A DNA stretch of 64,000 nucleotides, from contig NC_007503.1 of the NCBI RefSeq assembly GCF_000012865.1, forward strand, positions 1,586,001-1,650,000. Reading direction: 5' to 3'. Position 1 is the first letter of the stretch, and every line of letters starts with the position of its first letter. Positions 1 to 64,000 of this stretch are shown here, in pieces. Made by a program: the position numbers and the translations under genes. The notes under the pieces were generated by a model. That model did no database searches. It saw nothing but the letters and a program-made list of their open reading frames with translations, and was not told where the DNA came from. The DNA comes from Carboxydothermus hydrogenoformans Z-2901. GTDB lineage: Bacteria > Bacillota > Z-2901 > Carboxydothermales > Carboxydothermaceae.

Positions 1-1866
1 CATCAGCTCACTTTTGGGGATGCGGGGGTGGCGGTGGAAATATTTTAAATGGGATAAGGTTATTAAACGGTAAAGATTGTAAAGTCCTTCCTGATTTTTC
101 ACTAAAATCGAAACGTGATAGGTTTTAGACCGGTCGTTAATGTAGTTGTAGTTTATTTTGGCCAGGTCATCCAAGCTATAAAGTCCCCGTTCAAAAAGCC
201 TGGGCAGTAGCTTTAAAAAGACTTCCGCTAAAGCATAGCTGTCCGCAAGAGCCCGGTGGTGGTTATTAAGGGAAACTTCCAGGTGTTCGGTTATGGTTTT
301 TAACTTGTGATTTTTCAACTCCGGAAACAGAATCCTGACCAGAGCCAAATTATCCACCACCGAAAATTTTCGTTCATGTCCCAATCTCTTTAAAGCTTGT
401 CGTAAAAACCCGTAATCAAAAGCAGCATTATGGGCCAGCAGGATGCTGCCATCGCAAAAACGCAGGAATTTTTCTATGGCCTCACCAAAATCCAGCCCTT
501 CCTTTTCTAAAAGGTCGTTAGTAATACCGGTAAGTTCGGAAATTTTAGCAGAAATAGGTTTTTGCGGGCGAATCAGTACGGAAAAAGTCTCCTTTATCTC
601 TCCGTCAAAGATTTTAACCGCTCCAATTTCAATAATTTCATCTCTTTGCGAAGATAGACCGGAGGTTTCAAAGTCAAAAGCTACTATTGGTGTTTCCTTT
701 AACGATAAAGGTTCGGGATTAAAAACTACCGGCAGTCCATCATCCACCAGATACCCTTCAAGTCCGTAGATAACTTTAATCCCGTATTTTGCCGAAAGTT
801 CCGCTGCTTCAGGAAAAGCCTGAACAACACCGTGGTCGGTAATAGCTACCGCCTCATGCCCCCAGCTCTTCAAAGTTTGGAAAAGCTTTTCTAAATCCAC
901 TACGCTATCCATTGCGCTCATCTTACTGTGTAAATGGAGTTCAATTCTCTTGGTTTCAGCCAAATCCATCCGGCCCGCAGGTTTTTCTATTTCCTCTAAA
1001 TCATTTATAAATAACACCAGTTCATCGGCAAAACGGTCAAACTGCACTTCGCCCCTGACCTTTACGTACATGCCATCTTTGATTAAAGAAGCTTTTTCTT
1101 CCTCCCCTTTTTTCAAAAACAGTTTGGCCGAAATGGCATCCGTTTGGTCCGTTAGGTTAAAAGTAATTAATATCCTTTCCGTCTTAAGCTTTTTCACTTC
1201 CAAATCAAAGATAACTCCACTGACCACCACATTTTTTTCCTCTTCGGTGAGGTTGGCAATTTTACAGGGAGTTTCCTTAATTTCCTTTCCTATGGAAAGT
1301 TTAACCGGAACCTCCTCTTTATTTTCCTGCCCTTCTCTTTCCGCCACTTTTTCTTCCCAAAGCTTTTGCACCAATTCTTCTTCCATTTCTAACTGCCAGT
1401 CCAGTACTTCATTTGCTTCTTCTTTAAATTTAGCAATAAACTTATAATCCGGAGCGACTTTAGCCAGAAATTTCGTAATTGTTTCCACAACTTTTTTCCG
1501 TTTAATAGTATCAAACACTATTTCATTGGCGGTTTCAAAAATAATGTTTTCACCATCAAAGGTTAAACCCGCTTCCCTGAGTTCACCCCGTAAACGCGGT
1601 AATTTTTGCACCAGTAAATAGTTAATATCTTCTAAGAGAAGCTCGATGTCCGTATCGCGAAAATTCTCCACCGCTAAATCAATACTTACGTTTAAATCCG
1701 GAAGTTCTTCCAAGATTGCTGCCTTTAAGCCATCAAATTCTTTTAAAGAAATATAATGGGGAGCTTTAAAATAAAGCTCCCATTTTTGATTTCGGGGGTC
1801 CACCTGAACTTTATCCAAAAACGCTTTTTGCCCCAAGCTTTCCAGGATAGACTTAATTTTGTCCAT
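1..1866 (-). CDS. polC: DNA polymerase III alpha subunit, PolC type (N-terminal part, runs off the window)
   Basis: About 622 N-terminal residues of the Gram-positive replicative polymerase are present; the family is about 1,400 residues, so the catalytic palm lies beyond position 1. After an N-terminal region and an OB-fold nucleic-acid domain comes the PHP domain, starting near residue 310 with HLHSKMSAMD. Inserted in it is the DEDDh proofreading exonuclease, starting near residue 395 with FDFETSG. This insertion separates PolC from DnaE. The ATG start at 1866 is preceded by GGAG and lies 6 nt after the stop of the MgtC gene, so the two are probably co-transcribed. PolC restricts the host to Firmicutes and relatives. 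Confidence 0.96.
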   Translation of the reverse strand, partial: MDKIKSILESLGQKAFLDKVQVDPRNQKWELYFKAPHYISLKEFDGLKAAILEELPDLNVSIDLAVENFRDTDIELLLEDINYLLVQKLPRLRGELREAGLTFDGENIIFETANEIVFDTIKRKKVVETITKFLAKVAPDYKFIAKFKEEANEVLDWQLEMEEELVQKLWEEKVAEREGQENKEEVPVKLSIGKEIKETPCKIANLTEEEKNVVVSGVIFDLEVKKLKTERILITFNLTDQTDAISAKLFLKKGEEEKASLIKDGMYVKVRGEVQFDRFADELVLFINDLEEIEKPAGRMDLAETKRIELHLHSKMSAMDSVVDLEKLFQTLKSWGHEAVAITDHGVVQAFPEAAELSAKYGIKVIYGLEGYLVDDGLPVVFNPEPLSLKETPIVAFDFETSGLSSQRDEIIEIGAVKIFDGEIKETFSVLIRPQKPISAKISELTGITNDLLEKEGLDFGEAIEKFLRFCDGSILLAHNAAFDYGFLRQALKRLGHERKFSVVDNLALVRILFPELKNHKLKTITEHLEVSLNNHHRALADSYALAEVFLKLLPRLFERGLYSLDDLAKINYNYINDRSKTYHVSILVKNQEGLYNLYRLITLSHLKYFHRHPRIPKSELM

Positions 1867-1872
1867 AAGGCG

Positions 1873-2532
1873 TTACTCCTTTTGCACCTGAATTACTCCC
1901 GGAAGATTGGCTATTTCCTCTATAGCCTTATAAACCCGGTTTTTATCCGGTCGCGAAAGCATTATGACAATTTGTACTTTTTGGTTCTTCTTTTTAATAA
2001 TCTCCACATTATCAATATTAAGTCCGTAACGGCCAAAAGCTTCGGATACTTTGGCCAGTTGTCCCGGAGTATCCTCCACAAGAACAGTAACCGTTTCACC
2101 GCTACGGTAAATTTCTAAATATTTTTCCACCTTACCTAAGTACAATAAGGCAATGTAAACTATGCCGGTGGCAATAACTGCTCCAAAATAAAAGCCCATG
2201 CCCACCGCCAGACCAACGCCGCTAACCACCCAGAGGCTCGCAGCGGTGGTAAGACCGCGAATTGTTAGACCCTCCCGTAATATAGTCCCGGCGCCCAGGA
2301 AACCAATCCCACTTACCACCTGAGCAGCTAAACGGGCCGGGTCAGCATTGGCCTTACCGTAAAAGTCAAAATAAATTTGTTCGGAGAGCAGCATGATTAG
2401 AGCCGAACCTACGCAAACCAAAATATGAGTGCGAAAGCCTGCGGATTTACCGAGACTTTCCCGCTCAAGTCCTATTAAGCCCCCTAAAATACTTGCCAGG
2501 ATCAACCGGATAACAATCTCAAGCTCGCTCAT
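1873..2532 (-). CDS. MgtC/SapB family membrane protein
   Basis: A 219-residue protein with four or five hydrophobic segments in the first ~140 residues, typical of MgtC/SapB. The conserved stretch LGGLIGLERE near residue 16 and the FRTHILVCVGSALIML block are family hallmarks. The soluble C-terminal part, from about residue 145 (VTVLVEDTPGQLAKVSEAFG), looks like an ACT-type regulatory domain. Family members are linked to growth at low magnesium and to control of membrane ATPases; the actual role here is not known. It lies between a glycosyltransferase gene and polC on the same strand. Confidence 0.88.
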   Translation of the reverse strand: MSELEIVIRLILASILGGLIGLERESLGKSAGFRTHILVCVGSALIMLLSEQIYFDFYGKANADPARLAAQVVSGIGFLGAGTILREGLTIRGLTTAASLWVVSGVGLAVGMGFYFGAVIATGIVYIALLYLGKVEKYLEIYRSGETVTVLVEDTPGQLAKVSEAFGRYGLNIDNVEIIKKKNQKVQIVIMLSRPDKNRVYKAIEEIANLPGVIQVQKE

Positions 2533-2550
2533 CGTACTGCTCCTCTATTT

Positions 2551-3201
2551 TTAAAGTTTAATTTTACTGCCAAAGCTAAAAACTATGTCCCGGTACATCT
2601 TAGCTCTTGCTACCATTCCAGGAATTAGCCCTAACTTTTCTTCCTTCATCACATGGGTTAAATGGGGTAACGGTACTTCAATTACTTTTATACCCCTCTT
2701 CCTGGCATATAAGGTAAGACTTACCTCAATACCGTAGCGAAGCTGTTCGATGTCGTCATTTTCCGCAAAAAACTCTTCTAAAAACCACCTTTGAAAAGCT
2801 CTTTGACCCGAAAGAAAGGGAGTAATTTTCTGGGCAAAATCGGTAGCAAAACGGCCCTGATTAAAAATACCTACCGTCATAACTGCTTCTTCCTTTATTA
2901 CCGGTAGCAAAAGGTTAATTACGTGCCTTGAAGTTAAATTAACTAAATCGGCGTCCAAAAAAACAATAATATCACCGCGAGAACTTTTAAAACCTTCTAA
3001 AAGCGCTGCACCTTTTCCCCGATTTTCCCCGAGAGAAATAACATGAGCTTTTAACTGGCGGGCAATAACCGCTGTTTTGTCCCTTGAGCCATCATCGATA
3101 ACAATAATTTTATCAATGAGCGAAAGCTTTTTTAAACTTGCAATCACCCGCCCGATATTTTTTTCCTCGTTATACGCTGGAATCAACACCTCAACGGTCA
3201 A
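2551..3201 (-). CDS. Family 2 glycosyltransferase
   Basis: A 216-residue protein with a GT-A fold. It has an N-terminal PAYNEEKNIG nucleotide-sugar motif, the DDGSRDKT loop near residue 36, and a DAD metal-binding motif (FLDADLV) near residue 81. The later HLTHVMKEEKLG region resembles small GT2 enzymes such as glucosyl-3-phosphoglycerate synthase-like proteins, but the substrate cannot be assigned. There is no membrane segment, so it is probably cytoplasmic. It starts 12 nt after the proS stop and probably belongs to the same transcript. Confidence 0.85.
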   Translation of the reverse strand: MTVEVLIPAYNEEKNIGRVIASLKKLSLIDKIIVIDDGSRDKTAVIARQLKAHVISLGENRGKGAALLEGFKSSRGDIIVFLDADLVNLTSRHVINLLLPVIKEEAVMTVGIFNQGRFATDFAQKITPFLSGQRAFQRWFLEEFFAENDDIEQLRYGIEVSLTLYARKRGIKVIEVPLPHLTHVMKEEKLGLIPGMVARAKMYRDIVFSFGSKIKL

Positions 3202-3213
3202 AGAGCTTTCCCC

Positions 3214-4923
3214 CTATAAAGTTTTTAAGAGCTGTCTTAAGCCATCCACTAACTCTTCTTTTTGGAAAACCTTTTCTTCCCGGGTCCGGCGAATTTTTAC
3301 CTCATATACCCCTTCACTTACGGTCCGTTTACCAACGGTTATCCGGAGCGGAATGCCAATTAAATCCGCATCTTTAAATTTAACCCCGGGTCGCTCGTCC
3401 CTGTCATCTATCACAACCTCAAAGCCAGCGTTTAATAACAAATTATAAACTTCCTCCGCCATTTTCATTTGCTGTTCGTCCTTATTGGAAACCGGCACCA
3501 CGATTACTTCAAAGGGAGCTATAGCCGCCGGCCAGATAATACCATCTTCATCATGGTTTTGCTCCACTGCTGCCGCCATAGTCCGGGTAACGCCAATACC
3601 GTAACAACCCATAATTATGGGCTTTTGCTGCCCATTTTCATCTAAATAAAAGGCTCCCATTTTCCTGCTGTATTTATCTTTAAGTTTAAAGATCTGCCCC
3701 ACTTCAATACCCCGGGCAAACACCAGGGCTTTTCCGCATTTAGGACAGGGCTCTCCTTCTTCAACCAAACGGATGTCCGCATATTTTACCGCGGGCGAAA
3801 AATCCCTTTCGGGATTTACGCCGGTTAAGTGATAACCCGTTTCGTTTGCTCCGGTAACCGCATTTAAAACATGTTTTACTTCCAGATCGGCAATTACCGG
3901 AATATTCACCCCTACCGGACCTATCGAGCCGTATTCGGCCCCTAATACCTCTTCCACTTCCTGGGGGGAAGCAAGCTCTAAAACCAAACAATCCACCTGA
4001 TTCTTGACCTTAACTTCATTAACTTCCCGGTCACCCCGCACTACTGCCAGCACATACCCATCATCGGCCTTGAATAACACCGATTTTAAAATTTGTTTTT
4101 TCTCAACCTTTAAAAACTCGGCTACTTCGTCTACAGTTTTTACATTGGGAGTTGCTACTTTCTGGATCTCCGCAGGAGTTCCGATTACTTCGGGAGTAAA
4201 TTTTGTTTCCGCTTTTTCCAAGTTCGCGGCATAGCCGCAGTTATCATCTGGGCAATAGACGACTACCGCTTCGCCGGAATTGGCCAGCACCATAAATTCA
4301 TGGGTGGTGCTCCCACCAATCGCACCGGCATCCGCTTCCACCGCCCGAAACTTTAAGCCGCAGCGGGTAAATACATTGGTATAAGCTTCGTACATCTTGC
4401 GGTAACTTATTTCTAAGCCTTCTTCATCCCGGTCAAAAGAATAAAGATCTTTCATGATAAATTCGCGCCCGCGCATCAAGCCAAAGCGAGGTCTTTTTTC
4501 GTCCCGGTACTTATTTTGAATCTGGTAAAGAAGCAGGGGTAATTCTTTATAAGACCTTACTTCCCTTCTTACCAGGTCGGTAATAATCTCTTCATGGGTA
4601 GGCCCGAGGCAAAAATCCCGGTTGTGCCGGTCTTTTAATTTAAAAAGTTCCGGACCGTAAACATGCCAGCGGCCCGTTTCCAGCCAAAGTTCCGCCGGCT
4701 GTAAAATCGGGAGCATTAATTCCTGGCCGCCCTGCCGGTCCATTTCCTCCCGGATAATCTGCATGATTTTTTTAAGAACCCTCTGGGCTAACGGTAAATA
4801 TGTATAAACCCCCGATGCCGATTTGCGGATAAAACCTGCCCGCAACAAAAGTTTATGACTTATCACTTCTGCTTCTGCAGGATTTTCTCTTAAAGTCGGC
4901 ATAAAGTACTGGGATAGCCTCAT
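3214..4923 (-). CDS. proS: Prolyl-tRNA synthetase, bacterial type with editing domain
   Basis: A 569-residue class II aminoacyl-tRNA synthetase that charges tRNA-Pro. Motif 2 ([22 protein letters not shown]) spans about residues 137-158. A YbaK-like editing insertion (about 230-395) removes Ala-tRNA-Pro. Motif 3 ([17 protein letters not shown]) follows near residue 438, then the anticodon-binding domain. Length and domain order match the bacterial ProS form. The ATG start overlaps the ispG stop by one base, so translation is coupled to the isoprenoid genes upstream. Confidence 0.97.
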
Positions 4924-5999
4924 TACACTTCCTCCTCCAACTTTTTAATCTCTTCTTTTAATACTTTTAATATTTCTTCTTCCCCAATTTTTCTAACAAC
5001 CTTTCCCTTTTTAAATAATAACGCTTCACCCCGGCCGCCGGCAATTCCTATGTCTGCTTCCCGGGCTTCGCCGGGGCCATTAACCACACAGCCCATTACC
5101 GCAATTTTCAGGGGTTTTTTGACGTTTTGAGCAAACTTCTCAACTTCCCGGGCTATTTTAATGATATCCACCTGGGTGCGCCCGCAAGTTGGACAGGAAA
5201 TTACCTCAGCTCCGTACTCCCTTAAACCCAGAGCTTTTAAAATTTGAAATCCTATTTTTACCTCTTCCACCGGATCCGCCGTCAGGGAAACCCGCAAGGT
5301 ATCACCAATACCTTCGGCCAAAAGGGCCCCGATCCCAACCGCCGATTTAATAATCCCGGTGGAGCGGGGTCCCGCTTCGGTTACGCCAATATGAAACGGA
5401 TAGTCAACCTTCTTAGCTAAAAGTCGGTAGGCTGCCAGCATTAACGGTATATCCGATGCTTTTAGCGATATTTTGATAAGATCAAAGCCCATGTCTTCCA
5501 GAATTCCCACATGATGGAGAGCGCTTTCCACCATCGCTTCAGGGGTAATACCTCCATACTTCTCCACAAGCTTTTTTTCTAAAGAGCCGGCATTTACCCC
5601 TATCCGGATGGGAACTCGGCGGTTTTTAGCTTCCCGCACAATAATCCGAACTTTTTCAGCACTCCCGATATTTCCGGGATTCAGTCTAAGACCGTGAACC
5701 CCCGCCTCCAGAGCCATTAACGCCAGCTTATAATCAAAGTGAATATCGGCAATAACCGGCAGAGGAGATTTTTCCACGATTAATTTTAAGGCCCGGGCCG
5801 CTTCCTGATCGGGAACGGCTACCCGCACCAGTTCGCAGCCGGCTTTTTTCAGTCTTTTAATTTGTCTTAAGGTTTTTTGCCAATCCCGGGTATCGGTATT
5901 GGTCATTGACTGCACGGTAATCGGTGCGTCCCCACCCACCGGCACCGTTCCAATAAAAATGGTTTTCGTTTTTCGGCGCGGAAGTAGCAATTTAACCAC
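4923..5999 (-). CDS. ispG: 4-hydroxy-3-methylbut-2-enyl-diphosphate synthase
   Basis: A 358-residue [4Fe-4S] enzyme of the MEP isoprenoid pathway that converts MEcPP to HMBPP. The N-terminal TIM barrel contains [11 protein letters not shown]. The C-terminal domain carries the cluster ligands: CPTCGR near residue 267 and the [11 protein letters not shown] motif near residue 304, with cysteine and glutamate ligands. The start overlaps the end of rseP by 8 nt. With dxr two genes upstream and uppS and cdsA beyond it, it forms an isoprenoid and phospholipid block common in Firmicutes. Confidence 0.97.
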
Positions 6000-7023
6000 C
6001 TATTAGCGAAATAATGTCTTTATAAGTTATAATTAGCATCAGTAAAAGCAAAAGCCCAAATCCGATTAAATGAATAAAGTTTTCCTTCTCCGGATCGATT
6101 GGTTTCCCCCGCAGAGCTTCAGCTAAAACAAACATAATCCGGCTACCATCCAAAGCCGGTATGGGAAGCAAGTTAAAAATGCCAAGGTTGATGCTCAAAA
6201 AAGCGGCCAGCTGAACCAGGGAACTCAGTCCAAACTGGGCAGCCCGGCCAATCTCCGAAACCACCCTTACCGGCCCCCCCAGCTCCATTGGAGCCTGGTG
6301 AACAAGCATTTTCCCAAGAAACACTACAATTAAAGCAATTATTTTAAAGGTGTAAACAAACCCCAGGTACAAACCTTCCCATATTGGTTTTCGTTCAATT
6401 TCCTGCCGGGGAACAATACCAATCTTCCCTAACCCCTGGTCATCGGGGCGGGGGGTAACTACGATGGTTTTTTCCAGGTTTTCCCGTGTAATTTTAAAGG
6501 TTAACGGTTTACCGGGACTTTTACTTATTATTTCCACCAGCTGTTCCCACGAAGCAATCTTAGTTTCGTTTACCGCTATTATTTTATCGCCGGGCTTAAA
6601 TCCAGCTGCTGCCGCCGGCATATTGGGCTGGACCTTATCGATCACCGGGACCGCTTTAGGGATTCCAAAGGCGCTAAAAACCAGCGCCAAGAGAACCACC
6701 GCTAACAGAAGGTTCATTCCCGAACCGGCAAATAACACCAAAGCCCGCTGCCAGACGGTTGCTTTTGTAAAACTGCCCCGGTCGTCCTCCTCTTCTTCCC
6801 CTTCTTCTAAATCCATCCCTTTCATTTTCACAAAACCGCCCAGAGGAATTAATCTTAAACTGTACTGCGTTTCCTTTTTCCGGGTTTTGGCTAAAAGCGG
6901 ACCAAAACCGATGCTAAACTCTTTAACTACAATACCCACTTTTTTGGCCGCTAAAAAGTGACCAAGTTCGTGAATCCAAATTAAAAGAAAAAAGATAACT
7001 ATCGAGGCAACCGCCGTTATCAC
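5992..7023 (-). CDS. rseP: Site-2 intramembrane zinc protease RseP
   Basis: A 343-residue membrane metalloprotease. The zinc motif HELGH is at residues 18-22 in the first membrane segment. A PDZ domain occupies about residues 120-200 ([16 protein letters not shown]). The third ligand region is the C-terminal [11 protein letters not shown]. Family members cut anti-sigma factors and remnant signal peptides within the membrane. The gene overlaps dxr by 4 nt and ispG by 8 nt. The dxr-rseP-ispG order is standard in Firmicutes. The target here is unknown. Confidence 0.95.
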
Positions 7024-8174
7024 TGGTGTTCACCACCTATAAATTTTCTTGCCAGTTCCCTTGCCCGAAAATCCACCTCTAAAATCGTCTCCAAATCCAT
7101 TTTTACCGGTGAAAAACAGTTTAATACTTTTTCTACAATTTGGGCAATTTCCAGAAACTTAATTTTTCCTGCCAAAAATGCTTCAACGGCAATTTCATTG
7201 GCAGCATTTAAAACCGCCGGGTAAATATTTCCGGCTTTGCCGGCCTGGATAGCAAGTTTGAGAGCCGGAAAACGTTCATAGTCCGGTTTTTCAAAAGAAA
7301 GAACGCCAATTTCCGTTAAGTTCAAGCCCGGCAGGTTGTTGGGAAATCTTTCGGGATAAGTCAGGGCATATTGAATGGGATGCCGCATGTCCGGAAGTCC
7401 CAGCTGAGCCAGAACCGAGCCATCATAAAACTCCACCAGCGAATGGATTACCGACTGCGGGTGAATTACCGGTTCAATTTTTTCATAGGGAATTTGGAAC
7501 AAAAAGTGCGCTTCGATTATTTCCAAGCCCTTATTCATCAAAGTAGCCGAATCAATGGTAATCTTATTGCCCATTTTCCAGCGGGGGTGCTTGAGGGCCT
7601 CCGCCACGGTGACATTTTTTAATTGTTCCAAGGTGTATTCCCTAAAAGGTCCCCCGGAAGCAGTGATGAGGAGTTTCTTCACCCACGCCAATTTTTCTCC
7701 TCTAAGAGCCTGAAAAATGGCCGAATGTTCACTATCCACCGGCAAAAGGTTTTCCCCTAACTTCATCAAGGGGGTGATGATTTCTCCAGCAGCAACCATT
7801 GTTTCTTTATTGGCTAAATAAATTATTTTTCCTGCTTTTAAAGCCTCAATGGTAGGAAGCAAACAGATGGTACCGGGAATCGCCGTAATGATGCCATCAA
7901 CGCCGGGTAGTAAAGCCAAATTCAGTAGTTCTTTGCTACCGGTAGTAAGAAGTATTCCGTGGTTTTTAAACTCCTGGTAATAAGTTTTATAACTTTCTTC
8001 ATCGGCTAAAAAAGCATGCTTAACCTTAAAGCGCAGGCACTGCTCTAACAAAAGTTTACCGTTTTTCGCCGCAGCCAAGGCTACCACGGAAAATTTATCG
8101 GGAAAAAACTCGATAACTTCTAAAGACTGCCGGCCAATGGAGCCGGTACTTCCTAAAATAACGAGTTTTTTCAT
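7020..8174 (-). CDS. dxr: 1-deoxy-D-xylulose-5-phosphate reductoisomerase
   Basis: A 384-residue NADPH enzyme that converts DXP to MEP, the committed step of the MEP pathway. The NADPH site GSTGSIG is at residues 8-14. The metal and substrate region includes [11 protein letters not shown] near residue 145 and the TASGGPF loop near 172; a [19 protein letters not shown] block follows. Length is typical. It is transcribed between an AI-2E permease gene and rseP, with a 4-nt overlap to rseP. Confidence 0.97.
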
Positions 8175-8189
8175 AATTCCTCCATCACT

Positions 8190-9245
8190 CTATTTTTTGT
8201 GAAAGTTAATTATTTCCGCATCAATTAAGGCTTTAATTATTAAAAGAATAATCGGACCCGCTGCAATACCCAAGACCCCCATAAGCTTTAAACCTACGTA
8301 CATAGATATTAACGTTGCTAAAGGGTCTAACCCCAGGTTTTCGGCCACTACTTTAGCTTCAACCACTTTCCGGAAAGCCGAAATGGCCAAATAAAGAATG
8401 AGAATTTCGACCGCCATCAAATATTTTCCCTGAATCAGCAGTATTCCCGCCCAGGGAAAAATTATCAGGCTTGGGCCCACAATCGGAACCAGATCCAAGA
8501 ATCCAATTATTAAACCCAGGGTAAGGGGGTAAGCTGCGCCAATTAAATAAAGGCCAAAAATGGTAAGAATCGTTGATAATCCTACTAAAATCGCCTGGGC
8601 TTTTAAAAATCTAAAAGCAGCAGCGATCGCTTCCTTTAAAACATACTCACTCTTTTGCCGGTAGTCTTCCGGTAGCACATTAAAAACTAACCGCTGGTAC
8701 TGGGGTAAATCTTTGCTGAAAAAATAAGCAGCTATTAAGGCAATCAGCAAAATAATAATAAATTCAGGTACTTGAGCCAGGCCAACAAAAATGCTGGTAA
8801 AAAAGTTCTTTCCTACTTCCACCACTTGATTTAATAACTTTTCGGCATTCTGTTTAATGGAATCAGCAAGGGTGGGAGGAAGCTTGCCTAAAAAACGGTT
8901 TCCCCCGGCTATCATAAAGGTAATCTGGTCCTTGATATTGGTCAGCATATCCGGTACGTAATTGGCTAACCGGTACAATTCGGTAACAAGTTTTACCAAA
9001 AAAGAAGAGATAACCGTTAAAAAAAGTATTAATAATATTGCCAGAGAAATGCCCGTACCAATAGCCCGCGTAAGATTAAATCTTTTCTCAAAATAACTTA
9101 CCATTGGCTCCAAAATTATGGCAATGAGTATGCCAATAATAAACGGCAACAAGTAGAGCACCGCTATTTTATAGATAAGCCACAGGCCTAAAATCCCGGC
9201 CAGAAGCCCCAATAAATAAAGGCCGTACCTTTTCCAATTTTCCAT
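8190..9245 (-). CDS. AI-2E family (PerM/YdiK-type) permease
   Basis: A 351-residue polytopic membrane protein with about seven or eight hydrophobic segments and the usual hydrophilic stretch near residues 90-160. The C-terminal signature VEAKVVAENLGLDPLATLISMYVG is characteristic of the AI-2E transporter superfamily. Members include Na+/H+ antiporters, autoinducer exporters and proteins of unknown substrate; the family name does not prove autoinducer transport here. It sits between cdsA and dxr, separated from them by 9 and 15 nt. Confidence 0.88.
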   Translation of the reverse strand: MENWKRYGLYLLGLLAGILGLWLIYKIAVLYLLPFIIGILIAIILEPMVSYFEKRFNLTRAIGTGISLAILLILFLTVISSFLVKLVTELYRLANYVPDMLTNIKDQITFMIAGGNRFLGKLPPTLADSIKQNAEKLLNQVVEVGKNFFTSIFVGLAQVPEFIIILLIALIAAYFFSKDLPQYQRLVFNVLPEDYRQKSEYVLKEAIAAAFRFLKAQAILVGLSTILTIFGLYLIGAAYPLTLGLIIGFLDLVPIVGPSLIIFPWAGILLIQGKYLMAVEILILYLAISAFRKVVEAKVVAENLGLDPLATLISMYVGLKLMGVLGIAAGPIILLIIKALIDAEIINFHKK

Positions 9246-9254
9246 AATCCACCC

Positions 9255-10016
9255 CTAATTAAATAATAAGTAAAGATAGTAAAAAACCGGAGCAGAAAGC
9301 AGTACCCCATCAAATCTATCCAGTATCCCGCCATGCCCGGGTAAAATCTCTCCTGAATCTTTTACTCCAGCAAAACGCTTGATAGCCGATTCCAAAAAAT
9401 CCCCCGCCTGAGCTATTAAAGCAGTAACAAAGGCAAGCGGTAACAAAGTTAAGCTACCTAAAACAAACCTACCGTAAAGAAACGCGATGAATAAAGCTCC
9501 CAGTAAACCTCCCAAAGCCCCCTCTACACTTTTTTTCGGGCTTAAAGCCGGTGCAATTTTCCGCCTGCCAAATTTTTTACCTACAAAGTAGGCAAAAGTA
9601 TCGTTGGCCCAGATTAGCAAGAAATAAAACAAAAACAGTCGAAAACCCAAAGGGGTGCTTCTAATTTCATAAATAAAAATGAATAAAAAAACATACATTA
9701 AACTGGTATAGGTATAAAAAAATTCCAAGACACTGTGCTTTTGGTGTTGGACCAGGTAATAAATGCCCGTAGCGATGAAAAAGAAATAGGGGAGAATTTC
9801 TCTGGAAACCAAATCAAAAAAGCCAAGTAAAAGTAAAACATAGGCAAGGGGAACATAAAGCTTAAGCTCTTTCGTTAAAAACATTCGGTAAAGTTCGTAA
9901 AAACCTATTAACGCCATTAAAGCAGTTAAAGCCTTGAGGTAAACCCCGCCTAAATAGCCAACTATTAAAAATCCGGGCAGTGCAACAAGGGCAGTAATAA
10001 TCCGATAACTTAACAT
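9255..10016 (-). CDS. cdsA: Phosphatidate cytidylyltransferase
   Basis: A 253-residue membrane enzyme that makes CDP-diacylglycerol from phosphatidate and CTP, the entry to phospholipid synthesis. It has about six or seven membrane segments. The C-terminal signature running from GDFLESAIKR through KDSGEILPGHGG to LDRFDG carries the metal-binding aspartates. Length is near the family norm. It lies 14 nt after uppS, the usual pairing. Confidence 0.95.
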   Translation of the reverse strand: MLSYRIITALVALPGFLIVGYLGGVYLKALTALMALIGFYELYRMFLTKELKLYVPLAYVLLLLGFFDLVSREILPYFFFIATGIYYLVQHQKHSVLEFFYTYTSLMYVFLFIFIYEIRSTPLGFRLFLFYFLLIWANDTFAYFVGKKFGRRKIAPALSPKKSVEGALGGLLGALFIAFLYGRFVLGSLTLLPLAFVTALIAQAGDFLESAIKRFAGVKDSGEILPGHGGILDRFDGVLLSAPVFYYLYLLFN

Positions 10017-10030
10017 CGATAACTTTCTCC

Positions 10031-10798
10031 TTACGGGTAATTTACGCCTCCAAAGCGCCGTTCGCGTTTTTGGTAGTCTTTAATTGCCTGCAGCAGATGT
10101 TCTTCGGAAAAATCCGGCCATAAAACATCGGTAAGCCAGATTTCACTGTAGGCAATTTGCCAGAGAAGAAAATTACTGATGCGAATTTCCCCCGACGGTC
10201 GAATTAATAGATCGGGATCGGGAAATTCTTTGGTGTAGAGATAGTTGGCAAAAACTTTTTCATCTATCTGCTCAGGCGATAATTTTCCATTTTTTATCTC
10301 GTAAGCAATTTTCCTGGCCGCTTCCACAATTTCTCTTCGGCCCCCGTAATTTAAGGCCAAAATCAGATTTAAGCGGCTGTTATGGCAGGTTTTCTCTATA
10401 CCTTGAGCTAAGGCGATCCGGGCTTTTTCCGGAAGTTCGGAAATTTCTCCAATTACCGTGAGCCTAACCCCTTCCCGGTTTAGTTCATCGGTTTCTTTTT
10501 CAATATACTCCACCAAAAGGTTCATCAGAACATTAACTTCTTCTTGTGGACGCCGCCAGTTTTCCGTGGAAAACGCATAGAGGGTGAGGTAGGGTACGTT
10601 TAGTTTTGCGCAAAACTTTACCACCCGCCGGACCGTCTCTACACCGGCCCGGTGGCCAAAGTAGCGCGGCATTCCTCGTTTTTTAGCCCACCGTCCGTTA
10701 CCATCCATAATAATAGCAATATGCCGGGGCATTTTCCTAAAATCGAGATCGCTTATATCTATTTGATTGTTTTTTTTGCGAAATATGCTGAAATCCAT
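10031..10798 (-). CDS. uppS: Undecaprenyl diphosphate synthase
   Basis: A 255-residue cis-prenyltransferase that builds the C55 lipid carrier for cell-wall synthesis. The diphosphate-binding motif IIMDGNGRWAKKRG contains the catalytic Asp at residue 32. The YAFSTENWRRP block and the C-terminal DLLIRPSGEIRISNFLLWQ signature with a nearby SEIWLTDVLWPDF are intact. It begins a run with cdsA. A TATAAT-like box at 10855-10860, about 60 nt upstream, could drive it, although no good -35 is visible. Confidence 0.97.
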   Translation of the reverse strand: MDFSIFRKKNNQIDISDLDFRKMPRHIAIIMDGNGRWAKKRGMPRYFGHRAGVETVRRVVKFCAKLNVPYLTLYAFSTENWRRPQEEVNVLMNLLVEYIEKETDELNREGVRLTVIGEISELPEKARIALAQGIEKTCHNSRLNLILALNYGGRREIVEAARKIAYEIKNGKLSPEQIDEKVFANYLYTKEFPDPDLLIRPSGEIRISNFLLWQIAYSEIWLTDVLWPDFSEEHLLQAIKDYQKRERRFGGVNYP

Positions 10799-10854
10799 CG
10801 TTCGCCTCCACGAAAAGCTTAAACCCCATGTCCATTATCTCTTTGTACTTTTAT

Positions 10855-10860
10855 ATTATA
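10855..10860 (-). promoter_or_regulatory. Possible -10 box upstream of uppS
   Basis: TATAAT lies about 57 nt upstream of the uppS start, in an AT-rich stretch after the ferredoxin terminator. The best -35 candidate at 16-nt spacing (TTTATG) is weak, so this is tentative. Confidence 0.35.
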
Positions 10861-10917
10861 TCGTATAAACTTATTTCATAAAAGACAATTTCCAATTACT
10901 TCCCCAAAAATGACTAA

Positions 10918-10940
10918 ACCCCCTCTTTTTAAGAGGGGGT
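10918..10940 (-). terminator. Hairpin terminator after the ferredoxin gene
   Basis: A perfect 10-bp stem (ACCCCCTCTT with AAGAGGGGGT, 3-nt loop) starts 12 nt after the ferredoxin stop. The following minus-strand sequence is only moderately T-rich (TTAGTCATTTTT), so termination may be incomplete. Confidence 0.7.
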
Positions 10941-10952
10941 CTTATGTTTAAA

Positions 10953-11117
10953 TTACTCTTCCACAATGGCACCTACCGGGCAAGCTTCAGCGCAAGTCCC
11001 GCAGTTCTGGCAAGCATCGGTGATTTTGTAAATATCACCTTCCACGATGGCATTATGGGGGCAGCTATCCATGCAGGTCCCACAAGCCAGGCACTCCTCG
11101 GTAATTCTATAAGCCAT
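10953..11117 (-). CDS. 2[4Fe-4S] ferredoxin, 54 residues
   Basis: A short clostridial-type ferredoxin read directly from the minus strand. It has two complete cluster motifs: CLACGTCMDSCP starting at residue 9 and CQNCGTCAEACP starting at residue 36. Each fits CxxCxxCxxxCP, so two low-potential [4Fe-4S] clusters are expected. The ATG is preceded by AAAGGAGGTGC and lies inside the 3' end of the 71-aa gene (11-nt overlap). It is a general soluble electron carrier; possible partners in this genome include the CO dehydrogenases. A strong hairpin follows. Confidence 0.95.
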   Translation of the reverse strand: MAYRITEECLACGTCMDSCPHNAIVEGDIYKITDACQNCGTCAEACPVGAIVEE

Positions 11118-11322
11118 CGATTGCACCTCCTTTCTCGTAATCGGTAAAACCGATTACGATTCTTCCCTCGGTTTCTCCCCTTTTTATTTGTAAAATTCGA
11201 GGGTCACCCTTTGGAAAATACTTACCGGGCGGAGAGGTAATAACGATCTCCCATTTTAAATTTTCCTTTAAAATTTTTCTTAGCCCGGCTTCGCAATCAA
11301 TACCTAACAGTTCCCGTTCCAT
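11107..11322 (-). CDS. Conserved hypothetical protein, 71 residues
   Basis: I do not recognise a named family. It is a small soluble protein with alternating beta-like stretches (WEIVITSPP, EGRIVIGFTDYEKGG) and no cysteines that suggest metal binding beyond one Cys near the N-terminus. It starts 2 nt after the frr stop and overlaps the ferredoxin start by 11 nt, so it is tightly coupled to both. That placement supports a real gene rather than a chance ORF. Confidence 0.7.
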   Translation of the reverse strand: MERELLGIDCEAGLRKILKENLKWEIVITSPPGKYFPKGDPRILQIKRGETEGRIVIGFTDYEKGGAIDGL

Positions 11323-11324
11323 AA

Positions 11325-13341
<2,017 letters not shown>

Positions 13342-13379
13342 TTATGTACCTCCTTTAATTTTTAATAGTACCCATAAAA

Positions 13380-13408
13380 ATTATGCCCGATAGGGCAAAA
13401 TCTTACAA
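13380..13408 (-). promoter_or_regulatory. Promoter for tsf
   Basis: -35 TTGTAA (13403-13408) and -10 CATAAT (13380-13385) are separated by 17 nt. The spacer contains the inverted repeat TGCCC-TATC-GGGCA, which could be an operator or form a hairpin. The promoter lies just after the rpsB terminator, so tsf can be transcribed independently. Confidence 0.65.
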
Positions 13409-13425
13409 CCATTTTTTGTTCATAA

Positions 13426-13453
13426 AAAAGGTAGGGTTTAATCCCTACCTTTT
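13426..13453 (-). terminator. Terminator between rpsB and tsf
   Basis: An 11-bp perfect stem (AAAAGGTAGGG with CCCTACCTTTT, 6-nt loop) continues into a T run on the minus strand and overlaps the rpsB stop codon. It is a strong intrinsic terminator, or an attenuator, setting the rpsB to tsf ratio. Confidence 0.9.
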
Positions 13454-14150
13454 ATTCCGCATATTGCTCGCCTTGACGGCCTTCAATTACCGCATCAGCA
13501 ATTTTGGAAGTAATTAACTTTACCGCCCGGATAGCATCGTCGTTACCGGGAATTACGTAATCCACCTCATCGGGATCGCAGTTTGTATCCACGATAGCAA
13601 CTACAGGAATATCCAGTTTCCGGGCTTCCGCCACGGCAATTTTTTCCTTCCGAGGGTCAACCACAAACAGCGCATCGGGTAACTTTTTCATTTCCTTGAT
13701 ACCGGACAAAAAGCGGCTTAATTTTTCCTTTTCCTTTAAAATTTTTGCTACCTCTTTTTTCGGAAGTACCGACAGCGCACCTTCTTGCTCCATTTTTTCA
13801 ATTTCAATAAGCCTTTCTACCCGTTTTCTGATGGTTTTAAAGTTGGTAAGGGTACCTCCCAGCCACCGCTGATTTACGTAAAACATTCCGCAACGTTCCG
13901 CTTCTTCCTTAATGGCATCCTGAGCTTGCTTTTTCGTTCCAACAAATAAAATCGTACCACCCTGTGCCGACAATTCTCTAACAAAACTATAAGCTTCCTC
14001 TAATTTTTTGGCGGTTTTCTGCAGGTCAATGATGTAAATCCCGTTCCGGTCGGTAAAGATATACTCCGCCATTTTGGGGTTCCAGCGCCGGGTTTGATGA
14101 CCAAAATGAACCCCCGCTTCTAAAAGTTGCTTCATGGAAATTACAGCCAT
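13452..14150 (-). CDS. rpsB: 30S ribosomal protein S2
   Basis: A 232-residue small-subunit protein. The N-terminal [22 protein letters not shown] and the central [30 protein letters not shown] signature are intact. A GGAGG SD precedes the ATG. Upstream are a near-consensus promoter and a structured leader of about 100 nt; downstream is a strong terminator, so S2 appears to be a separately regulated unit. Confidence 0.98.
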
Positions 14151-14253
14151 TTAAGAATCCTCCTTTTGGTTTTTTCCTCCGCCCGGTTCATCCAGGCTAA
14201 AGACCATCGCTGGCACCCTTTAGCCGGTCGCCGGGAGTGCGTTTTCGACACCG
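14151..14253 (-). ncRNA. Structured 5' leader of rpsB (putative S2 autoregulatory element)
   Basis: The predicted transcript begins about 103 nt before the rpsB ATG. Its folding elements are an outer CCCGG/CCGGG stem (14182-14186 with 14231-14235) and an inner 8-bp GGCTAAAG/CTTTAGCC stem (14195-14202 with 14218-14225). A hairpin of this kind before rpsB fits autoregulation by S2, by analogy with other ribosomal-protein leaders. Binding of S2 is inferred, not shown. Confidence 0.55.
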
Positions 14254-14259
14254 GTAAAG

Positions 14260-14288
14260 ATTGTATCACAATTTATTTTTCCCTGCAA
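14260..14288 (-). promoter_or_regulatory. Promoter of rpsB
   Basis: -35 TTGCAG (14283-14288) and -10 TACAAT (14260-14265) with an optimal 17-nt spacer. The predicted start is near 14253. This is one of the best sigma-A-type promoters in the window, as expected for a ribosomal protein gene. Confidence 0.8.
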
Positions 14289-14300
14289 GGAGAAAATTTT

Positions 14301-15089
14301 TTAATTATTTAGTTTTTCTAATTCTTCAAAAAGATGGTCGTTTAACACCTTAATGTAAGTACCTTTCATCCCTAAGGATTTTGATTCAATGACCCCGGCA
14401 CTTTCAAATTTACGCAGAGCATTGACAATTACCGAACGGGTTATTCCCACTCTATCGGCAATTTTGCTGGCAACCAGCAGGCCTTCGTCCCCTTCTAACT
14501 CTTCAAAAATATGCTTAATGGCATCCAATTCGGAGTAAGAAAGGGTCGCCAGGGCAATTTGGACCGCAGCTTTCTTCCGGGCTTCTTCTTCCACTTTCTC
14601 CGCCTGGGCCCGCAGAATTTCCATACCGATAACCGTAGCTCCGTATTCGGCCAGAACCAAATCGCCATCGGTAAACGATTCGTCAAACTTGGCTAATACT
14701 AAAGTACCTAAACGTACCCCACCGCCAACAATGGGTACAACGGTCATTACCTTGTTCTGGGAAATGCATTGTACATCCTGAAAGAAAACACAAGCATTAG
14801 CTTTCTGGCAGAAGTTAGCATGGGTTTCGGTAATTTTCAAAAGAAAATTTTCATTGTAATCTTCGGGAAACCGTTCGGTTTCTTCCACTACCTGCCGCAT
14901 AATATCGCAGGTGAAATTTTTAAAAAAGGCATGTCCTAAAATTTTCCCTTTCCGGCTCACGATATAAACATTGCAGTTGATATTTTCGGAAAGAACCTGG
15001 GCAATTTCCTCAAAATCTACCGGATTTCCCGCTGCCTTCTGCAATATACGATTGATGCTTCGAGTTTTTTCCAAAAGTGTTCTCATCAT
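14301..15089 (-). CDS. codY: GTP- and branched-chain-amino-acid-sensing global repressor CodY
   Basis: A 262-residue regulator. The N-terminal GAF domain (about residues 1-155) binds isoleucine/valine in known members. The C-terminal winged helix contains [44 protein letters not shown], the highly conserved DNA-binding part. It follows hslU, giving the xerC-hslV-hslU-codY order seen in Bacillus. Here it probably tunes metabolism to nutrient level; its targets cannot be read from this window. Confidence 0.96.
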
Positions 15090-15122
15090 GTTTCCTCCTT
15101 ACTAAAGTTAAAATATTTGCAA

Positions 15123-16508
15123 TTATAAGATATACCTTGATAAATCGGAATCGTGAACTATTTCACTTAACTTATCCTGGACAAACTTACGGTCAATTAC
15201 CACCGTTTGCCCCCACATCTCCGGAGCGTTAAACGATAAATCTTCCAGAACTTTTTCTAAAATCGTGATAAGTCGCCTTGCACCAATATTTTCATTCCGT
15301 TCGTTAACAGTATAAGCCATTTTTGCAATTTCTTCAAGGGAATCTTCAGTAAATTTCAAATTAACCCCTTCGGTCGCTAGCAGCTCAACATACTGCTTGG
15401 TAAGGGCATTTTCCGGAACGGTAAGGATTTTTTTAAAATCCTCCACGGTTAAACTCTTTAATTCCACCCGAATGGGAAAACGCCCCTGCAGTTCCGGTAT
15501 TAAATCCGAAGGCTTACTCATATGAAAGGCACCGGCCGCAATAAATAAAATATGATCGGTTTTCACCGGTCCGTATTTGGTTAAAACCGTTGATCCTTCC
15601 ACAATGGGCAGGATATCCCGCTGCACTCCTCCCCGGGAAACATCGGGCCCATGGGTATTGCCGGTGGAAGCGATCTTGTCGATTTCATCCAAAAAGACGA
15701 TGCCGTCTTCCTCTGCTCTTTTGATGGCTTCCCGTTGCACCTCATCCATATCAATTAATTTCTGGGCTTCCTGTTGCGTTAAAATTTTCAGCGCTTCTTT
15801 TACCGTAACCCGCCGTTTTTTCCGTCGAGGAGGAATCAGGCCACCCAAAATATCCTGAAAGTTTAGCCCCATTTCTTCAATGCCACCGACGCCAAAAACC
15901 TCTACCATGGGAGTTTTTTGCTCTTCAACCTCAATTTCTACCATTTCATTATCCAAAAAACCCTTCTTTATTTTATCCTGAAGTTCCCGCCGGCGATAAT
16001 TTAATTCATCATAAGCAGGGTCCGTTTTGGCTGCATCCTCCCGGATCCCGCCAAAAAACATTTCAAAAGGGTTTTTGATATTTTCCTTCTTGGGATTGGG
16101 AATCATAATTTCGGATAGCCTTTCTACCGCTAAATTATAAGCTTTATCCTCCACCATTTTAATCTTTTCTTCCCGCACCATCCTGAGGGAAGTCTCCACC
16201 AAATCCCGAATCATCCCTTCTACATCCCGGCCAACATAACCGACTTCGGTAAATTTTGTGGCCTCAACCTTTACGAAAGGAGCTTTAATTAATTTCGCCA
16301 GTCTCCGGGCTATTTCGGTTTTACCCACACCGGTAGGCCCGATCATTAAAATATTTTTGGGTATTATTTCATCCTTTAAGTGGGGAGGCAAAAGCTTTCT
16401 TCGATACCTGTTTCTTAAGGCTACCGCCACCGCTTTTTTGGCCGCTTCCTGCCCTATTATATATTTATCCAAATACTCAACTATTTGCCGGGGAGTTAAA
16501 TTTTCCAA
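15123..16508 (-). CDS. hslU: ATP-dependent protease ATPase subunit HslU
   Basis: An AAA+ unfoldase that feeds substrates to HslV. Walker A is GPTGVGKT; Walker B is [11 protein letters not shown]; between them lies the I-domain. The arginine-finger/sensor region is near [14 protein letters not shown] chose the TTG at 16508, one base after the hslV stop, because GGAGGTGAA in the hslV end gives a good SD and the protein then starts [14 protein letters not shown] as in relatives. Longer in-frame starts inside hslV lack support. Confidence 0.95.
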
Positions 16509-16509
16509 A

Positions 16510-17052
16510 TTATTCACCTCCAATGGTCTCCACCGTAATAAAATCATTGGTATAAACACAGATTTCCTGGGCAATTTTTAAACTTTCCATCACTATTTCC
16601 CGGGCTGATAAATTGGTATGATTAATTAAAGCCCGGGCCGCCGCTAAAGCATAATTTCCTCCCGAACCTATAGCTAAAACTCCGTCATCCGGCTCGATTA
16701 CCTCTCCGGTACCGGATATTAACAGTATCCTTTCCCTGTCCGCCACCAGAAGCATGGCTTCCAGGCGGCGTAAAAATTTATCGGTGCGCCAGGTTTTTAC
16801 CAGTTCCACCGCCGCCCGGGTAAGATTACCCTGACTTTCCTCAAGTTTTTTTTCAAATAAATCAAATAAAGTAAAAGCATCGGCAACTGCTCCAGCAAAT
16901 CCGGCCAGAACTTTACCCCGGTATAATTTTCTTATTTTATTTGCCCGCCGTTTGATAACCGTCTGCTGCCCGAAAGTAACCTGACCGTCACCGCCAATGG
17001 CTACTTCTCCGCCCCGCTTTACCGCCACAATCGTGGTTCCCTCAAACATCAT
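16510..17052 (-). CDS. hslV: ATP-dependent protease peptidase subunit HslV
   Basis: A 180-residue proteasome-like peptidase. The mature N-terminal threonine lies in the [24 protein letters not shown] region, at the expected place for self-processing near residue 5-6. The fold-defining [14 protein letters not shown] stretch is near residue 127. It partners with the adjacent HslU. It overlaps the xerC end by 11 nt and abuts hslU. Confidence 0.96.
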
Positions 17053-17935
17053 TTTTCTCCTCCCTGCTTCGCGGATGGGTTCTAAGGTAAACCTCTCTTA
17101 ACCGCTCTTTACTGAGATGGGTATAAATTTCGGTGGTAGACAAGCGTTTATGACCCAGTAATTCCTGCACGGCCCTGATATCCGCTCCCCCCTCTAACAG
17201 ATGAGTTGCGTAACTGTGGCGAAAGGTGTGGGGGGTTATTTTTCGATTGAGCCCCGCTTTTTTAACAATCTGCGAAATCAGGTAACGAATTCCCCGTACT
17301 GTTAAGCCCGCACCCTGCTGATTTAGGAACAACTTTTCTGATTTGGGCTTAAAAGCCGGTCTTCCTGCTTCCAGGTACAACTTTAAACTATCCAAGGCGT
17401 ATTTTCCCAGGGGGACAATTCGCTGTCTTCGTCCCTTACCGGTAACCCGAACGTAACCCTGGGTTAAATCAAGGTCGTTTAACGTTAAACCCGCAATTTC
17501 CCCAATTCTTAAACCTGCTCCGTAAAACAGCTCCAAAAGCGCTCTATTGCGCAATCCCGTTGGTGTGGAGTTTTCCTGGCCTTCAATCACTTTAAACACT
17601 TCGTCCACGGTTAAAACTTCCGGCAATGTTTTGGGAATCTTGGGAATTTCAAGGCTTAACGCTGGATTTTCTTTGATAAAGCCGCATCTTTTCAAAAAAC
17701 GGTAAAAGGACCTGAGAGCAACCATTTTTCGGGCTGCCGTTCTCCGGCTACGATTTTTCCTCAGAATGTCTACCAAAAACTGCTTTAAATCCACTTCATT
17801 TACCGATAAAAAACTTTTTCCCTGTAAAAATTCTTGAAAATCCAAAATATCCCTTTCGTAAGCGGCAATGGTATTCGGGGAATAATTTCTTTCAAGTAAT
17901 AAATAATTTAAAAAAGCTTTAAGCTCCTCAGCCAT
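17042..17935 (-). CDS. xerC: Tyrosine recombinase XerC
   Basis: About 297 residues. The N-terminal SAM-like core-binding domain is followed by the catalytic domain with the conserved residues: Arg in [27 protein letters not shown], the later GH of [10 protein letters not shown], and the nucleophile Tyr in EIYTHL. It likely resolves chromosome dimers, given its place beside hslVU and trmFO as in Bacillus. The ATG at 17935 has AGGTGG 10 nt upstream; a TTG three codons earlier is an alternative. It overlaps the trmFO end by 8 nt. Confidence 0.92.
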
Positions 17936-19229
17936 TGACCGCAAGCCACCTTTTTAAATCTTTTAAACTTCTTTCAGCTAAAAGCTTATACCTTTCTTTT
18001 TTGTTTTTTATTTTTCGGTCCAGAGGTTTTACCAAGCCAAAATTTACTCCCATCGGCTGAAAGTTTTCTACCGGGGCAGTGTTTAAATAACGGATGAGCC
18101 CGCCAAGCATGGTGGTTTCCGGTAACGGCTCGGGCATTTTCCCAAACATCCCGGAAGCGGCAATTCCGGCCCAAGCCCCGGTAGCTATCGCTGCCACATA
18201 CCCTTCCCCGCCGGTTATCTGACCGGCAAAAAACAATCGGGGATATTTTTTCAAGTTTAAGTAAGGAGTTAATAAAGCAGGAGAGTTGATAAAGGTATTT
18301 TTATGCATCACTCCAAAGCGAATAAATTCGGCATTTTCCAAACCGGGTATCAGGCGAAAAACCCGGTTTTGTTCCTTCCAGGTAAGATTGGTTTGAAAAC
18401 CCACCAGATTGTAATAATCCCCCGCTAAATTTTCCCGGCGTAATTGAACTACCGCATACGGTTCTTTTCCGGTTCTTGGATCAATAATCCCTTTAGGTTT
18501 TAGAGGGCCAAACCTCAAAGTATCTTTACCCCTTGAAGCGATTACTTCTATTGGCAGGCAACCTTCATAATAAATGTCTTTTTCAAAAGGTTTTAAGGGA
18601 TGCCGTTCAGCAGTAATCAACGCTTCATAAAACCTCAGATACTCTTCTTCATTCATTGGAGCATTTAAGTAGTCCTTATCCTGCTGGTACCGCCCGGCAA
18701 AAAACAATTTTTCCATATCCAAGCTTTCACCGGCGACAATAGGAGCAACCGCATCAAAAAAGTAAAGGTAATCGCTTTCAAGGTATTTTTTTAAATTCTC
18801 AGCTAAAGCTTTTGAGGTTAAGGGACCCGAAGCAATTACCGTAACTCTTTCGGGGTTAATATCCACAACCTCTTCCCGTATAACTTCTATTAATGGGTGG
18901 TGGGAAAGCCTTAAGGTTACTTCTTCCGCAAATAAATTTCGGTCAACGGCCAAAGCATTGCCTGCGGGAATCCGGTTTCGATCAGCCACCTTTATAACAA
19001 GGCTATCTAAAAACCGTAACTCCTCTTTCAATAAGCCCGCTGCATTGTCTAAATTTATACCCCCTAAAGAATTACTGCACACTAATTCGGCAAAAAGGGG
19101 AGTTTGGTGCGCCGGAGTAAATTTTTTCGGGCGCATTTCAAATAACCGTACTTTAATTCCCCTTTTGGCCAACTGCCAGGCAGCTTCAGCACCGGCAAGC
19201 CCGGCCCCAACCACATCAACTTCTTTCAT
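17928..19229 (-). CDS. trmFO: tRNA (uracil-54-C5) methyltransferase, folate/FAD-dependent
   Basis: A 433-residue GidA-like flavoprotein that makes ribothymidine-54 in tRNA with methylenetetrahydrofolate as methyl donor. The N-terminal dinucleotide motif VVGAGLAGAEAAW, the ELVCSNSLGG motif near residue 48 and the GQITGGEGYVAAIATG motif near residue 337 are typical. Length is normal. The start overlaps the topA stop by 4 nt, in the conserved Firmicute order topA-trmFO-xerC. Confidence 0.96.
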   Translation of the reverse strand: MKEVDVVGAGLAGAEAAWQLAKRGIKVRLFEMRPKKFTPAHQTPLFAELVCSNSLGGINLDNAAGLLKEELRFLDSLVIKVADRNRIPAGNALAVDRNLFAEEVTLRLSHHPLIEVIREEVVDINPERVTVIASGPLTSKALAENLKKYLESDYLYFFDAVAPIVAGESLDMEKLFFAGRYQQDKDYLNAPMNEEEYLRFYEALITAERHPLKPFEKDIYYEGCLPIEVIASRGKDTLRFGPLKPKGIIDPRTGKEPYAVVQLRRENLAGDYYNLVGFQTNLTWKEQNRVFRLIPGLENAEFIRFGVMHKNTFINSPALLTPYLNLKKYPRLFFAGQITGGEGYVAAIATGAWAGIAASGMFGKMPEPLPETTMLGGLIRYLNTAPVENFQPMGVNFGLVKPLDRKIKNKKERYKLLAERSLKDLKRWLAVNG

Positions 19230-21310
19230 TGTACTTCCTCCAACGGCTCTGTATGCTTACAATCAGGGTTGGTACAGAGAAGGTACGGTGGCTTTTTCTT
19301 CGGTCGTTTTTCTACCATAACACTTTGACAATTGGGACATTTTTTGCTGCTGGGCAGGTCCCAGCTAACAAAGTCACAGGACGGATAATTGGAACAGCCG
19401 TAGAAAACTCGTCCCTTCTTTGATTTTTTAACTATGATTTCACCACCGCACCGGGGACAGGTAGCACCGGTTTTTTGCACAAAAGGTTTAATAAATTTAC
19501 ACTCCGGATAACCCGGGCAAGCCAAAAACTTGCCAAAGCGACTGGTTCTGACTACTAAGTTTCTTCCACAATTAGGGCATTTTTCCTCCGTTTCCTCCAG
19601 CGGCAGGATAATTTTTTCAATTTTTTCGTAAGATTGCCGCAAAGTTTCATTAAACGGTTCGTAAAAATTTCTTAAAACCTCAATCCAATTTTTTTCTCCT
19701 TCTTCAATCTGGTCAAGTTTTTCTTCCATTTCAGCGGTAAATTCCACATCAATAATGTCAGGAAAATGTTCCTTTAGTAAATCTACAACTATCCGGCCAA
19801 GTTCGGTAGGTTTTAATTGCTTCTTATCTTTTTCCACGTAGCCTCGCTTTAATATAGTCTCCAAGATGGGCGCATAAGTACTCGGCCGCCCAATTCCCTT
19901 TTCTTCTAAAGCTTTAATTAAAGTAGCTTCGGTATACCGCGGCGGAGGCTCGGTAAAATGCTGCTTTGGCTCAAGCTTCAGTAAGGTTAAGCTTTGCCCT
20001 TCCATTAAAGCAGGTAACTTCTCCTTTTCCTCTTTTTCCCCTTCCTCTTCTTCAACCTGATAGATTTTGGTAAACCCCGGAAATCTTAGGATTGATCCCG
20101 TCGCCCTAAATAAATAATCTCCCGCTTCAATATCTACCGTAGTTACGTCATACTGAGCATCGCTCATTTGACTGGCCACAAACCGTTCCCAGATTAATTT
20201 ATAAAGTTTATACTGATCGGGTGTTAAATATTGTTTAATCTTTTCCGGATCTTTTTCTATATCCGTAGGCCGGATGGCTTCATGGGCATCCTGAATTTTC
20301 CCCTTCGGGGCTTTGGTCTTTTTCTCAGTTCCTACATATTCTTCCCCAAAAGTATTTTTAATATATGCTGCTGCTTTTGCTTTCGCTTCTTCCGCTACCC
20401 GGGTAGAATCAGTTCTTATATATGTTACTAAACCGGTAACTCCGTATTCACCGATTTCCAGTCCCTCGTAAAGAGCCTGGGCAATTTGCATGGTTTTTTT
20501 GGCCGAAAAGTTTAACCGTTTTGACGCTTCCTGCTGCAAGGTACTGGTAATAAAAGGCTCCGGAGCAGATTTTTTGGTGAGCTTTTTCGTGATTTTAACA
20601 ACTTTAAAATCCCTTTGCGAAACTTCAGCAATAATCCGCTCCACTTCATCTTTATTTTTTATTTCTATTTTGCGATTCTGGTATTTAGAAAGCTTTGCTT
20701 TAAATGGTTTCTTTTCCGCTTCAAGATGAGCCGTTAAACTCCAGTATTCCTCCGGTACAAATTTTTCAATTTCTTCTTCCCGCTCACAAATAAGCCTAAC
20801 CGCTACCGACTGTACCCGCCCGGCCGATAATCCTTTTTTGATTTTTCGCCAAAGCAGGGGACTTAATTTATAACCGACAATCCGGTCTAAGATCCTCCGG
20901 GCTTGCTGGGCGTATACCCGGTTGTAATCTATCCCCCGGGGATTGGCTATTGCCTGCAAAACCGCATCCTTGGTAATTTCGTTAAATTCGATTCTAAGGT
21001 CTCCATTATCTTCTAAATCCAATACTTCCTTTACGTGCCAGGCAATGGCTTCCCCTTCCCGGTCCGGGTCAGAAGCTATGTAGACCTTTTCCGCCTTGGC
21101 CGCTTCTTCTTTTAATTCTTTTATAAGCTCTTTTTTACCCCGGATTATTTCGTAGGTAGGAGCAAAATCCTTTTCAATATTTACTCCAAACCGATAGGTG
21201 GGTAAGTCCCGGATGTGTCCCATGGAAGCTTTTACCACATATTCTTTGCCCAAAAATTTTCCGATAGTTTTAGCTTTTGCTGGAGACTCAACTATTACCA
21301 ATTTTTTCAA
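19226..21310 (-). CDS. topA: DNA topoisomerase I
   Basis: A 694-residue type IA topoisomerase. The TOPRIM domain starts with VIVESPAKAKTIGKFLG and includes the DPDREGEAIAWH acidic motif. The catalytic Tyr lies in GLVTYIRTDSTRV near residue 297. The C-terminus carries three four-cysteine zinc ribbons starting at about residues 578, 617 and 661 (CPNC, CPRC, CPNC). It relaxes negative supercoils. It follows dprA directly, the usual order. Confidence 0.97.
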   Translation of the reverse strand: MKKLVIVESPAKAKTIGKFLGKEYVVKASMGHIRDLPTYRFGVNIEKDFAPTYEIIRGKKELIKELKEEAAKAEKVYIASDPDREGEAIAWHVKEVLDLEDNGDLRIEFNEITKDAVLQAIANPRGIDYNRVYAQQARRILDRIVGYKLSPLLWRKIKKGLSAGRVQSVAVRLICEREEEIEKFVPEEYWSLTAHLEAEKKPFKAKLSKYQNRKIEIKNKDEVERIIAEVSQRDFKVVKITKKLTKKSAPEPFITSTLQQEASKRLNFSAKKTMQIAQALYEGLEIGEYGVTGLVTYIRTDSTRVAEEAKAKAAAYIKNTFGEEYVGTEKKTKAPKGKIQDAHEAIRPTDIEKDPEKIKQYLTPDQYKLYKLIWERFVASQMSDAQYDVTTVDIEAGDYLFRATGSILRFPGFTKIYQVEEEEGEKEEKEKLPALMEGQSLTLLKLEPKQHFTEPPPRYTEATLIKALEEKGIGRPSTYAPILETILKRGYVEKDKKQLKPTELGRIVVDLLKEHFPDIIDVEFTAEMEEKLDQIEEGEKNWIEVLRNFYEPFNETLRQSYEKIEKIILPLEETEEKCPNCGRNLVVRTSRFGKFLACPGYPECKFIKPFVQKTGATCPRCGGEIIVKKSKKGRVFYGCSNYPSCDFVSWDLPSSKKCPNCQSVMVEKRPKKKPPYLLCTNPDCKHTEPLEEVQ

Positions 21311-21322
21311 ACCAAAATCACC

Positions 21323-22399
21323 TCAACCCCTGGTAAACTTACCTCCAAACTGTTTTTTCACAAAGCCTTTTATTTCCAGGAAGGAAATTTCTCTTAATAC
21401 CTCCGAAACACGGGCATTTAAGCGATAAGCTATCTCTTCCACGGTTAAATCCTCATTTACTAAAACTTCTAAAATTTTTCCGGCAAGACCGAAAGCTTCT
21501 TGCTTTGACCTCTGGGCAGCAAAACTATTACTAAATAACGTGCCAAAGCCAAGCTCTTCAATAACCTCCGTTCCTTTTAAAGCAATTCTGGCCCCATCTT
21601 TTAATAAAAGATTACTGCCAGCACTTAAAGGAGAAGTTATCATCCCCGGAACAGCAAATACTTCTCTTCCTAACTCAAGGGCAATCCTGGCGGTTATCAA
21701 GCTTCCGCTCTTCAACGCGGCTTCCACTACAACGATACCTTCGGCCAGAGCGGCAATCAGGCGGTTACGGATGGGAAAAAGATAAGGTAAGGGCATCGTC
21801 CCCGGTAAAAACTCCGAGATGATTAATCCTTTTTGTATTATTTCCCGGTAAAGGTTTTCATTTTCCCGGGGGTAAGGTACATCAATCCCCGAACCTAAAA
21901 CCGCCACCGTTGCTCCCGCACTTACCGCCCCCCGGTGTGCTTCACCATCGATACCCCGGGCCAGGCCGCTTATCACCGTGATCCCCGCCCCGGCTATTTC
22001 TTCGGCAAAAGCTCTGGCAACTTTTAAGCCGTAGGATGAAGCACGCCTCGCTCCTACAATCCCGACCATGGGTGTTTTTAAAAGCTCCAGGTTACCCCAG
22101 CAAAATAACACCACCGGTGGGTCGTACAGGTGTAATAACCGCTCAGGATACCGCTTCTCCCCAAAGGTTACAATCTTTATCCCCAGGTTTGAGCAGTGCT
22201 CCTTTACCCGTTCGGGATTAAATTCGGAAATTTTCCGGGTAAGGCTATTAATTTCCGTGGGCGAAAAGCCAAACTCCTTTAATGTTTTTACCGGATTAAC
22301 TACAATTTCTTCTACCGGGATGCCTTCTTTAATCAAGTGAAAAAGTTTTTGGTTATAATATACAGAAGCTAAGGTTAAATAATAATCACTGTTTTGCAA
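21323..22399 (-). CDS. dprA: DNA-processing protein DprA (Smf)
   Basis: A 358-residue protein that loads RecA on incoming single-stranded DNA during transformation. The Rossmann-like core has VGIVGARRASSYGLKVARAF and GLARGIDGEAHRGA. The short C-terminal winged helix (EDLTVEEIAYRLNARVSEVLREIS) is present. Its presence does not itself prove competence. It is the first gene of the dprA-topA-trmFO-xerC-hslVU-codY run. Confidence 0.95.
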   Translation of the reverse strand: MQNSDYYLTLASVYYNQKLFHLIKEGIPVEEIVVNPVKTLKEFGFSPTEINSLTRKISEFNPERVKEHCSNLGIKIVTFGEKRYPERLLHLYDPPVVLFCWGNLELLKTPMVGIVGARRASSYGLKVARAFAEEIAGAGITVISGLARGIDGEAHRGAVSAGATVAVLGSGIDVPYPRENENLYREIIQKGLIISEFLPGTMPLPYLFPIRNRLIAALAEGIVVVEAALKSGSLITARIALELGREVFAVPGMITSPLSAGSNLLLKDGARIALKGTEVIEELGFGTLFSNSFAAQRSKQEAFGLAGKILEVLVNEDLTVEEIAYRLNARVSEVLREISFLEIKGFVKKQFGGKFTRG

Positions 22400-22475
22400 A
22401 AAATCAACCCCAAAAATATTTTTAACTTACCTTACTTTACTTTAAAATATTTTTCTAAATTTTTCTATAACCTTT

Positions 22476-23315
22476 TTAAAGAAGTTTTAATAAATCTTCT
22501 AAAGAATACTGCCTGGAAAATAAGTCCCAGACCTCTCCATCTTTTTTAAGTCGATGAGGAATAGTTTTAATGTTAAAGTCCAGGGGATTAATCTTACCGC
22601 TCTTTATTTCTTCCCAGGTAAGAGGTGTGGAAACCCCCGCTCCGGCAAAAGCTCGAATACTATAGGGCAAAATAATCGTTTTACCGTAGCGATTGTGGCT
22701 GTAATCCAGGTGGACTTTTCCTTCCCTTTCAGCCCGGTAATCCTGCAGGGAAACCCTTTGCGGGTGAGCTTTTTCCACCAGACTTCCGATAAATTTAGCA
22801 ATGCTAACCAGAGTTTCGTTTTTATAACGCGGAACCACCGGTACTAAAATATGCAAGCCCATTAATCCAGAAGTCTTCGGATAACCCTCCAATCCATACG
22901 AATTAAGGACTTCCCGAATTAATAGGGCAACTTCCACACACTCCTGAAATCCGGAAGGAGGAAAAGGATCAAGGTCAAAAAGCAACAAATCGGGAAATCT
23001 TTCCTGCCCGGCTTTTGCTAAAAGGCCGTGCATTTCAATGCAACCCTGCTCAATTAGCCACTTCAAAGTAGGAAAATCTTCGACCAATAAACTGGTTTTT
23101 TCATTAATTCTTTTTTCATAATAAACCAAAGCAGCAGGAGCATGGGCAAGTTTTCCCCGCACGTAATAACTTTCCCTGCCAACCCCTTCGGGATAAAATT
23201 TGACAAAAAAGGGCCGTCCCTGCATGTACGGCCGTAAATATTCCCAGGTTTTACTGTAATAAGCAATAATTTCATCAAGATAAATTCCTTCGGGATAAAC
23301 TAAGTCTCTTACCAC
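22476..23315 (-). CDS. Stand-alone LigD-type primase-polymerase (PolDom)
   Basis: A 279-residue archaeo-eukaryotic primase-superfamily polymerase resembling the polymerase domain of bacterial NHEJ ligase LigD. The metal-binding DLDP motif is in LLLFDLDPFPP near residue 132. A TSGLMGLHILVPV block near residue 168 and the DYSHNRYGKTIILPYS block near 218 are also characteristic. There is no ligase or phosphoesterase domain and no Ku gene in this window; a split NHEJ system would have these elsewhere. It may add nucleotides during end repair. Confidence 0.88.
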   Translation of the reverse strand: MVRDLVYPEGIYLDEIIAYYSKTWEYLRPYMQGRPFFVKFYPEGVGRESYYVRGKLAHAPAALVYYEKRINEKTSLLVEDFPTLKWLIEQGCIEMHGLLAKAGQERFPDLLLFDLDPFPPSGFQECVEVALLIREVLNSYGLEGYPKTSGLMGLHILVPVVPRYKNETLVSIAKFIGSLVEKAHPQRVSLQDYRAEREGKVHLDYSHNRYGKTIILPYSIRAFAGAGVSTPLTWEEIKSGKINPLDFNIKTIPHRLKKDGEVWDLFSRQYSLEDLLKLL

Positions 23316-23368
23316 GATCCCACCTTCTTTTTTTGTATAATTTACCCGGAAAACTAATGATAATACAA

Positions 23369-23398
23369 AAAATCGTGCAGCTCAAGCCACACGATTTT
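23369..23398 (-). terminator. Terminator after the nitroreductase gene
   Basis: A 9-bp stem (AAAATCGTG with CACGATTTT, 12-nt loop) runs into TTTTTTG on the minus strand, just after the nitroreductase stop. It separates that unit from the LigD-type polymerase gene. Confidence 0.85.
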
Positions 23399-23409
23399 GC
23401 AGGTAGTTA

Positions 23410-24021
23410 CTAAAAGCCAATAAATTGTATTTTCCCGGTTTTTCTCGGCGGCACCGGAGGATTTTGATCGGGATACCCCAGTACCACCGCACACACAAAT
23501 TCCTTATCGGTAACCCCCAAAAAGCGATCAATCTCATCGGCCACATACCTGGGGCCGGTCATCCAGCACGTCCCCAGCCCTCGTTCATAAGCCAAAAGCA
23601 TTAAATTTTCCACCAGGGCCGAGACGCTCATGATGGCTTCGATCCTATTTTCTTCATTATAATGGCGTTCATAACCACTCATTAGATGGTTAACTGAAAA
23701 TTCGTATTTGGGAATGTAAAACAAAATAATTACCGGCGCGTCACCAACATTTTCAAAAAACTGCAGGGTAATTTTTACAATCTTTTCCGGAAAAAGTTCT
23801 TCTAATTTTGGTTTAATGTGCTTACCTGATTCAGCAATAAGCCTGGCAAGCTCATCCCGCTTTTCCCCACCAACCACGTAAATTTCCCAGGGCTGGCGGT
23901 TTTTCCCGGAAGGCGCCCAGAGTGCCGCTTCTAAAAGCTCTTCCACCACTTCCCGCGGCACCGGGTCTTTTTTAAACTTTCTAATACTTCTTCTCCCCTT
24001 TAAAATTTCTTTTAACTCCAT
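23410..24021 (-). CDS. Nitroreductase family protein
   Basis: A 203-residue FMN-dependent oxidoreductase fold. The N-terminal RRSIRKFKKDPVPREVVEELLEAALWAPSGKNRQPWEIYVV stretch is the FMN-binding signature. Near the C-terminus, GLGTCWMTGPRYVADEI and AVVLGYPDQNPPVPPRK are family blocks. It would act as an NAD(P)H-linked reductase; the substrate is unknown. Upstream lie two other redox-linked genes. Confidence 0.92.
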   Translation of the reverse strand: MELKEILKGRRSIRKFKKDPVPREVVEELLEAALWAPSGKNRQPWEIYVVGGEKRDELARLIAESGKHIKPKLEELFPEKIVKITLQFFENVGDAPVIILFYIPKYEFSVNHLMSGYERHYNEENRIEAIMSVSALVENLMLLAYERGLGTCWMTGPRYVADEIDRFLGVTDKEFVCAVVLGYPDQNPPVPPRKTGKIQFIGF

Positions 24022-24058
24022 CTTCCCCCTCCTTAAAAATTCCGGACTAAATCCGGAT

Positions 24059-24856
24059 TTAGTTCCTTATACGGTCGCAGGGCACATCGCAGGGACAGTT
24101 TCTCTTGCTATCTTTCAGCGCCGGTTCTCCTTTAATGGTTTTAATCAAGCTTAATAATTCTACTACCTCATCCTCATTTCCTTCTACAATAAACGTTTTT
24201 CCCCCTTCGGCTCCCCCTATGCCACCGCTACCTACTACCACAACCTCAATGTTGGGAAATAAAAGCTTTAAAGCAGATATTTCGGTAAAAATTTCCCCAT
24301 CACCAATGACGGTATAACCGAATTTTTGCCCTAAAGCTTTATCAATTGTATAAATTCCTGTTAATTCGGCTGCTTTCCGCACCGAAGGCACCATTTTCTC
24401 CAAACCAACGGGAATAATAAGCCGTATCCCCCGGGCGCGAATAAGCGGGTATGCCCGGCCTATGGTCCCTCCCCGGGAATCGGAAGTAATGATTCCGGCA
24501 AATCCTTCCGCATCGATAGCATTGGCACCTTTTAAAAACACATCATCCCGTCCCATTTTTTCGAGGGCATCCTGCCAGCTAAGCTCTGATACCTGGCCCC
24601 GTTCCAGCACCACCGGTGGAATTCTTCGACCCGGGTCGGTTACGCACTGTCCTTTGGGCGTTATTACCCCCGCCGTATACCACTCCCGTTCAATTTCCCT
24701 ACCGGTTAATTCTTCCACGATATAACCATTAGTTGTTCCTCCGGCAATCACCACAATCCCTTCCTTAAAAGCTTTTGCTACCGCCGGATGTTTTTTAATA
24801 CCTTTTGCAATCAACCTCTTCCCTTCAGCCACCGTTAAGGAAAAAGCAGCTCTCAT
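24059..24856 (-). CDS. Uncharacterised protein with a cysteine-rich C-terminal tail
   Basis: A 265-residue protein I cannot assign. It has Rossmann-like glycine-rich stretches (VIAGGTTNGYIVEELTG near residue 36; VVVVGSGGIGGAEGGKTF near 207) and an internal ITSDSRGGTIGRAYP motif. The last 15 residues contain CPCDVPC, with three cysteines that could bind a metal or Fe-S cluster. There is no signal peptide. It begins one base after the stop of the flavoprotein gene, so the two are probably functionally linked. A nucleotide- or cofactor-binding role is inference. Confidence 0.8.
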   Translation of the reverse strand: MRAAFSLTVAEGKRLIAKGIKKHPAVAKAFKEGIVVIAGGTTNGYIVEELTGREIEREWYTAGVITPKGQCVTDPGRRIPPVVLERGQVSELSWQDALEKMGRDDVFLKGANAIDAEGFAGIITSDSRGGTIGRAYPLIRARGIRLIIPVGLEKMVPSVRKAAELTGIYTIDKALGQKFGYTVIGDGEIFTEISALKLLFPNIEVVVVGSGGIGGAEGGKTFIVEGNEDEVVELLSLIKTIKGEPALKDSKRNCPCDVPCDRIRN

Positions 24857-25441
24857 TTAGCTCACCCCCATTTGATTAATAGCTTCCAGAATCCGGTTAA
24901 AATTATTGGGATCTTTTTTAATTTCGCCCTTTTCTTCCAAGTTTTTAAATCCAACAATCCTAAACTCCTCAACTTCTAAAACATTATTTAAGTACTTCAA
25001 GGTAATCTCCGCCCCGGTAAATACGGTGTTAAAATTAGTACCGGCGGTCAGTAAATACAGGCCTTTTCGCCTTTTTTGCTGCATTTCTGACTGCTTTAAA
25101 AGGTACTTTTGCGCCCAGTAAGGCTGCAACCGGTCTATTATAGCTTTGGCCTGAGCGCAAAGCCCCATGGCATAAATTGGAGATGCTATAACCAAGTAAT
25201 TAATTTGCGGAAGTAACTCATAAATTTCTGCCATGTCATCCTTTTGCACGCATCGGCCGTCCCGGCTGCATAAATTACACCCAAGGCAAGGATTGATTTT
25301 TTTGCGGGAAGTGTTTAAGAAAACTCCATCTCCTTTAGCCTTTAAGAGGGTTTCCACATACCGGGCAGCAGTATCGCTATTGCCACCTATCCGTGGACTG
25401 GTAGAAAGAATTAAATACTTAAGGGAGTTCGCCACGGCCAT
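24857..25441 (-). CDS. NADPH-dependent FMN reductase / iron-sulfur flavoprotein-like protein
   Basis: A 194-residue flavodoxin-like protein. The FMN phosphate loop is STSPRIGGNSD near residue 13. It carries a CLGCNLCSRDGRC cysteine cluster near residue 52, as in iron-sulfur flavoproteins, so it may bind a [4Fe-4S] cluster and pass electrons from ferredoxin. The IASPIYAMGLCAQAKAIIDR block is typical. It overlaps the 35-codon ORF upstream and is followed directly by the cysteine-tailed unknown gene. Confidence 0.85.
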   Translation of the reverse strand: MAVANSLKYLILSTSPRIGGNSDTAARYVETLLKAKGDGVFLNTSRKKINPCLGCNLCSRDGRCVQKDDMAEIYELLPQINYLVIASPIYAMGLCAQAKAIIDRLQPYWAQKYLLKQSEMQQKRRKGLYLLTAGTNFNTVFTGAEITLKYLNNVLEVEEFRIVGFKNLEEKGEIKKDPNNFNRILEAINQMGVS

Positions 25442-25526
25442 CTCCCTTCTTTTCGCTCACCACATAGTAATTTTCACAAATTTCCAGGGGACGTCTTTTT
25501 ACCCGAAAAACCCTCTTTTTCCTCAA
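25419..25526 (-). CDS. Candidate small basic protein, 35 residues, between selB and the flavoprotein gene
   Basis: A short ORF not noted otherwise: TTG start, 2 nt after the selB stop, with GAGGAGG at correct spacing inside the selB end. The product is very basic at its start (RKKRVFRVKRR) and has one cysteine. It overlaps the flavoprotein start by 23 nt. I do not recognise it. It could be a real coupled peptide or only a translational relay that carries ribosomes to the next gene. Confidence 0.4.
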   Translation of the reverse strand: MRKKRVFRVKRRPLEICENYYVVSEKKGDGRGELP

Positions 25527-25528
25527 TT

Positions 25529-27436
25529 CTATTCCCTCCTCGCTAAAACCCTCTTATCTCCAACACGCCGGGTAATTTTTAGCTGGTCTAAAGTTTCTAA
25601 TAACGGCAAAGCGTATTTACGGGAAATACCAAGGAGTTCTCGCACATCGGCAATTACAATTTCTTTTTTTTCTAATAAAAGCTTTTTAATTTTGGCCATA
25701 GCCTCTTCAAAATGTTCGCGGGCTAAATATATTTCTTCGTCAATCTTAATTAATTCCCCTTGCTCCACAAGATAATTTATTAACTCCAGCGCCAAATCTT
25801 CTTTGAGGTTAAAGCCCGGTAAAACAGCACTAAGATTTTCCGGCATCAGGGAAGCTTTTTTAAAGTAGTTTAAAATATTCTCCTTGGCTTTTTCCAGTTC
25901 CGCTGTTAATCTCGGTACGTAATCAATTAAAGCTACTTTATTTCCGCTTACCTTTAATTCTTTTTTCTCTTCGGCAATTTCCAGAAAAGAAGTAAACTCT
26001 CTTAACGAAAACTCATTAAAAAGTTTACTCTTCAGTTCGTCTTTAGAAACCCCTGCTCTAAGAGGATATTGGTGATGATAACTCTGTAAAAACTCTTTTG
26101 TTTTAGCTAAAATTTTAGCATAATTATCCGCCGCAAAGTACAGTTTTTCCCCCGAGCGGTAAACTTTATTGGCGGCAATTAGCTGATTTAAGCTCTCTTC
26201 GACCACCCTCGCCGCCAACGTAGTTTTTTGTTCAATTACCTTTTGTTCTAAGGGTTTTAAGCTATTTAAAAGAACGTTTAAAACTAAGGCAGAAGGTTCC
26301 CCTTTTTCTTTAACCTTCAAGCTTTCCATTACGTCCTCGCGAAAACGCTTGTATTTCCTTGCCGGGTAAGGGTCCAGGATCTCTCCACCACCAATAGTTA
26401 CCATAGGCGAATAGGAGCGAATGATAAACCGGTCAAAGCGGTCGGCTACTACCGGCTCCTCTAACATGAGCTGGGCATAAGTTTCCCCTCCCGGCTCTAA
26501 TTCTTCCCGGTCTAAAAGCAGTACCCTTCCCAGCCGTTCCGCCGTTCCCAGGTAAAAACGTATCTGCTGTCGGTGGCGAACGGGCTTTTCTTGCGAAGCA
26601 AGAACCGTAAACTTAACGTCAAGCAACCGGGTGGGTTTTAATACGCCAATGGTAACAACCCAATCTCCCCGTTCAATATCTTTTACCTCTACATCCGCTA
26701 AATTGATCGCCACCCTCTGCCCGGCAAAAGCCCTTTCCACTTTTTGCCCGTGGACCTGCAGGTTTCTAATCTTTTTGGTAAGCCCGCGGGGGAGAATTTC
26801 TACCGTTTCGCCCACCGCAAGTTCCCCCGACCAGAGGGTACCGGTAACGACCGTTCCAAATCCCGCTATGGTAAAAACCCGGTCAATAGGAAGCCGGGCA
26901 TAGTGCGACCGGGATTTTTCCTCGACCTCTTCCGCGACCCGGTCAATTTCCGCAAGTAAAGTAGAAATCCCTTCACCGGTAATTGATGATACGGGGATAA
27001 TGGGAGCCTTTTCGAGAAAACTTCCTTTGACAAATTCTTTGATATCTTCAATTACAAGATTTAACCAGTCTTCATCCACTAAATCTTTCTTCGTTACTAC
27101 CACGATACCTTTTTTTATCTGTAAAAGCTTTAAAATATCCATATGCTCCCGGGTTTGGGGCATAATACCCTCATCGGCAGCAATAACTAAAAGCACCATG
27201 TCAAACCCCATAACCCCGGCCAGCATATTTTTAATAAACCGCTCATGCCCCGGAACATCAACAATCCCGGCTTTTTTCCCCGAAGGGAGCGTCAGGTGAG
27301 CAAAACCAAGTTCGATGGAAATTCCCCGTTTTTTCTCTTCCTTTAAGCGGTCGGTATCAATTCCCGTAAGCCTTTTTATCAGTTCCGTTTTTCCGTGGTC
27401 TACATGGCCAGCGGTTCCAATGATGAAGTATTTCAT
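25529..27436 (-). CDS. selB: Selenocysteine-specific elongation factor SelB
   Basis: A 635-residue GTPase that brings Sec-tRNA to UGA codons. The P-loop GHVDHGKT is at residues 10-17, the DVPGHERF switch near 61 and the TKKDL base motif near 117. EF-Tu-like domains 2 and 3 follow. The C-terminal ~200 residues form the winged-helix repeats that bind the SECIS hairpin. It overlaps the selA stop by 4 nt. The pair shows that the organism makes selenoproteins; I see no selC tRNA in this window. Confidence 0.96.
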
Positions 27437-28833
27437 TGCCGGTCACCCACCAGATGTTTTTCCAGTAAGCGTTTGCAGTAATCTATTTCTTCCTCCAATA
27501 CCGTCCTTAAATCGATAATAAATTTTTCTTCCTCAATTCTTCCCAAAAGGGCAGGATTTTCCTCCCGTAAAGCTTTTGCCAGTTTTTCCACCGAAAGGTG
27601 ATGGGGGTTAATTTTTATCACATAAGAAGATAGGTAGGTTCCGGGAAAAGCTCCCCCACCTACTTCCGATTTGCCTTCATCCAGAGAAATTTCCGCAGGT
27701 AATTTGGCCCTTAAGAGTTTGCGATAAAGCTTTTGCGCCCGCTTTTTAATCTTTTCGGGCGGTTCGGTTAACATCCGTAATACCGGGATTTTCGAGAGAA
27801 AATCTCTTTCAAAGTAAAGCATTAAAGTTGCCTGCAAAGCTGCTACGGTCATTTTATCAATCCGAATAGCCCGGGTAAGAGGATGTTTTTTCATTTTGGC
27901 AACAAACTCTTTCTTGCCAGCAATAATCCCCGCTTGCGGGCCACCCAAAAGCTTATCTCCGGAAAAAGTAACTACATCCACCCCCGCCGCCAGAACTTCC
28001 TGCACCGTTGGTTCGTACGGTAATCCGTAAGAGGTTAAATCCACCAAACTGCCGCTTCCCAAGTCCCACATTACCGGAATTCCCTTTTCTTTTCCAAGCT
28101 TCACCAAATCGGCAATTTCCACCGATTCGGTAAAACCAATTATTTTGTAATTGCTGGTATGCACCCCTAATAAAAGGCCGGTGTTCTCGTTAATTGCCTT
28201 CCGGTAATCGTCAATCCGGGTTTTATTGGTGGTACCAACTTCTTTTAAAATTGCCCCGCTTCTTTCCATTATTTCCGGTATCCTAAAGGCTCCGCCGATT
28301 TCCACCAGTTGGCCCCGGGAAACTATCACCTCTTTCCCAAAAGCCATACTGCTTAAAGCTAATACCACCGCCGAAGCATTATTGTTCACCACCAGTGCAT
28401 CCTCGGCTCCGGTTAACTCACAGAGGTATTCCACCACGTGGTCGTAACGGGAGCCCCTTTTTCCGGTGGTTAAATCCAGCTCCAAGTTGCCGTAACTGCC
28501 CGAGACCTTACGTAAGGCTTCTACCGCCTCCGGGGCCAGAGGAGCCCGGCCCAGGTTGGTATGTAAAACCACACCGGTACCGTTGACCACCCGCCGGTAG
28601 GGAGGTAGAAAAAAGCTTTCAATCTTTCTTTGAGCTAAGTTAACAACCTCCTGAAATTCCAGCGGCTTTTGCCGCTGGCCAGAGACTATACCGGTTCTGA
28701 GCTCATCTAAAACCTCGCGCACTTTCCGGGTAATAATCTCCCGCTGATAACGGTTTAAATAGTCCTGAAGTTCCGGAGCTTTTAGAATCTCATCTACCTT
28801 GGGTATGGAGCGCAGTAATTTTTCCAATGCCAT
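27433..28833 (-). CDS. selA: L-seryl-tRNA(Sec) selenium transferase
   Basis: About 466 residues. A PLP enzyme that converts Ser-tRNA(Sec) to Sec-tRNA using selenophosphate. The PLP lysine lies in the [15 protein letters not shown] motif; the [16 protein letters not shown] block near residue 85 is also diagnostic. I chose the ATG at 28833, with GAGGAG 7 nt upstream, giving [17 protein letters not shown] as in other SelA proteins. It overlaps neither neighbour by more than a few bases: mqnC ends at 28838. Confidence 0.96.
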
Positions 28834-28837
28834 CGGC

Positions 28838-29914
28838 TCACTCCTCATAAACTTCCAAAATTTCGTAATGGGTGTTGCGTTTGGCCGGTATGAACCCTGC
28901 TTCCCGGATAGTTTTTATTATTTCGTTCATTGGTATGCGGTAGGTTACCCCCGCTGCCCGGACCACATTTTCCTCAAGCATAGTAGAGCCAAAATCGTTG
29001 GTTCCAAAATACAAAGCTAATTGCGCTATTTTGGCCCCTTGAGTAACCCAGGAAGCTTGAATGTTGGGAAAATTATCGAGATAAATCCGGGAAATAGCAA
29101 CCGTCTTTAAGTAGTCCATCCCTCCAGCTGGCAAAAGATGGGCTAATGCTGTATTGGCCGGCTGAAACGACCAGGGTATAAAAGCAGTAAATCCGCGGGT
29201 TTTATCCTGAAGCTGCCGCAAATTTTCCAGGTGAATAATCCTGTCTTCGTAATTTTCCACATGCCCGAACATCATCGTTGCTGTAGTCTTCATCCCCAGG
29301 CTATGGGCTGCTTCCATCACTTCCAGCCATTCCGCCGCGGAAATTTTATTGGGACTAATTACCTTCCGCACCCGGTCGGATAATATTTCCGCTCCCCCTC
29401 CGGGTAAAGATTGCAGTCCGCTTTCTTTTAGTTGCTTTAAGACTTCAACCACGCTTAAGCCCTCTTTTTTAGCCAGGTACATAATTTCCGGCGGCGAAAG
29501 GGAATGGATTTGTACCGTTGGAAATCTTTTCTTTATCTGAGAAAACAAGTTTTTAAAGTACTCCAGCCCTAAATCGGGATGGGTCCCTCCCTGCATTAAT
29601 AACTGAGTTCCGCCCAGGTTAACCAGCTCTTCAATTTTGGCAAAGATTTCTTCTAAGGTCAGAACGTAACCTTCCGGATGACCGGGAGGACGATAAAAAG
29701 CACAAAATTTGCAGGCCGTCGAGCAGATATTGGTATAATTTACATTCCGGTCAACCACAAAAGTAACAATATTTTCCGGGTGATGACGGCGGCGGACAAG
29801 GTTGGCAAGTCGCCCCAAGTTGTACAAATCTCCCTGTTCAAACAGTAAAACTCCTTCGGCAAAAGTTATCCTTTCCCCCGCTTCTATTTTGGCGTAAATT
29901 TTTTTTACATCCAA
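28838..29914 (-). CDS. mqnC: Cyclic dehypoxanthinyl futalosine synthase (radical SAM)
   Basis: A radical SAM enzyme of the futalosine menaquinone pathway that cyclises dehypoxanthine futalosine. The cluster motif CSTACKFC is at residues 64-71 of the chosen start, in NYTNICSTACKFCAFYRPPG, which distinguishes MqnC from MqnE. I chose the TTG at 29914, with GGAGG 9 nt upstream in the mqnA end. A TTG at 29929 overlaps that SD and is less likely. It overlaps mqnA by 10 nt. Confidence 0.93.
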   Translation of the reverse strand: MDVKKIYAKIEAGERITFAEGVLLFEQGDLYNLGRLANLVRRRHHPENIVTFVVDRNVNYTNICSTACKFCAFYRPPGHPEGYVLTLEEIFAKIEELVNLGGTQLLMQGGTHPDLGLEYFKNLFSQIKKRFPTVQIHSLSPPEIMYLAKKEGLSVVEVLKQLKESGLQSLPGGGAEILSDRVRKVISPNKISAAEWLEVMEAAHSLGMKTTATMMFGHVENYEDRIIHLENLRQLQDKTRGFTAFIPWSFQPANTALAHLLPAGGMDYLKTVAISRIYLDNFPNIQASWVTQGAKIAQLALYFGTNDFGSTMLEENVVRAAGVTYRIPMNEIIKTIREAGFIPAKRNTHYEILEVYEE

Positions 29915-30750
29915 TCGTCTTCCCTCCAAATCTTAACCAAAACCCCTGCCGGCGCTTCGCCTATTTTAGAAGCCCGACGGTAAAACTCCAAAAGACCAGA
30001 AAACTCCCTCTCGGATAGTTCATGGGAAATAATTTTTAAATACCCGTCAATTTCCTCAGGAGTAAAAGGATATTTTTGGCTGCCAAATTCAACCATTTCT
30101 TGCCAGTGAGCATACGAGTAATTTTTAGCCTGAAAAAACAGTTCGGTTAACTTTTTAATTTTATGAGGCTCTTTCTGGCAGGTCTCCCGGTGGACCGCCC
30201 ACACCGCATAAACCATGGGTAGTCCGGTAAGTTTTTTAAAAGCTTCGCCTAAGTCCAACACCTCTAAATTTTGGGGCAAATGATAATAACCTGCTAAAGC
30301 TTTATCACCAATTAAAAGCACTCCGTCTAAATCGGTCTTGCGGTAAAATTCAATGTCCAAATTCATGGGTACGTATTGAGGGTCGGCTCCAAAAAGTTCT
30401 TTTAAGATTATTTTTAATAGTACTACCGATGTTGCCGACTCCCTGGTTACACCAACTTTTTTTATGTTTTGAAGCCTTCCGGAAAATTCCTGCCGGTAAA
30501 AAAACATCACGCTTAATACCGGGCCATCGGCGGCAATGGAAAGATCAGGTAAAATTAAAAGGTCTTGATAGTTTCTGGCGTACTCAATGGAGGAAATGGG
30601 AGTTACATCTAACTGATGTTTTAAAAAAAGTTGATTTAACTCGGCCGGGGGACCTGAAAAAAGCTCAGCCTCCGCAAAACCATTTTTCTCAAAAGGATAA
30701 TATAAGGGTAAGCAGTTTAAGTAGCTTACCCGTCCAAGCCTTAATTTCAT
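29905..30750 (-). CDS. mqnA: Chorismate dehydratase
   Basis: A 281-residue periplasmic-binding-protein-like enzyme without a signal peptide. It makes 3-[(1-carboxyvinyl)oxy]benzoate from chorismate, the first step of the futalosine pathway. The N-terminal LRLGRVSYLNCLPLYYPFE and SSIEYARNYQDLLILPDLSIAADGPVLSV are hallmark blocks. It lies between mqnE (4-nt overlap) and mqnC, which fits its role. Confidence 0.93.
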   Translation of the reverse strand: MKLRLGRVSYLNCLPLYYPFEKNGFAEAELFSGPPAELNQLFLKHQLDVTPISSIEYARNYQDLLILPDLSIAADGPVLSVMFFYRQEFSGRLQNIKKVGVTRESATSVVLLKIILKELFGADPQYVPMNLDIEFYRKTDLDGVLLIGDKALAGYYHLPQNLEVLDLGEAFKKLTGLPMVYAVWAVHRETCQKEPHKIKKLTELFFQAKNYSYAHWQEMVEFGSQKYPFTPEEIDGYLKIISHELSEREFSGLLEFYRRASKIGEAPAGVLVKIWREDDWM

Positions 30751-31850
30751 TCAAAATCCTCCCGTACCACATTGTAAAGAGTATCTCTTTCTACCGGTTG
30801 TCTTCCCGCTTCCCGTATAAGGTGCAGGATTTCCTTTTTGGTCATGGCTTGAGAGGTGGTAGCCCCGGCAGCATGGGTAATCCGCTCTTCTACCACCGTA
30901 CCATCAATATCGTCCACTCCGAAGGAAAGGGAAATCTGAGCAAGTTTTGGTCCCACCATGATCCAGAAAGCTTTAATATGGTCAAAATTATCGAGCATTA
31001 AGCGGCTGATAGCTAACATTTTTAAGTCTTCTACGCCAGTAGTGAGGGTTTTAATTTCACCCTCTAACCCGGTGTTTTTAGGATGAAACGCCAAAGGAAT
31101 AAACGACATAAAACCGCCGGTTTCATCCTGAAGTTCTCTTAACTTAATTAAATGCATAAGTCTTTCTTCAACGGTTTCGATATGTCCGTAAAGCATGGTG
31201 GCATTACTTCTAAGCCCGAGTTTATGGGCGGTTCTCATGACTTCCAGCCAGCGTTCGCCGGAAATTTTTTTCTCGCAAATTTTCTTTCGCACCCTCTCGG
31301 AAAAAACTTCCGCACCCCCGCCGGGTAACGAACCCAGCCCGGCATTTTTTAAAATTGTCAGCACTTCCTCCAAAGACTTCCCGGAAATACGAGAAAAGTA
31401 GTCAATTTCCACCGCCGTAAAAGCCTGAATGTGCACTCCAGGTAGGGCTCTGGAAACCCTCTCCACCATCTCCACGTAAAAATCAAAAGGCAAATCGGGA
31501 TGAAGACCACCTACAATGTGAATTTCACTTATCCCATCATCTTTGGATTCTAAAGCCCGCGCTTCAATTTCGTCAAGGCTCATCTGGTAAGCTTCCGGAG
31601 AGTCTTTGTCCACCCCAAAAGCACAAAGTTTGCAGCGGTTAACGCAGATATTGGTGGGATTGATATGGCGGTTTACAATAAAATAAGCTTTATTGCCATT
31701 TTTTCTTTCCCGGACGATATTGGCAAGATAACCAATCCCTATAAGGTCGGAGGAATTAAAAAGGGTTAGCCCGTCTTCAAAGGAAAGCCGTTCACCCTTC
31801 TCCACTTTATCGTAAATTTTTTCTAAATTTTTATCGGCAAAAGCAAACAT
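30747..31850 (-). CDS. mqnE: Aminofutalosine synthase (radical SAM)
   Basis: A 367-residue radical SAM enzyme that joins the MqnA product with SAM-derived adenosine to make aminofutalosine. The cluster motif CVNRCKLC is at residues 69-76, in NPTNICVNRCKLCAFG, typical of MqnE. It is a paralogue of mqnC two genes away, sharing the HIVGGLHPDLPFDFY and SLPGGGAEVFSERVRKKI type blocks. It starts 15 nt after the UbiA-like gene. Confidence 0.93.
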   Translation of the reverse strand: MFAFADKNLEKIYDKVEKGERLSFEDGLTLFNSSDLIGIGYLANIVRERKNGNKAYFIVNRHINPTNICVNRCKLCAFGVDKDSPEAYQMSLDEIEARALESKDDGISEIHIVGGLHPDLPFDFYVEMVERVSRALPGVHIQAFTAVEIDYFSRISGKSLEEVLTILKNAGLGSLPGGGAEVFSERVRKKICEKKISGERWLEVMRTAHKLGLRSNATMLYGHIETVEERLMHLIKLRELQDETGGFMSFIPLAFHPKNTGLEGEIKTLTTGVEDLKMLAISRLMLDNFDHIKAFWIMVGPKLAQISLSFGVDDIDGTVVEERITHAAGATTSQAMTKKEILHLIREAGRQPVERDTLYNVVREDFE

Positions 31851-31865
31851 CCTTCCACTCCCTTT

Positions 31866-32726
31866 TTAAATTAGTAAATCGATAACGGTAACACCGAACA
31901 TTAAGACGCTGATAATCATATTTACATTGTTAAAAGCCGTATTAACCCTTGATAAATCGGTAGGCTTGACCAGCCAGTGCTCGTATAATAAAAGAATAGC
32001 GGTGGCAATAACACCAAAATAATAAAAAAACCCAAGGCCAAAACCAATGCCGGCCAGTAAAAAGAAGATGATAGTTAGAAAGTGAAATACCCGGGCAATC
32101 GTTAGAGCCTTTTCTATCCCAAACCTGCTGGGTATGGAGTATAACCCCTGCTGCCGGTCAAACTCCACATCCTGAAGAGCGTAGATAATATCAAAACCTG
32201 CCACCCAAAATAACACCCCGGCAGCTAAAAAGTAAGCCGGTAGCGGAATATAACCTTCAATCCCCACAAAGCTTCCGAGCGGAGCAAAGGACAGGGCCAG
32301 ACCTAAAACAAGGTGGCATGCCCAGGTAAATCTTTTAGTATAAGCATAAATTACCAGAACAAATAAAGCAAGGGGAAGAAGCTTTAATGCTAACGGCTTT
32401 AAATTGGCTGCCGCCCAAAAAAAGAGCAATAACGAAAGTATCGTGTAAATATATACTTCCGACACTTTTATAAGCCCCCGGGGCAGGGCCCGGTTTTGGG
32501 TTCGGGGGTTTAAGGCATCTATATGCCGGTCAATCAACCGGTTTAAACTCATTGCGGCAGTCCGGGCACCAACCATAGCCAAAGTAATAAAAAGAAAATC
32601 TCTTAGCCTCGGTACACCCCCGGAAGCCAAAAATGCTCCTACATAAGCATAAGGTAGGGCAAAGAGTGTATGTTCAAACCTGATCATTTCAAGAAAGATC
32701 TTAATTTTAGTCAAGGCCGAGGTCAC
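31866..32726 (-). CDS. UbiA-family prenyltransferase, probable menaquinone MqnP
   Basis: A 286-residue integral membrane protein with about eight or nine segments. The two aspartate-rich motifs are intact: NRLIDRHIDALNPRT near residue 61 and LQDVEFDRQQG near residue 188. It would attach the polyprenyl tail to the naphthoate ring. Its place between mqnE and a UbiD decarboxylase supports a role in the futalosine route (MqnP in published naming) rather than in heme or ubiquinone synthesis. It overlaps the UbiD gene by 20 nt. Confidence 0.88.
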   Translation of the reverse strand: MTSALTKIKIFLEMIRFEHTLFALPYAYVGAFLASGGVPRLRDFLFITLAMVGARTAAMSLNRLIDRHIDALNPRTQNRALPRGLIKVSEVYIYTILSLLLFFWAAANLKPLALKLLPLALFVLVIYAYTKRFTWACHLVLGLALSFAPLGSFVGIEGYIPLPAYFLAAGVLFWVAGFDIIYALQDVEFDRQQGLYSIPSRFGIEKALTIARVFHFLTIIFFLLAGIGFGLGFFYYFGVIATAILLLYEHWLVKPTDLSRVNTAFNNVNMIISVLMFGVTVIDLLI

Positions 32727-34158
32727 TCCACTTCCGGTCCACTAAAGCCTTAATCTCTGGATCCATTTCGATGTCATCAGGCCAGGGTCGGGTGTGACCT
32801 TCGGAAGGCCATTTTTTGGTAGCATCAATGCCAAGCTTTGAACCGTAATTGGGCAGAGGAGATGCGTGATCCAAAATATCCAGGGGTCCTTCAACAATCA
32901 TTAAGTCCCGCTTCGCATCAATATTGTTAAATACTTTCCACATTACTTCCGAAAGGTTTTGTACATTAACATTTTCATCAACAACAATTATCATTTTGGT
33001 AAACATCATCTGCCCCAAGCCCCATAAAGCATTCATCACTTTACGGGCATGACCGGGATAACGTTTTCTAATCGAGACAATTGCGCAATTATGGAAGACC
33101 CCTTCCAGGGGAAGATTTATATCAACAATTTCCGGCAGCAGCAGCTTTAAAAAAGGCAAAAAGATTCGTTCGGTGGCTTTTGCCATATAACAGTCTTCCA
33201 TCGGTGGTTTGCCCACAATTGTTGCCGGGTAAATGGGATTCTTTCTGTGGGTAATGGCTGTAACATGAAATACCGGATAATAATCGGTTAAGCTGTAATA
33301 ACCGGTATGGTCCCCGAAAGGCCCTTCTAATCGCAGTTCATCGGGATCAACGTAACCTTCAATAACAATCTCCGCATGTGCCGGAACTTCCAAATCTACC
33401 GTCTCCGCTTTAACCAATTCCACCGGTTCTTTCCGAATAAAACCGGCAAAAAGAAATTCATCAATTGACGGTGGCAGAGGAGCTGTCGCCGCATAAATGG
33501 TTGCCGGATCTCCGCCCAAAGCTACCGCAACTTCTAAAGGCTTGCCCAGGCGCTTGGCCTTCTGGTAAAAGTGCGCCGCATCTTTATGCATATGCCAGTG
33601 CATCCCGGTAGTCCTGCCGTCATAAATTTGCATCCGGTACATGCCCACATTTCTTCTTCCGGTTTCCGGGTCTTTGGTAATGACTAACGGTAAAGTTATA
33701 AACCTTCCACCATCCTGCGGCCAGCATTTTAATATTGGAAATTTATTTAAATCGGGGTTATCCTTGATAATTACTTCCTTTACCGGACCACTTTTTACAA
33801 TCTTAGGTGCAAAATTTGACAACCTGGCAAGCTTCGGTAACATTTTCAGCTTTTCAAACATGGTAACCGGGATATCATCGGGATTTAAAAGGCTTAAAAA
33901 CTCTTCTCCGATATCATCCAAACGGTCAACCCCAAGAGCCAATTTCATGCGCTCATAGGAGCCAAAAGCATTCATCAATACCGGGATATCGTAACCCGAA
34001 ACGTTTTCAAATAAAAGAGCCGGTCCATAAGCCTTTGACACCCGGTCGGTAATTTCGGTTATCTCCAATTCCGGTGACACCGGAACTTTGATCCTTTTAA
34101 GCTCCCCCCGCTTTTCAAGTTCTGCTATGAACTCTCGCAAATCCCGAAACGCCATCAA
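32707..34158 (-). CDS. UbiD-family decarboxylase, probable menaquinone MqnL
   Basis: A 483-residue prenylated-FMN-type decarboxylase. The EGPFGDHTGYYSLTDYYPVFHV motif near residue 276 is the UbiD signature. A long N-terminal domain and the C-terminal hexamerisation region are intact. In this context it most likely decarboxylates a 1,4-dihydroxy-6-naphthoate derivative. The UbiX partner that makes the prenyl-FMN cofactor is not in this window. Confidence 0.88.
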   Translation of the reverse strand: MMAFRDLREFIAELEKRGELKRIKVPVSPELEITEITDRVSKAYGPALLFENVSGYDIPVLMNAFGSYERMKLALGVDRLDDIGEEFLSLLNPDDIPVTMFEKLKMLPKLARLSNFAPKIVKSGPVKEVIIKDNPDLNKFPILKCWPQDGGRFITLPLVITKDPETGRRNVGMYRMQIYDGRTTGMHWHMHKDAAHFYQKAKRLGKPLEVAVALGGDPATIYAATAPLPPSIDEFLFAGFIRKEPVELVKAETVDLEVPAHAEIVIEGYVDPDELRLEGPFGDHTGYYSLTDYYPVFHVTAITHRKNPIYPATIVGKPPMEDCYMAKATERIFLPFLKLLLPEIVDINLPLEGVFHNCAIVSIRKRYPGHARKVMNALWGLGQMMFTKMIIVVDENVNVQNLSEVMWKVFNNIDAKRDLMIVEGPLDILDHASPLPNYGSKLGIDATKKWPSEGHTRPWPDDIEMDPEIKALVDRKWSDLGLD

Positions 34159-34173
34159 TTACTACCCCCAATC

Positions 34174-34908
34174 TTATGTAGTTTTTTCAAATGGTTTGGT
34201 ACCAACATGAACCGCCACTATTCCGCCGGTAAGCTCGTAGCATTTTACATCCACCAAACCTAAATCCTCGAACATCTTTTTAATGACCTGCTGGTGTGGA
34301 AAATTTTTTACCGAGTTGGGCAGGTAAGAATAAGGACCGTCCACCCCCACCCCCAATTTCCCTAAAAGCGGCACCAATTTTTCAAAGTAAAACCAGTACA
34401 GTTGTTTAAACACGGGGAAGGTCGGATGGGCAAGTTCTAAATTCACAACCCTGCCTCCGGGTTTTACTACCCTTTTCATTTCCAATATTGTTTTTTCAAT
34501 ATCCGGCACATTTCTTAAAGCAAAACCAATAGTTGCCACATCAAAGCTGTTGTCCGGAAAAGGTAAAGCTAAGGCATTACCGTGAACTAACTTAATTATT
34601 TTTTCCATGGAGTACCTGGCAATATTTTTCCTGGCAACTTCAAGCATGTTTTCGTTAAAATCAAGTCCTACGACTTCTCCTGTCGGGCCAACTACCCGCG
34701 CTAATTCAATAGCAAACATTCCCGTGCCGCAGGCCACATCTAAACCCCTTCCCCCGGCCGATAAGCCCGATACCTTAACCGCGAACCGCCGCCAGGCTTT
34801 ATCCCGGTTAAAACTTAAAACGGTATTTAATAAATCATACCGATGGGCAATTGCCGAAAAAATATTATAAACAAGTTCTTCTTTTGAAGTTTGGCGGGAA
34901 TCGTTCAA
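34174..34908 (-). CDS. menG: Demethylmenaquinone methyltransferase (MenG/UbiE family)
   Basis: A 244-residue SAM-dependent methyltransferase for the last step of menaquinone synthesis. The N-terminal IAHRYDLLNTVLSFNRDKAWRR, the GLDVACGTGMFAIELAR SAM motif near residue 53 and VVNLELAHP near 153 are UbiE/MenG hallmarks. It lies 15 nt upstream of the UbiD gene, and 19 nt after the prenyl synthase-like gene. Confidence 0.92.
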   Translation of the reverse strand: MNDSRQTSKEELVYNIFSAIAHRYDLLNTVLSFNRDKAWRRFAVKVSGLSAGGRGLDVACGTGMFAIELARVVGPTGEVVGLDFNENMLEVARKNIARYSMEKIIKLVHGNALALPFPDNSFDVATIGFALRNVPDIEKTILEMKRVVKPGGRVVNLELAHPTFPVFKQLYWFYFEKLVPLLGKLGVGVDGPYSYLPNSVKNFPHQQVIKKMFEDLGLVDVKCYELTGGIVAVHVGTKPFEKTT

Positions 34909-34927
34909 AATTTACTACCCCTTCCTT

Positions 34928-35560
34928 TTATGATAAAATGTCGTTTTTATCGATAAATTCTTTAAGTTTTATTAAACCGTCAAAGCCTTCATCCTCAATG
35001 TTACAAAGAAACTCGCCAATTTTTTCTCCAAAGGTAATAAGTTCTTGCAGGGTATCTTTGGGTACATCAGCTAAATCTCCCAGGATAGCCAGACTCTGAC
35101 CCATAAAAATTCGCTCGTCTTTATATTTATCTTCCTCCGAAAAAATTAAAGCAGCTTCATTTAAATCAAGAATTAACCTGGCCAGAGAACTTAAGTATTG
35201 TAAAAGTCCCGCTTTGGCCAGCTCCAAAAAAAAGTTACCGTACATAAAATCGCCCACTAACACCTGATACTGGATTCTTTGCCTTTCCCCGTGATATTCT
35301 TCTTCACCAATCTGCCGGTGAATTTCATGGGCTAGATAAATATAAGAGAATATTTCGGCTAATTTTACTAATTTTTCCCATTCAATCCCCAGCCTTTGCC
35401 CCATCAGTAACCAAACTAAAATTCTTTTTCTAACAGCAGTCATTTCCTTAATCTCGGGCAAAATTTCCCCGTATTGTTCCACGTTACTTCGAAGTTTTTT
35501 GGCAATTACCTCCGTTATTTCCGCTGCCACTTTATTAAGTTCCCTTTCAACAACACTCAT
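34928..35560 (-). CDS. Degenerate polyprenyl synthase-like protein (HepS-type subunit candidate)
   Basis: A 210-residue all-helical protein. Its QVLVGDFMYGNFF segment near residue 98 matches the helix after the first Asp-rich motif in trans-isoprenyl diphosphate synthases. The region that should hold DDxxD reads AHEIHRQIGEEEYHG, and no second Asp-rich motif exists, so it cannot be catalytic alone. It is near the size of the small, non-catalytic HepS subunit of heptaprenyl diphosphate synthase. Heading the menaquinone cluster, it may help set side-chain length. The catalytic partner is not in the window. Confidence 0.6.
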   Translation of the reverse strand: MSVVERELNKVAAEITEVIAKKLRSNVEQYGEILPEIKEMTAVRKRILVWLLMGQRLGIEWEKLVKLAEIFSYIYLAHEIHRQIGEEEYHGERQRIQYQVLVGDFMYGNFFLELAKAGLLQYLSSLARLILDLNEAALIFSEEDKYKDERIFMGQSLAILGDLADVPKDTLQELITFGEKIGEFLCNIEDEGFDGLIKLKEFIDKNDILS

Positions 35561-35659
35561 TTACAGGCCTCCCCAAAATAATCCACACTTATACTATTAT
35601 TCTTTATTTTATCCCATTTTCCTGTTAGCTTTCTTAAAATTATTGGAAATCATCATTTT

Positions 35660-35702
35660 TAAAATAAATAAGCCCTACATACCTTCTCCGGCATGTAAGG
35701 CT
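35660..35702 (-). terminator. Terminator after speD
   Basis: A 10-bp stem with one G-U pair (35671-35680 with 35693-35702) is followed on the minus strand by TATTTATTTTAAAA. It lies about 40 nt after the speD stop and isolates speD from the menaquinone genes. Confidence 0.75.
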
Positions 35703-35742
35703 CGCTAACCGTGTTTAAAACACGTACTAATAAAAATCCCTC

Positions 35743-36126
35743 CTATAAATTGACGGCTTGACTCTCGGCAAACTCTTCAACCATGACGCCCCGCTTCGTT
35801 TCCTTAGCCGTCATGTACTTTGCCCCAAACTCCTTTGCCAGGTAATTTGTTGCATCCCAGGGATCTACCGTATCCCCGCAGGTAAATACATCAACAGCAG
35901 CATAACCTAACTCAGGCCAGGTATGAATTGCAAGATGGGACTCAGAAATGACCACCACACCGCTAACCCCTTGCGGACTAAACTTATGGAAAGCTACCTC
36001 TCTAATTTCAGCACCTGCTTCCAAAGCACTTCTGACCATGATTTCTTCAACTCTTTTGACATCATTTAAAACGTCAAACCCGCAGCCGTAAAGCTCGGCA
36101 ATCACATGACGGCCTAAAGCATTCAT
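35743..36126 (-). CDS. speD: S-adenosylmethionine decarboxylase proenzyme
   Basis: A 127-residue prokaryotic class 1B AdoMetDC that supplies decarboxylated SAM for spermidine. It cleaves itself before the serine of [14 protein letters not shown] to make the pyruvoyl group; with the ATG at 36126 this is Ser63, the family position. SD AAAGGAGG lies 8 nt upstream of that ATG; a GTG two codons earlier is too close. The later VDVFTCGD block is conserved. It is transcribed alone, from its own promoter. Confidence 0.95.
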
Positions 36127-36206
36127 CGGCACTTCCTCCTTTAAAAATAATTTGTTGGGAACTATAACCCCCTTTTGTATACATGGGCTTTATTCAATCA
36201 AATTAA

Positions 36207-36234
36207 ATTTTAGCACATAAATCCCCGTTGTCAA
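36207..36234 (-). promoter_or_regulatory. Promoter of speD
   Basis: -35 TTGACA (36229-36234) is a perfect consensus; -10 TAAAAT (36207-36212) follows at 16-nt spacing. The leader is about 75 nt long. I see no clear hairpin in it. Confidence 0.75.
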
Positions 36235-36324
36235 TAAAAAAATAGAGATTTTCTAAATTAATTTCATTTAATTTTGGTTAATTCTTTATTATCCTTAAAA
36301 ATTTTTAAGATTTCATGGCTTTTT

Positions 36325-37080
36325 CTATACTTTCACAAAATTTCTCAGGCTTCCAATGGCCGAAATCTTTACCTCAACCGTGTCTCCTTCAGCAAGTTTA
36401 CCAACACCGCTGGGGGTTCCCGTTAAAATTACATCTCCAGGCTTTAAAGTCATGACTTTAGAAATAAAACTTACCAAAAAATAGGGATGAAACAGCATTT
36501 TAGAAGTATTACTCTTTTGCCGGAGTTCCCCATTCAAATAAGTTTCTATCTCAAGGTGGTCAGGCTCAATATCGGTAACAATCCACGGTCCAAGAGGGCA
36601 AAAAGTATCGAACGATTTTCCCCGCGTCCACTGTCCATCCTTCCGCTGTAAGTCCCGGGCGGTAACATCATTGGCACAGGTATAACCTAAGATGAAATCC
36701 CTTGCTTCTTCTTCCTTTAGATTTCGCCCTTCCTTTTTAATCACCACCGCCAGTTCTCCTTCGTAGTCCACCCGCCGACTTTCTTGAGGTAATATTATCA
36801 CGTCTAAAGGACCAATTACCGCGGTAGGCGGTTTTAGAAAAATCACCGGTTCTTCCGGCAACTGGTGTTTAAATTCGTCAATATGGTCCCGGTAGTTTAA
36901 ACCTACACAGATAATTTTCGACGGTAATACCGGGGGTAGTAATTTGACCTCTGAAAGCGGAAGTAATTTTCCGCTGGAATTAATCTCGCCGAAAATATCT
37001 CCATTTAAAATTTCTACCTTATCATCATTAATTTTCACGTACTTATCCTGCCCCGCTATTACGGCTCTACCTAAAATCAT
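36325..37080 (-). CDS. Fumarylacetoacetate hydrolase (FAH) family protein
   Basis: A 251-residue FAH-fold enzyme. The metal-site region includes [16 protein letters not shown] near residue 98, the [20 protein letters not shown] block near 130, and the C-terminal [13 protein letters not shown]. Family members hydrolyse acylpyruvates or decarboxylate/isomerise diacids such as oxaloacetate. The substrate here is not evident. The start overlaps the upstream membrane protein gene by 4 nt, an odd pairing that gives no clear hint. Confidence 0.88.
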
Positions 37081-39248
37081 TTTTCTCCCTCCCGTACAAA
37101 TAATAATACTTGATATAAAAGCGGCAAGGCGCTGTAATTCATAGTAGTAGCCGCCGCTACAATTCCCGAATCATTAAAAATAAGAGCAGCCACGCTTGCT
37201 ACTAAAATGGCGACTAATCCTTTGTAAAATATCGGCATTTCCGTTTTTATTTTGTTCATGTAACCAAGAGGCCGGTAAAAGGAAAAGGCCAGAGCCAGTA
37301 AGCTTGTCAAAAACACCCTGCTCCAGATAGTGTATTTAATAAGTTTTATATTCATTGCCACCTTGCGGATTATAATCCCCGTTAAAACCGAAAGACCACC
37401 TGCCCTTACTTCCTGTATAGCCCTTGCCACGTGGGATTGAGCTTTAGTGCTTAAAAAAGCATCGTAAGTATAAACTGCTATTAAACCTGCCATTACCGCT
37501 CCTAGCAATATCAACACGTTTCGTACATTAAAACGGATGTTTAAAAATAGCGCCAGAAAAACGGTAAAACCAAACAATGCCGTTAGAGCTCCCCCAAAGT
37601 TTGCTCCATAGGAAGGAGAGGAAATAAGCAAATAAACGGCAAGAAAAACAAACGAATATAAAACGTAAGCTTTCTTTTTCAAGCGCGTACCGTAATGGCT
37701 TGCTAAATATAAAGTAACCCCTACCAAAATCCCCATATACTCGTTGCCGATCCCGTAATACCGGGCGCCGGCCATCGGGTCGTAGCCAAGAACCGACCGG
37801 CGGATTAACTCCTGGTGATTTAAAAGGTCAAAAATCAACGAAGCAAAGGTAATTATTCCGATAACCGCAAAGCTATCTATTCCCAGAAGTTTATTTAAAA
37901 GTTTTGCCAGTACCACCAAAGCTAAATTTAAAAGCACCGCAATTAAAAAGTTTAAAATGAGGTTATTGGTGTAGAAAAGGGAAAGCCATAAAAAAGTTAA
38001 AGGTACCGTAAATAAAAACAAAAGGGCAAGATCCAGTCCTTTAACTTTTTTGTAATACAGGCCAAAAAGTCCGTAAAGAAGCGTAATAATTAAAACGGTA
38101 ATATAACTTTTAACTAACGGTGGTCGTAAGTTGTAAGTAATTAATATCTGGTTATGATAATCTTTCAGGAAATTTAACGCATTTGCCTTGCTAATTCCCT
38201 GCACCGAACGGCCAAAAACCTCTACCGGTGGTTTAATACCGTAAAAAGTCAAGATAGTTGCGGTGAGATCCAAATTGGTAATTAAACCGGGTCTTTTTGT
38301 GGTGCCGGAGGTAAGTAACCCGGGACCAAACCCCCGGCCCCAGGCCACCGCAAAGCCCAGGTAATCTTTCTTTGCCAGCATATCCCTGCTGGGATAGGGA
38401 GTAAAAATAATAAGGGCATCTTTTTTAGGATTTAACTTTGAAAGTATCTTTCCTAAAAAAGCATCGACTTCCTTAAAAACTTTCGTCTTCTGGCGTTTTA
38501 TTTCCCGGTCAAAAAGTAAGTTTTTAAAATAATCAACTCGGGCAATATCCCCTGTTTCAATGACCACGAGATCCGAACTTCGCCAATTGTCCGTTACAAA
38601 AGTATAAATCTTATCATAATCACTTCTCAAACCTCCGGGAAAATCCTGGTCCTTTTTTAATACTTCCCGGTTTACCAATCCCAAAGGGGTAACACCGGTT
38701 TTATCCATGGTTAAAAGAGTAATTTCCCGGAAATACTCCTTTCCGGCATCGGCATTACCCACTACCAGCGTTTTTAATCCCCGTTTTTTTAACTCTTCAC
38801 CTATTAAGCCAATTTTAAACGGATATTTTAACGAACTGCTTTCCCGTTCCGCTTCCACCGCACCCAGGTTAACAACCGCTTCCCCGGAAGGTTCCTTCCC
38901 AAAAAAGGTACGATATAAAGCAAATCCTTCCTGGCCATCGTACTGTTCTCCGTAATTAAACGCAAGTCTACCCGTTTCCCCTCCGCGAAGGTGGGCACCG
39001 CTACCGATGGTAAGATAAGCATTTACGCTATTTAGACCACCACCGGTATTATTATTCATTAACGCCACACTACCTTCCTTAAAAACCCGCTCAAAGTTTG
39101 GATACCGGCCAAGCTCCGTTAATTCCTCAAAAGATAACCCATCCAGAGAAATTAACACCAATTTCCCCGGGGAACCGGCAAAGGCCAAAGAAGGAAACAA
39201 CACTACTGCAATAATCAGTAAAATTATGTAAAATACTTTTTTTCTCAT
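37077..39248 (-). CDS. Membrane protein with N-terminal phosphatase-superfamily domain
   Basis: A 723-residue protein. An N-terminal signal anchor (residues 4-24) is followed by an extracellular domain of about 350 residues that looks like the alkaline phosphatase/phosphodiesterase superfamily ([15 protein letters not shown] near residue 30; late [11 protein letters not shown]). About ten membrane segments fill residues 380-715, with a conserved [23 protein letters not shown] loop near 490. The exact reaction is unknown. Its link to a GT4 glycosyltransferase suggests envelope polymer metabolism. Confidence 0.75.
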
Positions 39249-40363
39249 TTAAGTAACCCCCTGTAAATCTCCTCGTTTCGCTGGGCCATGTGCGCTACGT
39301 TGTATTTCTCCCTTATCGTGATATAAGCCCTTTCTCCAAGACTTAAACGAAAATTTTCATTAAAAATTAACGTGTAAAGCGCTTCAGTTAAAGCCGTAGC
39401 ATCCTTGGGGGGAACTAATAAACCATTTTCCCCGGAATTAATGACTTCCGGAATTCCCCCAACGTTGGTGGCAATTACGGCTAACTTCCAGCTCATTGCT
39501 TCGAGAAGGGATAAGGGTAGTCCTTCGGAAATGGACGGTAAAACAAAAATATCAATTTCCCGGTAAAATTCAGCGGGATTGGGAATGTATCCGGGAAAGG
39601 TAACCAGGCTTTCAATCCCCAGCTCTTTTGCTAACTCTTTCAGCTCATTTTTTAAAGGGCCATCACCGCCAATGATCGCCCGAAATACCACTCCCCTGTT
39701 ACTTAGAAGGGCTAAGGCTTTTAAAAGATAATTTAAACCCTTTTGCGGGGCAAAACGGGCTAAGGTACCTATTACCACCGGCTGGTGGGGATTTGTTTTT
39801 ATCTCTTCCGGAATCTCCACCCCATTAGGAATTACGGTAATTTTTTCTGCCAAAACCCCATGCTTTAAGATTAATTCTTTCTTTAAATTTTCACTGACCG
39901 CAATTACTTTATGGGTATAAAATTTGGTTAAAAAGCGCTCAATGAGCGAAGCAATAATTCTTTTAAAAGCCGCTACATTTTCATGCCAGATGGAGTTATG
40001 TACGGTATAAACCACCGGCACCCCAGCCAAAAAAGCAGCCATTCTTCCCGCCAGTGCCGCTTTAAAACCATGGCAGTGAACTATCCGGTACCCTTCTTTT
40101 TTAATAATGCGGTAAAGGGAATAGCAGGCTTTTAAATCCCCTTTTAAGGAAATTCCTGCAGGAATTGCTACGGAATAGTAGGTTACTCCCAGGTCTTTTA
40201 AGGTTTTTTGCTCAGCTTCGGTTAACTCGCCGGCAAAACCAAAAGCAAAGTCACCGCTTTTCTTTTGCAGCAGGGAAAAAACATGCTTTTTTATTCCCCC
40301 CGCCGATGGCCGCATCACCTGTAAAACTTTAACCTTCCCGCTCAACCAGATCACCCTTTTCAA
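39245..40363 (-). CDS. Family 4 glycosyltransferase
   Basis: A 372-residue GT-B enzyme. The N-terminal domain has MRPSAGGIKKHVFSLL and HCHGFKAALAGRMAAF; the C-terminal nucleotide-sugar domain has the ISEGLPLSLLEAMSWKLAVIATNVGGIPEVI motif with the conserved E-x7-E. It would transfer a sugar to a cell-surface lipid or polymer. It overlaps recD2 by 35 nt if it starts at TTG 40363; a TTG at 40345 with AAGGGTG upstream is also possible. It overlaps the membrane protein gene by 4 nt. Confidence 0.88.
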   Translation of the reverse strand: MKRVIWLSGKVKVLQVMRPSAGGIKKHVFSLLQKKSGDFAFGFAGELTEAEQKTLKDLGVTYYSVAIPAGISLKGDLKACYSLYRIIKKEGYRIVHCHGFKAALAGRMAAFLAGVPVVYTVHNSIWHENVAAFKRIIASLIERFLTKFYTHKVIAVSENLKKELILKHGVLAEKITVIPNGVEIPEEIKTNPHQPVVIGTLARFAPQKGLNYLLKALALLSNRGVVFRAIIGGDGPLKNELKELAKELGIESLVTFPGYIPNPAEFYREIDIFVLPSISEGLPLSLLEAMSWKLAVIATNVGGIPEVINSGENGLLVPPKDATALTEALYTLIFNENFRLSLGERAYITIREKYNVAHMAQRNEEIYRGLLK

Positions 40364-42566
40364 AAACTCCCCCGAGTCTTTCCGGCAAAGAAGAATACCT
40401 GGTTTCTTCCTTAATATTTTCCACCGCCTGCCGTAAAGCCCAGGGAGTTCCTATGACAATAAGCATTTTCTTGGCCCTGGTTACAGCAGTATAAAGAAGA
40501 TTTCTCTTAAGTAAAGGATAATGGTAATTATGTAAAACAAGAATAACCACCGGATATTCCATTCCCTGAGCTTTATGAACGGTAGTCGCATAAGACAACG
40601 TCAGCTCTTCTAAATCCGTTTTCCGATATTTTATGTTTTTGCCGTCAAAAGAAACAATGATTTCTTCTTCATCCCCGGATTTAATAATTTTTTTGATAAA
40701 CCCGGTTTCGCCGTTAAATACCCCATCTTCTCCCCGTTCGTAATTATTTTTTATCTGCATGACCTTATCGTTCACTTTAAAAGAAGTACCGAAAAATTTT
40801 ACTTCCTGTGTTTCAAAACCGTTAAACAGTTTTTGCAGTAAAACATTTAAATTTTCTACCCCTAAAGCGCCCTTCCGCATAGGAGATAAAACGGCAATAT
40901 CTTCCGGAGAATACCCGTAATTTTCCCAGAGCTTTTTAACCACCTTTAAAAGAAGATTAGTAATATTTTCCGTATCTTTCGCCGGAAGAAAAAACACATC
41001 CTCCAATATTCTTCTCCCAAGGAGCCGCTCAAGTTCAGACCAATCCCCGGTTAATACCCGGTGGGCAACCTCAATAATTCCTGCATCTTCTCCCTGACGA
41101 AAAACCGTTTTCAGGCTTATCCGCGGAATTTCTTCCACGGCTAAAAGATCTTTCAACAATTGCCCGGGACCCACCGGGGGCAACTGATTGGGATCTCCCA
41201 CCAGTACCAGCCGGCATTCAGGGGTTATAGCCTCAAATAAAGCAGCAGCTAAAGGTAAATCAAGCATGGAAACTTCATCAATTATTATTAAATCGTAGGG
41301 TAAAGGTTCGTATTTGTTATAGCGAAAAAGCAGTTCTCCCGAACGGGTTTCCCCCTCCGGTTCTAAAAGACGGTGAATTGTCGCCGCCGGCATCCCGGTG
41401 CTTTCGGAAAGCCTTTTCGCCGCGCGCCCGGTAGGCGCCGCCAGAGCAATTTTGTTTTTAGGAAAAAACCTCTGATACAGCTCAATAAATCCTTTGATTA
41501 CCGTGGTTTTACCGGTACCAGGACCCCCGGTTAAAATAAAAAGTTTTTTCTCGGCAAACATTAACGATAGAGCTTCCTTTTGTAATGGGTCGTAGGAAAT
41601 TCCCAGTTTTTTTTCTACCTCGTTCAGAGGCTTCTTTATATTAATTTTTTTATCGGTAATCGTTAAAAGAAAGGCTACTTTCCGCGCCACCGTTTTTTCC
41701 GCATCATAAAGCTTTTTCAAATAAAGCCGGTCCCTTTCCAGGCACACTTCTCCGGTTCTTAAAAGTACGGAAAGCCCCTCGTCGAGGGTCTCAGGCCCAA
41801 TCCCTTCCCCCAGAAGAGCCAGCCCTTTGTTATACACTTCTGCCAAAGGTAAATAAACATGTCCCTGCTCCAGAGCTTCCTTTAACACATAAACGATAGA
41901 AGCTTTAATCCGGTAAAGGTGGTTCGGGGGAAAATGCCAATCTTTTGCCAGCTTATCAAAGGGTGCAAAGGCAAAACCGTAAAGTTCATGAATGGGTTTG
42001 TAAGGATTCTCTTTTAAGTGCTCTATTAAACTTTCCCGGTAAAATTTGAGCAGGGTTTTAATTTGATGCGGTTCCAAGTTTAGCGGAGCTAATAAATTAA
42101 AAGCTTCTTCGAAAAGATACTCTTCTTTTAATTTCTGGTACAGGCTTTCCGCTTTTTCAAAGGAAATGCCTCTTATTTTTGTTAGCTGGGAAAAATCTTT
42201 TAGGATAACGGTCAGGGAGTCCATACCAAATCTTTCAACAATTTTCGCTGCCGTTTTTTCCCCAATTCCCTTAACCCCTAAGTTAGACAGGTACGAGATT
42301 AACTGTTCCGGAGAATTTGGTCTTTCCCTTTCGTAGTATTTAACCTGAAACTGCAAACCGTAATTGGGGTTATTGACAAACTTTCCCGAAACCCGGTACC
42401 GTTCGCCTACCCGGCAGTTAATTATTTCCCCTAAAATATCAATAATTTCCCCCTGCCGTTCTCCTTCTAAAATTTTAGCTCCGGCAATAATAAAGTTTTC
42501 CCGGGAGAATTTTATATATTTTACTTCTACATTAATTGTCTCTTCCAAAAGAAAATTCCTGGTCAT
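40329..42566 (-). CDS. recD2: RecD2-type SF1B DNA helicase
   Basis: A 745-residue 5'-3' helicase. An N-terminal OB/HhH region (LGVKGIGEKTAAKIVERFG near residue 95) precedes the motor. Walker A is GGPGTGKTTV near residue 348; the DEVSMLD motif II, the GDPNQLPPVGPG motif III and a C-terminal LSYATTVHKAQGMEYPVV follow. RecD2 works outside RecBCD in repair and replication stress. It is the first gene of a run with envelope genes, which seems accidental. Confidence 0.94.
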   Translation of the reverse strand: MTRNFLLEETINVEVKYIKFSRENFIIAGAKILEGERQGEIIDILGEIINCRVGERYRVSGKFVNNPNYGLQFQVKYYERERPNSPEQLISYLSNLGVKGIGEKTAAKIVERFGMDSLTVILKDFSQLTKIRGISFEKAESLYQKLKEEYLFEEAFNLLAPLNLEPHQIKTLLKFYRESLIEHLKENPYKPIHELYGFAFAPFDKLAKDWHFPPNHLYRIKASIVYVLKEALEQGHVYLPLAEVYNKGLALLGEGIGPETLDEGLSVLLRTGEVCLERDRLYLKKLYDAEKTVARKVAFLLTITDKKINIKKPLNEVEKKLGISYDPLQKEALSLMFAEKKLFILTGGPGTGKTTVIKGFIELYQRFFPKNKIALAAPTGRAAKRLSESTGMPAATIHRLLEPEGETRSGELLFRYNKYEPLPYDLIIIDEVSMLDLPLAAALFEAITPECRLVLVGDPNQLPPVGPGQLLKDLLAVEEIPRISLKTVFRQGEDAGIIEVAHRVLTGDWSELERLLGRRILEDVFFLPAKDTENITNLLLKVVKKLWENYGYSPEDIAVLSPMRKGALGVENLNVLLQKLFNGFETQEVKFFGTSFKVNDKVMQIKNNYERGEDGVFNGETGFIKKIIKSGDEEEIIVSFDGKNIKYRKTDLEELTLSYATTVHKAQGMEYPVVILVLHNYHYPLLKRNLLYTAVTRAKKMLIVIGTPWALRQAVENIKEETRYSSLPERLGGVFEKGDLVEREG

Positions 42567-42622
42567 ATTTTTCCCTTCAATTTATAATGATTTAGCATAA
42601 TTTTACTACAATTTTAAAAAAG

Positions 42623-42652
42623 AAAAAACCCCGGCATGAGCCGGAGTTTTTT
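42623..42652 (-). terminator. Terminator after the hybrid-cluster protein gene
   Basis: A GC-rich stem (CCGGC with GCCGG, extended by A/T pairs and one mismatch) with a 4-nt loop is followed on the minus strand by a run of Ts, 4 nt after the stop. A strong intrinsic terminator. Confidence 0.9.
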
Positions 42653-42655
42653 CTC

Positions 42656-43951
42656 TTAGCCAAGGATAGCTTTTAAGTCTTCGTCGGGAGTAGTGATAAG
42701 CTTTAATCCAAACTTTTCGTTTAAGATGGCCAGTAAATTAGGTGTTAGGAAAGCAGGAGCAGTCGGGCCAATACGAATATTCTTGACTCCAAGGTAGAGG
42801 AGTGATAAGAGAATTGCCACAGCCTTTTGTTCAAACCAGGATAGAATCAGGCTAAGCGGCAGGTCGTTTACTCCAACCTTGAAGGCTTCGGCTAAGGCTA
42901 AGGCAATTTTTACTGCCGAGTAGGAGTTGTTGCACTGCCCGATATCGAGGAGCCGCGGAATACCGGTACCTTCGATTTCACCAAAGTCCTTGTGGATGAA
43001 ACGATATTTACCGCAAGCCAAGGTCAGGATAATGGAGTCTTTGGGTACTTTATCGGCAATTTCGTTGTAGTAGTTCCGGGTGGTCTTAGCTCCGTCGCAA
43101 CCGCCAATTAAGAAGAAGTGCTTGATCTTGCCGGACTTAACCCCTTCAATTATCGTATCGGCCAAGCTTAATACTGCGGTGTGGTGGAAACCGGTAGTAA
43201 TGTAACCTCCTTCTTTCTCTTCAGCCGGGGGAAGTTCTAAAGCCTTCTTAATAACCTCGGAGAAGTCGCGATTGGCGATATGTTTTACTCCGGGCAGATG
43301 AGCTACCCCGCAGGTAAACATCCGGTCCTTATAAGAATCCTTGGGAATTAAAACGCAGTTGGTGGTTGCGAGAATTACTCCCGGGAATTCTTCAAACTCT
43401 TTCTTCTGGTTCTGCCAGGCGGTACCATAATTACCTACCAAGTGGGGGAATTTCTTTAACTCGGGATAAGCATGGGCCGGGAGCATCTCCCCATGGGTGT
43501 AAACATTAATTCCGGTACCTTCGGTTTGCTTTAAAAGCTCATACAAATCTAAAAGGTCGTGCCCGGTAACCAGAATAGCCGGACCTTTTTTAATCCCCGT
43601 GTAAACTTTTGTCGGCACAGGGTTGCCAAACTTTTCTGTATGAGCTTTATCCAGAAGCTCCATAATTTTAAGGTTCATTTCCCCGGCTTTTAACACCATT
43701 TGCAGATGGTGGTCAAGGTCAAAATCTACGTTGGTCAGGGTAGTAAAGAGAGCTTCATGCATAAAGGCATCTACTTCCGGATCATGAGCTCCCAACTCCC
43801 GCGCATGGTAAGCATAAGCAGCAATACCTTTTAAGCCAAAGATAAGTAAGTCCTGAAGTGCGGCAAGATCTTCATTTTTCCCGCAAACTCCAACAGGCCC
43901 AACACAGCCTTTCCCTTGAGCAGTTTGCTCGCACTGGTAACAAAACATCAA
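42656..43951 (-). CDS. hcp: Hybrid-cluster protein (hydroxylamine reductase-like), short form
   Basis: A 431-residue redox protein. The N-terminal [4Fe-4S] cysteines lie in a C-x2-C-x8-C-x5-C pattern (residues 4, 7, 16, 22). Downstream ligands for the hybrid 4Fe-2S-2O cluster include GHDLLDL, TTNCVLIPK, CGVAHLPG, GGCDGAKTTRNYY and LACGKYRF. It is about 110 residues shorter than class I Hcp (about 550), matching the short thermophile class. It probably reduces NO or hydroxylamine under nitrosative stress. It is a monocistronic unit. Confidence 0.93.
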   Translation of the reverse strand: MMFCYQCEQTAQGKGCVGPVGVCGKNEDLAALQDLLIFGLKGIAAYAYHARELGAHDPEVDAFMHEALFTTLTNVDFDLDHHLQMVLKAGEMNLKIMELLDKAHTEKFGNPVPTKVYTGIKKGPAILVTGHDLLDLYELLKQTEGTGINVYTHGEMLPAHAYPELKKFPHLVGNYGTAWQNQKKEFEEFPGVILATTNCVLIPKDSYKDRMFTCGVAHLPGVKHIANRDFSEVIKKALELPPAEEKEGGYITTGFHHTAVLSLADTIIEGVKSGKIKHFFLIGGCDGAKTTRNYYNEIADKVPKDSIILTLACGKYRFIHKDFGEIEGTGIPRLLDIGQCNNSYSAVKIALALAEAFKVGVNDLPLSLILSWFEQKAVAILLSLLYLGVKNIRIGPTAPAFLTPNLLAILNEKFGLKLITTPDEDLKAILG

Positions 43952-44085
43952 TAAACCCCTCCTGTGAAAATAGTTTTTCGCCCACCGGCTACTTTAAATT
44001 TTAAAGATAAAGGAGGGGCAATTCTGTTAAATTCGTCACAGTTTTGTCATGAAATTTATTAAATTAAGTGGATTACTCGGATATT

Positions 44086-45198
44086 TCACTTCAAGTTTTC
44101 CGGGTTCAGTCCTTCAAGTTCCGGTAAAACAAATACTCCATCTTTTCTAATCAACACACCATCAAAATAAATCTCACCGCCACCGTATTCCGGAGTTTGA
44201 ATTAAAACAAGGTCCCAGTGCACCGCCGATTTGTTGCCGTTAAAAGCTTCATCGTAACTGGAACCGGGAGTAAAGTGGATGCTCCCCATAATTTTTTCAT
44301 CAAACAACGTATCTTTCATCGGCTTAGTTATGTAAGGATTTACCCCTATCGCAAATTCCCCGAAATATCTTGCTCCGGCATCGGTATCTAAAATTTTGTT
44401 CAGCTTTTCGGTATTGTTGGCCGTGGCTTCAACTATCCTGCCATCTTTTACCACAAAGCGCACATTTTCAAAGGTATAGCCCTGGTATACCGAAGGGGTA
44501 TTGTAAGTAATAACTCCATTTACCGACTCTTTCACCGGAGCAGTGTAAACTTCACCATCGGGAATGTTGCGATGGCCGTCGCATTTCACCGCCGGAATGC
44601 CTTTTATCGAAAAAGTTATGTCAGTGCCCGGACCGGTTATTCGCACCTTATCCGTTTTGTTCATTAAGTCAATTAAAGCATCCATCGCTTTGGACATTTT
44701 GCTGTAGTCAAGGTTGCAAACATTAAAATAAAAGTCGGTAAACGCCTCATTGCTCATTCCAGCAAGCTGGGCCATAGAAGCATTGGGATAACGCAGTACC
44801 ACCCATTTAGTTTTGGGTACCCTAACTTCCCCGTGGACCGGATGCCACCAGTCCCGTTGATAAGCCTGAATTTTTTCCTCGGGGACATCGGAAAGCTCGG
44901 CGATATTGTCTCCGGCCCGAATTCCAATGTAGGCATCCATTTGTTCCATTAGCGATTTTTCCATTTCCCGATTAATCTTGATAACTTCCTCATCGGCTTC
45001 TAAAAGAATTTCCCGCAAAATTTCCTGGTTTTTTAAAAGGACAAAAGGTTTTGCCCCAACCTTATAAGCCTCGCGAATTAAAGCTTTGGTCAGGGGAAGT
45101 TCTGGACCTATGTTTTCAATTAAAATTTTCTCACCGGGTTTAAGGGCTGTAGAATAGTGAATTAAATTCTGGGCAAGTTTTATAAAGCGTGGATCCAA
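44086..45198 (-). CDS. M29 family aminopeptidase (aminopeptidase T-like)
   Basis: A 370-residue thermophile-type metallo-aminopeptidase. The family ligand region includes FTPGSSYDEAFNGNKSAVHWDLVLIQTPEYGGGEIYFDG, with the metal His and Asp. The N-terminal half has AQNLIHYSTALKPGEKILIE. It is cytoplasmic, without signal peptide, and probably trims peptides in cooperation with other proteases. It is followed by a 134-nt spacer and hcp. Confidence 0.93.
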   Translation of the reverse strand: MDPRFIKLAQNLIHYSTALKPGEKILIENIGPELPLTKALIREAYKVGAKPFVLLKNQEILREILLEADEEVIKINREMEKSLMEQMDAYIGIRAGDNIAELSDVPEEKIQAYQRDWWHPVHGEVRVPKTKWVVLRYPNASMAQLAGMSNEAFTDFYFNVCNLDYSKMSKAMDALIDLMNKTDKVRITGPGTDITFSIKGIPAVKCDGHRNIPDGEVYTAPVKESVNGVITYNTPSVYQGYTFENVRFVVKDGRIVEATANNTEKLNKILDTDAGARYFGEFAIGVNPYITKPMKDTLFDEKIMGSIHFTPGSSYDEAFNGNKSAVHWDLVLIQTPEYGGGEIYFDGVLIRKDGVFVLPELEGLNPENLK

Positions 45199-45235
45199 GA
45201 AAAAACCTCCTTTCTTCTTTTCGTCTCTTTATATC

Positions 45236-45997
45236 TTATTCCTTTTTCGTTTTAGCATCAATAAAAGCACAGGGACCCGTTGCACACATTCCGCAAATTT
45301 CTACCGGATTGGCATCGGAAAAAGCTTCCCCGCATTTAACGCACCAGGCGTAGCATTTCTGCCGGTCAAAAGCATTATTATCATCTTTTAACGCCTTTAC
45401 CGGGCAAATGTCCCGGCAGTAGGTACAGCCCTTAGAACGCCAGCACTGAAGATAAGGTTCAATAGCAGGAGTTGGTGTAATTTCGGCATCGGTGACAAAA
45501 GACCCAAAGCGGCCGCCACTACCCAGGGAAGTAATTAAAAGGTTGTTCATCCCAAAAGTGCCAAGACCAGCAATGTAGGCTACATGTTTATGCGACCAGA
45601 CGGCTTTTAAAACTTTTTTATCAAACTGGTAGGTTGGCATGAGTCCTTCAGCTTTAAAGCCGTAATTTTTTAATTCTTCCTTTATTTTCTGGATTATTTT
45701 CCAAAGGAGGCGATTAGTTTTAATATAAGCTTTGGCCCAAAGCTCCGATGGATAAATGCCATTTTTGTTACTTTCGATAATTTCCCGGGTATACGGCAAG
45801 AAAATGGCAACTACCGTTTTAGCCCCGGGCAATAGCTCATCAGGCAGCAAATGAGCCGGATTGGCCACCTCTTTTAATTTCAAAAAAAGGGGATTTTGAG
45901 CTTCGGCATAACCAATTAGCGGCTTACGGTAATAAAATGAACTTTCCTCTTCTAACTCCACCTGTTCAAAAACAATCTTCTCAATTAACTGTTGCAA
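45236..45997 (-). CDS. QueG-like iron-sulfur protein
   Basis: A 253-residue protein related to epoxyqueuosine reductase QueG. The core GTFGMNNLLITSLGSGGRFGSFVTDAEI stretch near residue 147 resembles the QueG cofactor region. A first cysteine cluster (CWRSKGCTYCRDICP) starts near residue 185; a second, C-terminal set (CYAWCVKCG, then CGMCATGPC) follows. It is shorter than QueG (about 310-380) and lacks the HEAT-repeat tail, so it may be a different reductase. Two Fe-S clusters are likely. It is divergent from the DedA gene. Confidence 0.8.
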   Translation of the reverse strand: MQQLIEKIVFEQVELEEESSFYYRKPLIGYAEAQNPLFLKLKEVANPAHLLPDELLPGAKTVVAIFLPYTREIIESNKNGIYPSELWAKAYIKTNRLLWKIIQKIKEELKNYGFKAEGLMPTYQFDKKVLKAVWSHKHVAYIAGLGTFGMNNLLITSLGSGGRFGSFVTDAEITPTPAIEPYLQCWRSKGCTYCRDICPVKALKDDNNAFDRQKCYAWCVKCGEAFSDANPVEICGMCATGPCAFIDAKTKKE

Positions 45998-46097
45998 ATT
46001 ATCCCCCCTTTTTTTTGGTATTTTAACATCTTTTTTATTTAAGTAAAATAAATTAAAATAAAAACATAAAACTCATCTCAAATCAAAGGAGATAATT

Positions 46098-46721
46098 ATG
46101 GGAGCAATCTGGGATTTAATTTTACATCTTGATAAAAATTTAGACCTTCTGCTTCAGCGGTTTGGCACCGAAACCTATTTTATTTTATTTCTTATCGTTT
46201 TTCTGGAAACCGGGCTTGTGGTAACTCCTTTTCTTCCCGGCGATTCGCTCCTTTTTGCAGCAGGAGCTTTATCTGCACTGGGAAGTTTAAATATTTACCT
46301 GGTAATGTTAATTTTCATTTTTGCCGCAGTGCTTGGTAATACTTCAAACTATTTTATCGCCAGGTTCTTTAGTAATGCCGTTCTGAATAAAAAAAATCTT
46401 AAGTTTATAAAACAAGAGCACTTACTAAAAACCCAGAGGTTTTACGAAAAATATGGACCAGTGACCATTGTTCTGGCCCGTTTTGTCCCTATAGTTCGTA
46501 CCTTTGCTCCTTTTGTCGCAGGTATTGGCCGGATGAATTTTTTTAAGTTCAGTCTCTACAACCTAATTGGAGCTTTTCTCTGGGTGTTCCTCTTAACCTT
46601 AGCAGGATATTACTTCGGTAATATTCCCGTAATTAAAGATAATTTTTCACTTGTAGTGATAGCTATAATTTTAATCTCAATCCTTCCCGGATTAATATCA
46701 TTTATAAAAAAAGGAAAGTAG
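46098..46721 (+). CDS. DedA family membrane protein
   Basis: A 207-residue membrane protein with about five segments and the conserved FLETGLVVTPFLPGDSLLFAAGALSA block and the later RFVPIVRTFAPFVAGIGRM motif with the essential arginines. DedA proteins are proposed lipid flippases (for undecaprenyl phosphate or phospholipids) coupled to the proton motive force. It is the only plus-strand gene here, with AAAGGAG before the ATG. Its 3' end abuts a truncated toxin-like gene in opposite orientation. Confidence 0.92.
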   Translation: MGAIWDLILHLDKNLDLLLQRFGTETYFILFLIVFLETGLVVTPFLPGDSLLFAAGALSALGSLNIYLVMLIFIFAAVLGNTSNYFIARFFSNAVLNKKNLKFIKQEHLLKTQRFYEKYGPVTIVLARFVPIVRTFAPFVAGIGRMNFFKFSLYNLIGAFLWVFLLTLAGYYFGNIPVIKDNFSLVVIAIILISILPGLISFIKKGK

Positions 46722-46838
46722 CGTCCGGAAGGGCAAAGGTCTATCGCCAGGGCTATTTCCTCCGCCTTGAATGGGCATTTGGTAAGAAATCTTTTCTAAA
46801 ACCTTTAATTGCTTTTCATTTAAAACTTCGTAAAACAC
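46722..46838 (-). pseudogene. Truncated AbiEii-type nucleotidyltransferase toxin remnant
   Basis: A GTG with a perfect GAGGAGG SD lies inside the end of the DUF6922-like gene. It opens a frame beginning VFYEVLNEKQLKVLEKI, similar to the start of AbiEii/MNT-like toxins. Such proteins next have AGGTALAL; here a GCGGAGGAAATAGCCCTGGC stretch encodes a similar AEEIALAI in a shifted frame. The frame ends soon and runs into the converging DedA gene, so about 200 residues of the usual toxin are missing. The frameshift is my reading. Confidence 0.45.
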
Positions 46839-47092
46839 CGCATTTCCTCCTCAGACAGGTTAAAATATGCCTGCCAGAAACGAGCAGTTTTGCGGGTAAG
46901 ATTGCGACTTTTTTTAACTGCTTCTTTTATCATAGTTTCATCATAATTTTCCTTTAACCAAAAAAGCGCCTGATGATCTCCGTAATTTAAAATCCGCTCG
47001 ATGACAAATCGCTTATGTTTTTCCAAATCAATTTCATCTATATTTACATCCCAGAAATATATTTTAAAGCGCTCAGGTATTGTTTTTTTCAT
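46820..47092 (-). CDS. Small protein of a toxin-antitoxin-like cassette (DUF6922-type)
   Basis: A 90-residue protein (FKIYFWDVNIDEIDLEKHKRFVIERILNYGD...) of the type found upstream of AbiEii-like nucleotidyltransferase genes. Hallmarks are the YFWDV start, an ERILNYGD motif and a helical C-terminus. It is coupled to the toxin remnant by an 18-nt overlap. With the toxin broken, it may be an orphan antitoxin. The family assignment is from memory and moderately sure. Confidence 0.6.
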   Translation of the reverse strand: MKKTIPERFKIYFWDVNIDEIDLEKHKRFVIERILNYGDHQALFWLKENYDETMIKEAVKKSRNLTRKTARFWQAYFNLSEEEMRCFTKF

Positions 47093-47141
47093 CTTATCAC
47101 CCGATTACATTTTACCATAATTTTACTAAATAAGAAAATCA

Positions 47142-47168
47142 AAAACCTGCCGCGTTCAGGCAGGTTTT
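47142..47168. terminator. Symmetric terminator hairpin, copy A of the coo-flanking repeat
   Basis: A perfect 10-bp stem (AAAACCTGCC with GGCAGGTTTT, 7-nt loop) with a T-rich tail in both directions. The 20 bases at 47148-47167 are identical to 59893-59912 at the end of glpC. In that second copy the distal stem arm is lost. Confidence 0.8.
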
Positions 47169-47194
47169 AACTTTCTTGAAATATACGGCCAGAA

Positions 47195-47322
47195 GAATTT
47201 GATTAAACTGCGGCCAACAGATATTGCTTACAAAACTACTGCGTGTTTTTAGGATTGCACAACCAAAGAATATTTTGCCTTTGGATGAAGCCAAAAAAAT
47301 TCATCTGGAAGGTGAGTAAGCT
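47195..47322 (+). pseudogene. Decayed coding trace, C-terminal fragment of unknown gene
   Basis: One plus-strand frame, open from just after a TGA to a TAA, reads LLTKLLRVFRIAQPKN then ILPLDEAKKIHLEGE, with protein-like composition. There is no start or SD. A neighbouring frame before it (GQKNLIKLRPTDIAYK) also looks coding, suggesting a frameshift. I cannot name the parent gene. Confidence 0.25.
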
Positions 47323-47410
47323 ACAATTTGCACATCTACTCGAATAAAAATGCTCATTTTTCATAAGTTTGTGTTAAGGACACCTTGTCGATAACTGCGA
47401 GGGTAGCTTA

Positions 47411-47498
47411 AAAAGGGGGTTAGAGAGCAGGATTGGAGATAAAAGCACCATTTAGCCCTAATCCTGCTCCTTTAGCAAGATTTAAATCCCCAACCCCC
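47411..47498 (-). terminator. Branched terminator after cooS
   Basis: An outer stem pairs GGGGGTT at the cooS 3' end (47492-47498) with AACCCCC (47415-47421), followed at once by TTTTT on the minus strand. Inside it a second 10-bp stem (47425-47434 with 47460-47469, GAGCAGGATT/AATCCTGCTC) closes a 25-nt loop. Together they end the coo operon. Confidence 0.75.
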
Positions 47499-49392
47499 TG
47501 CGTCTTTCCTTAATAACTGCAACCAGTTTAGCAGCAGCCAGTTCCGGATTGGTTTCAACAATAAAATAACCGCCCAGCAAATCTTTCGCTTTTTCAGTTA
47601 AAAACTCAACAACTACAGAGGAACCCATAATTTGCGGTACAATTCCAATATGGGTTGGTATTCCTAAAGTTACTGCCCAGGTCCCAATGGCTACTGCCTT
47701 CTCCGACATAAACTCAGGAGCAGAAGCAACAAGAGGTAGTTTGTCTAAATCAACTCCTAATTTGTTAGCTATGGCCACTGCGACATTAACTGCCCTGCTA
47801 TTATCAACACAAGAACCCATGTGCAATACTAAAGGTAGAGGTCCATTAAGCCCGGCTGCCTTTCCTAAGGCAGTTAATACTGCCTTTAAGGATTCACCGG
47901 CATAAGCCTCGGTTGCCTCCTGGGTCATTAGACCATTTTTCGCAAAAGCCCCGGCTCCACAACCGGTTGCCAGCATCAAGACGTTATTTTTAGCCAGCTC
48001 TTTAGCAATGGTTATAAAGCTATTGTCGTGAATTGCCTTAGGATTGTTACAACCGGCAAATAAGGCAATGCCCTGAATGTTGCCGTTAATAATATTGTCA
48101 ATTAAGGGTTTTAACGGGTCATTAGCATTTAACTTGCTTAAAACCGCCATGATTGCCTCGGCACTGAACCCGGTAATGGCTGTTTGCTTGCAGTCAGGAA
48201 TGTTAACTTTTCGTTTATCCCGTTTTTTAAAGGCCTCAATTGCCACTTCTACGATTTTCTTAGCGCTTTCTACGGCCGAGTCTTCCCGAAACTCGATGTG
48301 AGTTGCGCCGGTGATTTTATTTTCAGCCATAGTGGTAATTATTTCAGTATGGAAACACTCAGCCACGCTGGTAAGAGCAGGCATAATGCACTGCACATCT
48401 ACGACCATAGCATCTAACGCACCGGTAATGATGGCCATTTCCTGAGACAGATAGTTCGTAGCTAAAGGAATCCCGCGCCGCATCATCACCTCATTACCGG
48501 TACAGCAAATACCCACTACGTTAATACCTTCTTTGGCCCCGGCTTTCTTTGCTTCTTCATTCATTTTTAAAGCGACATCACAAATAATTTCACTAAGTAA
48601 AGGGTTGTGACCGTGAACTGCGATGTTGACAGCATCTTCCTTCAGCACCCCAAGGTTGGCTTGAGTAATTACCGGTTTAGGGGTACCAAATATGACATCA
48701 GACAACTCGGTTGACAAACACATACCGGTATAATCAGCCAGTGCTCCCTTTATTCCGCCGAGCAAAAGGTTGACAGCATCGGCATCACAACCCACATGAG
48801 TCCGGCCCATAATCTCGGTGATAACTGCATCGATATTATGGGGCATAACCCCCAGTTCTGCTAATTTGTCCACCCGCTCAGCGGTCAAGGTTTCTTTGGC
48901 CCAGTTACAGGGTACGTTACGCTTTTGCCGTGAATAATCATCCAGGGAAGCTAAAGCCACTTCTTTAGCTACTTGTCTTATATCTTTGCCTGCCGGTGCC
49001 AGGTTTAATTTTTCCGCTATCTTTCTTAACTTTTGCTCGTCTTTAATCCGGTACGCAGGTGCATGTCCTTCGCCAACTTCTAATAAAGTCAAAGCTATGT
49101 GCCGGCCGTGTTCGGAATGAGCAGCAGCACCGGCAGCAATCATTCTAATCAAATTTCGCGCAACAATGGTATGGGCATCAGCCCCACAAACCCCTCTCTG
49201 GGGTCCATTGCCAAATGGATCGATACGACAAGGTCCCTTCCAACAAATGCGGCAGCAGACGCCCAGTTCTCCGAAACCACATTGAGGCTGCATTGCTTCA
49301 TAACGGTCCCAAGCAGTTTCAATTCCCGCTTTTTTGGCTATAGGTAACAAATAATCGACCGCAGGATCTACGGAATTTTTCCAATTACTCAT
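47482..49392 (-). CDS. cooS: Ni,Fe carbon monoxide dehydrogenase catalytic subunit (CODH of the hydrogenase cluster)
   Basis: A 636-residue homodimeric CODH that oxidises CO with water to CO2. From the ATG at 49392, Cys38 and Cys46 supply the D-cluster position, and C47, C50, C55 (CCRICWKGPC) with the later GVCGA give the B-cluster. C-cluster ligands are the His of HGHNPLLSE near 265, GICCTGNEV, LFAGCNNPK, ATGCGAGAF and HMGSCVDNSRA. All are intact. It is the last gene of the coo operon, 26 nt after cooF, so CO oxidation is tied to CooF and the CooMKLXUH hydrogenase. Confidence 0.97.
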   Translation of the reverse strand: MSNWKNSVDPAVDYLLPIAKKAGIETAWDRYEAMQPQCGFGELGVCCRICWKGPCRIDPFGNGPQRGVCGADAHTIVARNLIRMIAAGAAAHSEHGRHIALTLLEVGEGHAPAYRIKDEQKLRKIAEKLNLAPAGKDIRQVAKEVALASLDDYSRQKRNVPCNWAKETLTAERVDKLAELGVMPHNIDAVITEIMGRTHVGCDADAVNLLLGGIKGALADYTGMCLSTELSDVIFGTPKPVITQANLGVLKEDAVNIAVHGHNPLLSEIICDVALKMNEEAKKAGAKEGINVVGICCTGNEVMMRRGIPLATNYLSQEMAIITGALDAMVVDVQCIMPALTSVAECFHTEIITTMAENKITGATHIEFREDSAVESAKKIVEVAIEAFKKRDKRKVNIPDCKQTAITGFSAEAIMAVLSKLNANDPLKPLIDNIINGNIQGIALFAGCNNPKAIHDNSFITIAKELAKNNVLMLATGCGAGAFAKNGLMTQEATEAYAGESLKAVLTALGKAAGLNGPLPLVLHMGSCVDNSRAVNVAVAIANKLGVDLDKLPLVASAPEFMSEKAVAIGTWAVTLGIPTHIGIVPQIMGSSVVVEFLTEKAKDLLGGYFIVETNPELAAAKLVAVIKERRRGLGI

Positions 49393-49418
49393 CAAATCAC
49401 TCCCCGCATCTTTCCGAG

Positions 49419-49982
49419 TTAAGCTTTAATTACGGAATAAGCCCTAACAAGTTCTTTACCTCTTTCCTCAATAAGTTTCTTACGATAGCTTTCGTAATCC
49501 ACCAGCATTATCGCCTTGGTGGGACAAGCTTCAACGCAGGCACAGGAAACTTCCTTGTTGTCCTGCTTTCTGCTGTAGCAAAGATCACATTTTCTGGCCT
49601 TACCATTTTTGGTTCTACGATTACCTTCATCCTTTTCCTCTTGTGCTATAATAATTGCTCCAAAAGGACAAACCATGGTACAAACTTTACAGCCAATACA
49701 ATTACCCTCATTGATTCTAACAAACTTATCTTCCTGGTAAATTGCTCCGGTCGGACAGGCATGGGCACAAGGAGCATCCTCACATTGTCTACATTGAATA
49801 GGCATTACCATACCACCGACCTGAACCACCGAATTCCTTGGCTTTAATTTCAACCCCCTGGTTACAGCCGTAGTCAAGTCACAATTGGCATGGGCCAAAG
49901 CACAGGCTATCTCACAATTTTTACATCCCAAACACTTTCGAGGGTCGGCGTAAATAAAGTAATTCTCGTTAGCTGTTGCCAT
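49419..49982 (-). CDS. cooF: CooF ferredoxin-like electron-transfer protein
   Basis: About 187 residues carrying four [4Fe-4S] motifs: CLGCKNCEIACA near residue 17, CRQCEDAPCAHACP near 65, CIGCKVCTMVCP near 95, and CDLCYSRKQ... CACVEACP near 130-150. This is the fold of DMSO-reductase-type iron-sulfur subunits. It carries electrons from CooS to the hydrogenase module. I chose the ATG at 49982 with AAAGGAG 9 nt upstream; a TTG three codons earlier is less likely. Confidence 0.95.
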   Translation of the reverse strand: MATANENYFIYADPRKCLGCKNCEIACALAHANCDLTTAVTRGLKLKPRNSVVQVGGMVMPIQCRQCEDAPCAHACPTGAIYQEDKFVRINEGNCIGCKVCTMVCPFGAIIIAQEEKDEGNRRTKNGKARKCDLCYSRKQDNKEVSCACVEACPTKAIMLVDYESYRKKLIEERGKELVRAYSVIKA

Positions 49983-50097
49983 ATGGTTCAACTCCTTTCA
50001 TTAATGTATATTAATTTGAAATAGACAAAACTTTTTACGCAATAAAGCTAACAAGGAATCCCGCAAAATACAGGGCCCGCGGACTTTTTGAAAGATA

Positions 50098-50442
50098 CTA
50101 CATTTCTACTTCTAAATTTTCAATATAAAGTTCCCTACCGGCCACAATGTCCACAGCCCTGTTTTCACACTGCGGGCATTGAAAATTGAAATTGGAAATC
50201 CCAAACACATGGTTACACTCCCGACATTTTCCCATCAGTGGAACTCGCTCGATAACCAACTCCGCACCCTCGGCAACGGTATTTTGCGCATAAACTTTAA
50301 AACACGCAGTTAAGGTCATAGGTTCCACCACTGTCATCTCGCCAACCTTAAGCTTTACTTTTAAAATTTTTTTTATTTGATGCTCTTTTACTTTGGCATC
50401 GATAATCTGAAAAAGACTATCCACTATAGCCATTTCATGCAT
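50098..50442 (-). CDS. hypA: Hydrogenase nickel-insertion protein HypA
   Basis: A 114-residue NiFe-hydrogenase maturation factor. The N-terminal MHEMAIVDSLFQII has the invariant His2-Glu3 nickel site. The zinc site is CRECNHVFG then CPQCENRAVDI. It sits between cooH, its presumed target, and cooF. No hypB-F genes are in this window, so other maturation proteins must be encoded elsewhere. A 115-nt spacer to cooF follows. Confidence 0.96.
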   Translation of the reverse strand: MHEMAIVDSLFQIIDAKVKEHQIKKILKVKLKVGEMTVVEPMTLTACFKVYAQNTVAEGAELVIERVPLMGKCRECNHVFGISNFNFQCPQCENRAVDIVAGRELYIENLEVEM

Positions 50443-50463
50443 GGTACCGCATCCTTTTTTATA

Positions 50464-51546
50464 TTATCTTTCGGTGCAGGAAATACAGGGATCAATACTA
50501 TTAATAATGAGGGGAATGTCAGCCACTTTATTACCCGGCATCATAACCTTAAGCGCTTCCCAGTTCATATAAGTTGGTACCCGCCACTTAATGCGTTCCG
50601 GAATATCTGAACCGTTGGTGCGCAGATAATAAATCAATTCTCCCCGCGGAGCCTCGGACCTGGCTACCGCCTCTCCTGCGGGAATTTCCGGCAAATAGTC
50701 TATACACGTTGGACCGTCCGGAAGCTCTTTTAGACAATGTTGAACAATATTGATAGCTTCCTGAATTTCTCTCAACCTAACCAGGGCTCTTGCTTTAACA
50801 TCACAACCAGTTTCTAACTGAACATTAACCTTGAGCTTGTCGTAAGCAGCATACGGGCTCTTTACCCGAACATCATTATTTATACCTGACCCCCGGGCTA
50901 CAGGCCCAACCACCCCATAGCGGAGAGCTTCATCTTTAGGTAATATCCCTACTCCTTCAGTCCGAGCCCGAACAAATTTATTGTTCATATAAATACGGGT
51001 AATTTCTTCTAAAGGCTTCTTCAGGTTGTCTAACTGTCTCGCCAGATATTTAATCTTTTCCTCCGACAGGTCATATCTTACGCCGCCAATACAGTTAGCA
51101 GCCAGGTCCATTCGATTCCCGTAAATAGTCTCTTTTATATCCTGGACTATCTCCCGTAACTCCATAACATGCATGAATAATGAGTCAAAGCCAATGATAT
51201 GAGCCATCATAGCAATATTAAACAAATGGGAAGCTATCCTTTTTATTTCATCTGCTATAACCCGTAAATATTCGGCCCTTTCCGGAATTTGAATACCGGC
51301 AATTTTCTCCAGGGCCATGCAGTAGGTAAAGGGATGGTTATTGGAGCACAAAGAACAAACCCTTTCAAGCAAAGTTAAATTTTGATATATATTACGTTTC
51401 ATTGCCAGATACTCGATACCCCGGTGCACATGCCCTGCCGTTAACTCCAGACCTACAATAGTCTCTCCCTCTACCTCAACCCGGAAATACATCGGCTCTT
51501 CCAGGGCCACATGTAGCGGACCTACGGGGATTGTATAAGTGCTCAT
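50464..51546 (-). CDS. cooH: CO-induced hydrogenase large subunit CooH
   Basis: A 360-residue NiFe catalytic subunit, group 4 (Ech/CooH type). The N-terminal nickel ligands are in ERVCSLCSNNHPFTY near residue 63; the C-terminal pair is in DPCISCTER at the very end. There is no cleavable C-terminal extension after the last cysteine motif, so the usual endopeptidase processing would not be needed. It reduces protons to H2 with electrons from CooF/CooX/CooL. It overlaps cooU by 4 nt. Confidence 0.95.
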   Translation of the reverse strand: MSTYTIPVGPLHVALEEPMYFRVEVEGETIVGLELTAGHVHRGIEYLAMKRNIYQNLTLLERVCSLCSNNHPFTYCMALEKIAGIQIPERAEYLRVIADEIKRIASHLFNIAMMAHIIGFDSLFMHVMELREIVQDIKETIYGNRMDLAANCIGGVRYDLSEEKIKYLARQLDNLKKPLEEITRIYMNNKFVRARTEGVGILPKDEALRYGVVGPVARGSGINNDVRVKSPYAAYDKLKVNVQLETGCDVKARALVRLREIQEAINIVQHCLKELPDGPTCIDYLPEIPAGEAVARSEAPRGELIYYLRTNGSDIPERIKWRVPTYMNWEALKVMMPGNKVADIPLIINSIDPCISCTER

Positions 51547-52085
51547 TTAACCTCTCCCTCCTGGGAAGTAGCCGCTAAGACCTTTTCCCACAAAGTTTTA
51601 CTGGTAGCTCCCTGCATAGCAATTGATAAAGGGATAAAGTCATTCATTATTCCCTCATCAATAGTATCATCGAGGAATAATCTCTTTGGATTGGGATGGC
51701 CGACTACTTTAATACCATATAATTCTTGTAATTCGCGTTCCGTCCAATCGGCACTTTTTAAAATCGGGGTTATGGAATTAACTTTACCACTATCTCCGGG
51801 TACTTCAATGGTAACCGTACAGGTACAGCCATCCAGGTCAAAATGGTAAGCAATCTCATGGCTATCCCTTTGTTGGTCATCTTTCGTTTTATAAGCTGTG
51901 ATAGTAATTACCCGACCTCCCAAACTTGCCACTATCAAAGCCACAGTGGTAATATGGCGGTGGTCGTGGAGCCTGCACCAACCAGTAACAACTCCTTTAG
52001 AATCTCTCTCCCAACGCAAAGAAAATTCTGCCCCCAACGCCCGGGTCAGTTTTTCTGTAAATTCCTCCTGAATATTCCGTACCAT
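51543..52085 (-). CDS. cooU: Hydrogenase subunit CooU (NuoC-like)
   Basis: About 180 residues, related to the 30-kDa NuoC subunit of complex I. The C-terminal DWTERELQELYGIKVVGHPNPKRLFLDD block is the NuoC signature. It links the catalytic subunit CooH to the small subunits. I chose the ATG at 52085, with GGGAGGT upstream; the longer frame would run into cooX without support. Confidence 0.9.
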   Translation of the reverse strand: MVRNIQEEFTEKLTRALGAEFSLRWERDSKGVVTGWCRLHDHRHITTVALIVASLGGRVITITAYKTKDDQQRDSHEIAYHFDLDGCTCTVTIEVPGDSGKVNSITPILKSADWTERELQELYGIKVVGHPNPKRLFLDDTIDEGIMNDFIPLSIAMQGATSKTLWEKVLAATSQEGEVK

Positions 52086-52102
52086 CTTCTTACCTCCCTT
52101 CC

Positions 52103-52600
52103 TCAGCGGAGAGCTCGTTTTTGGCGGCATTTAGGGCATAAATGCCTCAATATTTCAATTTCCTTGTTTACGTTCTCATAAGCTCGCTGCAATAATTCAG
52201 GAGAAATTGGTACCATAGGTGTACCACATCCGGCACAATTTACATATTTTATGAATCCTTTTTCCACATATCTGTATTTATCCTCTTGCCGGTGAGCGGT
52301 ATGATAATCTTCCGTTAAACGAATTGCTTTGGTAGGGCAGTAATATTCGCAAAGGCCACAGAAGGTACAGGTATTATGCCACAGGATGAACTCAAGGCCA
52401 CTTTTATCAGCCACTTCCCGGATTTGAATGGCTCCTCCGGCACACACATGCTCACACATCCTGCAGGCAATACAAGCCCCGGCATTATATTTGGCCTTTC
52501 CCCGCAGTCCCTTCGGAACAAAGGTTTCCCCAAAGGGATATGGGTCGGTTGTTGGACTCTTGAATAAATTACGCAGGGCGATTTTTAAAAACGAAGACAT
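52103..52600 (-). CDS. cooX: Hydrogenase iron-sulfur subunit CooX (NuoI-like)
   Basis: About 165 residues. Two [4Fe-4S] motifs, CIACRMCEHVCAGGAI near residue 44 and CTFCGLCEYYCPTKAI near 77, match the NuoI-type subunit. A further CAGCGTP plus CPKC set near the C-terminus could bind zinc. It delivers electrons from CooF towards CooL. I chose the ATG at 52600, 13 nt after cooL, with AAAGGGGAG upstream; the longer frame overlaps cooL. Confidence 0.92.
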   Translation of the reverse strand: MSSFLKIALRNLFKSPTTDPYPFGETFVPKGLRGKAKYNAGACIACRMCEHVCAGGAIQIREVADKSGLEFILWHNTCTFCGLCEYYCPTKAIRLTEDYHTAHRQEDKYRYVEKGFIKYVNCAGCGTPMVPISPELLQRAYENVNKEIEILRHLCPKCRQKRALR

Positions 52601-52613
52601 GGGTAACTCCCCT

Positions 52614-53045
52614 TTACAACCTGGTTTCCCAAATTTTGATAGCTTCGATAATCCCGTCAATAATCGCCTGGGGTCTGGGAGGACAGCCCGGTACATTGAC
52701 ATCTACCGGAATAAAGTTATCAATAGGGCCGGTAATGGCATAACTATCTCTAAATACCCCTCCAGATATGGGACATACTCCAATGGCTACCGTCACTTTT
52801 GGCTCAGGAATTTCCTCGTAAAGGCGCAAAACCTTTTCCTTAACCCGGGCAGTAAGAGGCCCAGTAATTAAAACTATATCCGCATGTTTTGGGCTACCAC
52901 AATATTTACAACCCAAGCGTTCCACGTCATAACGAGGGATACAGGCTGTGGTTGCCAGCTCCACGTCACAGCCATTACAGGATCCCGCATTAATGCGGTA
53001 TAACCAGGGTGATTTTTTCGCAATTTTTTGCAGAATCTTTTTCAT
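52614..53045 (-). CDS. cooL: Hydrogenase small subunit CooL (NuoB-like)
   Basis: A 143-residue small subunit holding the proximal [4Fe-4S] cluster next to the NiFe site. Ligands lie in SCNGCDVEL near residue 22, GVCPISGGVF near 90 and VPGCPPRPQ near 120. It sits 12 nt after cooK and is the partner of CooH. Length is typical for Ech/Coo-type small subunits, which lack the large domain of uptake hydrogenases. Confidence 0.95.
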   Translation of the reverse strand: MKKILQKIAKKSPWLYRINAGSCNGCDVELATTACIPRYDVERLGCKYCGSPKHADIVLITGPLTARVKEKVLRLYEEIPEPKVTVAIGVCPISGGVFRDSYAITGPIDNFIPVDVNVPGCPPRPQAIIDGIIEAIKIWETRL

Positions 53046-53057
53046 CCGGACACCCCC

Positions 53058-54029
53058 CTACCCTTTTACTAACGTTAAAATCAAGCTGATTAATGCCAGT
53101 ACTGTGGGATACTTGAGATAAAATTTAAAGGCCTGATCTATCCGTACTCTTCCCGTACTGGAGCGAATAATTGTAATAGAAATAAACAATAAGATTAAAC
53201 ATTTTAACAAAAACCACACCAGGTTAAGCAAAAGGTTTTCACTCAGAGGGGTTGGAAAAAAGAGCGCTATACCTAAACCCAGTACCACTACCATTTTTAG
53301 GGCGTTGGTTAGCTTAAATAAAGCCAGCCAACTCCCGGAATATTCCAGAATAGGGCCTTCAACAATTTCCGTTTCCGCCTCTGGAATATCAAAAGGAACA
53401 ACTCCTATAGTACCGGGGATAAAAACCAGAAAAGCTAAAAGAGCCGGTAACATGGTGTAATCAAACAGTAAAGCTCCGTTTTCCACTTGGTACTGGACAA
53501 TTTTACTTAAAGAAAAGGTGGCAATACCGCCGGTTGCTAATCCAACCTTTAAAGCAACGGTCACCAGGACTATCAGTAACGGCAACTCATAAGCCATCAT
53601 CATGACCATTTCCCGCGAGGAACCTATAGCCCCAAAGGGTGAACTGGAGGCCGAACCTCCGACTATCAAGGCAATAGCCGGCAAGGACAACAAATAAAGT
53701 AAAACCAGCAAATCTCCCGCAAAGTTCAAACCTGGATAAACCCCCGCAACAGGGATCAGGGTTACTGCTACCAGCATCCCAGCAAACCCTAACAACGGCG
53801 CTAACCTGAAAGCCGGCAGGTGTGCCGTCTCGGGCACAACCACCTCCTTCAGGGTTAATTTGGCCAGGTCAATAAAGGGCTGGTAAAGAGGTGGCCCCAC
53901 CCGTCTCTGGGCGCGGGCAACAATTTTGCGGTCAATTCCCATCAGAAGCAAACCAAGGACTAAAGCAAACAGGCCACCGGGAAAGAGCAGGAAATTAAAA
54001 ATTAAATGACCGATATCCGTCACAATCAC
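53058..54029 (-). CDS. cooK: Hydrogenase membrane subunit CooK (NuoH-like)
   Basis: A 323-residue membrane protein with about eight segments. The DRKIVARAQRRVGPPLYQPFIDLAKL block near residue 28 and the PFDIPEAETEIVEGPILEYSG motif near 217 are the conserved NuoH quinone-site and link regions. In this hydrogenase it connects the soluble redox arm to ion pumping by CooM. It overlaps cooM by 4 nt. Confidence 0.95.
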   Translation of the reverse strand: MIVTDIGHLIFNFLLFPGGLFALVLGLLLMGIDRKIVARAQRRVGPPLYQPFIDLAKLTLKEVVVPETAHLPAFRLAPLLGFAGMLVAVTLIPVAGVYPGLNFAGDLLVLLYLLSLPAIALIVGGSASSSPFGAIGSSREMVMMMAYELPLLIVLVTVALKVGLATGGIATFSLSKIVQYQVENGALLFDYTMLPALLAFLVFIPGTIGVVPFDIPEAETEIVEGPILEYSGSWLALFKLTNALKMVVVLGLGIALFFPTPLSENLLLNLVWFLLKCLILLFISITIIRSSTGRVRIDQAFKFYLKYPTVLALISLILTLVKG

Positions 54030-57000
54030 ACCCCCTTACCCAAACCGGCAACCCGGTGTAAAAACTTAATCCATCCCTTAATTAACCCTTTGGGAGACTC
54101 ATAGAGATTATGCGAATTAACATGTACCTCTTCGGGAGTTAAAGTAGTTACCCCGCAGGTATAGATTTTGGTATAGCGGATTTTCCCATTGCCCACAAAA
54201 TAAATACTAAGGCCAACAATAAAGGCAATTACCATAAACACCGCAATAATTCCGGCATTCCAGGTACCAAGGCCGGAATCAATCCCGAAAAGGGTAACTG
54301 AAACCGGTGTCAGCCCCAACGACCTTTCGATGGCAGCAATAGTAGCAAGTGGTATCCCCGGGAAAATCCCAAATACCATACATAAAACAGCTAAAATCAC
54401 CATAGGAATTTGCATTGTCCAGGGTGCTTCAGTTACGTTCTCCAATTCCTTAGGTATTTGTCCAAAAAAGGCAGAATGTAAAAATTTAAGGAACGAAGCC
54501 AGGGTCAAAACACTTGCTAACAAAGATAATAACGCTAAAAATACATATCCCTTCTCCATGGACGCTTCATAGATTAGCCATTTAGATGTAAAACCATTAA
54601 AAGGCGGAATACCGGCAATAGAGAATGTCCCAATCGCAAAGACACTGAGAGTTACCGGCATTTTTCGGCCTATTCCTCCTAACCTGTCCAGATCCCCTAT
54701 ACCGGTTTTCACCATAATGGCACCGGCAACCAAGAAAAGCAGGTTCTTAAACAGCATATGGTTAACTAAATGCAATAATCCTCCGGCCAGACCTAAAGAA
54801 GAGCCCAGGCTTATTCCCAAGATGATATAACCCATCTGACTTACCGTATGATAAATAAGCAGGCGTTTCATACCACTTTGCAGCAAAGCCAATGCCGCAG
54901 CCATTAAAATCGTTAAGCCGCTCACCCAGGCAAGGATGTACATGAGGCTTGGCATATCTCCAAGCTGGCCCAGCTTGCTTAAAAGAGCAACGCCTCCAAA
55001 TACATAAAATAACTTAACCATCCCAAAAGGCGCACTTTTTAAAAGCACCGAAGAAATATAACCGCTCACCGGTGTTGGGGCGGTAGGAGGATGCATCTGA
55101 TAATCGATGCGGAAAGGTAACATCGCAGCTTTCATGGCAAAACCAATCAACATTAAGATTAAGCCAAGAGCCACCAGACCTGTGGGCAGGGCACTTAACC
55201 GCCCGGCCAGCTCACTCATTTCAAAGGTGCCGGCGTTAACTGTTAATACAAGTAGTCCCAGAAGCAGCAAATTGGCTCCAACGTAATTAAAGATGAAGTA
55301 CTTGAACCCTTCCCGCAATGCCTCGCTGGTTTCCTCATGAATAATCACAAAGTACAATGTCCAGCTGCTCATGATTTCCCAGAAAGCGAAGAAATTGAAG
55401 AGATCCTTACTTACCGCTACACCCAAAAGGCCGCCAATCATTAAGGTAAAGAACAGGTAAAAGCGATTTTGGGCATGTTCATGTTCCATATATCCCAGGG
55501 AATAAAGTAAATTTAAAACACCAATAAAGGCGATGAGGAAAGCAAAACTCCGGGAAAATATGTCCAGGCCAGTGGATGCCGCAAAAACTGTGGCAAGCGT
55601 TGCTACCATAGTTGCAACTGCTAACCAACCGCTAACTTTAACCGAACGTCTTCCGAAAAAGTAAGCAAAGAGAGCCCCCACCATCGGAATTAGCGTAACT
55701 ATTGGCCAGGAGATGGTAATTTTAGGAATAGCCGTTACGGCCATATGTCCGTTAGCCGCAATTAAATCGGCAACCGGCTTAATTAAAGCCAGACCCGCTT
55801 GCGGATATACGCCATTAAAAATGGACAAACCCGTTAAAATCACAATTGGTATCAACATGGTAATCGGGGCTTCCTGCCGGGCCGGCCCCTCATACTTTTC
55901 AAAGAAAATAATTCTAACCACTTTCAGGTAATAAAAACCACCAAGGATACTGCCTAAAAGGATTAAACCTGCCAGTGCCAGATGACCGGATTGGACCAGA
56001 GCGTACAGCATTAAAAATTTACTGATAAACCCGTTGAAGGGCGGCAAACCCATTATGGCTAAGATCCCGATACTAAAACATAAAGACGTTACCGGCATTA
56101 CTCGGCCGATACCTTTAAGCTTATTAATCTCCTGACTTTTTACGCGCAAGATTAAAGCACCAACAGCCAGGAATAACAGATTTTTCATAATAGCATGATT
56201 TAAGATATGGTAAAGGGCACCGATAAAACTCAAATAAGTCCCTACTCCCAGAGTAATTACTATCTCCCCTACCTGGGCCATCGTTGAATAGGCCAGCATT
56301 TTCTTCACATCGGTCTGTAGCAGGGCCATAATTTCGCCGTACAAAAGGGTAAACGCTCCAAGCAGGGAGATTATAAACCCAATTGTGGAAAATTGACCGG
56401 TAGTACCTACTTTAGTCAGTAAACTTACCCCAAAAACCACAAAAAGGATGCGGACAAGTCCGTAAATACCGGTTTTGGTCAAAATCCCTGACATTGGGGC
56501 TGAAATAGACGAAGGCGCCACCGGGTGAGCATCCGGCAACCAGCTATGCAGCGGCACCAAGCCTGCTTTGACCCCAAAGCCAATAATAAACATTCCTAAA
56601 ACCACTAACATAAGACCGGGAGATAAAACCTGTAAATTTGCAGAAATTGTCGTCAGATCTAAAGATCCAAGTTTTACATGCAACGTTAAAATTGCCAAAA
56701 GCATAATATAAGCTCCGGAGGTACACATAATAAAATATTTAAAACCGGCACGCAGAGCTTTTTGAGTTTGCTCTTGAATAACCAAAAAGTAAGAAGTCCA
56801 GGTCATTAATTCCCAGAAGACATAAAAATTCCCCAGCTCCTTGCTGGTGGTTAAACCGAGCAAAGTACCCAACATTAACAGTAAAAAGAAGAAGTAACGG
56901 TTTGCATACGGTTTAGCTTTAAAATAACCCACCGAGTAAAGGGTAACCAAGAAACCGATAAAAGCCATAAGCAAAGCGAAAAATTTAGATAAACTATCAA

Positions 57001-57850
57001 AGTTACCGGCAAGCCAGGTCAAATAAACCGTTGTGCCGGTAATACCAACCGCCAGGATATTACGTAAGGCCTGGGAAAAACAGCCTGCAAGATAGACGAT
57101 AAATCCACCCACATAGGGAACGAGAACTAAGGAAGACCAGGGAGATTCAAAGACAGGCAATTGGTCCGGGCCTGTACCCCCTAACAATACGGCAGCAGCA
57201 CGTTCAGCACCGTGAATGAAAGGTTCCGGAATTAAGCCCATTAAAGCGGTAAGAACGCCCAAAACCAGTAAAACTGCCATTAAACCCGGAGAAGTTTCCC
57301 TGACTTCTTCGGCACCGGGTCCTTCCTGGACCGGATCTTCAAAGCACAGTATTTGAAAGACCTGAAGGAAATACACTGCCTCAATGATACTACCAAAGGT
57401 AGCTATTGCCGCTGACAACCAATGCCCACTCTCAATAGCAGCATAAATAATTAAAAATTTACTAATAGAACCTTTAAAGGGAGATAAACCCATCACAGAA
57501 AACAATCCAAAACCAAACAAGGTTGTCGTAACCGGCATTTTTCTACCTATACCTTGAAGCTTTTCCACGCTTGCAGAATGACCCCGAAAAATAAATGCCG
57601 CTGCAGCTAAAAAGACTAATCCTCTCATTACAATTTGATATTCCAAATGCAAGAGAGCTCCCGAAGTCCCCACATAGGTACCCGTGCCCAATCCCAAAAG
57701 TACGAAACCTATTTCCGCAATGCTTGAAATAATTAGAAATTGAATTAAGTTTTTCCACCGCAGTAGGGCAACCAGTTCCCCAACCAAAAGAAGCATTACC
57801 CCAAACAAGGCCTGCAGCGAGAGGCCATTAATTAAAAAACCTAAATCCAC
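54026..57850 (-). CDS. cooM: Hydrogenase antiporter-like membrane subunit CooM
   Basis: A 1,274-residue membrane protein, likely the ion-pumping subunit. It contains about two and a half antiporter (NuoL/M/N-type) modules. Residues 1-230 match only the second half of a module (from the GELVALLRW helix). Residues ~235-700 form a full module with the TM5 Glu in FYVFWELMTW and Lys in GFGVKAGLVPLHSWLPDAHP. Residues ~710-1190 form a second full module with FFAFWEIMSS and GFAMKAAMLP. The GTG start has a strong GGGAGGAGG SD. Confidence 0.94.
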   Translation of the reverse strand: MDLGFLINGLSLQALFGVMLLLVGELVALLRWKNLIQFLIISSIAEIGFVLLGLGTGTYVGTSGALLHLEYQIVMRGLVFLAAAAFIFRGHSASVEKLQGIGRKMPVTTTLFGFGLFSVMGLSPFKGSISKFLIIYAAIESGHWLSAAIATFGSIIEAVYFLQVFQILCFEDPVQEGPGAEEVRETSPGLMAVLLVLGVLTALMGLIPEPFIHGAERAAAVLLGGTGPDQLPVFESPWSSLVLVPYVGGFIVYLAGCFSQALRNILAVGITGTTVYLTWLAGNFDSLSKFFALLMAFIGFLVTLYSVGYFKAKPYANRYFFFLLLMLGTLLGLTTSKELGNFYVFWELMTWTSYFLVIQEQTQKALRAGFKYFIMCTSGAYIMLLAILTLHVKLGSLDLTTISANLQVLSPGLMLVVLGMFIIGFGVKAGLVPLHSWLPDAHPVAPSSISAPMSGILTKTGIYGLVRILFVVFGVSLLTKVGTTGQFSTIGFIISLLGAFTLLYGEIMALLQTDVKKMLAYSTMAQVGEIVITLGVGTYLSFIGALYHILNHAIMKNLLFLAVGALILRVKSQEINKLKGIGRVMPVTSLCFSIGILAIMGLPPFNGFISKFLMLYALVQSGHLALAGLILLGSILGGFYYLKVVRIIFFEKYEGPARQEAPITMLIPIVILTGLSIFNGVYPQAGLALIKPVADLIAANGHMAVTAIPKITISWPIVTLIPMVGALFAYFFGRRSVKVSGWLAVATMVATLATVFAASTGLDIFSRSFAFLIAFIGVLNLLYSLGYMEHEHAQNRFYLFFTLMIGGLLGVAVSKDLFNFFAFWEIMSSWTLYFVIIHEETSEALREGFKYFIFNYVGANLLLLGLLVLTVNAGTFEMSELAGRLSALPTGLVALGLILMLIGFAMKAAMLPFRIDYQMHPPTAPTPVSGYISSVLLKSAPFGMVKLFYVFGGVALLSKLGQLGDMPSLMYILAWVSGLTILMAAALALLQSGMKRLLIYHTVSQMGYIILGISLGSSLGLAGGLLHLVNHMLFKNLLFLVAGAIMVKTGIGDLDRLGGIGRKMPVTLSVFAIGTFSIAGIPPFNGFTSKWLIYEASMEKGYVFLALLSLLASVLTLASFLKFLHSAFFGQIPKELENVTEAPWTMQIPMVILAVLCMVFGIFPGIPLATIAAIERSLGLTPVSVTLFGIDSGLGTWNAGIIAVFMVIAFIVGLSIYFVGNGKIRYTKIYTCGVTTLTPEEVHVNSHNLYESPKGLIKGWIKFLHRVAGLGKGV

Positions 57851-57877
57851 ATTTCTTTCCTCCTCCCTGCATTGTGA

Positions 57878-57895
57878 TTGTGCATTTTTTCACAA
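57878..57895. promoter_or_regulatory. CRP/FNR-type half-site pair upstream of cooM (tentative)
   Basis: TTGTG-N8-CACAA is a perfect inverted repeat with CRP-family spacing. It lies just before the cooM SD, centred about 36 nt from the start codon. A class I or II activator there would place the transcript start inside cooM, so if functional it might block or modulate rather than activate. Confidence 0.3.
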
Positions 57896-57994
57896 GAAAG
57901 GAACCCTTTCTTTTCCTAATCTTCAATCGCCCTATTTACAAAAAGATAAAAAACTTTCTCCTAAAAATTTTTACCGCTGGCTTGCACTTTTTAA

Positions 57995-58801
57995 CTAACA
58001 ATTCTGCCTTTTCACTTCTTCCAATAAGCGCTCTTTAATACTATGACCTATGGCAACGATTTCGGGAGCTTGTTCAAATACGCTTACCCCTGATAAATCC
58101 GCTAAAATTAATGTCGGATCGTAAGGAATGAAACCTAAAATCGGTAAAAAGTTCAGTTCTTTTCGAATTATTTCCTCATCTCCTGGGCGCACCTTGTTAG
58201 CCACTGCAAAAATCTTAGTAACCCCTAAATCTCTGGCCAATGTTACTACCGCTCTTGCTGTCTGAAAACTCCGCTTACCCGGTTCAACTACAACTATGAA
58301 AGCGTCTACCCCTTCAGCCGTACCGCGCCCTAAATGCTCCAAACCCGCTTCCATATCAACAATCACGGTTTCGTCCGCCTTTAAAACCAGGTGACGGAGA
58401 AGATGCTTAAGTAAAACACTTTCCGGACAGGCACATCCCGAACCACCTCTGACTACTTTACCCATTTGCATCAACCGGATGCCGGCGTGCTCTACCACAT
58501 ATTTTTCTGGAATATCATCAACCCGCGGATTCAGGATAAAGTACTGACCTGATGTTCCCGGTTCAGCACCGGTCCGCTCTTTGATAAGCTCTTTATCCTC
58601 GGAAATAGCCGTCAATTTTTCTAAGACCTCCGTCGGAAATCCTAAAGCTGTGCCCAAGTTGGCATCAGGGTCGGCATCCACAGCCAGTACTCTTTTCCCC
58701 TCACGGGCAAAAATATGACTGAGCAATGCAGACAGTGTTGTTTTTCCTACACCACCCTTACCGGAAACAGCAATTTTCAGTCCCTTTTCAGACACCTGCA
58801 T
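57995..58801 (-). CDS. cooC: CODH nickel-insertion ATPase CooC
   Basis: A 268-residue MinD-family ATPase that helps insert nickel into the CODH C-cluster. The deviant Walker A is SGKGGVGKTT near residue 13; the DADPDANLG switch is near 42. The metal-binding CxC motif is in GGSGCACPE near residue 122 and would form a dimer-bridging site. It is the first gene behind the CooA-type promoter, 144 nt upstream of cooM. Confidence 0.95.
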   Translation of the reverse strand: MQVSEKGLKIAVSGKGGVGKTTLSALLSHIFAREGKRVLAVDADPDANLGTALGFPTEVLEKLTAISEDKELIKERTGAEPGTSGQYFILNPRVDDIPEKYVVEHAGIRLMQMGKVVRGGSGCACPESVLLKHLLRHLVLKADETVIVDMEAGLEHLGRGTAEGVDAFIVVVEPGKRSFQTARAVVTLARDLGVTKIFAVANKVRPGDEEIIRKELNFLPILGFIPYDPTLILADLSGVSVFEQAPEIVAIGHSIKERLLEEVKRQNC

Positions 58802-58865
58802 CCACTCCCTGACATTTAAGTAATATCCTTAATGAACAGCTTTTGAAACGTTCTAAAATTTACGC

Positions 58866-58915
58866 TAATTTTACTATAGCGAAGAGTTAAAAAAAAAACT
58901 GTCGTTTATCCGACA
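58866..58915 (-). promoter_or_regulatory. CooA-dependent class II promoter for the coo operon
   Basis: A perfect palindrome TGTCG-N6-CGACA (58900-58915), the form known for CooA sites, is followed by a -10 box TATAGT (58873-58878) and predicted start A at 58866. The site centre (between 58907 and 58908) falls at exactly -41.5, the class II position, replacing the -35. It would drive cooC and the genes beyond when CO-bound CooA is present. Confidence 0.8.
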
Positions 58916-58917
58916 GT
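58898..58917 (-). terminator. Terminator of cooA, coinciding with the CooA operator
   Basis: ACTGTCG pairs with CGACAGT (7 bp, 6-nt loop; extendable by A/T pairs) and is followed by ten Ts on the minus strand, about 45 nt after the cooA stop. It is a good intrinsic terminator that shares all its palindromic bases with the CooA-binding site. Confidence 0.85.
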
Positions 58918-58959
58918 TTTAGAAAAAATCAGCCATTCATTTTTAGTCTCGCTTCCTAA

Positions 58960-59625
58960 CTAAACGCCTGAGGAAAACTCCTTTAATTTTTGTAAATCTT
59001 TAAGCAATAGCGTTCGCTGATTCACTCTTTCTAAAATCCCCATTTTTTTGAAATCATTGAGAAGAACCGAAACCGTTTGACGGGTAGTCCCTAACATCAA
59101 AGCAATTTCTTCTGTATTTAAACCAAGCTCTAATTTTATTCCCTGCGGTACCTTTAACCCTGTATCCATTGCCGCTTGAACTAAAAATTCTGCAAGTCTC
59201 AAGCGAGCATCTTTAAAAACCAAGCCATTAATTATGGTAAGGGAGTTTTTAAGTAAATCCCCCAATACTTTAACCATATTTAAACTAAATGCCGGGAACT
59301 CGACAACAATATTTTGGAAGTTACGGATATCGGTATACAATATAGTTGTATCTTCCATTGCCTGGATAAAAGCCCTGGTATGGGTGCAGAAAATATCACC
59401 TGCTTCCAAAATGGCTAAGGTAAATTCCTTATCCTCATAGGCAAGATAAACCCTTACCCTCCCGGACTTAACTAAAAACACCAGGTTTCTCTCGGTATTC
59501 GGTGTATAGAGAATTGCCTTTTTTGAATACCGCTGTTCCCGAAACTCTTTTAAGACCCCAGAGTATTCCTCCGAATTCAGGACCTCCAACAAGTTAGTGT
59601 CGGTTAATCTCATTTGGGTGGCCAT
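58960..59625 (-). CDS. cooA: CO-sensing heme transcription activator CooA
   Basis: A 221-residue CRP/FNR-family protein. Cys80 and His82 in DIFCTHTR occupy the heme-ligand positions of CooA; the N-terminal Met-Ala provides the amino-terminal ligand type reported for this species. The effector domain runs to about residue 130, a long C-helix follows, and the winged HTH is TEEIALMLGTTRQTVSVLLNDF. CO binding displaces a heme ligand and permits DNA binding. It has its own promoter and lies directly upstream of the operon it should activate. Confidence 0.95.
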   Translation of the reverse strand: MATQMRLTDTNLLEVLNSEEYSGVLKEFREQRYSKKAILYTPNTERNLVFLVKSGRVRVYLAYEDKEFTLAILEAGDIFCTHTRAFIQAMEDTTILYTDIRNFQNIVVEFPAFSLNMVKVLGDLLKNSLTIINGLVFKDARLRLAEFLVQAAMDTGLKVPQGIKLELGLNTEEIALMLGTTRQTVSVLLNDFKKMGILERVNQRTLLLKDLQKLKEFSSGV

Positions 59626-59678
59626 AGTCCAGCCCCCTTAGCTTTTGTTGCTAATATTTACTGGTGGCTTCTACGGAC

Positions 59679-59706
59679 ATTATACCAGATTCAATTTGCC
59701 TTACAA
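59679..59706 (-). promoter_or_regulatory. Promoter of cooA
   Basis: -35 TTGTAA (59701-59706) and -10 TATAAT (59679-59684) with a 16-nt spacer; predicted start near 59672. The leader is about 47 nt. Just upstream an inverted repeat abuts the -35, so extra control is possible. Confidence 0.75.
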
Positions 59707-59708
59707 AG

Positions 59709-59733
59709 CATAGCAATTATATGTAATGCTATG
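59709..59733. promoter_or_regulatory. Inverted repeat upstream of the cooA promoter
   Basis: CATAGCA-N11-TGCTATG is a perfect 7-bp inverted repeat, 2 nt upstream of the cooA -35 box, centred near -49. It differs from the CooA site (TGTCG-N6-CGACA), so it would serve another regulator. Function is inferred from position only. Confidence 0.45.
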
Positions 59734-59787
59734 TAAACTTAAAATTTCGAAAAGTAAAACTCAGTGCAAATAAGCGGAAAAGCCATA

Positions 59788-59835
59788 AGAGACCTCACCC
59801 TCCTTCAACGCAAAGTACTGCCTGGTGAGGTCTCT
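59788..59835. repeat. Large perfect hairpin between glpC and cooA
   Basis: A perfect 12-bp inverted repeat (AGAGACCTCACC with GGTGAGGTCTCT) encloses 24 nt. On the plus strand it is followed by TTTTC and pyrimidines, like a terminator, yet no plus-strand gene precedes it. It might stop antisense transcripts entering glpC, or be a small repeated element. Confidence 0.6.
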
Positions 59836-59892
59836 TTTTCTTCTTCTCTTTCCCTTTTTCCTGCTTCCACCTACTTAAATTCTACACAGCCA

Positions 59893-59921
59893 TGCCGCGT
59901 TCAGGCAGGTTTAGCTTTCTT
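59893..59921. repeat. Copy B of the direct repeat flanking the coo cluster
   Basis: 59893-59912 is identical to 47148-47167, and the similarity extends over about 9 further bases with one indel and one mismatch. It covers the glpC stop codon. Unlike copy A it lacks the distal stem arm, so glpC has no intact terminator here. Confidence 0.75.
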
Positions 59922-61128
59922 TTGTAATTTTTTCAGCTAAAAGCTCTAACGGATGATACACCGGCAGGCCACTTACATTGTTAAGCTGCACTCCGCACAT
60001 TCCGCACTCGGTAACAAGAGCCTCGGGTGCCTGGCGGTCTATAGCCTTTTTTAGATTTTGGCCAATAGCCTCGGTTACCGGCTCTTTTTCTGCCTTTAAG
60101 CCGTAACTTCCCGAAAGGCCGCAACACCCGGCATCCAACGGCACTACTTTATTTTCCGTCACTTCGTTTAAAAGTTCCAAACCCGGAGTTCCTATTCCCG
60201 ATGCTTTTAAATGGCACGGTTCATGATAAGCATACTTGCCCTCTATCGGCTCACCCTCCAGGAAATAGTTAATTTCTTGAAGTCCCCTTAAAAACTCGCC
60301 GGCCTCATAGAAATACGGCACAAACTCCCTGGCTTCTTCGATTCCAAGTAACCCTCCGTACTCTTCTTTAAAAGTTAAAAGGCAGCTTGGACAGGAAAAC
60401 AATACGGGAATCCCATCCTTTACATATTTTTTAAGCTGGCTTAAATTAAAATAAGCAAATTCTTGAGCAGTATCAAGTCTACCATTTCCTATCGCCGGCT
60501 GACCGCAACATTTAAACTCCGGAACGATAACCTCGTAATTCAAGCGGTTTAAAATTTTCACCAGAGCTTCCCCAACTTCCGGTTTATTATACTCGGTAAA
60601 ACAGCCTGGAAAATATACAACCTTGTTTTTCGGTTTATTTACTTTTTGCCGGTAATGACCAAACCAGCGGGAAAAACTCTTGTGAGCGTATGCCGGAAAA
60701 GAAATATTTGCGGATATTCCAAAAAGGGTTTTGCCTATTAGGCGAAAGATTTTAATCTTCGTAATGAAGTTCACCAAACCGGCAAAATTTACCGCAATCC
60801 TTCCAAGCAAACGGGGATTGGCAAAAAGTTTTTCCCTTAATCTAAGTCCTTTTTTCTTTAATTTTTCCGCCCGGGTAAGCTGGTTTAACGACGCCACCGG
60901 AACTCCCGAGGGACAGGCAATTTCACAGTTTTTGCAGTTAGAACAGTACTCTATTCCTTCGGGGTAATCTACTTTCGTTTCAGCGTTTAAAGAAAGTCTG
61001 AGCCAATCGGGGCCAACCGCTTTGGGTCCGGGAAAATCAGGATTTACCTTGGCTACAGGACAGTTAGCGGTACAGGTGGAACATTTGGCACAATGATTTA
61101 GAGTTTCCAGAGAAATATCTTTAAGCAT
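59911..61128 (-). CDS. glpC: Anaerobic glycerol-3-phosphate dehydrogenase subunit C
   Basis: A 405-residue iron-sulfur protein. Two N-terminal [4Fe-4S] motifs are CAKCSTCTANCPVAK near residue 13 and CSNCKNCEIACP near 62. Two C-terminal CCG domains follow (PGCFTEYNKPEVGE...FKCCGQPAIGNGR and EPCHLKASG...GCCGLSGSYGLK). It anchors the GlpAB dimer and passes electrons to menaquinone. The start overlaps glpB by 8 nt. Its stop codon lies within the flanking repeat. Confidence 0.93.
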   Translation of the reverse strand: MLKDISLETLNHCAKCSTCTANCPVAKVNPDFPGPKAVGPDWLRLSLNAETKVDYPEGIEYCSNCKNCEIACPSGVPVASLNQLTRAEKLKKKGLRLREKLFANPRLLGRIAVNFAGLVNFITKIKIFRLIGKTLFGISANISFPAYAHKSFSRWFGHYRQKVNKPKNKVVYFPGCFTEYNKPEVGEALVKILNRLNYEVIVPEFKCCGQPAIGNGRLDTAQEFAYFNLSQLKKYVKDGIPVLFSCPSCLLTFKEEYGGLLGIEEAREFVPYFYEAGEFLRGLQEINYFLEGEPIEGKYAYHEPCHLKASGIGTPGLELLNEVTENKVVPLDAGCCGLSGSYGLKAEKEPVTEAIGQNLKKAIDRQAPEALVTECGMCGVQLNNVSGLPVYHPLELLAEKITKES

Positions 61129-62302
61129 TTCTCCTCACCTCCCTATCTCCCAAAGCTAAAAGCCCCGCTTTATAGCCGGAAGCTAAAGCCAACCCCAGCC
61201 CGGAATTATTTTTTAAATAATTCGAGTTTGCTAAAATACTTCCCGCCGCATAAAGATTTTCTAATTCCTTAATTGGCCGCAAATACTCATCGGTATATAT
61301 ACCAGAAGCTAAAAAGTTAAAGTCTTCGGCAAAGTTCCGGGGAAGATAAACTTTAGACTGAAAGATGGGCTCACAAATTTCCTCTTTATTAGCCCACAAA
61401 CCTTTACCCCAGAAAGACCCGGTCGCTAACACAAAAGCTTTACCAGAAATCTCCCGTACCCGTCCGCCAGATTCTTTAATTTTAATTGAAGTTACTTGCC
61501 TTAAATCTTTTTTATATCCTATTACCTCAGCATTAAAGAGAAAATTTACCCCCATTTCTTTTAAGGTGCTAACCAATGCTTTATTGAGCCTTTGACCGGG
61601 AAAAGACGGTAGTCCCCCGGAAAGCTCCACTACCCTTACTCCCAGTACATCCTCCATCTCTTTAAAAAGCCTATCTTCCGGTAAATCTCCCAAAACTGCC
61701 GGAAAGACCATTAAAGTTTTCGGCCCGGCATAAGGTTTTAAAAAAGCTATAAGCTTTTCCTTCAGGTTCCCTCTGGCTAAGGCCTGGGCAAGCCAGGTAG
61801 TATTAACGGTTATGGTGCCGGTTTCAAAGTAAACTTCCTCGGTTTCTTTTAAACCGGGAAATATTCCGCTTTTTTTAGCGTAATAAAGAAACATTTTAGG
61901 AGAAAAATCGAAATAACCCTTGAAGCCAACCGCTATAATTCGCTCATAACTTTCAGGATTTTCCAGAAACATGCTTTCCGGAACAAGGCAGGAGTTCTTT
62001 ACCGTTCCAAGGGTCGTTAAAATTCTGGTCTGCTCAGAAGGTGAACCTACATAATTTAATCCACACCTTTTGACTAAGCCCTTAAAAAAGCTAAAGCTCT
62101 CCTCTACCACATCTTGTACTTTAAAATAAGGACTGCCTTCTTCTCTTTCTAAAAGCTCGGGATTAAAATCGATACAGCCGGAAGACAAGCTTAAAACCCC
62201 CTGACCTTTAGCCACAACCAAAACCTTTTTTTGCTTTCTGGCTCCCGCTCCGGCTGCCATTAAACCGCTCATTCCAGCCCCGATTACAACTAAGTCATAC
62301 AT
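61121..62302 (-). CDS. glpB: Anaerobic glycerol-3-phosphate dehydrogenase subunit B
   Basis: About 393 residues. An FAD/FMN-binding protein with the N-terminal dinucleotide motif DLVVIGAGMSGLMAAGAG and the C-terminal LYAAGSILANSNYLKNNSGLGLALASGYKAG region. I chose the ATG at 62302, preceded by GGAGGTACGGACG; it overlaps the glpA end by 8 nt. It forms the soluble catalytic dimer with GlpA. Confidence 0.9.
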   Translation of the reverse strand: MYDLVVIGAGMSGLMAAGAGARKQKKVLVVAKGQGVLSLSSGCIDFNPELLEREEGSPYFKVQDVVEESFSFFKGLVKRCGLNYVGSPSEQTRILTTLGTVKNSCLVPESMFLENPESYERIIAVGFKGYFDFSPKMFLYYAKKSGIFPGLKETEEVYFETGTITVNTTWLAQALARGNLKEKLIAFLKPYAGPKTLMVFPAVLGDLPEDRLFKEMEDVLGVRVVELSGGLPSFPGQRLNKALVSTLKEMGVNFLFNAEVIGYKKDLRQVTSIKIKESGGRVREISGKAFVLATGSFWGKGLWANKEEICEPIFQSKVYLPRNFAEDFNFLASGIYTDEYLRPIKELENLYAAGSILANSNYLKNNSGLGLALASGYKAGLLALGDREVRRNA

Positions 62303-63881
62303 CGTCCGTACCTCCAAAGAGACTAAAATTACACCCGTATAGACCGGCTAAAAGCTCTGCTTCCCGCAGCTGTTCACCCCAGAGAAGAGGCTTTTGTCCA
62401 GCATAGCGGTTTTTAAGAAAATCTTTAAGCTGTTCCAATGGCTCCTGAGGCTTTTCCAGTAACTCCGTAAAAGCAACCCCTAACCCACGGTAGGCACAGT
62501 TTAAACCCTGACAGGTGCCCATCCCCAGACGGGTTTTCCGCCGTAAGTCTTCTAAATTATGCGTATCTTTCCACCTGGCCACTTCTTTAACTTCCGCCAC
62601 CGTTACTCCTTCACATTCGCAAAGCACCTGCTTTTCTTCAGTAACACCCTTTAACCTTTCTTCAATTTTCGGTGCTCGTACGGTATAACGCCGGGCAATT
62701 CTATTCTTCTCTTCCACCGCAAGAGCTGGAGTCAATGGAATTTCTGAAGTCTTACTCTTCCTATCAATCCCTAAAAGCTTTCCTATATAGTCACCGGTTT
62801 TTTCGGCCATTAGCCGATAGGTGGTAAGTTTGCCCCCTACGAGACTAATAAGCCCTTTTAAACCTTCATTCCTTTCATGGTCAATGATGACAAAATCCCG
62901 GGAAATGCTCCGGCTGTCCTGGCTATTGCTTTCTTCTCCTAAATATAACGGCCGAATCCCCGCAAAAGCTCGCAACATCCTTAGTTCTAAAACATCAGGA
63001 ATTAGCTCCTTCCCAATATCTAAAAGCTTTGTTATCTCTTCGGAAGTCGGTCTTAACATTTCCGGGTTATCCACGTTAACCGAAGTTGTACCCAAAATAG
63101 TTATTGTATGGTGTGGTACCCAGATATCTCCGTCACTGGGTGGCCGCAAGCGGTTAACTACTTCTTGAAAAATCCGCTGGTTAAAAGCAATTAGGGTACC
63201 TTTATTTTGTAAAAGATTCACTTTTACCCCGGCAAGCTTGGCTACCTCCGCCGCCCAGGCACCGGCAGCATTTACCGCTACTTCGAATTCTACAAAAACT
63301 TCCTCGCCGGTAAGGGACGACCGAAGTTTAGCTGCAGTTAACCGCCCTTGTTGCTTTTCAAAACCCACCAACTGGTGATAGGTTAAATATCTGCCGCCAT
63401 ACTCTTCTGCCTGCCAGACATTTGCCCAGCACAGACGAAAGCCGTCAACAGTACCATCGGGAACTTCAAAAACTCTCCTTACTTCTTTTGTTAAAAAGGG
63501 ATATTTTCTTTTTATAAGTTCTGGATCCCTTTCCCGGATTTCTATGCCCGCCGTTCGACACCCATCAAGCCATTTTTCGGTGTAAGCAGGGTCATCGGAA
63601 TTTAATTCGATAAAGTATCCTCCGGTTTCTTCAACACAAGTAGGAGCAATTTTCTTTAAAATTAAATTTTCTTCGATACACTCCCGGGCCGCATTTGGGT
63701 CTTTGACGGCATACCGGGCTCCGCTGTGCAGAAGTCCGTGAAAACGCGAACTTGCCCCGTGAGCAATATCTTTTTGTTCCACTAACAAAACATCTAAACC
63801 CCTTAAAGCTAAGTCCCTTAAAAGTCCAGTGCCGGTAGTACCTCCACCGATGATTAAAACCGTTGTTTTTAGTTTCTGCAT
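62295..63881 (-). CDS. glpA: Anaerobic glycerol-3-phosphate dehydrogenase subunit A
   Basis: About 528 residues. An FAD-dependent enzyme that oxidises sn-glycerol-3-phosphate to dihydroxyacetone phosphate. The FAD motif is VLIIGGGTTGTGLLRDLALRG; the substrate-site region includes VEQKDIAHGASSRFHGLLHSGARYAV. The C-terminal BFD-like [2Fe-2S] domain has CECEG near residue 415 and GTCQGLNC near 450. I chose the ATG at 63881 with AGGTGGGG upstream; a GTG four codons earlier is the alternative. Confidence 0.94.
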   Translation of the reverse strand: MQKLKTTVLIIGGGTTGTGLLRDLALRGLDVLLVEQKDIAHGASSRFHGLLHSGARYAVKDPNAARECIEENLILKKIAPTCVEETGGYFIELNSDDPAYTEKWLDGCRTAGIEIRERDPELIKRKYPFLTKEVRRVFEVPDGTVDGFRLCWANVWQAEEYGGRYLTYHQLVGFEKQQGRLTAAKLRSSLTGEEVFVEFEVAVNAAGAWAAEVAKLAGVKVNLLQNKGTLIAFNQRIFQEVVNRLRPPSDGDIWVPHHTITILGTTSVNVDNPEMLRPTSEEITKLLDIGKELIPDVLELRMLRAFAGIRPLYLGEESNSQDSRSISRDFVIIDHERNEGLKGLISLVGGKLTTYRLMAEKTGDYIGKLLGIDRKSKTSEIPLTPALAVEEKNRIARRYTVRAPKIEERLKGVTEEKQVLCECEGVTVAEVKEVARWKDTHNLEDLRRKTRLGMGTCQGLNCAYRGLGVAFTELLEKPQEPLEQLKDFLKNRYAGQKPLLWGEQLREAELLAGLYGCNFSLFGGTDDV

Positions 63882-64000
63882 CCATATCCCCACCTGTAAT
63901 CTATTTAAAGCTTTTTTAATTAGGGACAGGTCCTGCGGCCTAAAATAACCGCCGGCAGGAGCCGGCCCTACAGGAACTGTGGTCAGTAGTCAGTAGAAGT

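Follow-up and report, generated by a model that had tools for sequence, protein, structure and literature searches.

The cooA-cooC gap of Carboxydothermus hydrogenoformans contains a palindrome that is well supported, and largely known already, as the CooA operator of the cooC promoter, and whose A/T-rich flanks in Carboxydothermus would turn its transcript into a 10-bp RNA hairpin with a U-tract. This overlap of an operator with a likely terminator is a real variant, apparently undescribed before. We consider it probable that the palindrome is a class II CooA operator, that its hairpin is now the default terminator of cooA, and that these two uses are mutually exclusive.

CooA operator and cooC promoter

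On the minus strand of the window (the whole 64,000 nt stretch of DNA that was analysed), glpC is followed by cooA (59625-58960), cooC (58801-57995) and the CODH-I/hydrogenase genes through cooS. The features of this region are:

59679-59706, minus strand: candidate cooA promoter TTGTAA-16-TATAAT, with TG ahead of the -10 (consensus scan only)
58960-59625, minus strand: cooA (CooA-1), CO-sensing heme activator of the CRP family (PDB 2fmy/2hkx match, heme-His motif)
58947-58956, minus strand: GGAAGCGAGA, probable remnant 5′ arm of a lost dedicated cooA terminator (alignment after the stop codon)
58895-58920, minus strand: hairpin AAAACTGTCG-GATAAA-CGACAGTTTT of the putative cooA terminator, with the operator inside (folding)
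58900-58915, minus strand: CooA operator TGTCGGATAAACGACA, centre at -41.5 (exact consensus, unique in the genome)
58889-58898, minus strand: T10 tract, -32 to -23, putative terminator U-tract and promoter spacer (T10 in three Carboxydothermus species)
58873-58878, minus strand: -10 element TATAGT of the cooC promoter (TAnnnT 21 bp past the operator in 25/30 loci)
58866, minus strand: predicted start of the cooC-M-K-L-X-U-H-hypA-F-S transcript (from the position of the -10)
57995-58801, minus strand: cooC, first gene of the CODH-I/ECH operon (ORF)

The best structure matches of the CooA encoded in the window were PDB 2fmy and 2hkx, which are named CooA-1 and represent the same protein (E ~1e-137). 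The heme-histidine motif GDIFCTH and the recognition helix TTRQT were both present, indicating that the genome encodes a bona fide CooA, and the heme histidine was kept in all CooA homologues compared at full length. Near a CODH cluster the genome has a second copy, cooA-2 (L018, G000:C1:71330-71908), with an internal TAA representing either a sequencing error or a real frameshift. Promoter matches of the consensus scan, among them the candidate cooA promoter, were not more numerous than expected by chance, and a motif scan of the window that allowed one mismatch found no CooA site adjoining that candidate. A search of 57800-60000 against Rfam gave no match. The cooM reading frame (54026-57850, 1274 aa) contains several antiporter-like modules, with three stretches present in many family matches.

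The minus strand at 58920-58889 reads AAAACTGTCG GATAAA CGACAG TTTTTTTTTT, and the gap is arranged as AAAACTGTCG-GATAAA-CGACAG-T10-AACTCTTCGC-TATAGT. The perfect CooA site TGTCG-N6-CGACA of the original prediction was confirmed as exact at 58915-58900, conforms fully to the TGTCR-N6-YGACR palindrome, and was the sole exact copy found by motif search in both the window and the 2,401,520-bp genome. Since base composition alone would yield about one exact copy per genome, the evidence lies in its position, in the cooA-cooC gap and 21 bp before a -10 element, and not in its existence. The combined pattern TGTC-N8-GACA-N21-TAnnnT matched once genome-wide, at the cooC promoter, with no match for the backward control pattern. 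Ten other genomic sites with up to one mismatch were not counted as operators, as most are coding in context, a context given by ORFs listed only for L001 and L005. A one-mismatch site within cooA (59290-59305), which also scans as a terminator-like hairpin, is probably due to chance.

When CooA binds CO, the palindrome at 58915-58900 would drive cooC and the operon for CODH-I and the energy-converting hydrogenase. Such control from cooC onward, as originally proposed, is supported by spacing conserved in two phyla, by the CooA sites marked in the published map of the C. hydrogenoformans CODH-I/hydrogenase cluster (PMC6085454), and by binding data obtained by others: pcooC-hyd of Techtmann et al. 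is the same promoter, and its DNA was shifted by both CooA-1 and CooA-2 in EMSA according to the corrigendum text, which itself does not mention a terminator (PMC6041983). C. islandicus (L024) and C. pertinax (L052) have the same operator sequence, and cooC was 91-92% identical in two other Carboxydothermus genomes, with its position relative to the operator unchanged.

The position of the -35 element reads CAGTTT, and no -35 is recognisable. The geometry in which the operator is centred at -41.5 from a start set by TATAGT (58878-58873) was borne out: the operator centre (58907.5) lies at -41.5 if +1 is the predicted start at 58866, a figure that presumes a start seven bases after the -10, the measured quantity being the spacing from operator to -10 alone. 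The cooC promoter consequently has the class II layout, with the site centre near -41.5 beside the -10 and without a -35. In an alignment of 30 operators adjoining cooA genes of Firmicutes and Desulfobacterota, 25/30 loci had a TAnnnT that begins exactly 21 bp beyond the operator, and no other tested offset held one in more than 5/30. Three loci outside this set (L118, L119 and L120) also fit the 21-bp spacing, which is one base off in Carboxydocella (L025) and L087. Judged from these sequences, the alignment shows the predicted -41.5 geometry to be a general rule of CooA promoters in two phyla, not a peculiarity of Carboxydothermus, and so rigid a spacing can help to predict CO regulons and to design CO-responsive promoters. 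The overlapping TAAAAT (58873-58868) matches 5/6 consensus positions, and as the true -10 it would set the start at ~58861 and the site centre at ~-46.5, but C. islandicus, C. pertinax and Carboxydocella do not share it, in contrast to the widely conserved TAnnnT at offset 21; TATAGT was therefore chosen, and we regard TAAAAT as a most improbable -10. An inverted repeat CGCTA-N9-TAGCG (58862-58880) spans the -10 and the start, and is found in three Carboxydothermus species and nearly so in Carboxydocella.

The CooA sites of the Rhodospirillum rubrum cooF and cooM promoters are reported to be centred near -43.5 and -38.5, and we know of no overlap of a CooA site with the terminator of the regulator gene in this organism. 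These class II promoters resemble the cooC promoter in having the same 16-bp consensus (TGTCRNNNNNNYGACR, cited in PMC6085454), an activator beside the -35 region and no recognisable -35.

The operator hairpin as a candidate cooA terminator

A palindromic operator is a hairpin by itself, and hence reading it as a terminator requires separate evidence. The operator hairpin folds with a dG37 of -12.7 kcal/mol (z = -6.0) and is followed immediately by the U-tract, as in intrinsic terminators. Four of the ten Ts (58898-58889) pair with AAAA at 58920-58917, giving a 10-bp stem and six unpaired U residues. The original prediction had combined hairpin and ten U residues into a terminator for cooA; sequence, fold and T10 agree with this, only six of the U residues are unpaired, and termination of cooA at the operator hairpin is plausible.

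The hairpin was compared with hairpin-plus-T candidates located after genes in a 464-kb sample of the genome (20 stretches). At 37°C, 51% of these candidates were equally weak or weaker; the share was 36% at 70°C, which is near the growth optimum of C. hydrogenoformans. The operator hairpin is thus comparable in strength to the host's terminators, matching their median at 37°C and falling below it at 70°C, and is an ordinary, somewhat weak terminator candidate for this genome. An A/U-extended stem was also found in other candidates of the genome. Equally strong hairpins before a T-tract occurred only four times in 97.7 kb of coding sequence (~0.04/kb), making it unlikely that the hairpin at 58895-58920 arose by chance alone, and a terminator scan of the gap found no other terminator-like hairpin between cooA and cooC. 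With intrinsic terminators in general it shares a GC-containing stem, a 6-nt loop, an A/U-extended stem and a U-tract, but unlike those the Carboxydothermus stem doubles as the operator of a transcription factor. A literature search for a terminator doubling as an operator, with subscription papers mostly outside its reach, returned no close precedent.

The T-tract is exactly T10 in three Carboxydothermus species and T8 in Carboxydocella, and the block of operator, hairpin and T10 is identical in the three species. One of these lacks an intact cooA-1: genome G002, whose features agree with those published for C. pertinax (PMC6557876), has a frame-shifted fragment of ~50 codons that a deletion has fused to the operator, with the junction a few bases before it (L052:1262-1402 = G002:C6:104736-104885). 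Operator, hairpin and T10 are unchanged there, and the promoter serves the CO-induced hydrogenase (ECH) cluster, the sole induced cluster with a CooA site (PMC6557876). The intact block in the absence of cooA-1 indicates that operator and T10 are independent of cooA. The unchanged T10 of C. pertinax weighs neither for nor against a terminator function, as about one substitution at most was expected in it; the cooA-1 fragment is 83% identical to the window, versus 90% between the two species keeping cooA.

Dedicated terminators and other overlaps in related coo clusters

Carboxydocella and Calderihabitans likewise carry cooA directly upstream of a CooA-controlled operon with the operator in the gap (PMC6085454, PMC7306483, neither of which discusses terminators), but Carboxydocella (L025) differs in having a dedicated terminator between cooA and operator. 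This terminator, GGAGCGAAA-loop-TTTCGCTC-Tn, lies right after cooA, as does (A)GAAGCGAAA-loop-TTTCGCTTC-Tn in Desulforamulus putei (L046) and a Clostridiales MAG (L027), with the CooA operator ~50-80 bp further on in these three loci. Dedicated cooA terminators were also found in L074, L075, L079, L030, L118 and L120. At L026 (4645-5743), cooA and the operator are ~1 kb apart and the T-tract of the dedicated terminator has been lost, as if an insertion had occurred.

Just past the cooA stop codon of the window, GGAAGCGAGA aligns with the terminators of L046, L027 and L025, and the 3′ arm and T-tract are absent; the corresponding alignment after the cooA stop of C. islandicus showed neither arm. 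In a CooA tree Carboxydothermus groups with the lineages that have dedicated terminators, the support of 100/98 applying to the group and not to the order inside it. Carboxydocella combines its dedicated terminator with an operator hairpin that has T8 and one internal mismatch, and this arrangement apparently resembles an intermediate. The A located two bases past the operator is nearly invariant elsewhere in the operator alignment, and is replaced in Carboxydothermus by a T that completes the stem. The simplest reading of these comparisons, which come mostly from one lineage, is that the operator hairpin took over while the dedicated cooA terminator decayed, in an order of events that we infer. 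Given the decay of the ancestral separate terminator, the operator hairpin most likely now ends cooA transcripts by default. Here one could trace how the dedicated terminator of a regulator gene decayed and was replaced by the DNA site that the regulator itself binds, with the state before the change seen in relatives.

A search for the same overlap in related coo clusters, as suggested in the original prediction, succeeded only within the genus: C. islandicus and C. pertinax have the identical block, whereas sister lineages keep the two elements separate and a distant CooA clade has a different overlap. In this distant clade (L083, L087, L089, L090, L092 and L094; support 99/98) a GC-rich terminator, GGCGGGATgacagaatATCCCGCC-T6, lies upstream of cooF-cooS, and the operator TGTCGGCGGGATGACA forms only its 5′ arm and loop; with a single exception among these loci, TACAAT begins 21 bp beyond the operator. 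At L119, a hairpin 3′ of cooA (AAAACTTCCC-TATAATCTAAATTA-GGGAAGTTTT, followed by a T-tract) encloses the -10 element of the coo promoter. Mergers of a regulator's terminator with a coo promoter thus appear to have taken at least two forms, and perhaps three. Overlaps were observed in 4 lineages, versus 4.9/14 expected if terminators are placed uniformly in intergenic regions, and crowding in short gaps therefore suffices as a cause. Overlap as a selected trait was rejected, being no commoner than short intergenic regions predict, and the proposal that a single element was selected to link regulator and operon is weakened both by this chance-level frequency and by relatives that separate the two.

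Proposed dual use and alternative explanations

In the proposed model, polymerase leaving cooA without CO would cross the operator and terminate over the promoter spacer. In the presence of CO, the operator DNA would be held by CooA together with polymerase bound at the promoter, an incoming polymerase would be blocked before the hairpin is made, and the two uses would exclude each other. The palindrome may alternatively serve as operator only, with the hairpin arising inevitably from a palindromic CRP-family site flanked by A/T, the T-tract as a promoter spacer that assists bending or melting, and cooA without an efficient terminator and partly reading into cooC. Every palindromic operator folds, the block is retained in C. 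pertinax without cooA, overlaps are as frequent as crowding predicts, and 5′ A-tracts and T-rich spacers also occur at the CooA sites of relatives with a dedicated terminator (such as the T8 of Carboxydocella), so that T10 may be a promoter feature. An operator-only role does not account for the 3′ flank, which departs from the near-invariant A in the very direction that completes the stem, nor for T10 after a perfect 10-bp stem, which is the format of ordinary host terminators, and it would leave cooA with no other terminator-like hairpin before cooC. On balance we consider this explanation rather unlikely, and favour the dual use of the palindrome.

The original prediction also suggested that CooA with bound CO might form a roadblock and so make cooA termination at the operator hairpin sharper. 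The operator is on the path of cooA transcription, and roadblocks by DNA-bound proteins are an established phenomenon. In textbook footprints, polymerase extends ~18 bp ahead of its active site and a CRP-like protein covers ~14 bp on either side of the operator centre. Calculated from the coordinates and these footprints, CooA at ~58894-58921 would halt polymerase with its active site at ~58939, before 58920-58895 is transcribed, whereas aiding termination would take a stop at or after the U-tract. As CooA covers the DNA that encodes the hairpin, bound CooA could not aid the hairpin and would instead replace it as a block. In Calderihabitans, cooA RNA was unchanged by CO although the downstream cooS6 was induced (PMC7306483), an observation that does not favour any control of cooA termination by CO. 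A sharpening roadblock is geometrically unlikely, and we give it very little credence.

In the dual-use model, polymerase terminating at ~58889-58893 would already be past the operator and covering the -10, and cooA transcription may therefore interfere with the binding of CooA or deliver polymerase to the promoter. Reinitiation after termination at nearby promoters has been demonstrated in vitro (PMC6978380). A coupling in which polymerase, let go while its leading edge lies over the cooC -10, reinitiates there or evicts CooA is an improbable extension of the model; relatives in which a dedicated terminator shields the operator would lack such feedback, and the clade of L083, L087 and L089 would have acquired a comparable coupling independently.
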